From NCBI GenBank assembly GCA_944350365.1, contig CALVOU010000008.1, forward strand, positions 1 through 39,747: a stretch of DNA of 39,747 nt, in the 5' to 3' direction. The notes below the pieces were generated by a model, which was given only the letters and a program-made list of their open reading frames with translations, was not told the DNA's origin and did no database searches. Origin of the DNA: an uncultured Bacilli bacterium. Its GTDB lineage: Bacteria > Bacillota_I > Bacilli_A > RF39 > UBA660. The translations under genes were made by a program, and so were the position numbers. Below are positions 1 to 39,747 of this stretch, one piece after another (the first letter of the stretch is position 1; every line of letters begins with the position of its first letter).

Positions 1-569
1 TAAGTCAGACATTGAATGCCGGAGGAAGTTACACGATCCCTGAAGGTTATCATAATGGAAGTGGAAAAGTAACCGCTGCATCCCTTGCTAGTCAAACATC
101 AGGAACAGCAACGGCTTCTCAAATTTTAACTGGCAAAACAGCGTGGGTAAATGGAAATAAGGTAACAGGAAGTATGGCCAATCAAGGTAATTTAGACTGG
201 ACTCCAAGCAACGGTACAACATATACTGTTCCAGCTGGATATTATAGTGGTGGAACATTAGATAGTACAGCCGCTTATAACGCAGGCTATCAAGCCGGAT
301 ATTCTTCAGGATTTCAGGTAAAAGTGGTTAGTTTTAATAGCCAACCTAAAAATGGTACTTCTTATTATTTAGGACACTACTCTGAGGTTTATGTTGGAAT
401 GGTAAATGTTCACTCCGTTAGATATTTACAGTTTACTTATTCTACAGTATATGGTGATGGTGCTAATGTTTCGTACAATGCTAGTACAGGGTATATTAAT
501 GTAAGTTATGGAGGCAATTTATATAATGGTGGTGGAAATAACTGCACATTGGTAATTGCTTACCGATAA
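1..569 (+). CDS. Partial repeat-containing phage-tail-like or surface protein (3' end)
   Basis: The reading frame is open to the left edge of the window (codons phased from base 3), so this is the C-terminal ~189 residues of a longer protein. The TTG at base 12 is probably internal. Two copies of a motif of the form Y-T-(I/V)-P-x-G-Y-(H/Y)-x-G are visible (YTIPEGYHNGSG and YTVPAGYYSGG), separated by a Thr/Ser/Ala-rich segment with an ILTGKTAWVNGNKVTGSM block. This block type is common in Firmicutes prophage tail or baseplate proteins and some surface proteins. The last ~80 residues are rich in Tyr, Gly, Asn and Ser and look beta-rich. No membrane span or sortase signal is seen at the C-terminus. 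The phage-tail reading is inference from sequence style; a surface adhesin is the alternative. Confidence 0.6.
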   Translation, partial: SQTLNAGGSYTIPEGYHNGSGKVTAASLASQTSGTATASQILTGKTAWVNGNKVTGSMANQGNLDWTPSNGTTYTVPAGYYSGGTLDSTAAYNAGYQAGYSSGFQVKVVSFNSQPKNGTSYYLGHYSEVYVGMVNVHSVRYLQFTYSTVYGDGANVSYNASTGYINVSYGGNLYNGGGNNCTLVIAYR

Positions 570-688
570 GTGTGATTATAATTTAAATGCTTACTGTATA
601 ACTAGTTATATTTATTTTCTATTAATCGGAATTAAATATTTTTGTTAACACACATCCTTATTTTTCTTATTTCTTCCTTACTAATCAT

Positions 689-718
689 TTTACAAGTAGC
701 TAAAATTCGTGTTAAAAT
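689..718 (+). promoter_or_regulatory. Possible promoter for yqeY
   Basis: TTTACA (689-694) and TAAAAT (713-718) are separated by 18 bp just upstream of the yqeY ribosome binding site (GAGGAAAGG, 722-730). The implied leader is only about ten bases, so the assignment is tentative. Confidence 0.35.
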
Positions 719-735
719 AATGAGGAAAGGGATGA

Positions 736-1185
736 ATGAAAATGATAGAAAATTTAGATAAAGATATGATTAGTGCGATGAAGAATCATGAAAAAGAAGA
801 GTTAGCCGTTATTCGTGAAATTAAAGCCGGAATGAAACAAGCACATATTGATCAAAAAAGAGAATTAGACGAAGATTTACTTATCGAAGTAGTTAGTCGA
901 GGAATTAAGACTAGAAAAGAATCCATCAAAGATTTTGAAAAAGGAAATCGCCAAGATTTAATCGATAAAACGTTAAGAGAAATAGAAATATTAAACCGTT
1001 ATTTACCTAAACAATTAACGAAAGAAGAATTAGATCAAGTAATCGATCAAGCATTTCAGGAAGTAAATCCAACCTCTAATAAAGATATGGGTAAGATTAT
1101 GGGAAAGCTTACTCCTCTTGTTAAAGGAAAAGCAGACATGAAAGAAGTTTCAAGTCTCATTCAAGAAAAACTTAAACAACTATAA
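736..1185 (+). CDS. yqeY: YqeY/GatB-like domain protein
   Basis: This is a 149-residue soluble helical protein of the YqeY family, related to the tRNA-binding tail domain of GatB. The family is often linked to rpsU in Bacillota but its role is not settled; tRNA-related function is inferred from the GatB relationship. The sequence has the family layout: an N-terminal helix with M(I/K)ENLDKDMISAMK, a central charged helix bundle (TRKESIKDFEKGNRQDL), the ILNRYLPKQL linker, and a C-terminal DMGKIMGKLTPLVKGKADMKEVSSLI domain matching the GatB tail. Length matches the usual ~148. GAGGAAAGG precedes the ATG at 736; a second ATG at 742 is possible. A strong terminator follows, so it is transcribed separately from yqfC. 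Confidence 0.92.
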   Translation: MKMIENLDKDMISAMKNHEKEELAVIREIKAGMKQAHIDQKRELDEDLLIEVVSRGIKTRKESIKDFEKGNRQDLIDKTLREIEILNRYLPKQLTKEELDQVIDQAFQEVNPTSNKDMGKIMGKLTPLVKGKADMKEVSSLIQEKLKQL

Positions 1186-1190
1186 AGATT

Positions 1191-1226
1191 AGGGATAAGT
1201 TCTAAGTATAACTTATTCCTTTTTTT
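1191..1226 (+). terminator. Rho-independent terminator of yqeY
   Basis: An 11-bp stem (AGGGATAAGTT with AACTTATTCCT, one G-U pair) closes an 8-base loop and is followed by a run of T. Confidence 0.85.
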
Positions 1227-1250
1227 CATACTTTTAAATAGGTGATTACT

Positions 1251-1502
1251 ATGTCTCGTTTGTTAGATTATATTCAGGATAATGCTTTTCGAATCACATA
1301 TTTAAAATCGCGGTTAGATGTAGTTAATTATACAAAAATCAATTATTTAGAGGATCGTAAAATATCTGTTTCTTATACTGAAGGAATTGTGGTGATTAAG
1401 GGTCAAAATCTTCGTATTCAGAAATTATTAGATGATGAAATCTTAGTGGTAGGAAAAATAGAAAATATAGAGTTTAAGGGAACGACTGATCAGGATGAAT
1501 AA
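1251..1502 (+). CDS. yqfC: Sporulation protein YqfC
   Basis: This is an 83-residue beta-rich protein of the YqfC family. In Bacillus yqfC belongs to the SigE regulon and sits directly upstream of yqfD, as here. Signature segments are the N-terminal DYIQDNAFRITYL, the NYLEDRKISVSYTEGIVVIKGQNL core and the C-terminal EILVVGKIENIEF. I chose the ATG at 1251 because AGGTGA (1240-1245) lies six bases upstream; a GTG at 1242 overlaps that ribosome binding site. The 3' end overlaps yqfD by eight bases, consistent with translational coupling. The molecular function is unknown. Confidence 0.88.
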   Translation: MSRLLDYIQDNAFRITYLKSRLDVVNYTKINYLEDRKISVSYTEGIVVIKGQNLRIQKLLDDEILVVGKIENIEFKGTTDQDE

Positions 1503-2658
1503 ATATGATATTCGTATAACGGGTAAGGATGTTAAGCGATTTATTCGGAATCTTTATAGTCAAGGAATAGAGTTTTTTTATTTAGAATACGGACCTAAAA
1601 CAGTATTAATTAGGGTAGGGGAAGCAGATTATCATAAGATTAAAGAAATTAAGACGATATATGAAGTAGAACTAATTAGGGTATATGGACTTATTCGAAT
1701 TAGGAATTTTTTTAAACAATATCGACTTTTTTTGGGGTGTTTAACTATCGGACTTGGATTAATTTATTTTTTATCTCATGTTATTTTTCAGGTTGATGTT
1801 GTTCATAATAAAGAAGAGATTAGAAACTTGATCTTAGAAGAGTTAAAACTTCAAGGAATTACCAAATATCGTTTTATTAAGAGTTTTTCTGATCAAGAAA
1901 AAATTGTCGAAGATATCATAAAAAAATATCGAGATAAGATTGAATGGATGGAAATTGAACGGATTGGGGTTACTTATGTAGTTAAAGTAGAAGAGAGAAA
2001 AATAAAAGAATATGAAAGTAGTGATACGCCTCGTGATTTGGTAGCGAAGAAAGAGGGAAGAATTGTTTCTATCGAAGCGAAGACCGGTAGTGTTTTAGTT
2101 ACGCCTGGTACCTACGTAAAAAAAGGAGATGTTTTGGTTAGTGGGGAAATTAAAAACAAAGATACTGTAATGGCTAAAGTTCATGCTGAAGGGCAAGTGT
2201 TTGCGGAAGTGTGGTATGATGTTACGGTTGAACTTCCTTATCACTATAGTGAAGAAGTAAAGACAGGTAATAAAAAGAAAGTGCTTTCTCTTCATTGGTT
2301 TCAAAATGACTGGAACTTATTTGATTTTTCCTCCTACGAAGAAAAAAATGACCAAGAACTTTTTACGATAAAAAATCCTATTTTGCCCTTTTCGTTATCT
2401 TGGAATTTAGAAGAAGAAATCATAAAGAAAGATACCGTCTATAGTAAAGAACAAGCTTTATTAGAAGCTAGTCGCATTGCGAATGAAAAACTTCGCCAAA
2501 AAATTGGAGAAGAAGATAAGATATTATACGAAAAAAGTTTGAAAATTACCGAAGAAGATAGTAAAATAGTAATAGTGATCTTCTTTAAAGTAAAAGAGGA
2601 TATCACCGATTATCAACCGATAAAAGAAGAACCACTTCAAGAATCCGAAGAAAGTTAG
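1495..2658 (+). CDS. yqfD: Sporulation membrane protein YqfD
   Basis: This is a 387-residue YqfD family protein (about 400 residues is usual), a sporulation protein in Bacillus made with YqfC. The N-terminal ~75 residues are cytoplasmic. One membrane span follows (about residues 76-95, FLGCLTIGLGLIYFLSHVIF), then a long extracytoplasmic region. The motif IGVTYVVKVEERK and the DLVAKKEGRIVSIEAKTGSVLVTPGTYVKKGDVLVSG stretch, which resembles a lipoyl/barrel-sandwich hybrid fold, are typical of the family. The acidic C-terminus (KEEPLQESEES) is variable. It overlaps yqfC, and the next gene follows immediately. Role inferred by family. Confidence 0.9.
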   Translation: MNKYDIRITGKDVKRFIRNLYSQGIEFFYLEYGPKTVLIRVGEADYHKIKEIKTIYEVELIRVYGLIRIRNFFKQYRLFLGCLTIGLGLIYFLSHVIFQVDVVHNKEEIRNLILEELKLQGITKYRFIKSFSDQEKIVEDIIKKYRDKIEWMEIERIGVTYVVKVEERKIKEYESSDTPRDLVAKKEGRIVSIEAKTGSVLVTPGTYVKKGDVLVSGEIKNKDTVMAKVHAEGQVFAEVWYDVTVELPYHYSEEVKTGNKKKVLSLHWFQNDWNLFDFSSYEEKNDQELFTIKNPILPFSLSWNLEEEIIKKDTVYSKEQALLEASRIANEKLRQKIGEEDKILYEKSLKITEEDSKIVIVIFFKVKEDITDYQPIKEEPLQESEES

Positions 2659-2667
2659 GTGATTTTT

Positions 2668-3291
2668 ATGATTACTCCTTTAGATAATACGATTAAAGGG
2701 GTGATGGAATTTACTTGGCCTATGGTGTTGATCAGTATTCTGATTGTCTCTTCCCTTCGGATTGCTTATATTGTAAAGAATAAACAACCCTTTGTTTTTT
2801 ATCGTGAAGCTTTTCAATTAATATTTTTGATTTATATTCTGTGTTTATTTCAAATCGTTACTTTTGAAGATCCTTCTTTATCTTTAACTGATGAACATTT
2901 TAATTTGATTCCTTTTCAAGAAATTGGAAGATATTCTATTGGTAGTCGTTTGTTTTTTAAAAATGTGATTGGAAACTTAGTTTTATTTGTACCCTATGGG
3001 TTCTTTGTCGGTTATTATACGAAGATCGATAAATGGATTCCGGCCTTTTCTATGATTATGTTTGCTTCGGTTAGTATCGAATCTACCCAGTTGATTATCG
3101 GTCGAATCTTTGATATTGATGATATTATTTTAAATATTATTGGCGGAATGATAGGATATGGTGTATACTTTATCTTACAGAAAATTAAAGAACGTCTACC
3201 GAGAGTTTTACGAAAAAATTGGTTTCTTAATGTAGTGTCGCTTATTTTTATTGGTGGATTAATTGGATATATCTGGATGGTGATTAGATAA
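2668..3291 (+). CDS. VanZ-like membrane protein
   Basis: This is an integral membrane protein of ~207 residues with about five hydrophobic segments and the VanZ-family core: FNLIPFQEIGRYSIGS, then GNLVLFVPYGFFVGYY, then SIESTQLIIGRIFDIDDIILNIIGG. The last block, with its conserved Glu, Gln and Asp-Asp, is the clearest signature. The start at ATG 2668 is preferred because AGGTGA (2657-2662) precedes it; a GTG at 2659 overlaps this site. It shares its stop and start bases with ybeY at 3291. VanZ proteins include a teicoplanin-resistance accessory protein, but most are uncharacterised, and resistance should not be assumed. In Bacillus this slot between yqfD and ybeY is taken by phoH and yqfF. 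Confidence 0.82.
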   Translation: MITPLDNTIKGVMEFTWPMVLISILIVSSLRIAYIVKNKQPFVFYREAFQLIFLIYILCLFQIVTFEDPSLSLTDEHFNLIPFQEIGRYSIGSRLFFKNVIGNLVLFVPYGFFVGYYTKIDKWIPAFSMIMFASVSIESTQLIIGRIFDIDDIILNIIGGMIGYGVYFILQKIKERLPRVLRKNWFLNVVSLIFIGGLIGYIWMVIR

Positions 3292-3740
3292 TGGAAAATA
3301 CGTTTGAAATTTTTAATGAGACAACTTGTGATTTAGAAGAAGAAATGAAACAGTTACGGGAGTTTATTGATTTTGTATTGAAAGAAGAAAAACTAGAAAA
3401 TGTCGAATTCAATATTATTTTTATTGATAATCCTAGAATTCATGAGATGAATCTTGCTTATCGGGGAGTAGATCGTCCGACAGATGTGATTAGTTTCGCT
3501 CTAGAGGATAATAAAACAATCGATTTAGGGGTTCGATTACTAGGCGATATTTATATTTCGATTGATAAAGCGAAAGAACAAGCAAATTCTTATGGACATT
3601 CTTTAAAACGTGAGATTTCCTTTTTGGCGGTACATGGATTACTACATCTTTTAGGATATGATCATATGACGAAGGATGAAGAGAAAGTGATGTTTACGAG
3701 ACAGGAAGAATTGTTACAAAAATTTCAAATTACAAGGTAG
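3291..3740 (+). CDS. ybeY: Endoribonuclease YbeY (rRNA maturation factor)
   Basis: This is a 149-residue metal-dependent endoribonuclease involved in 16S rRNA 3'-end maturation and ribosome quality control. The zinc site is explicit: H115-x3-H119-x5-H125 in HGLLHLLGYDH. The conserved upstream block YRGVDRPTDVISFAL (about residues 57-71) is present, as is LLGDIYIS. Length is typical. The start codon overlaps the last base of the VanZ-like gene, indicating coupled translation, and era lies two genes downstream. The ybeY-cdd-era order is the common Bacillota order. Confidence 0.95.
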   Translation: MENTFEIFNETTCDLEEEMKQLREFIDFVLKEEKLENVEFNIIFIDNPRIHEMNLAYRGVDRPTDVISFALEDNKTIDLGVRLLGDIYISIDKAKEQANSYGHSLKREISFLAVHGLLHLLGYDHMTKDEEKVMFTRQEELLQKFQITR

Positions 3741-3751
3741 GAGTGGTGGTT

Positions 3752-4138
3752 GTGTTAGAGAAGTTACAAACATTGTTACAAAATAGTCAAAGTAAATATT
3801 ATCATTTTCCCGTTGCTTGTATTTTAGAATGTAAAGATGGTACTTCTTTTTCGGGAGTAAACGTAGAAACTTCTTCCCCAGGAGCGGGAATTTGTGCGGA
3901 AAGAAATGCTTTATTTCAAGCGATTTCTTATGGAAAAACGAAAGAAGATTTTTATAAGCTTCATCTTTATGCCGAGAGTAAAGAAACGATTTTTCCTTGC
4001 TTTATTTGTAGACAAGCTCTTATTGACTATTGTAGTAAAGACTTAGAAATTCTAATTTATCATATGGATGGTAGAGTCGAACATTATTTTTTGAATGAGT
4101 TATGCCCACATTCATTTAGTGAGGAGAGTTTAGGATGA
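3752..4138 (+). CDS. cdd: Cytidine deaminase
   Basis: This is a homotetrameric-type cytidine deaminase of about 128 residues, converting cytidine or deoxycytidine to uridine or deoxyuridine in pyrimidine salvage. The active site motif is clear: C48-A49-E50 (GAGICAERNALF) and C83-x2-C86 (PCFICRQ) supply the three zinc-ligand cysteines and the catalytic Glu. The substrate-binding segment FSGVNVET (about residues 33-40) is present. The start is best placed at GTG 3752, eight bases after AGGAG (3739-3743); in-frame GTGs at 3743 and 3746 overlap that site. The end overlaps era by four bases (ATGA). Confidence 0.93.
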   Translation: MLEKLQTLLQNSQSKYYHFPVACILECKDGTSFSGVNVETSSPGAGICAERNALFQAISYGKTKEDFYKLHLYAESKETIFPCFICRQALIDYCSKDLEILIYHMDGRVEHYFLNELCPHSFSEESLG

Positions 4139-5022
4139 AAAGCGGTTTTGTTAGTATTGTAGGTCGTCCTAATGTCGGAAAAAGTACTTTGTTGAATAGT
4201 ATTTTAGAGACAAAGTTAGCAATTACTTCTGATAAGTCAGGAACGACGAGAAATATTATTCAAGGTGTTTATGAAGATGAGGATAGTCAGATTGTTTTTG
4301 TCGATACGCCAGGTATTCATAAACCACTTGACCAGTTGGGAAATATTTTGAATAAAAAAGCTTATCAGTCAGTAGATAATGTTGATTTGATTTTGTTTTT
4401 GGTGGATGCGGAAGCAGGAGTTGGTAAAGGAGATCGTTTTATTTTAGAAAAAATAAAAGAAGAACATCTTCCGATTATCTTTGTGCTAAACAAAGTCGAT
4501 CGGATCAAGAAAGATCAATTGTTAAAATTAATTGACGAATATAAAGATCTGTATCCATTTAGTGAGATTTTTCCGATATCGGCATTAAAGAACGATAATG
4601 TAGTTCCCTTAATCCAGACAATAAAAAAATACTTGCCTAATGAAGGGAAGATTTTTACCGATGACACATTTACCAATATTTCTACTAGTTTTTATGTCAG
4701 TGAGATTGTTCGTGAGAAGATTTTGCGCTTAACGAAAGAAGAAGTTCCCCATTCGGTAACTTGTTATTTAGAAAAGATGGATCAAGATAAGGATAAAGTT
4801 CATCTTCAAGTACTAATTGTGGTTGATCGAGACAATTTAAAGAAAATATTAATTGGTAAGAACGGTAGCTTGATCAAAAAAGTAGGAATAGAAGCAAGAC
4901 GTGATTTGGAAGAGTATTTTCAAAAGCGAGTTTATCTAGAAACTTATGTAAAAACAATCGAAAATTGGCGTGATCGTCAAAAATATTTAAAAGAATTGGG
5001 ACTAGATGAATTAGATTCTTAA
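4135..5022 (+). CDS. era: GTPase Era
   Basis: This 295-residue essential GTPase binds the 3' end of 16S rRNA and helps 30S subunit maturation. G-domain motifs: G1 GRPNVGKST (10-18), G2 within KSGTTRN (34-39), G3 DTPG (57-60), G4 NKVD (119-122) and a SAL-type G5 (about 148-150). The C-terminal KH domain carries GKNGSLIKKVGIEAR, the RNA-binding GxxG loop, and ends in WRDRQKYLKELGLDELDS. Length is usual. It starts inside the cdd stop (ATGA). The next genes are yqzL and recO, the Bacillus order. Confidence 0.97.
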   Translation: MKSGFVSIVGRPNVGKSTLLNSILETKLAITSDKSGTTRNIIQGVYEDEDSQIVFVDTPGIHKPLDQLGNILNKKAYQSVDNVDLILFLVDAEAGVGKGDRFILEKIKEEHLPIIFVLNKVDRIKKDQLLKLIDEYKDLYPFSEIFPISALKNDNVVPLIQTIKKYLPNEGKIFTDDTFTNISTSFYVSEIVREKILRLTKEEVPHSVTCYLEKMDQDKDKVHLQVLIVVDRDNLKKILIGKNGSLIKKVGIEARRDLEEYFQKRVYLETYVKTIENWRDRQKYLKELGLDELDS

Positions 5023-5055
5023 AAAATTATCATTCTATTAATGGGTGATAAAAAG

Positions 5056-5142
5056 ATGAATCAATTATTATGGGATTTATTTCGTAAAACAGGAAATGTC
5101 AATTATTATGTTTTATCGAAAAAGATCAAAGAAAAGAAGTGA
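5056..5142 (+). CDS. yqzL: Small YqzL-like protein
   Basis: This 28-residue ORF lies between era and recO. It reads MNQLLWDLFRKTGNVNYYVL followed by a Lys-rich tail. It matches the pattern of YqzL (hydrophobic start, W-x-x-F-x-x-T-G-N-(I/V)-x-x-Y-L-x-x-K), encoded at exactly this position in Bacillus. GGGTGA (5043-5048) is a good ribosome binding site for the ATG at 5056; an in-frame ATG at 5041 lacks one. Function is unknown. Position plus the TGN-V-x-YY-L motif make it likely to be real despite its size. Confidence 0.8.
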   Translation: MNQLLWDLFRKTGNVNYYVLSKKIKEKK

Positions 5143-5148
5143 TTTTTC

Positions 5149-5895
5149 TTGCAGTTAATCGAAGTAGAAGGAATCGTGTTAAGAGAGACAAATTATAGTG
5201 AAGCAAGTAAGATTTTAACGGTTTTTACTAAGGATTACGGTTTGATTAGTGTGATGGCACAGGGGTGTCGTAATTTAAAAAGTAAACTTCGAGGGGTCAG
5301 TCAGAAATTCAGTTATGGCATCTTTACGATTCATTACCGAGAAAATGGTGTCTCTAATTTACGTACAGTAGATATTTTAGATCCTTTTTTGACTGTACTT
5401 TCTGATATTGAAAAGATCAGTTATGCAACTTATTTATTGGAACTTAGTGAACAAGTGGTAAAAGAAAGTGATCATTTAGAAGTATTTGATTTATTAATTG
5501 CTAGTTTAAAAAAGATGAATGAGGGTTATTCGCCAAGTATAATTACGAACATTTTAGAGTTAAAATTACTCGATTATTTAGGTATTCGACCAGTCATAGA
5601 CGGGTGTAGTATATGTGGAAGCACGAAAGATATTGTAACCGTTTCTGCTAATGATGGTGGTTACCTTTGTAAAAACTGTATGACTAATCAGAAAATCTAT
5701 AGTGCTCGTACGGTGAAGTTAATCCGCATGCTTTTTTATGTTGATATCAGTAAGATTACTAAGCTAGAAATTCATGAGGATACCAGACGGGAAATCGCCG
5801 AATTTATCGAGGAGTATTATGATAGATATGCTGGTATATATTTAAAAAGCAAGAATTTTCTAAAGAACTTAAACAAAATTAGCAAAGTAGGATAG
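5149..5895 (+). CDS. recO: DNA repair protein RecO
   Basis: This 248-residue protein of the RecFOR pathway loads RecA onto SSB-coated single-stranded DNA and promotes annealing. The N-terminal OB-fold is recognisable (EGIVLRETNYSEASKILTVF through SKLRGVSQKFSYG, about residues 6-60). The C-terminal helical domain contains the zinc-binding CSICG...CKNC motif (about residues 156-179). The start is TTG 5149, weakly supported by AAGTGAT upstream; the N-terminus aligns well with the family from this codon. It follows yqzL by six bases and precedes the YfhO-like gene by six. Confidence 0.93.
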   Translation: MQLIEVEGIVLRETNYSEASKILTVFTKDYGLISVMAQGCRNLKSKLRGVSQKFSYGIFTIHYRENGVSNLRTVDILDPFLTVLSDIEKISYATYLLELSEQVVKESDHLEVFDLLIASLKKMNEGYSPSIITNILELKLLDYLGIRPVIDGCSICGSTKDIVTVSANDGGYLCKNCMTNQKIYSARTVKLIRMLFYVDISKITKLEIHEDTRREIAEFIEEYYDRYAGIYLKSKNFLKNLNKISKVG

Positions 5896-5901
5896 AGGTA
5901 T

Positions 5902-8580
5902 ATGATGAAGAAATTTTTACAGAAACCATATTGGATTACCATACTCTTAGTTAGTGGAATATTTCTTATTCTTTGGCTAGGAAAAGGGTTGTTTCCTTTT
6001 GGAGGTCATTCTTTAATTTGGGGCGATATGCATGATCAAATTACCGCTTTTTATTATCATTTTTACGATTCTTTTCGGGGAAATGCTTCGCTACTAGTCG
6101 ATTTTACAACGAGTGGTTCTGTTAATTTTTTAGGTATACTTGCTTATTATATTTTGAGTCCATTAAGTTTTTTGGTACTACTTTTTCCACGTGAGGATAT
6201 CTATCTAGCGGTTTCTTTTATCGTTGCATTTAAAATTTTACTTTCTAGTTTAACTTGTCTTTATTTTATTCGTTATACCTTTAAACGTCTTCCGAATTGG
6301 ATTGCGATATTATTAGCGATTTGTTATGCATTTTCAGGATATAGTTTAGCCATGTATCAGATTACGCCATGGATGGATGTCATGTATATTTTTCCGCTTT
6401 TGATGATTGGACTAAAAAAATTACTGGATTTGGAAAAACCTACTTGGTATATTGTTACTTTAACTTGTGCATTAGTTTTTAGCTTTTATGTTTCGATTAT
6501 GACTTTGTTCTTTATCTTTTTGGCATCATTCATTTACTTGTTGGTTTATAAGGAGAAAGAACAACGGAAAAAAGCAGTTTTATCTTTAGGAATAGCGACA
6601 GTTCTTAGTGTGCTGTTAGCAACAGTCATCATTCTACCCTCTTATTTACAAATATCGGTATCTTCTCGGATGGGGTTTGATATTAACGAGATTTTAAATT
6701 CTAGGACAGGACCAATCACGGACAAGTTATCGTTCTTTATGTTTGGTGGAATTATGTATTTGGGGCTTTTTTTCCTCGCAAAGAAGTGGAGGCATCATCA
6801 GGAGTTTTTAACATGGTATATCCCAACTACTTTAATTATGTTGATTCCTTGTATTGTTGAACCACTCAATAAAGTGTTACATTTTGGTTCTTATGCCTTT
6901 TTCCCTTATCGTTTTGGCTTTATTATGATGTTTTTACTCATTATTGGGGCTTGTTATGGTTTTCAATACTGTGTAGATAAACCGAAAAAGATAAGAAATA
7001 GTAAAGTTTTATCTATTTTAACAATAGTAGTAGTTGTTTTATCATTGATTGGGATACCGGTATACATGTATGATAATTTTCAAGTGAATCTACGGACACT
7101 TACCATTTCTAAGGATCATTGGTTATTATTTTATCTCTTTTTGATGACTTTACTTAGTTTTATTGGTTGTTTCTTACTTTGGAAAAAGAAAGCCCAATTT
7201 AGTAAACTTTCGATAGGTGGAATTTACGTTATCACCATTACGCATATTATTGGTTGTAGTTTCCTTTATTTAGGTATCGATTTTGATCAAGAACGATTGA
7301 TGGGACAGTATGAAGATCTTCAAAAGTTAGAAAGTACTTATCATGAAGGAGATTATTATCGCGTAAAAAATATGACTTCTAGTTATGTCATGAATAGCGG
7401 TATGGTGATGCGTTATCATACACTTGATCATTTTACTTCTCTTACTGATCGAGCTAATCTTCGTAGTTTAAAAAAACTAGGCTACTCTTCCATGTGGGTG
7501 AAGACCTTCTCTAAAGGAGGTACTTTGTTTACCGATAGTTTGTTGGCTAATCGTTATATTATCTCTAAAGCTAAAATTGATGATGAATACTATCAACATG
7601 TTGCGACTTTTGGAAATTTAGAATTTTATCAAGCCAAATTAACCCCATCTTATGGTTACTTTTTAACGACTAATGATCGAATTATGGATCAAGATAATTC
7701 TTTTGCGGTTCAAAATGAAATTTATCATGATATTACCGGAACTAAACAAGATATCTTCCAGATTATCGATCAATTTGAGTTAGAGAATATCAAAAAGAAA
7801 GAAACTAAAAGTGGTCAAACGGCTTATACCATCATTGATGAAGATGCTTATAATTATTTGATTAAAGATATTGATGTTACTGGAAAGAAGACGTTGTATT
7901 TAGAAATTTTAAAAGATTTAGATAATACGACGAATGCTGATATTTATCAAAAGTTTAATATTTATATCAATGATCATTTATATGTAAAAAATGCCCTTAC
8001 AGATTACAATAATGGTGTAATTGATTTAGGTACTTTTGAAGATGAACAGGTTAATATCAAGATTGAATTGTTAGCTGATGTCGAAGTCGATAACTTGACA
8101 ATCGGGGTAATGGATAATCAGTTATATGAAGATTTTGTTCAGAATGAAAAAATAGATACTCAAATTGAGTATGAAGAGAATCGTATCCATGTTCAAGTAG
8201 AAAGCGATAAGAAACAGATTTTATTTTTACCAGTTGCTTATAATGGTGGTTATCAAGCAACGCTAAACGGAAAAGAAGGCGAAGTATTAAAGGTATTCGA
8301 TAATTTTATTGGGATTGAAGTAGAACAGGGCGAAAATGATATTACCTTAACTTTTATTCCGCCGGGCATGAAAATATCTGCAGTTATCAGTTTAGTTGCT
8401 TTGGTTTTCACGATTGTTTTGATCAAGACCGGGATTTATCAGAAGTTACTTAATATAAAATGGTTACAGAATATTGTATACTTTATCTATGTCTTACTGT
8501 ATTTAGTTATTGTTGGCGTTCTTTATGTTGGTTGTACGTTAATCTATATTTTATCGTATTTTATCTATTTTCACGTTTAA
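5902..8580 (+). CDS. YfhO-like large multi-span membrane protein (GT-C type)
   Basis: This is an 892-residue integral membrane protein of the YfhO family. It has about ten or more hydrophobic spans in the N-terminal half, an extracytoplasmic region (about residues 450-820) and two closely spaced C-terminal spans. The first loop carries WGDMHDQITAFYYHFYDSF, matching the D-x-H-D-Q motif that marks YfhO and is analogous to the acidic loop of GT-C glycosyltransferases. Some family members in Gram-positive bacteria have been linked to glycosylation of lipoteichoic acid or wall polymers. The substrate here is unknown and enzyme activity is inferred. AGAGGT precedes the start. It closes the block starting at yqfC; a new promoter begins three bases after its stop. 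Confidence 0.85.
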   Translation: MMKKFLQKPYWITILLVSGIFLILWLGKGLFPFGGHSLIWGDMHDQITAFYYHFYDSFRGNASLLVDFTTSGSVNFLGILAYYILSPLSFLVLLFPREDIYLAVSFIVAFKILLSSLTCLYFIRYTFKRLPNWIAILLAICYAFSGYSLAMYQITPWMDVMYIFPLLMIGLKKLLDLEKPTWYIVTLTCALVFSFYVSIMTLFFIFLASFIYLLVYKEKEQRKKAVLSLGIATVLSVLLATVIILPSYLQISVSSRMGFDINEILNSRTGPITDKLSFFMFGGIMYLGLFFLAKKWRHHQEFLTWYIPTTLIMLIPCIVEPLNKVLHFGSYAFFPYRFGFIMMFLLIIGACYGFQYCVDKPKKIRNSKVLSILTIVVVVLSLIGIPVYMYDNFQVNLRTLTISKDHWLLFYLFLMTLLSFIGCFLLWKKKAQFSKLSIGGIYVITITHIIGCSFLYLGIDFDQERLMGQYEDLQKLESTYHEGDYYRVKNMTSSYVMNSGMVMRYHTLDHFTSLTDRANLRSLKKLGYSSMWVKTFSKGGTLFTDSLLANRYIISKAKIDDEYYQHVATFGNLEFYQAKLTPSYGYFLTTNDRIMDQDNSFAVQNEIYHDITGTKQDIFQIIDQFELENIKKKETKSGQTAYTIIDEDAYNYLIKDIDVTGKKTLYLEILKDLDNTTNADIYQKFNIYINDHLYVKNALTDYNNGVIDLGTFEDEQVNIKIELLADVEVDNLTIGVMDNQLYEDFVQNEKIDTQIEYEENRIHVQVESDKKQILFLPVAYNGGYQATLNGKEGEVLKVFDNFIGIEVEQGENDITLTFIPPGMKISAVISLVALVFTIVLIKTGIYQKLLNIKWLQNIVYFIYVLLYLVIVGVLYVGCTLIYILSYFIYFHV

Positions 8581-8582
8581 GC

Positions 8583-8612
8583 TTGACTTCTTTTGAAAAA
8601 AAGCTTTATAAT
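8583..8612 (+). promoter_or_regulatory. Sigma-A-type promoter of the glycine T-box operon
   Basis: TTGACT (8583-8588), an 18-bp spacer and a perfect TATAAT (8607-8612). Transcription would begin near 8619, giving a leader of about 150 nt. Confidence 0.8.
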
Positions 8613-8618
8613 AAATTT

Positions 8619-8771
8619 GTTCAATCGATGAAATGTGATGATGACCTTGGAAAAGTCGGAGCAATATGAAAGAAAGTGATTCTTCTAGAATAAATAGGGT
8701 GGAACCGCGGAAAATTCTTTTCGTCCCTAGTTTATTCTGGAAGTTTTTTCTATTATGGGAGGGAGAACACG
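8619..8771 (+). promoter_or_regulatory. T-box riboswitch (tRNA-Gly), unusually short
   Basis: The T-box core is unmistakable: AGGGTGGAACCGCG (8696-8709) with CGTCCCT (8722-8728) closing the antiterminator. The bulge reads TGGA (8700-8703), so the variable base A would pair with a U discriminator, which is the tRNA-Gly identity base. The downstream operon contains GlyRS. A GGA triplet (8658-8660) lies opposite GATGAT in a likely internal loop between a GAC/GTC stem and a weak lower stem, making it the candidate Gly specifier. Only about 75 nt precede the antiterminator, and the distal AG-bulge/loop motifs of a full stem I are not visible. AGAATAAA (8687-8694) pairs with TTTATTCT (8731-8738) just before a T6 run (8744-8749). 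TCCCT (8724-8728) could also pair with AGGGA (8760-8764) in the ribosome binding site, so transcriptional and translational control are both possible. Confidence 0.9.
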
Positions 8772-9545
8772 ATGAAATATCAAACATATAATGTTAGAGA
8801 TATGACTATCCAAAAACATAATCAAACTTATATTATTAAGAAAGATCGTTCATCTAGGCAACGTCCTGTTTTAGATGTTCGCGCTAGTTTGTTAAAGGAA
8901 GAACATAGTTTAACACCAGAAAAATTAGAGGAATTGGTAACTTTAGCGAAGGATACTCCACATCGATATGTAGAGGAGTTAGTTAGGTTAAATGCCAAGG
9001 ATCATCTTCTATTAACAGAACGGGAAGGAAATTCTTATCTATTACCTTCATCAATCAGAAAAGATTACCAGAAATGTAAACTTTATGAAGGGGAAAATTA
9101 TCAGGTTTGTTTCGTAGATAACGCTATTGATGATTTCTCTTCTTTGTGTGAAGAACTTACCAAAAAACGAAGACAAGATTCTTATACCTTGGCTGAAAAA
9201 CAGTTAGAAAATCAAAAGATAAGGAATTTACATATTTATATTCACCCGTTTACAGAAGCTTATTCAACAAATGAGGGAATTAGTCTTGATGAAGAGCCAA
9301 TACTACCAACCCCAAAAGCTTTGTACTATAGTGTGATTCAGAATTTAGATAGGACGATTCCAGAAGCAGAACTTACAATAATCAATCAATTAATTAGTTC
9401 TTTTGTTCAGGCAAATGGCTATTTTGAATGGGGAAAATTTAATCGTGAAGAAATTGTTCTCTATAATGGAGGTAGTTTAAAAATAGAAGGAATTGAGTAT
9501 GCGCCTTCAGTAGTCGAAAAAGCAAAGTCATATATGAAGAAATGA
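8772..9545 (+). CDS. Unrecognised 257-residue protein under the Gly T-box
   Basis: I do not recognise this family. It is soluble, mixed alpha/beta, with no signal peptide or membrane span and no obvious catalytic motif. The N-terminal ~25 residues are strand-like (YNVRDMTIQKHNQTYIIKK). A charged helical stretch follows (EEHSLTPEKLEELVTLAKDT, about 41-60), then a Lys/Gln-rich helix (about 130-155), a strand with His (LHIYIHPF) and a C-terminal part with EGIEYAPSVVEKAKSY. The start has the strong site GGGAGGGAG. It is the first gene after the T-box and ends ten bases before glyS, so the two are almost certainly cotranscribed. This suggests a role tied to glycine or tRNA-Gly status, but nothing in the sequence shows which. 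Confidence 0.85.
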   Translation: MKYQTYNVRDMTIQKHNQTYIIKKDRSSRQRPVLDVRASLLKEEHSLTPEKLEELVTLAKDTPHRYVEELVRLNAKDHLLLTEREGNSYLLPSSIRKDYQKCKLYEGENYQVCFVDNAIDDFSSLCEELTKKRRQDSYTLAEKQLENQKIRNLHIYIHPFTEAYSTNEGISLDEEPILPTPKALYYSVIQNLDRTIPEAELTIINQLISSFVQANGYFEWGKFNREEIVLYNGGSLKIEGIEYAPSVVEKAKSYMKK

Positions 9546-9555
9546 GGGATTTAAA

Positions 9556-10932
9556 ATGAGTGAAAAAAAGATAACAATGGAAAAGATGGTAAATCTTTGT
9601 AAACAGTATGGATTTATTTTTCAGGGAAGTGAGATTTATGGTGGACTTGCCAATACTTGGGATTATGGTCCACTAGGTGCAAGATTAAAAAATAATATTA
9701 AAGATGCTTGGCGTAAACGTTTTATTCAAGAAAGAGAAAATGCTTATGAAGTAGATGCCGATATTTTGATGCATCCTCGGGTATGGGAAGCGAGTGGACA
9801 TGTTGCTAGTTTTTCTGATCCTTTGATTGACTGTAAACATTGTAAGATGAGACATCGTGCCGATAATTTAATCGATGATTTTGATCCTAATGCCCATGCT
9901 GATGGAATGACTAAGGAAGAAATGATTGCTTATATTGAAGAACATAAGGTTCCTTGTCCACATTGTGGTAAGAGTGAATTTACAGGAATTAGGGAATTTA
10001 ATTTGATGTTTCAAACCTATAGAGGAACAACCGAAGATTCTAAATCCGTAGTGTATTTACGTCCAGAAAATGCCCAAGGAGAATATGTTAACTTTTTAAA
10101 TGTATTACGTAGTACGAGAACTAAACTTCCTTTTAGTATTGGACAGATTGGTAAGGCATTCCGTAATGAGATCACGCCTGGTAACTTTACGTTTAGAACT
10201 ATCGAGTTTGAACAGATGGAGTATCAGACATTCTGTAAAGAGGGAATGGATAGTGAGTTATATCGTTATTTTAAAGAGTATGGAAAGAAATTTTATATGG
10301 ATTTAGGAATACCAGAAGAAGATTTACGTTTTCATGATCATGAAAAGTTAGCCCATTATGCCAAAGAAGCTTGTGACATCGAGTATCATTTCCCGTTTGG
10401 TTGGGGGGAAATTAATGGTACTCATAATCGTACAAATTATGATTTGACTCGCCATCAAGAATATTCAAAAACATCAATGGAATATTTAGATCCAGAAACA
10501 AATGAGAAATTTATTCCATATATTATTGAGTCTACTTATGGTTTAGATAGAACAGTACTCGCTATTTTGTTTAATGCCTATGAAGAAGAACAATTAGCCG
10601 ATAGTTCTACCAGAGAAGTGATGCATTTTCATCCATTCCTTGCTCCTTATAAGGTAGCGGTTTTACCACTAATGAAGAAGTATCATAGTGAAAAAGCTAA
10701 GGAAGTTTATCAAATGTTAGCTAAGAGTTTTATGACTACCTATGATGAAACTGGAAATATTGGTAAACGTTATCGTCGTCAGGATGTTGCGGGAACGCCA
10801 TTTTGTATTACCATTGATGAAGAAACCTTAAACAACAACACAGTAACGATCCGTGATCGTGATACGATGGAACAAATTACTTTACCACTTGATGAAGTTG
10901 TTTCTTATATTGAAGAAAGAATTAAGTTTTAA
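9556..10932 (+). CDS. glyS: Glycyl-tRNA synthetase (single-chain, class II)
   Basis: This 458-residue alpha2-type GlyRS charges tRNA-Gly with glycine. The start MEKMVNLCKQYGFIFQGSEI and YGPLGARLKNNIK are family hallmarks. Class II motifs are seen as RPENAQGEYVNF, FRNEITPG...FRTIEFEQMEY (motif 2) and ESTYGLDRTVLAIL (motif 3). Two CxxC pairs (CKHC, CPHC) are present in the insertion between about residues 94 and 141. The C-terminal anticodon-binding domain begins near residue 360 (APYKVAVLPL). Length equals the usual ~460. It is the second gene of the T-box operon, and a hairpin terminator follows the stop. Confidence 0.97.
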   Translation: MSEKKITMEKMVNLCKQYGFIFQGSEIYGGLANTWDYGPLGARLKNNIKDAWRKRFIQERENAYEVDADILMHPRVWEASGHVASFSDPLIDCKHCKMRHRADNLIDDFDPNAHADGMTKEEMIAYIEEHKVPCPHCGKSEFTGIREFNLMFQTYRGTTEDSKSVVYLRPENAQGEYVNFLNVLRSTRTKLPFSIGQIGKAFRNEITPGNFTFRTIEFEQMEYQTFCKEGMDSELYRYFKEYGKKFYMDLGIPEEDLRFHDHEKLAHYAKEACDIEYHFPFGWGEINGTHNRTNYDLTRHQEYSKTSMEYLDPETNEKFIPYIIESTYGLDRTVLAILFNAYEEEQLADSSTREVMHFHPFLAPYKVAVLPLMKKYHSEKAKEVYQMLAKSFMTTYDETGNIGKRYRRQDVAGTPFCITIDEETLNNNTVTIRDRDTMEQITLPLDEVVSYIEERIKF

Positions 10933-10939
10933 TAATTAT

Positions 10940-10981
10940 AGAATCACTTGGTTTTCTTTAACTGGACTGGTGATTCTTTTT
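10940..10981 (+). terminator. Terminator of the T-box/glyS operon
   Basis: AGAATCAC (10940-10947) pairs with GTGATTCT (10970-10977), followed by a T run. The loop is about 22 nt. Confidence 0.75.
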
Positions 10982-10992
10982 CATGTTTTTAT

Positions 10993-11022
10993 TTGTTGTA
11001 TCTTACTTATTTGTGATATAAT
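10993..11022 (+). promoter_or_regulatory. Promoter for the hypothetical gene at 11045
   Basis: TTGTTG (10993-10998), an 18-bp spacer and a perfect TATAAT (11017-11022). Confidence 0.6.
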
Positions 11023-11044
11023 TAATCTCGAAAGGAGTAGGGGT

Positions 11045-11995
11045 ATGAATAAGAAGTTAACGGTCGTATTAATTGCGATTATCGTTGTTTTAGCTTTAGC
11101 ATTGGGGTTTGTTATTGCTAAACCATATTTATTTCCTGAAGAGGAAGAACAAGAAATGAATGACAATCGTGATACAGAAGAAACCGAACGTAAAGAAGAA
11201 CCAGAAGAAATTACTTATCGACAATTATATGAGGAATATTTAACAAATCATATTTTTAATCAAGAAGATATTTCAGAAGTAATGGGATTGTTTCTAGATA
11301 TAGAAAATCAAGAAAATCCTGTCTTTGTATTAAAATATTTAGATAAAAATAACGATTATCAAATAGTCTTATTAAATATTTCTGGGGATATAGTAGAAGC
11401 AAGTGACGAATATGATTCATTGAGTGTCCACTATTTATACAATATTGAAGAAGATGAAGTCGAATATTTTATTAAAAATACAAATAGTTCTACTTATCTT
11501 TCTATTAAAGATATCTTGGATAAAGCTAACGAGATTGAACAAGTGGTGACAGACGATTTGGATCAGACTTTTGTGTTAATTGATCAAACTATGGATTTTT
11601 ATACTATAGAAGAAGAGAAAATCGCCAATAGTATCAATAAAATCGATGCTAAACACACTGAGCAAAACTCTAGTTCTGTAGCTTCTAAAGTAGATGATAT
11701 TCGCTCAAACGTCTTACAGAAAGATAAAACCGGTATTTATAATTCTAGATATAAGATTCCATATGGTACTTATGTATATGGCGATGAATCAATTACTCTT
11801 TCTGCAGACGGTTCTGTACTTGAAAAACGTGGTACTTCTGAAAGAAGTGGTAGTTTTTATCTACAATATGATAAAATTATTGTAAATGTTAATTCAGTTT
11901 TCCTTCGTACCTATGTTATTGAAGGTGATAATCAATTGCGATATAGTGATAGTGGAGATCGAAGAGATAATACAATTTGGAATTTACAATCGTAA
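11045..11995 (+). CDS. Hypothetical membrane-anchored exported protein
   Basis: This is a 316-residue protein of unknown function. A single N-terminal hydrophobic anchor (about residues 4-26, LTVVLIAIIVVLALALGFVI) is followed by a very acidic linker (EEEEQE...EETERKEEPEE). The rest is an extracytoplasmic mixed region and a beta-rich C-terminal domain of about 85 residues with Y-G-T-Y-V-Y-G-D-E-S-I-T-L and D-G-S-V-L-E elements, like small lipocalin-type or glycine-rich barrel domains. The start at ATG 11045 follows AAAGGAG (11031-11037); the frame runs upstream into the glyS 3' end, but that part lacks initiation signals. It has its own promoter and terminator, so it is a single-gene unit. Confidence 0.85.
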   Translation: MNKKLTVVLIAIIVVLALALGFVIAKPYLFPEEEEQEMNDNRDTEETERKEEPEEITYRQLYEEYLTNHIFNQEDISEVMGLFLDIENQENPVFVLKYLDKNNDYQIVLLNISGDIVEASDEYDSLSVHYLYNIEEDEVEYFIKNTNSSTYLSIKDILDKANEIEQVVTDDLDQTFVLIDQTMDFYTIEEEKIANSINKIDAKHTEQNSSSVASKVDDIRSNVLQKDKTGIYNSRYKIPYGTYVYGDESITLSADGSVLEKRGTSERSGSFYLQYDKIIVNVNSVFLRTYVIEGDNQLRYSDSGDRRDNTIWNLQS

Positions 11996-11997
11996 TC

Positions 11998-12034
11998 AAA
12001 AGACTTTACTCGAAAAGAAGTAAAGTCTTTTTTG
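11998..12034 (+). terminator. Rho-independent terminator
   Basis: A 13-bp stem (AAAAGACTTTACT with AGTAAAGTCTTTT) with an 8-nt loop, followed by further T residues. Confidence 0.88.
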
Positions 12035-12065
12035 AATGTCGATGAACAAATGAAAGTCATTTCGC

Positions 12066-12094
12066 TTGATTTTGTAAGGAATTTGTGCTATAAT
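12066..12094 (+). promoter_or_regulatory. Promoter for the hypothetical gene at 12124
   Basis: TTGATT (12066-12071), a 17-bp spacer and TATAAT (12089-12094). Confidence 0.7.
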
Positions 12095-12123
12095 ATGCGA
12101 CATGTAAAGAAGGGGAGATGTAT

Positions 12124-13089
12124 ATGTCAATGTTATCTGTTTTGCTCAAAAATAAAATGATGGAAAAAATTATGAACAAAGGTAAAACTGCTAAGAATAA
12201 AAAAAAGAAGTCATTCAAAGTTAGCTATATTGCGTTACTTGGATTTTTATTAAGTACGATAATTTTTACTGCTTCAGGAGTACCTTTATGGTTATCTGTT
12301 GTTCTTTCAGGAGTATTCGGTACGCTTGCTGGAGCTACAGTAGGAATGGTTATAAAGGGAGGATTGTTTCTTGGCAACACAATCTCTAAAATTTTTAATG
12401 GCATTAAACGAAAAGAATTTACTGAGAAAAAATCGAAGAAAGAAGTTACAAAAGAAAGTAAACTTGGTGTAGTCAAGGAGAAAACAAGTTCCTTATGGCA
12501 AAGTGTCAAAGAAAAAGTAGAAGCTGTTAATCTTGCTCGTCAAGAAAAGAAAAAAGCTAAACTTGAAGAACAAAAAAGAAAAGAAGAAAAGCAGAAAGAA
12601 GATTATGAAGAATATCAAAAACTAGAAGAGAAACCTAGTTTAAAAGAACGGTTATTTTCTAAGTTCCATCGTAAAGAAAAAAAGAACTCTTCTAAAGTAA
12701 AGAGTACCTTGACATTAAATGATGACGAAGAGTTAGAAGAAGGAAAAGATGAACAGTTAGATTCATCTATTCAAGATGAAAATCAAGATTTAGAAGCTAC
12801 TCCTAAGAAATCACAAGAAGATAATCCGCTATTTACTCACCGCTTAAAAAGAAGTGAATTAAGAAGACCAAAATATGTAATATTTGAAGAAATTTATAAA
12901 CAACCTTCAGAAACGATTACAACATCGACTGGTCGCCTTTCTGTCAATACAGAACAGTTCCTTAAGGATGCGAAAAAACAATTGGATGTTTTAAATGAAC
13001 AATTAGTTCGTACACAAAATGAGATTCTTCAATTAGAAAAACAAATTGGGGATATCTATGATGCTCCTACAAAAAAAATGGTTAGATAA
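12124..13089 (+). CDS. Hypothetical membrane protein with long charged coiled-coil tail
   Basis: This is a 321-residue protein I do not recognise. The N-terminus is Lys-rich (NKGKTAKNKKKKS). Two hydrophobic spans (about residues 36-58 and 62-90; the second is Gly/Ala-rich with GVFGTLAGATVGMVIKGG) form a hairpin. A long Lys/Glu-rich region follows, probably coiled coil (about 120-190), then an acidic stretch (NDDEELEEGKDEQ) and a C-terminal coiled coil (TEQFLKDAKKQLDVLNEQL). The start at ATG 12124 has AAGGGGAG six bases upstream; the ATG at 12118 is too close to it. It has its own promoter and terminator. The architecture would suit an envelope-associated scaffold, but that is only a guess. 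Confidence 0.82.
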   Translation: MSMLSVLLKNKMMEKIMNKGKTAKNKKKKSFKVSYIALLGFLLSTIIFTASGVPLWLSVVLSGVFGTLAGATVGMVIKGGLFLGNTISKIFNGIKRKEFTEKKSKKEVTKESKLGVVKEKTSSLWQSVKEKVEAVNLARQEKKKAKLEEQKRKEEKQKEDYEEYQKLEEKPSLKERLFSKFHRKEKKNSSKVKSTLTLNDDEELEEGKDEQLDSSIQDENQDLEATPKKSQEDNPLFTHRLKRSELRRPKYVIFEEIYKQPSETITTSTGRLSVNTEQFLKDAKKQLDVLNEQLVRTQNEILQLEKQIGDIYDAPTKKMVR

Positions 13090-13090
13090 A

Positions 13091-13122
13091 AAGATCTGTT
13101 TAAGTTAACGGATCTTTTTTTT
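13091..13122 (+). terminator. Terminator between convergent genes
   Basis: AAGATCTGTT (13091-13100) pairs with AACGGATCTT (13107-13116) around a 6-nt loop, followed by T8. The minus-strand hydrolase gene ends at 13124, so the same hairpin may serve it in reverse. Confidence 0.85.
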
Positions 13123-13123
13123 A

Positions 13124-13897
13124 CTATTTTTTAATTAGCTCTTTAAACTGTTCATATAAAATTGCGCAAATTAAGTTTGGACGTTCTAGATAAGGAAAAT
13201 GGCCTACTTTATCTATAATAATTAATTCGGAATCAGGAATTTTTTGATGCATCAAGCTAGCATCTTGGATAGGGGTAGAGGTATCTTTGTTTCCCCAAAT
13301 AATTAGAGTGTTCGCTTTAATTTTTTCTAAGTAATGGCGGAGATCTTCATGAATCACATTTCTAAATGTTGGTCGCATGTTCTCTTCTAAATTACGGTAA
13401 TCAGAGGATGCAAAGATAGAAAAGATTTTGGCAAGATATTTATTTTGATATTTTTTAGGAAGTAAGTGGCTTCCTTTTTTTAGTATCTTATAAATGGTGT
13501 TTCTTAGAATAGAACGAATTGTTTTCTTAGGTTTAATTCCCGCACTATCCATCAGTACGATATGCTTAAATGGATAATGATAATATCCTGTTAGCGTAAT
13601 AATGATTCTACCACCAAAGGAATGACCAATTAGAATGGGATCATTAAGCTCTAAATTTTGTATCCAGTTATAGATAATATCTGTATAATCGTAGATAGTT
13701 AAATCTTTATCTGGAAAATTACTATTTCCAAAACCAGGATAGTCGACAATGTAGATGGTAAAATCCTCTTTTAAATATTCGATAATATAATTCCACGAAG
13801 TTCTAATATCTCCCCAACCGGGTAAAATAATCATACTTTGTTTACCACTACCATATTTCTCGTAATAAAGATTACCAAGCTCATAATGATAGTTCAT
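13124..13897 (-). CDS. Alpha/beta hydrolase
   Basis: This is a 257-residue cytoplasmic alpha/beta-hydrolase fold protein. The oxyanion segment is ILPGWGDIRTSW, the nucleophile elbow is GHSFGG (Ser as nucleophile), the acid is in WGNKDTSTP (Asp) and the base is in VGHFPYLERP (His), so the catalytic triad is complete. The lid region (about residues 120-185) is basic and helical. It resembles the MhpC/BioH-type esterases; the substrate cannot be deduced. The start is placed at the ATG ending at 13897, six bases after AGGTGA; a GTG three codons upstream overlaps that site. It runs opposite to its neighbours and forms its own transcription unit. Confidence 0.88.
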   Translation of the reverse strand: MNYHYELGNLYYEKYGSGKQSMIILPGWGDIRTSWNYIIEYLKEDFTIYIVDYPGFGNSNFPDKDLTIYDYTDIIYNWIQNLELNDPILIGHSFGGRIIITLTGYYHYPFKHIVLMDSAGIKPKKTIRSILRNTIYKILKKGSHLLPKKYQNKYLAKIFSIFASSDYRNLEENMRPTFRNVIHEDLRHYLEKIKANTLIIWGNKDTSTPIQDASLMHQKIPDSELIIIDKVGHFPYLERPNLICAILYEQFKELIKK

Positions 13898-13938
13898 ATT
13901 TTTCACCTGTTATATTGTATGCAACAAGTGTGGACGAG

Positions 13939-13967
13939 TTTATCTTCTTGTGAAATAAATATGTCAA
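13939..13967 (-). promoter_or_regulatory. Possible promoter of the alpha/beta hydrolase gene
   Basis: On the minus strand, TTGACA (13967-13962), a 17-bp spacer and GATAAA (13944-13939). The -35 is perfect and the -10 weak. Confidence 0.45.
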
Positions 13968-14001
13968 CTTATGTAAAAATGGTATAAATAATCGGAAACT
14001 A

Positions 14002-14010
14002 TGATATAAT
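14002..14010 (+). promoter_or_regulatory. Extended -10 promoter for 6S RNA
   Basis: TGATATAAT (14002-14010) is an extended -10 element seven to eight bases before the 6S RNA 5' stem. No good -35 hexamer is visible. Confidence 0.6.
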
Positions 14011-14017
14011 AATATTG

Positions 14018-14190
14018 TCTAGAAGAAACGATAATTGTCAAACATATAAAACCGACTAAAGTGACGATACGGGAGTTCGGATCTATAGTTTGTGTTGAAT
14101 ACCCAATCAAGTTGGGGATCCTAAGAACTATGTATGGACACCCACCTGTAATTATGCAGGTTTTATCGCCTGACAACCGTTCTTCTGGAT
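14018..14190 (+). ncRNA. ssrS: 6S RNA
   Basis: This is a non-coding RNA of ~173 nt that fits 6S RNA, the promoter-mimic that binds RNA polymerase. The ends pair: TCTAGAAGAA (14019-14028) with TTCTTCTGGA (14180-14189), and TTGTCA with TGACAA just inside. Further in, ATAAAACC can pair with GGTTTTAT, or the 3' strand can form the small ACCTG/CAGGT hairpin, an alternative also seen in other 6S RNAs. ATAGTT/AACTAT and the apical CCCAA-tcaag-TTGGG hairpin complete a long interrupted rod with a central open region. Synteny supports it: Bacillus 6S-1 RNA also lies directly upstream of tcdA (yrvM). T5 follows the closing stem. The identification rests on fold and position, not a covariance search. Confidence 0.78.
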
Positions 14191-14210
14191 TTTTGTTTGG
14201 AGTGATTTAG

Positions 14211-14891
14211 GTGTTAGAAAGATTAGAACAGTTAATTGGTAAGGAAAATGTCGATAAGATTCGTTCAAAGACAGTCGCCGTAATTGGACTCGGTGGAGTC
14301 GGGGGTTATGTAGTAGAAAACTTGGTTCGTAACGGAATTGAACATATTGTTTTAATCGATCATGATACTGTTGATATTAGTAATAAAAATCGCCAGTTGA
14401 TTGCCTTGGATTCTACTTTAGGAATGAAAAAGGTCGATGCTTGGCGTAAGCGAATAGAAGATATTCATTCTACTTGCCAAGTAACTACTTTGGATTGCTT
14501 TCTAACTGCAGATAATATAGATGTTTTGGATCAATATAATCTCGATTATATCGTCGATGCTTGTGATACGATAACGACGAAAAAAGCACTAATTAAGAAA
14601 AGCTTAGAGCTAGGTGTTGGGTTTATCTCTTGTATGGGAACGGGAAAACGAATTGATCCTAGTAAACTAGAGATTATGGATATTAGAAAAACGGATTATG
14701 ATCCGATTGCGAAGCATTTACGTAAATTTGTTCGCGATGAGAAAATTACCCAAAAAATCATGGTAGTTTCCAGTCGTGAAGCACCACTTTCTACCGTAGG
14801 TAGAACGGTTGCTTCTACTAGCTTTGTCCCTTCTAGTGCGGGAATATTAATTGCCAGTTACATTATTCGACAAATTATTGAAAACGATTAG
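14211..14891 (+). CDS. tcdA: tRNA threonylcarbamoyladenosine dehydratase TcdA
   Basis: This is a 226-residue E1-like (ThiF superfamily) enzyme. It uses ATP to convert t6A37 of ANN-decoding tRNAs to the cyclic ct6A form. The nucleotide-binding loop is VIGLGGVGGYVVENL (about residues 25-39). The conserved D-x-D-T-V-D-I-S-N-x-N-R-Q block, the DACDTITTKKALI segment and the SCMGTGKR motif with the conserved Cys are all present. No C-terminal ubiquitin-like cysteine domain is present, as expected for TcdA and unlike MoeB. The start is GTG 14211 with GGAG (14199-14202) upstream. In Bacillus the orthologue YrvM also follows 6S-1 RNA. Confidence 0.93.
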   Translation: MLERLEQLIGKENVDKIRSKTVAVIGLGGVGGYVVENLVRNGIEHIVLIDHDTVDISNKNRQLIALDSTLGMKKVDAWRKRIEDIHSTCQVTTLDCFLTADNIDVLDQYNLDYIVDACDTITTKKALIKKSLELGVGFISCMGTGKRIDPSKLEIMDIRKTDYDPIAKHLRKFVRDEKITQKIMVVSSREAPLSTVGRTVASTSFVPSSAGILIASYIIRQIIEND

Positions 14892-14918
14892 GATAAACTA
14901 GTGTTATTCTAATCTTTT
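14886..14918 (+). terminator. Terminator of tcdA
   Basis: GATTAGGATAA (14886-14896) pairs with TTATTCTAATC (14904-14914), one G-U pair, followed by T5. The 5' arm overlaps the end of tcdA. Confidence 0.8.
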
Positions 14919-14946
14919 TATTTGGAATTTAATAGTGAGGGACGAA

Positions 14947-15654
14947 ATGGAAAATAAAAATATCACACTTAAAGTACTAATGATTGCGATTATCGTTGCG
15001 TTAGGTATAAAAACATATTTGTTATGTGTAGAACAAGAAGAAGTGACCAATCAAGTGGAGCGTTATGTCCAAAATACGGTTTATCGTAAAGACTCTACGA
15101 AAAGCATTGCGGATTATCAGAATACCTACCAGAATCCTGAGATTGTGGGTAATTTGCTGGTGCCTGGTACTGATTTTCAAGTATTAGTTACTCAGACAAC
15201 CGATAATTCATTCTATTTACAACATGATATAAAAAAGGAATTTTCAGAATTAGGAAATCCTTTTTTAGATTACCGAAATCATTTAGAAGATAAAAAGCTA
15301 TTGATCTATGGACATAATTCGCAAACTGTCTCCACAGAGTTTCAATTTTTAGAAAATTATCTTTCTGCTCAGTTTTATGAACAATATCCTGTTTTTATTT
15401 GGCAAACAGAAGATGCTTTGGATGTTTATTCGTTTGCTGGTGTTCTCATTGTCGATTCTAATTTTTGGCATATGCAACTAGAGTTTACGGAAGAGAAGTG
15501 GCTTCATCATTTAAATTGGCTTCAAAATCAGTTTCTATATTCAACAGAAGTCTCTCTTGATATCGATGATCAGTTATTAATTTTACAAACTTGTTATTAT
15601 GAACCAAAGGACTCTTACTTATTGATTGTTACGAAAAAAGAAACAGAAATTTAG
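14947..15654 (+). CDS. Class B sortase-like protein
   Basis: This is a 235-residue membrane-anchored protein with the SrtB layout: an N-terminal signal anchor (about residues 9-27), NPEIVGNLLVPGTDF, FYLQHDIKKEFSELGNPFLDYRN, the catalytic His in LLIYGHN (His123) and the catalytic Cys in LLILQTCYY (Cys216). Class B sortases are transpeptidases that attach proteins with NPQTN-like signals to peptidoglycan or build pili. The third catalytic residue, an Arg shortly after the Cys, is not seen: the position that aligns by eye is Ser223 in KDSYLLIVTKK. Activity may therefore be altered. No sorting-signal substrate is encoded nearby. The ATG at 14947 has GTGAGGG upstream; the in-frame GTG at 14935 is part of that site. 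Confidence 0.88.
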   Translation: MENKNITLKVLMIAIIVALGIKTYLLCVEQEEVTNQVERYVQNTVYRKDSTKSIADYQNTYQNPEIVGNLLVPGTDFQVLVTQTTDNSFYLQHDIKKEFSELGNPFLDYRNHLEDKKLLIYGHNSQTVSTEFQFLENYLSAQFYEQYPVFIWQTEDALDVYSFAGVLIVDSNFWHMQLEFTEEKWLHHLNWLQNQFLYSTEVSLDIDDQLLILQTCYYEPKDSYLLIVTKKETEI

Positions 15655-15662
15655 ACAAAATA

Positions 15663-15692
15663 AAACTTCGTCTAATTGCGAAGTTTATAATT
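15663..15692. terminator. Bidirectional terminator between sortase and lexA
   Basis: AAACTTCG (15663-15670) pairs with CGAAGTTT (15679-15686). T-rich sequence follows on the plus strand, and TTTTATTTT follows on the minus strand. The right arm overlaps the lexA stop codon. Confidence 0.7.
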
Positions 15693-16302
15693 TTCGATAT
15701 AAGCCAATTACTTTTCCTAAAATAGTTACGTTTGGTAAGATGATTGGTGTCATAAAGTCATTTTCTGGTTGTAGTCTAAAATAACCATTTTCTTTGTAGA
15801 ATGTTTTGACAGTTACTTCATTCTCATCAGTCATCGCAACGACGGTATCTCCATTATTTGCAGTTTCACATCGTTCAACGATAATAATATCCCCATCGTA
15901 AATACCAACATTAATCATCGATTCACCACTTACTTTTAAAGTGAATACTTTTTTCTTATTAGGCAGTAAACTTGTCGGAATCGAAAAGAATTCATCGGGA
16001 ACTTCGATTGCTTCAATAGGGTTTCCTGCTGTTACTTTTCCTAATAGGGGAACTTCAGCCACTTTATCGTTTTTTTCTAAGTATTCATTAGGAACCAGAA
16101 TTTCGATTGTTCGATTTTTCGCGGTATCTTTTTTAATATATCCCTTTTCTTCTAACTTTGTTAAATGAAATTGAATGGTAGCTGGTGAGGAAAGATGTAC
16201 CATTTTTCCAATCTCTCTAACCGTAGGTGGGTATCCTTTTTCTGCGATAGCTTTTTTTAATGTGTCTAAAATCATTGCTTGTTTTTCAGTAAGTTTTTCC
16301 AT
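15685..16302 (-). CDS. lexA: SOS repressor LexA
   Basis: This 205-residue repressor is self-cleaved in the presence of RecA filaments, derepressing the SOS regulon. The N-terminal winged helix-turn-helix is PPTVREIGKMVHLSSPATIQ (about residues 25-44). The cleavage site is Ala92-Gly93 (GKVTAGNP). The catalytic dyad is Ser128 (SGESM) and Lys166 (VTVKTF), almost the same numbering as Bacillus LexA. The start has a perfect AAGGAGG. It is transcribed divergently from a tiny membrane-protein gene, and LexA boxes lie in the shared control region, so autoregulation is likely. Confidence 0.97.
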   Translation of the reverse strand: MEKLTEKQAMILDTLKKAIAEKGYPPTVREIGKMVHLSSPATIQFHLTKLEEKGYIKKDTAKNRTIEILVPNEYLEKNDKVAEVPLLGKVTAGNPIEAIEVPDEFFSIPTSLLPNKKKVFTLKVSGESMINVGIYDGDIIIVERCETANNGDTVVAMTDENEVTVKTFYKENGYFRLQPENDFMTPIILPNVTILGKVIGLYRKL

Positions 16303-16323
16303 ATAAAACCTCCTTGTATATGT

Positions 16324-16354
16324 CTATGTTAACATAGTTTGTGTCAATTGTCAA
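16324..16354 (-). promoter_or_regulatory. lexA promoter
   Basis: On the minus strand, TTGACA (16354-16349), a 17-bp spacer and TAACAT (16331-16326). The -10 lies within a perfect 14-bp palindrome, CTATGTTAACATAG (16324-16337). The -35 touches the LexA-like box at 16352-16365. Confidence 0.75.
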
Positions 16355-16365
16355 ACAAACGTTCA
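16352..16365. promoter_or_regulatory. Probable LexA box 1 (lexA side)
   Basis: CAAACAAACGTTCA compares with the Bacillus-type SOS box CGAAC-N4-GTTCG (8 of 10 fixed bases). It overlaps the lexA -35. Confidence 0.65.
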
Positions 16366-16382
16366 AATATTTTTAAAACACA

Positions 16383-16411
16383 TTGACACGAACAATTGTT
16401 TGTAATAAAAT
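16383..16411 (+). promoter_or_regulatory. SOS promoter of the small membrane protein gene with LexA box 2
   Basis: TTGACA (16383-16388) and TAAAAT (16406-16411) are 17 bp apart. CGAACAATTGTTTG (16389-16402) fills the spacer almost exactly and matches CGAAC-N4-GTTCG at 9 of 10 fixed bases. LexA bound here would block RNA polymerase directly. Confidence 0.85.
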
Positions 16412-16437
16412 GTGGTTGTTTAGAAGGAGTGATTGAT

Positions 16438-16581
16438 TTGAAAAAAGAATACAAATGGTTAGTATTAATTTATGTAGGAGCAGTTTTATTTTTTTATCTT
16501 CTGTCTCTTCGAGTAGAAAAGCTAGAAAGCCAAGAAGATATCTCTAATCGTAATGAGGCGATTATTTTACGTATAAAATAA
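16438..16581 (+). CDS. SOS-controlled 47-residue single-span membrane protein (SosA/YneA-position)
   Basis: The small ORF starts at TTG 16438, with AAGGAG (16424-16429) eight bases upstream; the in-frame GTG at 16429 overlaps that site. The product has a short basic N-terminus (KKEYKW), one hydrophobic span (about residues 8-24, LVLIYVGAVLFFYLLSL) and a charged ~23-residue C-terminal tail likely outside the cell. There is no LysM domain. It is divergent from lexA and its promoter contains a near-perfect LexA box. In Bacillus, Listeria and Staphylococcus this position holds yneA or sosA, SOS-induced membrane inhibitors of cell division. A similar checkpoint role is inferred from position, regulation and topology. 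I see no convincing sequence similarity. Confidence 0.75.
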   Translation: MKKEYKWLVLIYVGAVLFFYLLSLRVEKLESQEDISNRNEAIILRIK

Positions 16582-16608
16582 TTGGTTATAGTAAATCCTA
16601 AAAAAAGA

Positions 16609-16617
16609 TGATATACT
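16609..16617 (+). promoter_or_regulatory. Possible extended -10 promoter for the exchanger gene
   Basis: TGATATACT (16609-16617) lies 33 bp before the start; no clear -35 is visible. Confidence 0.4.
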
Positions 16618-16649
16618 AACTACAATAATAGGATAGTTGAGGGTGAAGT

Positions 16650-17600
16650 ATGGTTTTAGAGATAGTATTATTATTAATAGGATTTGTTTTGATTATTAAG
16701 TCAAGTGATATCTTAATTGATTGCGCATCGTCGATTGCTTTACTTTGTAAGGTACCTAAGATGTTGATTGCGCTAACGATTGTTTCTTTTGGTACTTGTG
16801 CCCCAGAAGTGGCGATTTCTTTCAATAGTGTGGTGGCGAATAATGGTAGTATGGCATTAGCCAATGTGATTGGAAGTTGTATTGTTAATATTTTGTTAAT
16901 TATTGGAATCGCTTCAATTGTTAATCCCATCAAAGTGAAGAACGCCACAGTAAAAAAAGAATTACCCATTTTGTTTTTAATTACCGTAATTTTCTTCATC
17001 TTATTGATGGATCGTATGTTTAATCCGAATACACCATCTTCATTTTCTCGTTCGGATGGCACTATTTTGATTTTATCTTTCGGTATTTTCGTTTACTATT
17101 TAGTACAATTATTAAAAAATAAAAAACAAGATCAAGAAGAAGTAGAGAGGAAATACAAATTACCAGTCGCATTAATTTTATTTGTTATTTCTACGATCGT
17201 TATCGTTTATAGTAGTGATTTAATCGTTGATAATGCTTTATCTCTTGCAGAAAGACTTCGTGTTAGTCCTAAAATTATTACCATGATTGCGGTTGTTGTT
17301 GGTACTTCGCTTCCTGAATTGGTGATGACGGTAACTTCCGCTAAACGGGGAGAATTTGATCTCGCTATTGGTAATATTGTCGGTACGAATATCTTTAATA
17401 TCTGTATTGTTTTAGGATTACCTATTTTAATTTATGGCGATTTGGAATTAGTTGATTTTAATTTTATTGATATTTTCGTTGTTTTATTATCCTCTTTCTT
17501 ATTATATATATTCGCACGTAGTGAAAAAGAAATTTCCAAAAAAGAAGGAATCATTATGTTATTTGTCTTCTGTTGTTACTACATCTATCTGTTTATCTAA
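16650..17600 (+). CDS. Sodium/calcium exchanger family (CaCA) antiporter
   Basis: This 316-residue cation antiporter of the CaCA superfamily (YrbG type) has ten predicted spans in two homologous halves separated by a charged loop (about residues 150-168, KNKKQDQEEVERK). The alpha repeats are visible: TIVSFGTCAPEVAISFNSVV...ALANVIGSCIVNIL in the first half and VVVGTSLPELVMTVTSAKRG...AIGNIVGTNIFNI in the second, with the ion-binding Glu in each PE pair. The family exchanges Na+ or H+ for Ca2+ across the membrane; the ion here is not determined. The start has GAGGGTGA upstream. Confidence 0.93.
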   Translation: MVLEIVLLLIGFVLIIKSSDILIDCASSIALLCKVPKMLIALTIVSFGTCAPEVAISFNSVVANNGSMALANVIGSCIVNILLIIGIASIVNPIKVKNATVKKELPILFLITVIFFILLMDRMFNPNTPSSFSRSDGTILILSFGIFVYYLVQLLKNKKQDQEEVERKYKLPVALILFVISTIVIVYSSDLIVDNALSLAERLRVSPKIITMIAVVVGTSLPELVMTVTSAKRGEFDLAIGNIVGTNIFNICIVLGLPILIYGDLELVDFNFIDIFVVLLSSFLLYIFARSEKEISKKEGIIMLFVFCCYYIYLFI

Positions 17601-17653
17601 TGTTTTCTTCTTTTTTTTCATTTTTTCTAGACGTTTTCTTTTAAGCTAAACCG

Positions 17654-17662
17654 TGTTATAAT
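17654..17662 (+). promoter_or_regulatory. Extended -10 promoter for polA
   Basis: TGTTATAAT (17654-17662), about 36 bp before the polA start. The -35 region is T-rich without a clear hexamer. Confidence 0.5.
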
Positions 17663-17697
17663 AAAACAGAAAAACAATGTCATACAGGAGAAGAAAA

Positions 17698-20310
17698 ATG
17701 AAAAAAGTAATTTTAGTTGATGGAAATAATCTTTTATTTCGTAGTTATTATGCTACTAGTTATACAGGCTCAATCATGCGGAATTCTAAAAATTTTCCGA
17801 CAAATGCGATTTATGGATTTATCAATATGATGAATAAAATTATTGTTGAAGAAAAACCAGAATATATCATGATTGCTTTTGATAAAGGAAAAACGTTTCG
17901 CCATGAAGAATATCCCGACTATAAGGGAGGAAGAAGTGAGACTCCTGAAGAGTTAAAACAACAGTTTCCAGTTGCTAAACAAATCTGTACTGCGATGGGC
18001 ATGCAATATTTTGAGATTGATAATTATGAAGCAGATGATATCATTGGGACTTTTGCGAAGAAGGTAGAAGAAGATCCTGAGTTTGATGCGACGATTATTA
18101 GTAGTGATAAAGATTTGTTACAGTTAATTAGTGATGAAATTGATGTTAAATTGTTAAAGCAGACAGGATTTATTCGGATGGACAAAAAATTGTTCGAGGA
18201 AACGTATCAAGTAGAGCCGATTAATATGATTGATATTAAAGCTTTGATGGGAGATAGTAGCGACAATATTCCTGGAGTTAAGGGAATCGGTGAAAAGACA
18301 GCAATCTCTCTTTTATCTAAGTATCAAACGATTGAAAATTTATACGATCATATCGATGAAGTAACTGGTAAAACCAAAGAAAAATTGCTTAATGATAAGA
18401 AAAATGCTTTTATGAGTAAAGAGATTGCGACGATTTATCGTGATGTTCCTATCGATACCGATTTAGAAAAAATTAAATATACCGGAGTAGATGTTTTAAA
18501 ATATGTCGAACTATTAGAAGAATTAGAATTTTATTCGCTAATTAAAAAAATGAATATTCCTGAAGAAGTCATTAAAGAAAATAAAATGCAAGAAGTAGAT
18601 GTGAATATTTTGACAGATTTAAGCAATATACAAATTGAAGGGGATTATGCTTTATATTTAGAAATATTAGGTAGTAATTACCATAAAGATAAACCTCTTG
18701 GAATCGCAATTTATAATGAAAATACGAGTCTTTATATTCCGTTTGAAGTATTAAAACAAGCTCCAGACTTTTTATGTAGTGAACAAGAAAAATACACCTA
18801 TGACTTGAAAAAAGTATGGTATATTTTGAAAAAGAATGGCCTAGATATCAAGAATTGTCATTTTGATACGATGATTGCTGCCTATTTATTAAACGAAAAT
18901 ATCAAAGATGATATTGCTTACCTAGCGAATAATAAAGATTATAATATTTCTTTTTATGAAGAAGTGTATGGTAAGACTGGAAAAGAAGTTGAACCAGATA
19001 TCGAAATCATCGCTAAAAAAGCAATCGAGAAAGCACGCTTTATCTATGAGAGTAAAACCAAATTAGAAGAGCGATTAGAAAGCGAAAATGATATTCAACT
19101 CTTTAAAAATATTGAGATGCCTTTAGTTGAAGTGTTGATGGATATGGAATTAACTGGAATTCGGGTAAATTGCGATTTCCTAAATCAAATGGGTAAAGAG
19201 TTAGATGGAAAAATCGAAGTGCTAGAACAAGAAATTTATGATTTAGCGGGAGAAGTATTTAATATTTCTTCGCCAAAACAGTTGGGAGCTATTCTTTTTG
19301 AAAAATTAGCTTTACCGTATCCTAAAAAAGTAAAAGACCATAATTATTCTACCAGCAAGGAAATCTTGGATAAACTAGTTAATGATTATCCTATCGTTGA
19401 AAAGATTTTAGATTATCGGATGTTGACAAAATTAAAGAGTAATTATGTAACTGGATTACTTGCGGAAGTGGCAGAGGATGGTAAGATTCATACTATTTTT
19501 ACCCAAACGTTAACAAGAACGGGTAGACTTTCTTCAATATGTCCTAATTTACAGAATATTCCGATTCGAACTGAAGAGGGAAGATTGATCCGAAAAGCGT
19601 TTATTCCCGAAGAAAATGCTTGTATTCTATCTAGTGATTATTCGCAAATAGAACTTAGAATTTTTGCATCTCTTGCTAATGTAGATAATTTGATTCGGGC
19701 TTTTGAAGAGGGAAAGGATATTCATGCGAAGACGGCTTCCGATATTTTTGGGGTTCCTTTAGATGAAGTGACTAAAGATATGCGACGTACGGCTAAAGCA
19801 GTTAATTTTGGGATTCTTTATGGTATTAGTAGCTTTGGATTATCAGAAGACTTGGGAATCGATATCGCTAGTGCGAAAAGCTTTATCGATGGCTATTTAA
19901 ATACTTATCCTGAGATTAAACAATACATGAATGAAGTGATTCAAAAAGCTTATCAAGATGGTTATGTGAAGACGATTATGAATCGAAAAAGAACAATTGA
20001 TGAGTTGAAAAATAAGAGTTATCTTGTTCGTAGTCAAGGGGAAAGAATTGCTTTAAATACTCCAATTCAAGGAAGTAGCGCCGATATTTTGAAAAAAGCA
20101 ATGATAGAAATTTATCGTGAATTTAATGATAAGAAAATCAGAAGTAAAATGCTAATTCAAGTACACGATGAACTTGTTTTTAATGTTTATTATGATGAAA
20201 AAGAACAAGTTGAAGAGATTGTTAGACGAATTATGGAAAATACTTATCACTTAAATGCTCCATTAAAAGTGGATATTGAAAGTGGTAGTGATTGGTATGA
20301 AGCAAAATAA
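17698..20310 (+). CDS. polA: DNA polymerase I
   Basis: This is a family A polymerase of 870 residues for Okazaki fragment processing and gap filling in repair. The N-terminal 5' nuclease domain (about 1-290) contains VDGNNLLFRSYYA, DNYEADDIIGT, ISSDKDLLQL and GDSSDNIPGVKGIG. The central 3'-5' exonuclease-like domain appears inactive: the first DxE motif reads YLE within LYLEILG, as in Bacillus and Thermus enzymes. The polymerase domain has motif A DYSQIELR, motif B RRTAKAVNFGILYG and motif C VHDEL. The ATG at 17698 after AGGAG is the start; an upstream in-frame start would add seven non-conserved residues. A cupin gene, mutM and a GNAT gene follow. Confidence 0.97.
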   Translation: MKKVILVDGNNLLFRSYYATSYTGSIMRNSKNFPTNAIYGFINMMNKIIVEEKPEYIMIAFDKGKTFRHEEYPDYKGGRSETPEELKQQFPVAKQICTAMGMQYFEIDNYEADDIIGTFAKKVEEDPEFDATIISSDKDLLQLISDEIDVKLLKQTGFIRMDKKLFEETYQVEPINMIDIKALMGDSSDNIPGVKGIGEKTAISLLSKYQTIENLYDHIDEVTGKTKEKLLNDKKNAFMSKEIATIYRDVPIDTDLEKIKYTGVDVLKYVELLEELEFYSLIKKMNIPEEVIKENKMQEVDVNILTDLSNIQIEGDYALYLEILGSNYHKDKPLGIAIYNENTSLYIPFEVLKQAPDFLCSEQEKYTYDLKKVWYILKKNGLDIKNCHFDTMIAAYLLNENIKDDIAYLANNKDYNISFYEEVYGKTGKEVEPDIEIIAKKAIEKARFIYESKTKLEERLESENDIQLFKNIEMPLVEVLMDMELTGIRVNCDFLNQMGKELDGKIEVLEQEIYDLAGEVFNISSPKQLGAILFEKLALPYPKKVKDHNYSTSKEILDKLVNDYPIVEKILDYRMLTKLKSNYVTGLLAEVAEDGKIHTIFTQTLTRTGRLSSICPNLQNIPIRTEEGRLIRKAFIPEENACILSSDYSQIELRIFASLANVDNLIRAFEEGKDIHAKTASDIFGVPLDEVTKDMRRTAKAVNFGILYGISSFGLSEDLGIDIASAKSFIDGYLNTYPEIKQYMNEVIQKAYQDGYVKTIMNRKRTIDELKNKSYLVRSQGERIALNTPIQGSSADILKKAMIEIYREFNDKKIRSKMLIQVHDELVFNVYYDEKEQVEEIVRRIMENTYHLNAPLKVDIESGSDWYEAK

Positions 20311-20369
20311 TGGATTAAAAATAAATTGATTTAAAGTTATCTAGAAAGAAAGGAGTATGGCGATAAAGG

Positions 20370-20723
20370 ATGAAAATCGTAAAAAGAGAAAATGCAGGAA
20401 GTTTTACTTACGCAAGTACCAGTTCGGTATTGGAATACTCTATGGAATTAAATGAAAAAAATTTAGATTTTTGTATCAATACGATTGCAGGTAGATATCC
20501 GGAAAAAGGATATTGTTCAAATTTAGAATGTGAAGAATTATGTTATGTTCTAGAAGGTAGTGGTACTATATACAAAAAGGAAGATATCGCAATTGATTTT
20601 AAGAGTGGAGATATTATTTTCATTAATAAAAAAGATATTTATTATTGGAATGGTAATTTTAAGGTAGCTATCGTATGTACTCCTGCTTGGAGCAAGGAAC
20701 AATGTAAATTATACGACGAATAG
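20370..20723 (+). CDS. Small cupin-domain protein
   Basis: This 117-residue single-domain cupin has the beta-barrel core ECEELCYVLEGSGTIYKKE (about residues 50-68) and FKSGDIIFINKKDIYYWNGN (about 73-92), the two short cupin motifs. The usual metal-binding His residues are not clearly present, so a non-enzymatic or binding role is possible. An in-frame TAA lies four bases upstream, so the ATG at 20370 is the earliest start. Its distance from AAAGGAG (20349-20355) is long, about 14 nt. It sits 20 bp before mutM and is probably cotranscribed. The substrate is unknown. Confidence 0.78.
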   Translation: MKIVKRENAGSFTYASTSSVLEYSMELNEKNLDFCINTIAGRYPEKGYCSNLECEELCYVLEGSGTIYKKEDIAIDFKSGDIIFINKKDIYYWNGNFKVAIVCTPAWSKEQCKLYDE

Positions 20724-20743
20724 TTTAGAATTGGGGGAAAACT

Positions 20744-21589
20744 ATGCCAGAAAAACCAGAAGTGATTACAGTGACTAAGAAGTTAGAGCGTCGTTTAAAG
20801 GGAAGAAAAATTACTGATTGCCAAGTGATCTATGAACCGATTATTGATTATCCAAGTTCTAAAGAGTTTAGTGTTCGAATAAAAGGACAAACCATGCATG
20901 AGTTTACTACTCGAGGCAAATGGATTGTGATTACTTTAGATCAAGATTATTTACTTATCCATCTTCGAATGGAAGGAAAGTTTTTCTTTCGTGAAAAAGG
21001 GGCTCTATTAGAAAAACATCATCATGTTATTTTTACGATTGACGATGAAGAAGAACTTCATTTTCAAGATGTTAGAAAGTTTGGTCGGATGAAATTAATT
21101 CCTAAGGATAAAATTTTAACGATGCCACCCTTTACTGAATTAGGATTAGAACCTTGGGATAAAAATTTAACGGTAGAGTATTTAAAAGAACATCTAAAAA
21201 AGAAAAAGATACCGATTAAAACGGCTTTGTTAGATCAATCGATTATTACAGGAATCGGAAATATTTATGATGATGAAATCCTTTTCTTATCTCATATTTC
21301 TCCGCTTAAACCGGCTTGCCTTTTGACGGATGAGGAGTTAGAGGCAATTATTAAAAATACCGTGATTACTTTAGATAAGGCAATAAAAGAAGGGGGAACT
21401 ACGATTCATAGTTTTACTTCTGAAGAGGGAGTGACTGGTCTTTTTCAAAATCATTTGTATGTACATACGAAAGAGGGAAATCCCTGTCCTCGTTGTGGAA
21501 CAAAAATTATCAAAACAAAAGTAAACGGTCGTGGTACCTATTATTGCCCAGAGTGTCAGAAGCAAGAGGAAGAAAGGGTAAAAATATGA
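20744..21589 (+). CDS. mutM: Formamidopyrimidine-DNA glycosylase
   Basis: This 281-residue bifunctional glycosylase/AP lyase removes 8-oxoguanine and formamidopyrimidines. Pro2 and Glu3, the catalytic pair exposed after Met removal, are present (MPEKPEV; the fourth residue is Lys where most have Leu). The H2TH region carries QSIITGIGNIYDDEILFLSHISP (about residues 165-187). The C-terminal zinc finger is CPRCG...YCPEC (about 248-271). Length matches. Position after polA is common in Bacillota. Its stop overlaps the next start (ATGA). Confidence 0.95.
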   Translation: MPEKPEVITVTKKLERRLKGRKITDCQVIYEPIIDYPSSKEFSVRIKGQTMHEFTTRGKWIVITLDQDYLLIHLRMEGKFFFREKGALLEKHHHVIFTIDDEEELHFQDVRKFGRMKLIPKDKILTMPPFTELGLEPWDKNLTVEYLKEHLKKKKIPIKTALLDQSIITGIGNIYDDEILFLSHISPLKPACLLTDEELEAIIKNTVITLDKAIKEGGTTIHSFTSEEGVTGLFQNHLYVHTKEGNPCPRCGTKIIKTKVNGRGTYYCPECQKQEEERVKI

Positions 21590-22212
21590 ATACGATTCAT
21601 TATCCAGAAGAATATCAAGCTTATTTTCTAGATAAAAGTGGTTGTATCGAAAATGCGGAAATTCATTTTCTGCCAGGCACTTTTATTAATATCGATGTTT
21701 ATCGAGAAAATTCAGTTGTTACTGGATATACTTGCCTACATTTTCACCCTAATCAACGAATATTTCTAGATGTGATTTATTGTTATGATCAGTTTAGAAG
21801 TAATGGGATTGCCACTATGCTTTCTCGTTTGACCGATTATCTATTGGAACCATATGCGGGTTATATTATTAGAGGAGTTTATGGGCCATCCCAGTTATCG
21901 ACTGATCGTATTCAAGCGTTAACTCGTTCTAAAGAAGAATTGGATCAGCGAGCGCGAAACTTTTATCAAAATAGTGGGTATACGATTATCTCTTACGACG
22001 ATTATTTAAAAAGCCCTAGTTTATATCCTGATCTTACTATCGATGATGATTTTCAGTTGGGTGAAGAAAGAGCAAATTGTATTGTTACGAAAAAGATAGT
22101 TCCTTTAAATAGTGATTTCTTTTATGAAGAAAATGGTATTCTCTTGGATAAAAGACTAGAGTTAGATTCAAAAAATAAAAAATTGGTATTACGTGGAAAA
22201 AGTAATGCTTAA
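21586..22212 (+). CDS. GNAT-fold acetyltransferase-like protein
   Basis: This 208-residue protein has features of GNAT acetyltransferases: a strand-turn ending in FLDVIYCYDQFRSNGIATMLSRL (about residues 62-84). R-S-N-G-I-A occupies the acetyl-CoA pyrophosphate loop (R/Q-x-x-G-x-A), and NFYQNSGY follows near residue 126. The 60-residue C-terminal extension (QLGEERANCIVTKKIVPLN...) is not typical. The substrate is unknown. The ATG overlaps the mutM stop by four bases, so translation is coupled; the frame continues upstream inside mutM but without initiation signals. Confidence 0.78.
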   Translation: MNTIHYPEEYQAYFLDKSGCIENAEIHFLPGTFINIDVYRENSVVTGYTCLHFHPNQRIFLDVIYCYDQFRSNGIATMLSRLTDYLLEPYAGYIIRGVYGPSQLSTDRIQALTRSKEELDQRARNFYQNSGYTIISYDDYLKSPSLYPDLTIDDDFQLGEERANCIVTKKIVPLNSDFFYEENGILLDKRLELDSKNKKLVLRGKSNA

Positions 22213-22255
22213 AGTGAGAAAAAAGTCAAAAGCTTAAGAAAAGTCGTGAAAAAAA

Positions 22256-22284
22256 TTGAAACGTGCTAGAATTTGTGATAAAAT
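22256..22284 (+). promoter_or_regulatory. pyk promoter
   Basis: TTGAAA (22256-22261), a 17-bp spacer and TAAAAT (22279-22284). Confidence 0.65.
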
Positions 22285-22320
22285 GTATGAATGTAAGTTG
22301 CAGAAGGGAGTAATAAATAA

Positions 22321-23721
22321 ATGAAAAAGACGAAAATTATTTGTAGTATTGGACCGGCTACTCATCCTTGGGAAAAATTTAAAGGATTAGTAGAAGCTGG
22401 AATGAATGTTGCCCGTATTAATTTTTCTCATGCTACTATGGAAGAAAGACATCTTGATGAAGAATTAGTAAAACGTGCGAATAAAGAATTAGGTGCCAAT
22501 ATTGCGATTTTATATGATACGAAAGGACCAGATCTTAGAACTTGTGCTTTTGAAAACGATTTAATTGAATTGGAAGCAGGAAAGACAATTCGTATTGTCG
22601 AAGAAGATGTTTTGGGAACAAAAGAGAAGATTTCTTTCAATTATAAAGGTATTTTAAAAGATATTCCGGTAGGAAATACGATTCTTTTAGATGATGGTTT
22701 CTATAAGTTAATTGTTGTTTCTAAAGAAGAAGATGGAATTACTTGTGAAATTCAAAATTCCGGAACAATCAAAAGTAGACGTGGAGTATGTATTCCAGGT
22801 GTTAAGTTAAATGTACCTTACATTTCTGATAAAGATCGTGAGGATATTAAATACGCTTGTGATATGGATGGAGATTATTTAGCTATTTCTTTTGTAAATT
22901 CTGCTGAAGACGTTCTTGCAGTAAAAGCATTATGTAGTGAATTTGGTAAACCTAATATGCCAATCATCTCTAAAGTTGAGACACAATATGCGATGGATAA
23001 TCTTCAAGAAATCGTCGAAGTATCTGATTATATTATGGTTGCTCGTGGAGATTTAGGAATCGAGACAGGAGTAGAAAATTTACCATTATATCAACAAATG
23101 ATGATCGATGCTTGCCATGCTAATGGTAAGGGTGTTATCATGGCTACTCAAATGATGTATAGTATGAAGACGAATATTCGTCCAACTAATGCCGAAGTAA
23201 CCGATGTAGCGAATGCAGTTTTAGCTGGATGCGATGCTATTATGACAAGTGATGAAACGACAATTGGTAATTATCCAGTAGAGACGATTCAAATGATGAC
23301 CTCTATTTGTGAAAAAACTGAAAAAATTACTAAATATAACTTAAGCGAATATAAATTAAGAGGAACAGAAATTCATAACACAATCGCTCGCTGTGCAGTA
23401 GATTCAACAATTGAGTTACCAGTTAAAGCTGTAGTTGCTTCTACTTTAACAGGGAAGACTGCGTTGGATATTTCTTCATTAAGACCAAATTCGATGATTG
23501 TTGCAACAGTAACAGATGAGAAAGTAGCTCGTAGCTTAGCACTAAAATGGGGTGTATATCCAAAAGTTGTTCCATTTGGTACTGATACAGATGCTATTGT
23601 TCAAGAAGGAATTAAAGCAGCTAAAGAATTAATGCATTTAGAAGCAGGGGATATTATTACTATTGTTGGTGGATTTCCTAAAGACGCACATACTAACTTC
23701 ATGAAAATTGAAATTATTTAA
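22321..23721 (+). CDS. pyk: Pyruvate kinase
   Basis: This 466-residue glycolytic enzyme converts phosphoenolpyruvate and ADP to pyruvate and ATP. Key blocks: KTKIICSIGPAT at the N-terminus, NVARINFSHAT, the B-domain with DTKGPDLRT, the active-site signature with Lys (ISKVETQYAMDNL), MVARGDLGIE and TDVANAVLAGCDAIMTSDETTIGNYPVETI. It has the short E. coli-like form without the extra C-terminal PEP-utilising-type domain of Bacillus pyruvate kinases. AGAAGGGAG precedes the start. It has its own promoter and a weak terminator hairpin, so it appears monocistronic. Confidence 0.97.
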   Translation: MKKTKIICSIGPATHPWEKFKGLVEAGMNVARINFSHATMEERHLDEELVKRANKELGANIAILYDTKGPDLRTCAFENDLIELEAGKTIRIVEEDVLGTKEKISFNYKGILKDIPVGNTILLDDGFYKLIVVSKEEDGITCEIQNSGTIKSRRGVCIPGVKLNVPYISDKDREDIKYACDMDGDYLAISFVNSAEDVLAVKALCSEFGKPNMPIISKVETQYAMDNLQEIVEVSDYIMVARGDLGIETGVENLPLYQQMMIDACHANGKGVIMATQMMYSMKTNIRPTNAEVTDVANAVLAGCDAIMTSDETTIGNYPVETIQMMTSICEKTEKITKYNLSEYKLRGTEIHNTIARCAVDSTIELPVKAVVASTLTGKTALDISSLRPNSMIVATVTDEKVARSLALKWGVYPKVVPFGTDTDAIVQEGIKAAKELMHLEAGDIITIVGGFPKDAHTNFMKIEII

Positions 23722-23746
23722 CAGAAAAATGAAATATATCAGAAGT

Positions 23747-23771
23747 AAGAAGTCACATTGTGGCTTCTTTC
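23747..23771 (+). terminator. Possible terminator of pyk
   Basis: A 10-bp stem (AAGAAGTCAC with GTGGCTTCTT) closes a 3-nt loop; the following T run is short and interrupted. Confidence 0.55.
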
Positions 23772-23796
23772 GCTTCTTAGGTAAAGGGTGAAAATT

Positions 23797-24315
23797 TTGG
23801 ACAAATTATCGATACAAAAAGTAAGATTAGGCGTAGATGATCATGAGAACTTTATTCAAAAGTTGATTACATGGGATCGAAAGAAATATTTTTCTTCTTT
23901 AGAAGTGCCTATTAATCTATTTAATTTATATTATGATTTATATGGTATTTATCAAGAAACAGAGTTAATTGGTGTCTCAGCTTTGCGATTAGAGGCACTT
24001 CCTCACTACTATTTAGGTATTCCTGATTGGGATCAGGTTGTTCTTTATCCACTCGAGTTTCAGTTTGCCTTACACCCTCATTTTGATGATTTAATAACTA
24101 GAGAAACCGTGTTTCAACATTTAGAAAAAGAGGTATTTCCTAATTATTTGTATTCTGAGTTAAAGATGTGTTTGATGAATGTGGATAGGGAGATGCAGGT
24201 TTTTCTAGATCATCATCATTTCTCATTAGAAGAGATAGATAAAAGAGGAAATGCCATCTATCGTTTACCACAGGAAAGAGAAAAAATAAAGATAAGATCT
24301 ATCTATTGTGGATGA
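23797..24315 (+). CDS. Hypothetical GNAT-like protein
   Basis: This is a protein of ~172 residues. The middle (YGIYQETELIGVSALRLEAL) looks like the central strands of a GNAT domain, and the C-terminus (MQVFLDHHHFSLEEIDKRGNAIYRL) like its last helix and strand. The acetyl-CoA loop is not convincing, so function is uncertain. AAAGGGTGA (23784-23792) favours TTG 23797 as the start; GTG 23788 is in frame but lies inside that site. The 3' end overlaps the convergent tmcAL gene by 17 bases. Confidence 0.7.
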   Translation: MDKLSIQKVRLGVDDHENFIQKLITWDRKKYFSSLEVPINLFNLYYDLYGIYQETELIGVSALRLEALPHYYLGIPDWDQVVLYPLEFQFALHPHFDDLITRETVFQHLEKEVFPNYLYSELKMCLMNVDREMQVFLDHHHFSLEEIDKRGNAIYRLPQEREKIKIRSIYCG

Positions 24316-24332
24316 TGATCTTATCTTTTTGA
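24288..24332. terminator. Bidirectional terminator inside overlapping convergent gene ends
   Basis: AAAGATAAGATC (24288-24299) pairs perfectly with GATCTTATCTTT (24317-24328). T-rich tracts follow on both strands. The arms are part of the coding ends of both flanking genes. Confidence 0.85.
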
Positions 24333-25429
24333 ATATCGATACCTAGAATAGAAGTATAGATTAAGTCTACTTGTCTTTCTAGAGCTAGTCCTGGAAATCG
24401 GTCTTTATAATATTTAGTAATGATTGGGACTGAAACTTCCTTTTTTACTTCGTGTAGATATTTTTTTCCTAATTCATTGAACCCTAGAATCCGAATATAT
24501 TCTATCTCTTTGGTGGATGAAGCCATCTCTTTGGTAAAACCGCAGAGAATATGAAGTAGTAGTCGACTGATTTTATTGTAAGTATATCGTTTGGTTTTCA
24601 CTTTTTTTATGAGTTCTTCCCAACTAGTTGCGGAGTTGATTTGTTTTAAGATTCTATGTTCGATTCCTTCATCGACCGTTTGATACTGGTCTAAATGATC
24701 AGTAGAATAGAGTTTATATTTTAAGAAAGGAAAGAAACACTCTATATCGTAATTGGTTTTCTTTAAATAATTAAGGGTAATTTTAGGAACGCAAGAAGAA
24801 ATATCTACTTTATCTTTTAATGCTTTTCGAATACTTGTGGCACTAGATATTTCTTGATTTAATTCTTTTTCATGAAAATCGTTGGTTCTTTGAATAGTGA
24901 ATGGGATGATGTTTGCTTGTTGATGGACAATTTCTTTGATGTAGCTAAATCCTAGTAGATCATTAGGGGTGTTGAGAGAAGTTCCACCTAATTCTTTTAA
25001 GGCTAAGTTTAAAGAAGTGGGGTAATTGTTTCCTTGTTTTTGATAAAAGCGGACTAGTTCATGATATTTAGGACTACTAACAATAGGAACTAACTTGGTT
25101 AATTCTTCTATATTGTTCGATTCACTGCCGAAAACGAGATAATCTACTTGTAATAAAGAAAGTAGGCGAATCGCTCCGTAAGCAAAAATATCGGCACTTT
25201 GCGTCGCAAAAGAAAAAGGTAATTCTATGACTAGGTCAACTCCATAATGAAGCGCAATTTCGGTTTTATCCCATTTATCTAAGAAACTTGGAATTCCTCT
25301 TTGGGTAAAGTTTCCTGATAAAATTAAAACGATTGGCGTGTTTGGAAACATTACTTTTACTTTTTGTAAGTGATATAGATGTCCATTATGAAAGGGGTTA
25401 TATTCACAAATAATACCGACACTTTTCAT
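24299..25429 (-). CDS. tmcAL: tRNA(Met) cytidine acetate ligase TmcAL
   Basis: This 376-residue enzyme (YlbM family) activates acetate with ATP and forms N4-acetylcytidine at the wobble position of elongator tRNA-Met. The nucleotidyltransferase motif is at the N-terminus: GIICEYNPFHNGHLYHLQK, with HxGH at about residues 14-17. LVFGSESNN and TSLNTPNDLLGFSYI are further family blocks, and SSATSIRKAL matches the S-x-x-x-I-R motif. The start has a perfect AAGGAGG. Length is typical. In Bacillus ylbM lies near ylbN (yceD) and rpmF; here yceD-rpmF are the divergent neighbours, which agrees. Confidence 0.93.
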   Translation of the reverse strand: MKSVGIICEYNPFHNGHLYHLQKVKVMFPNTPIVLILSGNFTQRGIPSFLDKWDKTEIALHYGVDLVIELPFSFATQSADIFAYGAIRLLSLLQVDYLVFGSESNNIEELTKLVPIVSSPKYHELVRFYQKQGNNYPTSLNLALKELGGTSLNTPNDLLGFSYIKEIVHQQANIIPFTIQRTNDFHEKELNQEISSATSIRKALKDKVDISSCVPKITLNYLKKTNYDIECFFPFLKYKLYSTDHLDQYQTVDEGIEHRILKQINSATSWEELIKKVKTKRYTYNKISRLLLHILCGFTKEMASSTKEIEYIRILGFNELGKKYLHEVKKEVSVPIITKYYKDRFPGLALERQVDLIYTSILGIDIQKDKIIIHNR

Positions 25430-25537
25430 AAAATACCTCCTTGATAGCTATATAATACACGAAAAAGGGAAAAAGAACTAGAAAAAGTTTGAAAAAAATA
25501 AACTTTTATTGTATAATGAATGAGCGGTGGTGATAGT

Positions 25538-26002
25538 ATGGAAATAGAGATAACTTCATTGCTAACAGGAACAGATAAACACCTTGAATTTAATCAACCT
25601 ATCGATATTCCTAAGGAGTATTATCAAAATACCGATATTAAAGCTTTACAAAATGTGGTAGGGAAAGGACACCTACTGCTTGACGGAGAGGAATTTCATC
25701 TTCAAGTTTATGTTTCTGGCGAGATGATTTTAAATGATGCGATCAGCTTGGAGGAAGAAAAATATCCGTTTACTTGTGAAGTGATAGAAAAAGTGCCAAT
25801 AAAACTAGAAAAGATGAAAAATACTCTTGATATTACCGAGATTTTATGGCAAAATATTATGTTAGAAGTCCCATTACGGTTTACTACAGTAGATGATTAC
25901 AGTAAATACCAAGGTGACGGCTGGAAATTAACAAGTGAAGAAGAATTAAAAGTAGAGAATAATCCTTTTAATGATTTGAAAAAAATGATGGGAGGGGAGT
26001 GA
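25538..26002 (+). CDS. yceD: YceD/DUF177 family protein
   Basis: This 154-residue protein of the YceD family (YlbN in Bacillus) is encoded before rpmF in most bacteria and has been linked to 23S rRNA or ribosome biogenesis. Visible elements are the beta-rich N-terminal half, [22 protein letters not shown] (a replacement for the usual Cys-rich turn of some members), and the C-terminal [10 protein letters not shown] segment, which matches the family's (N/D)PRxxxLxxL ending. The start at ATG 25538 has GGTGGTGAT upstream; the ATG at 25520 has no site. The rpmF start follows its stop by five bases. Confidence 0.88.
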
Positions 26003-26007
26003 TAAAC

Positions 26008-26190
26008 ATGGCAGTACCATTCAGAAAAGTATCTAAAACAAGAAAGAGAATGAGAAGAAGTCACAATGCGTTAGAGGCAGTAGGTACGACAAAATGTACG
26101 AATTGTGGTGAAATGATTCGTCCACATAGAGCTTGCCCTAAATGTGGTTTCTACAAAGGAAAAGAAGTAGTTAGTAAAGAAGCTGAATAA
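26008..26190 (+). CDS. rpmF: 50S ribosomal protein L32
   Basis: This is a 60-residue L32 with the canonical start [20 protein letters not shown]. The zinc-binding form is present (CTNCG...CPKCG), not a cysteine-free paralogue. The start at ATG 26008 is nine bases after GGAGGGGAG and agrees with the conserved N-terminus; the GTG at 25999 is upstream of it. Coupled with yceD. Confidence 0.97.
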
Positions 26191-26208
26191 GCATCTTTTT
26201 CTTTTTTT
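26176..26208 (+). terminator. Probable terminator of yceD-rpmF
   Basis: AAAGA-A-GCT (26176-26184) pairs with AGC-A-TCTTT (26190-26198) with one mismatch, followed by two T runs. The 5' arm is in the rpmF 3' end. Confidence 0.5.
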
Positions 26209-26258
26209 CAACAAAATTCTATGGTTTAAAGTGGTATATAAAAACTAGGGGTGAGATG

Positions 26259-27038
26259 ATGAAAGTTTATCTCGATCTAGTTTTTTTTATGAATTTTGGT
26301 TTTGATTTTTTATTACTATTAACAGTGAATTTGGTGTTAAAACGAAATAGAAAACTGTCATCTGTTTTATTGGGTAGTTTGATTGGTGCCCTTAGTATTT
26401 TCTTTTTGTTTTTACCGTTAAATAGTATTACTTTGTTTTTATTAAAATTATTGATTTCCCTATTGATGATATGGGCTGCTTTCGGTTTTTTCACTTGGAA
26501 AACCTTTTTCATCAATACGTTGTATTTATATTTTATCAGTATTCTTTTAGGGGGCTTTCTCTATTATCTGAATTTAGAATTTTCTTATCAGAATCAAGGG
26601 TTACTATTTTTTCATAACGGTTTTAGTATTAATTATATTTTATTATTTCTTTTAAGCCCGATTATTTTATGGTGTTACTTGAAGCAGACGAAGAGTTTTA
26701 AAACTACATATCACTCTTATTATAAAGTAGAATTAATTTATCAGGGAAAACATTATCATTATACTGGGTATTTAGATACAGGGAATAAATTATATGATCC
26801 TTATAAACATCGTCCAGTTTTATTGCTTTATGACCCTAAACTAAAGATAAAAAAAAATGAAAAGATCATTTATACTCCTTATGATGGCCTTAATCATACC
26901 GGGATTATCCCTTGTATAATAGTAGAAAAGCTTATTATTGATGGCACAATAGAAAAAGAAAACATACTAGTAGGACTTAGTCAAGAGTCGTTTAAAATAG
27001 ATGGTATTTCTATGATCTTACATGTTGATCTTTTTTAG
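26259..27038 (+). CDS. spoIIGA: SpoIIGA, pro-SigE processing protease
   Basis: This is a ~259-residue membrane aspartic protease that cleaves pro-SigE in the mother cell after the SpoIIR signal from the forespore. About five spans occupy the N-terminal ~150 residues, starting VYLDLVFFMNFGFDFLLLL. The C-terminal cytoplasmic protease domain has the catalytic D-T-G in YTGYLDTGNKLYDP, followed by RPVLLLYD. Length is slightly short (about 300 in Bacillus). I place the start at the second of two adjacent ATGs (26259) for better spacing to GGGGTGAG; 26256 is also possible. sigE follows 81 bp later. Confidence 0.93.
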   Translation: MKVYLDLVFFMNFGFDFLLLLTVNLVLKRNRKLSSVLLGSLIGALSIFFLFLPLNSITLFLLKLLISLLMIWAAFGFFTWKTFFINTLYLYFISILLGGFLYYLNLEFSYQNQGLLFFHNGFSINYILLFLLSPIILWCYLKQTKSFKTTYHSYYKVELIYQGKHYHYTGYLDTGNKLYDPYKHRPVLLLYDPKLKIKKNEKIIYTPYDGLNHTGIIPCIIVEKLIIDGTIEKENILVGLSQESFKIDGISMILHVDLF

Positions 27039-27053
27039 ACTTTTTCACTTCAC

Positions 27054-27087
27054 TTCGACAGTTTTCTATGATTCTTATTTCTATAAT
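27054..27087 (+). promoter_or_regulatory. Probable Spo0A-dependent promoter of sigE
   Basis: TTCGACA (27054-27060) is a perfect match to the Spo0A box. A TATAAT (27082-27087) follows after 21 bp, with no normal -35 at 17 bp. In the Bacillus spoIIG promoter a 0A box likewise overlaps a displaced -35. Here it lies between spoIIGA and sigE. Confidence 0.6.
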
Positions 27088-27119
27088 TGAAGGGTCAAAC
27101 ATAGAATGAAGAAAGGGAG

Positions 27120-27821
27120 ATGAAGAAAAAAGTGTTATGGTTATTGTTGTTGCTTAGTGAAATTTTTCAAAGAGCGAATGTTTTATTTTATGTAGGGGCA
27201 ACCGATGTTTTACCGGAACCGTTATCTAAAGCAGAAGAAGAGTATTATTTAGTGATGGCTAATGATGGTGATTTATTTGCGCGAGATAAATTGATTGAAC
27301 ATAATTTGCGATTAGTGGTCTTTTTGGCGAAGAAGTATGAAAATACAAAAGTAGATTTAGAAGATTTAGTGAGTATTGGGACGATTGGATTAATTAAAGG
27401 AATTAAGACTTATCAGATGGATAAAAATATTAAATTAGCGACTTATGCCTCTCGGTGTATCGATAATGAAATTTTAATGTATTTACGGAAGAATAAGAAA
27501 GTACGAACGGAAATTAGTTTTGATGAGTCTTTAAGCTTTGATGCCGATGGGAATGAATTACATTTAGAAGATATTTTGGGAACTGATCCTGACATTGTAA
27601 CGAGAGATTTGGAACGAGAAACGGAAAAGAATTTAGTAATGGAAGAGATTAATAAATTAGGTAAACGTGATAAGGAAATTATTATGCTTCGCTATGGATT
27701 AATGGGACATAAAGAAATGACGCAGAAAGATGTTGCCGAATTACTAGGAATCAGTCAATCTTACATCTCTAGGATCGAGAAAAAAGTCATTAGACGGTTA
27801 AAAAATTTAGTGAAGTGTTAG
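27120..27821 (+). CDS. sigE: Sporulation sigma factor SigE (pro-form)
   Basis: This 233-residue sigma-70 family factor for early mother-cell transcription is made as an inactive precursor. The hydrophobic pro-sequence is at residues 1-27 or so (VLWLLLLLSEIFQ), followed by the conserved YVGATDVLPEPLS block where SpoIIGA cuts. Region 2 is DLEDLVSIGTIGLIKGIKTYQ through ATYASRCIDNEILMYLRK. Region 4 is EMTQKDVAELLGISQSYISRIEKKV. GAAAGGGAG precedes the start. In Bacillus sigG follows; here a terminator and ftsK follow instead. Confidence 0.95.
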   Translation: MKKKVLWLLLLLSEIFQRANVLFYVGATDVLPEPLSKAEEEYYLVMANDGDLFARDKLIEHNLRLVVFLAKKYENTKVDLEDLVSIGTIGLIKGIKTYQMDKNIKLATYASRCIDNEILMYLRKNKKVRTEISFDESLSFDADGNELHLEDILGTDPDIVTRDLERETEKNLVMEEINKLGKRDKEIIMLRYGLMGHKEMTQKDVAELLGISQSYISRIEKKVIRRLKNLVKC

Positions 27822-27846
27822 GATAGATTATAGTCTATCTTTTTCT
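27822..27846 (+). terminator. Terminator of sigE
   Basis: GATAGA (27822-27827) pairs with TCTATC (27834-27839) around a 6-nt loop, followed by T5. Confidence 0.7.
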
Positions 27847-27927
27847 TTGATTTTACGTTAACTCCTTTCTTTTTTTCTTAAAACTCGCTATAATGGATAT
27901 ATAGAAGAATCGGTCGAGGTGTTAATT

Positions 27928-30213
27928 ATGGCAAAAAGAAAAAAGAAAAAGGAAAGTCCAAAACAGAAATTTGAACATTGGAATGAATTAGTAGGACTTG
28001 TATTGATTATTATCTCTATTTTGAGTATTGTTCCAACACCACTTGGTTTTATTGGCCAATTGGGCGCTAGTTTTGCAATGTTTTTAATTGGTACTTGGTA
28101 TCAAGTGTTGTTGTTGTTTACTTTTGTAGTGGGTTGTTATATGGTATATAAAAGGAAAACACCTAATTTCGCAACTGGACGTTTTATGGGGTTATATGCC
28201 CTTGCTATTGGTCTTTTGGTACTTGGACATATTAATTATGTGAAGGAAAATACAAGTGATATATTGATTGTTTTTAAGGCAACGATCGACAACCTACTAG
28301 CCAATTTTTCTAATATCATGAATGGAGTTCCACTTACATTAAAAGGAGCAGGAATTATTGGAGCAACGTTTAGTATTATTTTTTATAAGTTGTTTGCGAT
28401 AGAAGGTACTTATATTGTTGCTGTCGTTTTACTTCTTTTAAGTATTGTTTTATTAACTGGTATTGATTTGATTGGGTTATGTAAAAAACCATTTCAAAAA
28501 CTTCATCGTAAGAAAAAGAAACCTAGTTTGGAAGATACTGGAGTTATCGTCAATGATTCTTCCATATTAAAAGAAGTACCTAATGAAGATAATAAGATTC
28601 GTATTCATAGTATCGATGAACTTACCAAGATTAAAGATGAACATAAAGAAGTAGAGGATAAAGGAAACTTAGGTCATTTGGTAACAGAAGCAGAGACAGG
28701 AGCTAATGAATTACCGAATGAACCAGTTGTTAAGATTCAAGATCATACCAATTATCATTATCAACTTCCGCCTTTATCTTTGATCCCACCGACTAAAAAG
28801 TCTAAAAATTCAAATGGTAATGAAGTGATTGAAGCAAATATTGTGAAGCTAGAAAAAGTATTGAAAGATTTTAATATTATTGCTAAAGTAGTAGAAGTCA
28901 ATGTAGGACCGAGTGTTACTCAATATGAATTAGAGATTTCTTCAGGTACAAAAGTAAATAAAATATTGAGTTTAAGCAGGGAAATTTCTTTGGCTTTAGC
29001 GAAAAAGGATGTCCGTATTCAAGCACCCATACCTGGTAAATCTACAGTAGGAGTAGAACTAGCGAACGATACGATAACGCCAGTTGGACTACGAGAGATT
29101 TTGGAGTCTGTTCCTGCCAATAAAGAGAAAAGTAAATTGTTGGTTGCCCTTGGAAAAAATATTATGGGAAATAGTATTTTCTGTGAAATTGATAAGACTC
29201 CTCACTTACTCGTAGCTGGTTCAACGGGTAGTGGTAAATCTGTTTGTATTAACTGTATGATTGCTTCTATTTTGATGAGAACAAAGCCTACTGAAGTGAA
29301 ACTAGTTCTTGTCGATCCAAAAAAAGTTGAGCTTAGTATGTACAATGGAATTCCTCATTTGTTGATTCCTGTTGTTACAGATCCTAAAAAAGCGAGTGAT
29401 GCGTTAAAACGTATTGTTCGGGAAATGGAAGATAGATATGATATTTTCAGTGATAAAGGGGTCAAAAATATTGCGACTTATAATGAGTGGGTCGATAAGC
29501 AAAATGAAGGAAGAAGTGAAGAGGAGAAAATTCCTCATATGTTTTATATTGTTGTTATCGTCGATGAACTTGCTGATTTGATGTTGGTAGCTAGTAAAGA
29601 AGTAGAAGATTCTATTATGAGAATTACTCAGATGGCACGTGCTGCTGGTATCCATTTGATTGTTGCTACGCAAAGACCTTCTACGGATGTCATTACTGGA
29701 GTAGTTAAGGCGAATATCCCATCTCGTATTTCCTTTGCCGTTTCTAGTAGTATCGATTCTAGAACGATTTTGGATGCAACAGGAGCCGAAAAATTACTTG
29801 GTAAAGGAGATATGTTATTTTTACCGATGGGTGAAAATGCGCCAGTCAGAGTTCAGGGGGCTTTTGTTTCTGATGAAGATTTACAAAAAATTGTCGATTA
29901 TACGGTTTCTCAACAAAAAGCGCAATACGATGAACGTTTCATGAACTTAGGAGAAAGTAGTAATAACGATAATCCAAGCATGGAAGAAGTTCGTGATGCT
30001 CCTGAAGAGTACGACGATCCTTTATATAATGAAATTGTCGAGTTTGTCATTACGACAGGTAAAGCTAGTGCTTCTCTTTTACAACGAAGATTTCGTTTAG
30101 GCTATAACCGCGCAGCTAGATGTATTGACCTGTTGGAAGAAAGAGGAATTATTGGTCCTGCTAATGGCAGTAAGCCTCGAGAAGTACTTGTAAAATTAGA
30201 TGATGAAGAATAA
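27928..30213 (+). CDS. ftsK: FtsK/SpoIIIE family DNA translocase
   Basis: This 761-residue membrane-anchored ATPase pumps DNA through the division or sporulation septum. A Lys-rich N-terminus is followed by about four spans (to about residue 190) and a short linker. The motor domain has Walker A GSTGSGKS near residue 435, Walker B-like FYIVVIVDELADLM and the IHLIVATQRPSTDVITG block. The C-terminal gamma winged helix (TTGKASASLLQRRFRLGYNRAARCIDLLE) recognises orienting DNA sequences. The start at ATG 27928 follows GAGGTG by six bases. Whether it serves as SbtA-like housekeeping FtsK or as SpoIIIE cannot be told; position next to sigE favours a sporulation role. Confidence 0.95.
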   Translation: MAKRKKKKESPKQKFEHWNELVGLVLIIISILSIVPTPLGFIGQLGASFAMFLIGTWYQVLLLFTFVVGCYMVYKRKTPNFATGRFMGLYALAIGLLVLGHINYVKENTSDILIVFKATIDNLLANFSNIMNGVPLTLKGAGIIGATFSIIFYKLFAIEGTYIVAVVLLLLSIVLLTGIDLIGLCKKPFQKLHRKKKKPSLEDTGVIVNDSSILKEVPNEDNKIRIHSIDELTKIKDEHKEVEDKGNLGHLVTEAETGANELPNEPVVKIQDHTNYHYQLPPLSLIPPTKKSKNSNGNEVIEANIVKLEKVLKDFNIIAKVVEVNVGPSVTQYELEISSGTKVNKILSLSREISLALAKKDVRIQAPIPGKSTVGVELANDTITPVGLREILESVPANKEKSKLLVALGKNIMGNSIFCEIDKTPHLLVAGSTGSGKSVCINCMIASILMRTKPTEVKLVLVDPKKVELSMYNGIPHLLIPVVTDPKKASDALKRIVREMEDRYDIFSDKGVKNIATYNEWVDKQNEGRSEEEKIPHMFYIVVIVDELADLMLVASKEVEDSIMRITQMARAAGIHLIVATQRPSTDVITGVVKANIPSRISFAVSSSIDSRTILDATGAEKLLGKGDMLFLPMGENAPVRVQGAFVSDEDLQKIVDYTVSQQKAQYDERFMNLGESSNNDNPSMEEVRDAPEEYDDPLYNEIVEFVITTGKASASLLQRRFRLGYNRAARCIDLLEERGIIGPANGSKPREVLVKLDDEE

Positions 30214-30230
30214 AATGGTTTCTATTGTTT

Positions 30231-30260
30231 AAGCACTCTCGTATTTGAGGGTGCTTTTTC
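30231..30260 (+). terminator. Terminator of ftsK
   Basis: AAGCACTCTC (30231-30240) pairs with GAGGGTGCTT (30247-30256) with one G-U pair, followed by T residues. Confidence 0.85.
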
Positions 30261-30283
30261 TTCGTCATTTTTTTGAAAAGTGG

Positions 30284-30312
30284 TGGTATTTTTCTTCGTC
30301 GTCCGTTATAAT
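30284..30312 (+). promoter_or_regulatory. Possible lemA promoter
   Basis: TATAAT (30307-30312) with a weak TGGTAT (30284-30289) 17 bp upstream. Confidence 0.45.
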
Positions 30313-30337
30313 TAAATTAGATAGGAGGAGTATAAAC

Positions 30338-30886
30338 ATGTGGTTATGGATTATTTTAGGGGTAGTTGTTGTCTTAATCATTATTGTGATGGTTATCTAC
30401 AATAGTTTGGTTGTTTTAAGAAATAAAAAGGATAATGAGTGGGCGCAAATCGATGTACAGTTAAAACGACGAGCGGATTTGATTCCTAATTTAGTAGAAA
30501 CCGTAAAAGGATACGCTAAACATGAAAGCTCAACTTTAGAAGAGATTATTCAAGCAAGAAATTCTTTAGTGTCTGCTAAAACACCTGAAGAAGAAATTAA
30601 GAAAAATAACGAGTTAACGAATGCAATTTCTAGATTGTTTGCTCTTGCGGAAAATTATCCGGATTTAAAAGCAAATCAGAATTTTTTAAGTTTACAAAAT
30701 GATTTAAAAGAGACTGAGGATAAAATTTCAATGGCACGCCAGTTCTATAACGATACTATACTCACTTATAATAATAAAGTAGAGACGGTACCTACTAATA
30801 TTATTGCTAACTTGTTTGGCTTTAAGAAAGCTACTTTCTTTGAAGTAGAAGAAAGTGAAAAAAGCACACCTAAAGTATCATTTTAA
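30338..30886 (+). CDS. lemA: LemA family protein
   Basis: This 182-residue LemA protein has one N-terminal span (about residues 2-23, [19 protein letters not shown]), the hallmark [33 protein letters not shown] region, and a helical bundle ending in the family's C-terminal FF-rich motif ([18 protein letters not shown]). Function is poorly defined. LemA is very often encoded next to a DUF2207 protein, as here. The ATG at 30338 has AGGAGG (30324-30328 region) upstream. A hairpin with T7 between the two genes may reduce read-through. Confidence 0.93.
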
Positions 30887-30892
30887 TGAATT

Positions 30893-30917
30893 ACTTACCA
30901 TCAAGGTAAGTTTTTTT
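30893..30917 (+). terminator. Terminator or attenuator between lemA and DUF2207 gene
   Basis: ACTTACC (30893-30899) pairs with GGTAAGT (30905-30911) around a 5-nt loop, then T7. The next ribosome binding site (GGAGGG) begins directly after it. Confidence 0.75.
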
Positions 30918-30927
30918 GGAGGGAATC

Positions 30928-33183
30928 ATGAAAAGAATAAAATGGATATTTAGTAGTATTATTCTCGCTATATTTTTTATTCCGAGTCTTGTTTTCGCAG
31001 AAGGAACTGATCGCTTTTATATTGATTTAACGGTTTTGGATAATGGAGATATTGCGGTAAAAGAGGCCATCTCATTAACCGGAGAGTATAATGGTTCTTA
31101 TCGTGATATTATTTATCAGAATCCTTATGCTTATCCTTTTACCGGTTTATATAGTAACTTTGCGGGAAATACAGATATCTATAATGGAACGGGAATAAAA
31201 GATTTAAAAGTTTATCGAATTGATAAAGCTGATTTTCTTCATATTGAAGATTTAAATAAAAAGAAAGATCAGTTTCGTTTAGTAGAAGATGCCTCTAATG
31301 GCGATAGTGGGGTATATACCCTTTCTACTAGAGATGATGGTGTATACCTTAAGATGTTTATGCCGTCTAAAGAAAACAGTGTTTTTTATTTAGAATACAC
31401 AATTACGGATGCGGTAGTACTACATGATGATGTAGCGGAACTTTTTTGGAATGTACTAGGAGATGGATATACAGAAAAAATAGAGGATTTTCAAGTTTTG
31501 GTTCATTTACCGGGAGATGGGGATAGTGATCTTCGGGTATGGACACACGGACCGTTAACAGGGGAAAATAAGATTATTGATGCCAAGACAGTTATGTTTA
31601 AAGATACCGATGTAAGTAGTTATGAGGCAGAGACCATTCGCTTAATGTTTAGTCTGGATCTTGTTCCTAATGGCACGAAATATTCTCATGTTTTAGGAAG
31701 AGAAAATATTTTAAAGGTTGAACAATTAATGGCGGATGAGGCAAATGCTTATCGTGAACAACATCGTCTTGAAGCGATTAATGATGCTTCTTCTAAAGTA
31801 ATCGATTTGGAAGAAGATATGACGATTTATAATTACACTTATGCGTTAGAAGCAGTAACTTCTTTACCTGATGATACTGAAGAAAAAGAAGGCTTTTTGA
31901 ATCGAATATATGCAACTCAAGAGACTGTAAATCAAAATTGGAAAGAAGAAATAGAGAATGATATGTATTGGTTTAGAAAGTATCCTTCAGAATATCAACT
32001 TGATCAATTAAAAGAAATGATTGGTCTTGGATTTGATCAAGATGCGGTAGATAAATATAGTCAAGTGATTCCTGAATTAGAAGAAATTTTGACTGAAGCT
32101 TGGAAAAAGGAGTTATTGATTACGACTTTAGTTTTAGGTTTTCCGTTACTGATTATTTTCTTGGTTGCTTTAAAAATGTATTTTGCGGATAGGAAACAAA
32201 GAAAAACATTTAAACATCGTTATTATCGAGATTTTCCAACTGAAGATGCTCCAGGAGAGATAGAGTATTTAGTTTATCATAAAGTTACTGTAAATTCGTT
32301 TTCCGCTACGATTTTAGATTTAATTCGAAAAAAAGTAATTACAGCTACGGAAATTAGCGAGGGAAAGAAGAAAGATGTACGTCTTTATTTGGAAAATGTG
32401 GATTATGTTCCAAGTTTAGCAGAATCTAAAGTTCTTGATTTATTGTTTGAAACAGTTGGGAAAAAGCGAGAATGTAAGTTGAATGATTTAAAAAAATATG
32501 GAACTAAATCACAATCTAAAGCACGAAGTATTCAACGGGCAATTGACAATTTTTCACGGCTTAGTGAGCAGGGAGTGAAACGGAAAGAGTACTTTTTAGA
32601 TAAGCCTAAAAAGACGTGGTTTAAAACAACGGTTGTTGTTATGGTTACTTTTTTTGAATTTATGTTGATCTTTTTTGCTTTACGCCATTTTCCTAAATGG
32701 TATTTGTATCTTCTTTATCAAGGTGTTTTGTTTGGAATTGTTATTTTCTACTTTATCATGTTAGGAAGATATCATAAACGTACGGAAAAAGGAGCAGAAG
32801 TTTATTCTATGTGGCTTGCTCATCGTCGCTTTTTAAAAGATTTTGGGCGTTTTCCGGAAAAAGAGTTGCCAGAAGTTTCTTTATGGGAACGGTATTTAGT
32901 TACAGCGACGGTATTTCGTTTAGCTAAACGTGTGCAAAAGAGAATGAAACTACAGATGTCATCACTCACTACAGATTCTACTTATCTTTCTAGTTATGCC
33001 CTAATTAATTACAATTTATCTCGTTCGATCACTAGAAGTGTTTCTTCTTCTTATTCTAGTGCCCGTTCGACAATTTCTAGTCATTCTTCAGGTGGTTCTT
33101 ATTCATCTGGTGGAGGCTTTGGTGGCGGTTCGTCTTTCGGCGGTGGCTCCGGTGGTGGAGGCGGTGGAGGCGGTCGCTTCTAA
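30928..33183 (+). CDS. DUF2207 membrane protein
   Basis: This 751-residue exported membrane protein has a signal peptide at residues 1-24 (cleavage likely after VFA). A large extracytoplasmic N-terminal DUF2207 domain follows (Y-I-D-L-T-V-L-D-N-G-D-I, WNVLGDGYTEKIEDF). There is a span near residues 395-415, a cytoplasmic winged-helix-like region (YLVYHKVTVNSFSATILDLIRKK), two more spans (about 565-610) and a C-terminal Ser-rich then Gly-rich tail (GGGFGGGSSFGGG...). The tail is a family trait. It forms the usual pair with lemA; cell envelope function is inferred. GGAGGG precedes the ATG at 30928. Confidence 0.9.
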   Translation: MKRIKWIFSSIILAIFFIPSLVFAEGTDRFYIDLTVLDNGDIAVKEAISLTGEYNGSYRDIIYQNPYAYPFTGLYSNFAGNTDIYNGTGIKDLKVYRIDKADFLHIEDLNKKKDQFRLVEDASNGDSGVYTLSTRDDGVYLKMFMPSKENSVFYLEYTITDAVVLHDDVAELFWNVLGDGYTEKIEDFQVLVHLPGDGDSDLRVWTHGPLTGENKIIDAKTVMFKDTDVSSYEAETIRLMFSLDLVPNGTKYSHVLGRENILKVEQLMADEANAYREQHRLEAINDASSKVIDLEEDMTIYNYTYALEAVTSLPDDTEEKEGFLNRIYATQETVNQNWKEEIENDMYWFRKYPSEYQLDQLKEMIGLGFDQDAVDKYSQVIPELEEILTEAWKKELLITTLVLGFPLLIIFLVALKMYFADRKQRKTFKHRYYRDFPTEDAPGEIEYLVYHKVTVNSFSATILDLIRKKVITATEISEGKKKDVRLYLENVDYVPSLAESKVLDLLFETVGKKRECKLNDLKKYGTKSQSKARSIQRAIDNFSRLSEQGVKRKEYFLDKPKKTWFKTTVVVMVTFFEFMLIFFALRHFPKWYLYLLYQGVLFGIVIFYFIMLGRYHKRTEKGAEVYSMWLAHRRFLKDFGRFPEKELPEVSLWERYLVTATVFRLAKRVQKRMKLQMSSLTTDSTYLSSYALINYNLSRSITRSVSSSYSSARSTISSHSSGGSYSSGGGFGGGSSFGGGSGGGGGGGGRF

Positions 33184-33184
33184 A

Positions 33185-33219
33185 AAAGATATGTCTTTTG
33201 TTTAGGACATATCTTTTTT
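33185..33219. terminator. Bidirectional terminator between convergent genes
   Basis: AAAGATATGTC (33185-33195) pairs with GACATATCTTT (33206-33216), with A runs on the left and T runs on the right. The right arm overlaps the end of the minus-strand peptidase frame. Confidence 0.88.
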
Positions 33220-33500
33220 GCTTTTTTCTAATCTTTTTAAGTGCTTTTGTAAAGATGGGCAATCCTTTTCTATAAATGTAAGTCCATACTTTTTAGCTAA
33301 ACCAATTAAATGGTAGTGATAATTTGTTTCTTTGATCTTTTCTAATTCAACAAAGGCTTTTTCCCTATCTTGTAGATATAATTCGAATAAATCAAGAGAA
33401 GCCAAATAACTGAGATTGTAACATAAGAGTAACGAAGCAGGTTCAGTTAAATACTCAAATATTTCATCAATGTCGGTGAATGTTTCTCTGATCTTTTTTT
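33202..33500 (-). pseudogene. Out-of-frame C-terminal part of the metallopeptidase
   Basis: This minus-strand frame encodes about 98 residues starting in the A7 run (33494-33500) and reading K-I-R-E-T-F-T-D-I-D-E-I-F-E-Y-L-T-E-P, then ASLDLFELYLQDREKAFVEL, to a stop at 33202. It lies in the -1 frame relative to the upstream peptidase ORF, which stops 48 bases past the run. It is protein-like throughout: amphipathic helices, no stops and codon usage like its neighbours. An ATG inside it has no ribosome binding site. I read it as the natural C-terminal helical domain of the upstream peptidase, separated by a one-base indel, by programmed slippage or by a sequencing error. Confidence 0.75.
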
Positions 33501-34385
33501 CGCTAATTTTTTGTTAAAACTTTCTAAGGTGAATTTTCTTTTTTGCTTTGCTAACAAGAAACCGATATTTAATTCAAAATTGCGAAGAGTATAACTTTCT
33601 AGATAGCTGGTATCAATATAATAAGCGATTTTCTCTTGTCCTAATTGTCGATAATACTCCGCCACTAAAAGGTTCGCAAAACTTCCCTCTAATTCAGAAA
33701 AATAATACAATTCGTTATGATAAGTATCTTTGAATTTTAAATTTGTATAAAATCCATGAAAAAACTCATGACATAACGTAACTATATCTTGAACCGTATT
33801 ACTTCTAGATATATTGATGTATTTGTCATTAAACAAGCTATCGACAAAACAACAACCCTCCAGAGAATAGTCATAATTAGGGGCTTTTTGAATATTTAAT
33901 TCGATGTGCGATCTTTCTTGATCAATTTTATGATATAAAGAAGGACATCCTATTTGATGAATGAAATCATCAAATAGTTCTAATAGATCTTGATTATTTA
34001 TATAAAGAGTAGGCGTATCTATATCAACTATTGAATAGCCATTTGTATAATTTAAACCGTTTGTACTAATTGTAATTAATGATTTGGAGATCGTATGAGT
34101 GTTAAAAAGAAAGTCATTTAGTTTTTCTTCTGGATCTTCATCAGCCATTTCTTCTGCTTTTCCAAGCTCAGAATCGTAAAAGGGTGAATCGTAAAAAACA
34201 TCTGAACTTTTAGAAATATTATAATAGGAAAGAAGAAAGCGATAAATGTTCTTAATTCGAGTTAGATTTTCAATGACATATTCAGTGTATCTACTGTTAG
34301 GACGTTTTTGTATAGCATCAATTGCTTCTTCGACTATTTTAATTTTTTCTTTTATTCTATTTAAATCCCAATGATAACGTGTCAT
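33447..34385 (-). CDS. M3-like zinc metallopeptidase, frameshifted near its C-terminus
   Basis: This is a 312-residue frame with a gluzincin active site: HEFFH in TLCHEFFHGFY and a likely third ligand Glu in FSELEGSFANLL about 25 residues later. This spacing and the helical context resemble the M3/oligoendopeptidase F group. The N-terminal ~90 residues are helical, with an acidic patch (EEMADEDPEEK). No signal peptide is present, so it is cytoplasmic. The start is the ATG ending at 34385, after AGGTGA; the GTG three codons upstream overlaps that site. After residue 295 an A7 run changes the meaning: frame 0 ends 17 residues later, while the -1 frame continues for ~98 residues to 33202. The intact protein would be ~394 residues. 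Confidence 0.8.
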   Translation of the reverse strand: MTRYHWDLNRIKEKIKIVEEAIDAIQKRPNSRYTEYVIENLTRIKNIYRFLLSYYNISKSSDVFYDSPFYDSELGKAEEMADEDPEEKLNDFLFNTHTISKSLITISTNGLNYTNGYSIVDIDTPTLYINNQDLLELFDDFIHQIGCPSLYHKIDQERSHIELNIQKAPNYDYSLEGCCFVDSLFNDKYINISRSNTVQDIVTLCHEFFHGFYTNLKFKDTYHNELYYFSELEGSFANLLVAEYYRQLGQEKIAYYIDTSYLESYTLRNFELNIGFLLAKQKRKFTLESFNKKLAKKRSEKHSPTLMKYLSI

Positions 34386-34473
34386 ATTTTTCACCTGCCA
34401 ATTAATTTATTAAAAAATTAACAAAATGTCAATAAGTTTAAGTTTACCTATAGAATAATTACTATTAATTTAG

Positions 34474-34479
34474 TATAAT
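34474..34479 (+). promoter_or_regulatory. Likely -10 box for deoD
   Basis: TATAAT (34474-34479), 38 bp upstream of the start. No good -35 at normal spacing; TTTACC at 34443-34448 is too far. Confidence 0.4.
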
Positions 34480-34516
34480 GGAAATGTCATAATAATGCAG
34501 AAAGAGGGGAACTTTT

Positions 34517-35215
34517 ATGCCTACACCGCATATTGAAGCAGAAAAGGATAAAATTGCGAAAGATGTGATTATGCCTGGAGACCCATTACGGGCTAAGTTT
34601 ATTGCGGAAAATTTTTTAGAAGATGTCGAATGCATCAACCGTGTTCGGAATATACTAGCTTATACGGGAACTTATAAAGGAAAGAGAGTTACCGTATTCG
34701 CATCAGGTATGGGAATGGGTAGTATGGGAATATATTCTTATGAATTGTTTCATTACTATGATGTCGATAGAATTATTCGAATTGGAACTGCTGGAAGCTA
34801 TGATTTAGATATCCCTATTTTAGATGTCGTTTTAGCTAAACGTAGTTATACCGATTCTAATTATGCGATGGTAGAGAGTGGTTATTCTGGTAATTATATG
34901 GAGGCTTCTAGGCCGTTAAATGAGAAAATTATTTTTACCGCAGAACGTTTAGGTAAAAAAATTCATTTAGAAGATATCTATACTACGGATGTTTTTTATC
35001 CAAGTAAAGAGCCGGAAATTATCGAAAAGTATTCTTTAAAAACTGTAGAGATGGAGTCATTCGTCCTTTTTCATCATGCTTTCTTACATCATAAACAGGC
35101 TGCTTGTATTTTGACAATTTCTAATCATTTTGTAACAGGGGAAGAAACTTCAAGCAAAATGAGAGAAAAAGGGTTTACAGACATGGTTATTCTAGCGTTA
35201 GAATCATGTTTATAA
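34517..35215 (+). CDS. deoD: Purine nucleoside phosphorylase (DeoD type)
   Basis: This 232-residue hexameric-type phosphorylase splits purine (deoxy)nucleosides to base and (deoxy)ribose-1-phosphate. Family blocks are PTPHIEAEKDKIAKDVIMPGDPLRAKF, ASGMGMGSMGIYSYELF, IIRIGTAGSY, the substrate-binding VEMESFVLF and the C-terminal TDMVILALES. One oddity: the general acid Asp204 of the E. coli enzyme (TVSDH) is Asn here (residue 203 in TISNH). The partner Arg in the following helix appears kept (MREKGF). The ribosome binding site AGAGGGG is good. An M16 peptidase gene follows 40 bp downstream. Confidence 0.95.
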   Translation: MPTPHIEAEKDKIAKDVIMPGDPLRAKFIAENFLEDVECINRVRNILAYTGTYKGKRVTVFASGMGMGSMGIYSYELFHYYDVDRIIRIGTAGSYDLDIPILDVVLAKRSYTDSNYAMVESGYSGNYMEASRPLNEKIIFTAERLGKKIHLEDIYTTDVFYPSKEPEIIEKYSLKTVEMESFVLFHHAFLHHKQAACILTISNHFVTGEETSSKMREKGFTDMVILALESCL

Positions 35216-35255
35216 ATAAAAATTTGATCCATAATATAAATAACGAGGTGAAAAG

Positions 35256-36530
35256 ATGAATTATAAAACAATAGATATGGGATCTTATCAACTACATTTT
35301 ATTCAAACAGATCGTTTTAAAACGATTACTGTTCGTGTTTGTCTAAGAGATAGAATTGTCAAAGAAGAAATCACTCTACGAAACTTTTTGACGACGTTTT
35401 TGACTTATTCAACCGATACTTATCGAACCAAACGAGAACTAGTATTAAAGGCTCAAGATTTGTATGCAGTTAATGCTTATACAAAGTCTTATCGAGCAGG
35501 GCGTTTTAACATGGTTAGTTTCTATTTATCGATGTTAAATGAGAAATATACGGAAAAAGGAATGCTTTCTAAGTCACTTGATTTTTTAGCAGATATGATT
35601 TTTCATCCTAATTTTTATGATGAGGAGAAGTTTCAAGAGGCTTTCCAGTTTTTATACCAAAGCATGGAAACTTCTATTCAGGGATTAAAAGAAAATCCTA
35701 CTTTATATAGCGCAGTTAGAATGCTAGAAGAAATGGATCCAGATATGCCGTATGCATATCATGAACATGGGTACTTAGAAGATTTACAGAAACTGGATAA
35801 GAAATCATTAGAAGAGTATTATCATAAGATGATTTCTAGTAGTTTAGTAGATATTTATGTCATTGGAAACTTTGATGAAGAAGAAATGCTTGGACTTATG
35901 AAAGAAAAAATGATCTTTGAAACGTTTAAGAGACCTAAAGTATCGCAATTAATTTTACATGAAAAGTTGCCTAGACGTTCAAAAATTAGGAAAGAAGAAA
36001 CGGATGGTAATCAATCAAAATTATCGATTGGGTGCAAAATTGGAGATTTAACGGAATTTGAACGTAATTATGTACTTAGCCTCTATAATATGATATTGGG
36101 TAGTGGTAGTGAGTCCAAGTTTTTTAGAATTATCAGGGAAAAACATTCAATGGCTTATTATGTTTATTCTTCGTTAAATAAACTGGATAGTTTAATGTTG
36201 ATAAGGGCAGGAATTTCAAAAAGCAATTTTGATCAGGTAGTGAAATTAATCAAAAAAGAAATGAAAGAGATGGAAGAAGGAGATTTCAAAGACGAGGATA
36301 TTGTGATTGCGAAGAATAATTATTTAACCTTGTTAAAAGAAATCGAAGATAACGAGAATGCGATTATCGAAACTTATTTAGCGAAAGATTTATTAAATCT
36401 TGGAGATATCGATGAAAGAAAACAAATGATTGAAAAAGTGACAAAAGAGGACATTATCAAGGTAGCTAAAAAAGTAAAGATAGATACTATTTTTCTATTA
36501 GAAGGGAATAAAGAAGATGAAGGAAATTAA
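35256..36530 (+). CDS. M16 peptidase-like protein without active site (YmfF-like)
   Basis: This 424-residue protein has the M16 (pitrilysin) two-domain fold but lacks HxxEH. The corresponding N-terminal region reads LRNFLTTFLTYSTDTYRTK. C-terminal domain features include SIGCKIGDLTEFERNYVLSLYNMILGSGSESKFFRIIREKHSMAYYVYS, typical of the R/Y substrate-pocket region of M16C members. In Bacillus YmfF is the inactive partner of YmfH, and paired M16 proteins often form a heterodimer. It overlaps the next gene by 14 bases. AGGTGAAAAG precedes the start. Confidence 0.9.
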   Translation: MNYKTIDMGSYQLHFIQTDRFKTITVRVCLRDRIVKEEITLRNFLTTFLTYSTDTYRTKRELVLKAQDLYAVNAYTKSYRAGRFNMVSFYLSMLNEKYTEKGMLSKSLDFLADMIFHPNFYDEEKFQEAFQFLYQSMETSIQGLKENPTLYSAVRMLEEMDPDMPYAYHEHGYLEDLQKLDKKSLEEYYHKMISSSLVDIYVIGNFDEEEMLGLMKEKMIFETFKRPKVSQLILHEKLPRRSKIRKEETDGNQSKLSIGCKIGDLTEFERNYVLSLYNMILGSGSESKFFRIIREKHSMAYYVYSSLNKLDSLMLIRAGISKSNFDQVVKLIKKEMKEMEEGDFKDEDIVIAKNNYLTLLKEIEDNENAIIETYLAKDLLNLGDIDERKQMIEKVTKEDIIKVAKKVKIDTIFLLEGNKEDEGN

Positions 36531-37791
36531 GTTAAAAGGATTAGATCAGAGTATTTTTTATGAAAAATTATCCTCAGGATTAAAAGTATATATGGTTCCC
36601 TATCCCAATAAAGCGAACTATGCGATGCATTATATTACGAAATATGGTTCTGTGAATACGGATTTTATTCCCGTGGGAAAAAGTAAGATGATTCATGTAC
36701 CAGAAGGAAGTGCACATTTCTTAGAACATAAAATGTTTGAACAAGAAGATGGGGTTGATCCATTTACTTTTGCAGCTAAAACCGGAACCTCTTCTAACGC
36801 TTCGACAAGTTACCGAACAACGAGATACTATTTTGAAGGAAATACTGGTTTTTTAGAGAACTTAGATTATTTATTAACTTTTGTTCATCATCCTTATTTT
36901 ACAGATGAAAATGTAGAAAAAGAAAAAGGAATTATTGCGGAAGAAATCATGCAGTACGATGATGAAGTGGATTGGGTACTCGATGAAGAACTCAGAAAAG
37001 CGATTTTTCAAAAAGATAATACTCGTTTAGATATTGGTGGTACTGTAGAGTCAATTGGAAAAATCACTAAAGAAATTTTATATGATATTCATAAAACTTT
37101 CTATCAACCTAGTAATATGGTTATAGTGATTAGTGGAAATTTCGATTGTGATGAAGCACTTCAGGTAATTGAAAATAATCAAGCTTTAAAAGAAGCGGTA
37201 ACGAACGAAAAAATCGTTGAAGAAAAAATAAAAGAGCCACCAGAAGTAACCACTAGTAAAAAAGAAATTGAGTTCAACGTGGTAAATACAAAAGTTGCTT
37301 ATGGAATTAAAATTCCGTTAAAAAATGTTAAAGATAGATACTTGTTTAATCTGTATTTAGGTTTAATGAATAATATCGTGTTTGGACTATCTTCTCGGTT
37401 TAGAGAGCGAATGAAACAGTTAAAATTGATGACTTCTTTCTATTTAGAACGAGAAATTATTGGCGACTATTTGATTCTAACTTATATCGCAGATAGTAAA
37501 GAACCAGAAAAATTTGTACAAGAAATCAAAAAAGAGTTTGCTCATATGGATATTCAAGAAGAGGAAGTAGAACGATTAAAGAAAGTTTGGATTTCATCTG
37601 AGGTAGTCATGGTAGATAATATTGTGATGACCTTAGAGAATATGGTATATGATATTATCACTTATGGAGATATTATTCCTAATAAGGTAGATATTTTCCG
37701 TTCATTAAATAAAGAGAATTTAGATAAGACATTAAAAGAAATTGATTTTTCTAATACTAGCACAGTAATTGTTCGTCCAAAAAAAGCATAA
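36517..37791 (+). CDS. M16 zinc peptidase (YmfH-like)
   Basis: This 424-residue pitrilysin-family protease has the inverted zinc motif H-F-L-E-H in GSAHFLEHKMFEQ (about residues 66-78), with the distal Glu in EKEKGIIAEEIMQYDDE. It is the likely catalytic half of a heterodimer with the upstream inactive M16 protein. The start lies inside the end of the upstream gene (14-base overlap), giving tight translational coupling. Bacillus YmfF-YmfH is the closest arrangement; in that genus they lie near ymfM and pgsA, genes not seen here. Confidence 0.93.
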   Translation: MKEIKLKGLDQSIFYEKLSSGLKVYMVPYPNKANYAMHYITKYGSVNTDFIPVGKSKMIHVPEGSAHFLEHKMFEQEDGVDPFTFAAKTGTSSNASTSYRTTRYYFEGNTGFLENLDYLLTFVHHPYFTDENVEKEKGIIAEEIMQYDDEVDWVLDEELRKAIFQKDNTRLDIGGTVESIGKITKEILYDIHKTFYQPSNMVIVISGNFDCDEALQVIENNQALKEAVTNEKIVEEKIKEPPEVTTSKKEIEFNVVNTKVAYGIKIPLKNVKDRYLFNLYLGLMNNIVFGLSSRFRERMKQLKLMTSFYLEREIIGDYLILTYIADSKEPEKFVQEIKKEFAHMDIQEEEVERLKKVWISSEVVMVDNIVMTLENMVYDIITYGDIIPNKVDIFRSLNKENLDKTLKEIDFSNTSTVIVRPKKA

Positions 37792-37829
37792 AAAGAGAAA
37801 CTTGACCATAGAATATAATAGGTGATATC

Positions 37830-39056
37830 ATGAAGAAAAAAGTAGTGGTATTGGTATTAAGTGCAGTAGCGGTTGCCGTTACTGTTTTTTTGTTTTCTTA
37901 TTGTCGGATTCAAGTTATACCAGTTAAGGAAGAAGAGACTAGTATGCGTGCTGTTTTTATTTCTTATATTGAGTATATGAAATACTTTGATGAGAAAAGT
38001 GATCTTGGTGTGAAAAAAGAAATTGATACGATGATTAGAAATGTAAAGGAAAGCGGTCTAAATACCATTATTTTACAGGTTAGACCATTTTCTGATGCGA
38101 TATATCCTTCTCGTATTTTTCCACTTAGTTATACGGTAGCGGGAACAGAAGGGGGAAAGAGAGACTTTGATATTCTTGCTTATTTCATCGAACAAGCCCA
38201 TAAAGAAAGTTTAAAGATTCATGCTTGGATTAATCCTTATCGAATTCGAAATACGACCGATACAAGTGAGATTAGTGAAGAAAATCCTTGTTTTAAATGG
38301 TTAAATACAAACAAGGTAAAAGTAATTGAGGGAAAAGGAATTTATTATAATCCAGCTGATCATGATGTGATGGATTTAATTGTCGAAGGGGTTAAAGAAA
38401 TCGTTACGAATTATTCAGTCGATGGAATTATTTTTGATGATTATTTTTATCCCGATGAGTCGATCGATTTAGAAAACTATGAAGAAATCAAGAATACGAT
38501 TTCGTTATCTGATTATCGTTTAAACAATACAAATACACTAGTAAAAATGGTGTATGATGCGATTAAAGAAGAAAATGATAAAGTACTATTTGGGATTAGT
38601 CCAGATGGCAATATTACCAATAATTATGAGATGCATTATGCCGATGTAAAGAAGTGGTTAAAAGAAGATGGATATATCGATTATATTATGCCTCAAATTT
38701 ATTATGGATTTTATCACGAGACGAAACCTTTTATTGATACATTAAATGAATGGGAAAACCTAATTCAAAATGATGTTTTAATTTATCCAGCTTTAGCTTT
38801 ATATAAGGCAGGAGAAGTTGATCAATATGCGAAGAGTGGTAGTGACGAATGGATAGAAAATGATGATATTATCGTGAAAGAGATCAAAGTAATCACTGAG
38901 AAAGCGAGAAATAAGAGTAAAGAAAAATCAATAGAAAATTCTACTCACCCAAGTTATGGTTATTCTCTTTTCCGTTATGATTTTTTGTTTACCGCAACAA
39001 GTAATGAACAATTACTAAAAGAAAGAGAAAATCTTCTTGATTGGTTAGAAAAGTAA
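37830..39056 (+). CDS. GHL10/YngK-like glycoside hydrolase-type protein
   Basis: This 408-residue exported protein has an N-terminal signal anchor (about residues 4-24; a Cys follows but the preceding FSY does not make a lipobox). The rest is a TIM-barrel of the glycosyl hydrolase-like 10 (DUF187) family: RAVFISYIEY, LNTIILQVRPFSDAIYPS, KIHAWINPYRIR, VDGIIFDDYFYPDE (acidic residues typical of the active site), FGISPDGNITNN and YIDYIMPQIYYGFYHE. The family is linked to cell-wall or polysaccharide turnover; no substrate is established. AGGTGAT precedes the ATG at 37830. Confidence 0.9.
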   Translation: MKKKVVVLVLSAVAVAVTVFLFSYCRIQVIPVKEEETSMRAVFISYIEYMKYFDEKSDLGVKKEIDTMIRNVKESGLNTIILQVRPFSDAIYPSRIFPLSYTVAGTEGGKRDFDILAYFIEQAHKESLKIHAWINPYRIRNTTDTSEISEENPCFKWLNTNKVKVIEGKGIYYNPADHDVMDLIVEGVKEIVTNYSVDGIIFDDYFYPDESIDLENYEEIKNTISLSDYRLNNTNTLVKMVYDAIKEENDKVLFGISPDGNITNNYEMHYADVKKWLKEDGYIDYIMPQIYYGFYHETKPFIDTLNEWENLIQNDVLIYPALALYKAGEVDQYAKSGSDEWIENDDIIVKEIKVITEKARNKSKEKSIENSTHPSYGYSLFRYDFLFTATSNEQLLKERENLLDWLEK

Positions 39057-39105
39057 ATAAAATCTATCTCATGTTAGGAAATAATATAACTTTATTTTTT
39101 CTCAA

Positions 39106-39136
39106 GATAAAGTGATTCCAGCAAAATTATTGCCTT
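39106..39136 (+). repeat. Left copy of a GATAAAGT...ATTGCCTT element
   Basis: GATAAAGT (39106-39113) and ATTGCCTT (39129-39136) recur in the same orientation and order at 39623-39630 and 39642-39649, flanking the zinc-ribbon gene. The inner spacing differs (15 and 11 bases). GATAAAGT also pairs with ACTTTAT at 39089-39095. Confidence 0.4.
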
Positions 39137-39603
39137 CAAAAGGATCGGGTTAGCATCAAATTTTTATGGCTGTGATCAAAATACGGCTTATAATGTTTAA
39201 AAATATTTTCCTTTAATTTATTGATGATTTCTAGTTTAGAGATATTTTCAAACATTGTTTTTAGATATGGAACAAATTTCTTAAATTGTTTATTCCAGTT
39301 AATAATAGTATCACTACTTATAGATAAATGAGTATTTTGATTCGATAGACAATTTAATATAATATCCAAAGTATGTATTTTATATGGAACAAGGAAAGCA
39401 GGTAGTAATGCGTGTGTTTTTCCGCAAACTTTACATCTAACTCTTTTTATTTTAATTAGCTTGTATTTGATTACATTGTCTTCTAAATAAATTAGATTTC
39501 TATTATAACTTCCCCATTTAATCAAATTCTGTGAACAACAACGAGGGCATTTTAGTGATAAATAAAAATCTTTCAGTTCGTAATTACTTAAAAAAATACA
39601 AAT
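39136..39603 (-). pseudogene. Zinc-ribbon transposase-like protein (DUF6431-like), start unclear
   Basis: The minus-strand frame is open from 39618 to the stop at 39136. It contains a zinc-ribbon (CPRC near the start, CKVCGK about 25-30 residues later) and a helix-turn-helix-like segment (LDIILNCLSNQNTHLSISSDTIINWNKQF). This layout resembles the DUF6431 / zf-ISL3-type proteins associated with insertion sequences. No ATG, GTG or TTG precedes the first CxxC; the TTG ending at 39525 would remove half of the zinc site. An ATT at 39603-39601 would give a natural N-terminus (ICIFLSNYELKDFYLSLKCP). No ribosome binding site is seen. It is probably a decayed IS gene, or one with a rare start. Confidence 0.6.
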
Positions 39604-39622
39604 TTTTGATTGATATTTTTAG

Positions 39623-39673
39623 GATAAAGTATTATCATATAATTGCCTTTTGATTAAGGCATAAAGTATTATC
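39623..39673 (+). repeat. Direct repeats ATAAAGTATTATC (two copies)
   Basis: ATAAAGTATTATC occurs at 39624-39636 and 39661-39673, separated by 24 bases that contain a small TGCCTT/AAGGCA hairpin (39644-39649 with 39656-39661). Confidence 0.6.
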
Positions 39674-39709
39674 GAAAGAGGAAGTTGGTGCTTCCTCTTT
39701 CATTATGCC
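39658..39709. repeat. Long inverted repeat / hairpin
   Basis: GAAAGAGGAAG (39674-39684) pairs perfectly with CTTCCTCTTTC (39691-39701) around TTGGTG. Outside it, GGCATAA (39658-39664) pairs with TTATGCC (39703-39709), leaving a 9-nt bulge on the left. No T run follows on the plus strand, so this is not a typical terminator. Confidence 0.7.
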
Positions 39710-39747
39710 TAAATTTCTTTCTTTAATTTTTTCATATTATTTTATAC

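Follow-up and report, generated by a model that had tools for sequence, protein, structure and literature searches.

The window analysed here, a stretch of 39,747 nucleotides, is contig C8 of a 1.47-Mb, 80-contig genome (G000). It carries lexA, identified by the TIGR00498 model, and divergently from it a short open reading frame (ORF) that begins with TTG at 16438-16440, runs for 47 codons and ends with a stop codon at 16581. Its 47-residue product, MKKEYKWLVLIYVGAVLFFYLLSLRVEKLESQEDISNRNEAIILRIK, has one membrane span. A preliminary description had placed this ORF, with its TTG start, back to back with lexA behind a TTGACA/TAAAAT promoter whose 17-bp spacer holds a LexA box, and our analysis confirmed both the ORF and the promoter, which spans 16383-16411 (Table 1). 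A 61-residue product read from in-frame upstream TTG and GTG codons was rejected, as relatives back only the 47-residue start.

Table 1. Features of the lexA-divergent locus in the window
Feature	Position	Strand	Remark
lexA, SOS repressor	15685..16302	-	divergent from the small gene; PF01726, PF00717, TIGR00498 (E 7.5e-66)
Second LexA-like box, TGAACGTTTGTTTG	16352..16365	-	lexA-proximal, putative autoregulation; usually retained in relatives without the small gene
-35 element TTGACA of the small gene	16383..16388	+	TTGAC immediately 5' of the box in 88/98 relatives
LexA box, CGAACAATTGTTTG	16389..16402	+	in the small-gene promoter spacer; only 0-mismatch site of the window
-10 element TAAAAT of the small gene	16406..16411	+	TATAAT-like hexamer at 16-18 bp in 88/98 relatives
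Ribosome-binding site AAGGAG of the small gene	16424..16429 (approximate)	+	just 5' of the TTG start
Small gene, 47-aa single-pass membrane protein	16438..16581	+	begins with TTG, coordinates include the stop; candidate SOS-induced division inhibitor
Calcium/sodium antiporter gene	16650..17600	+	context only, outside the system
polA	17698..20310	+	context; in the bacterial family, usually the next gene after the small gene

The antiporter gene separates the small gene from polA in the window's sub-clade and at locus L111, and polA lies directly downstream in most relatives. Convergent with lexA, a gene at 14935-15654 (+) encodes a 239-aa protein with an N-terminal transmembrane (TM) segment, YGHN and LQTC motifs and no Pfam match; the motifs recall class B sortases, and the protein is possibly a diverged sortase.

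Conservation and topology of the small protein

We compared the regions upstream of lexA at 132 non-redundant loci, 118 of them from the bacterial family to which the window belongs. At 98 of these 118 loci, an intact ORF occupies the corresponding position beside lexA and points the same way; the encoded proteins have 42-64 aa (median 49), and the hosts of this protein family are uncultured gut Bacilli. The start codon is ATG in 97 of the 98 members and TTG in the window alone; the nearest relative (L004), whose LexA is 100% identical, has ATG at the codon matching the window's TTG. In close pairs, dN/dS ranged from 0.01 to 0.43, indicating purifying selection, and nucleotide differences at the three codon positions numbered 455, 209 and 745. 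The consensus protein has a basic N-terminus and one hydrophobic segment with an invariant tyrosine (Y12), followed by R-[IV]-x-x-L, in which R25 is nearly invariant and L29 invariant in an alignment of 44 rows. A tail of about 15-23 residues follows, often with a beta-like SVSINxxK pattern at its end.

Since an intact counterpart occurs at 98 of 118 loci and dN/dS lies below 1, the small ORF is, on this comparative evidence, a real gene. Conservation of the reading frame beside lexA, on which the preliminary description had made its proposal depend, was found to be strong and extended to the TM span, the tail, the start, the promoter and the box. A chance ORF without a product would be in keeping with the very short length and with the TTG start in the window. 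We rejected this explanation because 97 of the 98 members start with ATG, dN/dS is far below 1 and cross-genus profile matches lie only beside lexA; the probability left to it is negligible. The ORF could alternatively act as a leader peptide or regulatory upstream ORF for the downstream gene, which is polA in 68 of the 98 loci. However, it is conserved in front of differing genes, including tkt (16 loci, in deep genera), the antiporter, lepA and others, and constraint at the amino-acid level runs across the whole TM segment, making a leader function very improbable.

A profile built from 44 members was run against genomes of the family, where every convincing match lay at the lexA site, with E-values of about 1e-7 to 1e-22 across genera; in the searched genomes of other families of the class it gave no match at E <= 0.001. 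The profile does not reach some of the deep members, which have diverged too far; they are assigned to the family by position, size and architecture only, and profile matches in G022 (E 1.4e-4) and G027 (0.004) link part of them to it.

Two loci carry altered forms of the gene. In a sister species whose LexA is 97% identical (L005, genome G016), the small gene is decaying, with the start codon lost, the frame shifted and the operator kept. At L143 (G058), a 28-aa tail-less form, MVELYYLFLNKYIMGMVIFLAFVAYFGA, lies 121-207 bp from the lexA start with promoter, LexA box and ribosome-binding site intact, and is either a naturally minimal version of the protein or a remnant left by truncation.

One hydrophobic segment was found in 98 of 98 members. 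The charge of its N-terminal flank exceeds that of its C-terminal flank in 96 of them (means of +2.7 and -1.2), and the protein is therefore predicted to be single-pass with the N-terminus inside and the C-terminus outside, as in YneA and SosA. AlphaFold2 predicted a single helix, with good confidence over about residues 1-30 and low confidence in the tail.

LexA boxes and predicted SOS control

The small-gene box is one of two exact matches to CGAACN4GTTYG in the whole 1.47-Mb genome; the other, at G000:C64:1984-1997, lies inside an 827-aa ORF on another contig and is probably a chance match. Of the 98 members, 97 have a LexA-like box with at most two mismatches 25-75 bp upstream of the start, compared with 1 of 95 control windows; in 88 members, TTGAC abuts the box on its 5' side, so that promoter and operator overlap. 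The same motif with the same promoter overlap precedes uvrA (TTGACGAACATTTGTTTAAGTAATATAAT), and a weaker version precedes recA (AAAACATTTGTTTG). This regulon check, which covered one box pattern together with uvrA and recA, suggests that the lineage uses this LexA box.

Of the 20 family loci that lack an intact ORF, 17 also lack the box on the small-gene side, and most of the 20 keep the lexA-proximal one (at most two mismatches). On the LexA tree, the label for presence or absence of the small ORF changes at least 15 times; the change count alone cannot separate gain from loss, and the pattern is best read as an ancestral small gene that was lost repeatedly, about 15 times, and that is therefore dispensable. 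In independent pairs, box and ORF changed in the same way and never in opposite ways; the starred branches alone, a small sample, gave a median p of 0.06. Because of the box in 97 of 98 members against 1 of 95 controls, the overlap with TTGAC and the joint loss of box and ORF, the small gene is very likely under LexA control, and from the operator we infer its induction by DNA damage.

An apparently new protein family at the yneA/sosA locus

The NCBIfam model for YneA, NF010723, matched 0 of 44 members at E <= 0.1, whereas YneA proteins of Bacillus, Cytobacillus and Listeria, used as positive controls, matched it at 1e-25 to 2e-28. LysM (PF01476) was absent from 44 of 44 members and was matched by the positive-control YneA proteins, and hhalign of the family against YneA gave a probability of 0.4%, that is, no detectable similarity. 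NCBIfam, Pfam and hhalign thus ruled out YneA membership, and the preliminary description was right that the protein has no LysM domain and no obvious similarity to YneA. Searches of Pfam and NCBIfam gave no family match to the members; an Oxidored_q3 match (E 0.017, below the cut-off) was dismissed as a generic TM match, and a profile search of the PDB yielded nothing useful. Our searches of the open-access literature for this lineage or for small lexA-linked proteins found no description of the family. Because it matches neither Pfam, NCBIfam (the YneA model included) nor YneA profiles, the small protein appears to belong to a new sequence family that occupies the yneA/sosA position, lacks LysM and has about half YneA's length. 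Its functional kind is known already; what appears to be new is the family itself, together with its reduced size and its distribution.

In the deep genera, the gene order is lexA / small ORF / tkt, and in Bacillus and Listeria it is lexA / yneA / (yneB) / DUF896 / tkt, the yneA loci used for comparison being drawn from large plasmid records. The intergenic boxes lie about 61-71 bp and 90-103 bp from the lexA start in Bacillus and Listeria, and at 52 and 89 bp in the window. Given the shared order and the similarly spaced operators, this comparison supports positional homology with the yneA locus, which does not prove common ancestry of the proteins; the yneA/sosA-type position named in the preliminary description is supported by the order in the deep genera. 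Staphylococcus sosA was itself first suspected from the same synteny (PMC6851548).

At three loci of another family of the class, f11 (L114, L118 and L119), a 57-aa one-TM protein (MFNK...FLEVIAYQxK) is encoded divergently from lexA. Several LexA boxes accompany its gene, and the gene that follows downstream is DUF896-like. The protein showed no similarity to the window's family (hhalign probability 0.4%) and no NCBIfam match. As an unrelated protein occupies the same spot here, the lexA-divergent position seems to house proteins that change fast or can be replaced.

Of the known systems, YneA of Bacillus subtilis, B. velezensis and Listeria shares with the small protein the divergence from lexA, similarly placed LexA boxes, a TTGACA that overlaps or adjoins the box farther from lexA, the tkt neighbour (in the deep genera of the small-gene family), an N-terminal TM segment and, on the predicted topology of the small protein, an extracellular C-terminus, but it has about 103-109 aa and a LysM domain that its activity needs, whereas the small protein has 42-64 aa without LysM. 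By its published description, Staphylococcus SosA is likewise an SOS gene product encoded divergently from lexA, with one TM segment, no LysM, a conserved stretch right after the TM segment and an extracellular C-terminus (predicted for the small protein); SosA differs in its 77 aa and in a longer extracellular part required for activity. SidA of the Alphaproteobacterium Caulobacter crescentus, likened here by analogy only, is a very short SOS-induced inner-membrane protein, and division inhibition via FtsW is a property of SidA. The preliminary description had spoken of a minimal inhibitor, and the small size stands, but the protein is not the shortest of its kind, since SidA has 29 aa. ChiZ of Mycobacterium and DivS of Corynebacterium, set beside it from the literature, are SOS-controlled membrane division inhibitors of Gram-positives, but they are larger, belong to Actinobacteria and, in ChiZ, include LysM.

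A candidate SOS-induced division inhibitor

We consider it probable that the small gene encodes a LexA-repressed, damage-induced single-pass protein that transiently blocks septal wall synthesis, like YneA, SosA and SidA, and that it probably does so via FtsW. By analogy, position, size and topology all point to a role in division. The studied occupants of the lexA-divergent position, YneA and SosA, are division inhibitors (PMC6851548, PMC13396833). YneA docks on FtsW by its TM helix and requires LysM for inhibition, and AlphaFold 3 also puts SosA, ChiZ and SidA on FtsW, with low confidence (PMC13396833). SidA inhibits division through interaction with FtsW (PMC4211646). The genome of the window encodes FtsZ, three SEDS proteins (FtsW-type, the best one on the mraY contig) and an S41 (CtpA-type) protease.

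In the proposed mechanism, LexA bound to the promoter-overlapping box would keep the small gene off in undamaged cells. Upon damage, RecA-stimulated cleavage of LexA would release the gene, and the protein would build up in the membrane with its N-terminus inside and a tail of about 20 residues outside, its TM helix probably docking on the FtsW-containing synthase, so that septation would pause during DNA repair. On recovery, LexA would silence the gene again and the protein would be removed, possibly by the CtpA-type protease. Against a role in division inhibition, the tail has just about 20 residues, compared with the LysM domain that YneA requires and the longer extracellular part that SosA requires to block division (PMC13396833, PMC6851548); the family also has no sequence similarity to YneA, and its gene is dispensable.

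The main rival is an SOS membrane peptide of the TisB/DinQ kind, which would lower membrane potential or alter membrane activity and slow growth with no specific divisome target. E. coli DinQ is a toxic peptide with a single TM segment and SOS regulation (PMC3567139), and TisB is an SOS-controlled small membrane peptide (PMC11575346); the small protein also fits their size, single TM helix and SOS control. However, the E. coli peptides act on the membrane itself, are paired with antisense RNAs and occupy another genomic position, whereas the small protein has a conserved hydrophilic outer tail and conserved specific residues (Y12, R25 and L29), and its gene takes the yneA/sosA position with tkt synteny. 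A non-systematic inspection recognised no gene for an antisense antitoxin. We therefore regard this rival as unlikely. The protein might also act, upon SOS induction, as a membrane adaptor in some other envelope process, for example modulating a protease, secretion or a wall enzyme rather than division. Position and topology alone do not fix the target, and the tail of many members ends in the alternating beta-like pattern; with YneA and SosA, the studied occupants of the position, both inhibiting division, such an adaptor seems improbable.

A more tentative extension of the division-inhibitor reading, which we hold possible but doubtful, is that the protein is a Firmicutes DNA-damage checkpoint inhibitor that has shrunk to little more than a TM helix. 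It would stop the FtsW synthase by means of this helix and no more than about 20 residues outside the membrane, would lack LysM and any other wall-binding part, and in one lineage (L143) would consist of the tail-less 28 residues. If true, this would run against the rule, derived from YneA, that docking of the TM helix does no harm by itself.

In the open-access literature searched, we found no SOS division inhibitor described from this Bacilli lineage. If the division-inhibitor reading is correct, the lexA-linked division checkpoint would extend to a large lineage of uncultured gut Bacilli with reduced genomes, and the lexA-divergent position would be one that is refilled or remodelled by fast-changing tiny membrane proteins. 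The family would then supply natural variants of a near-minimal inhibitor by the dozen, with which one could ask whether the helix or the outer tail stops FtsW.
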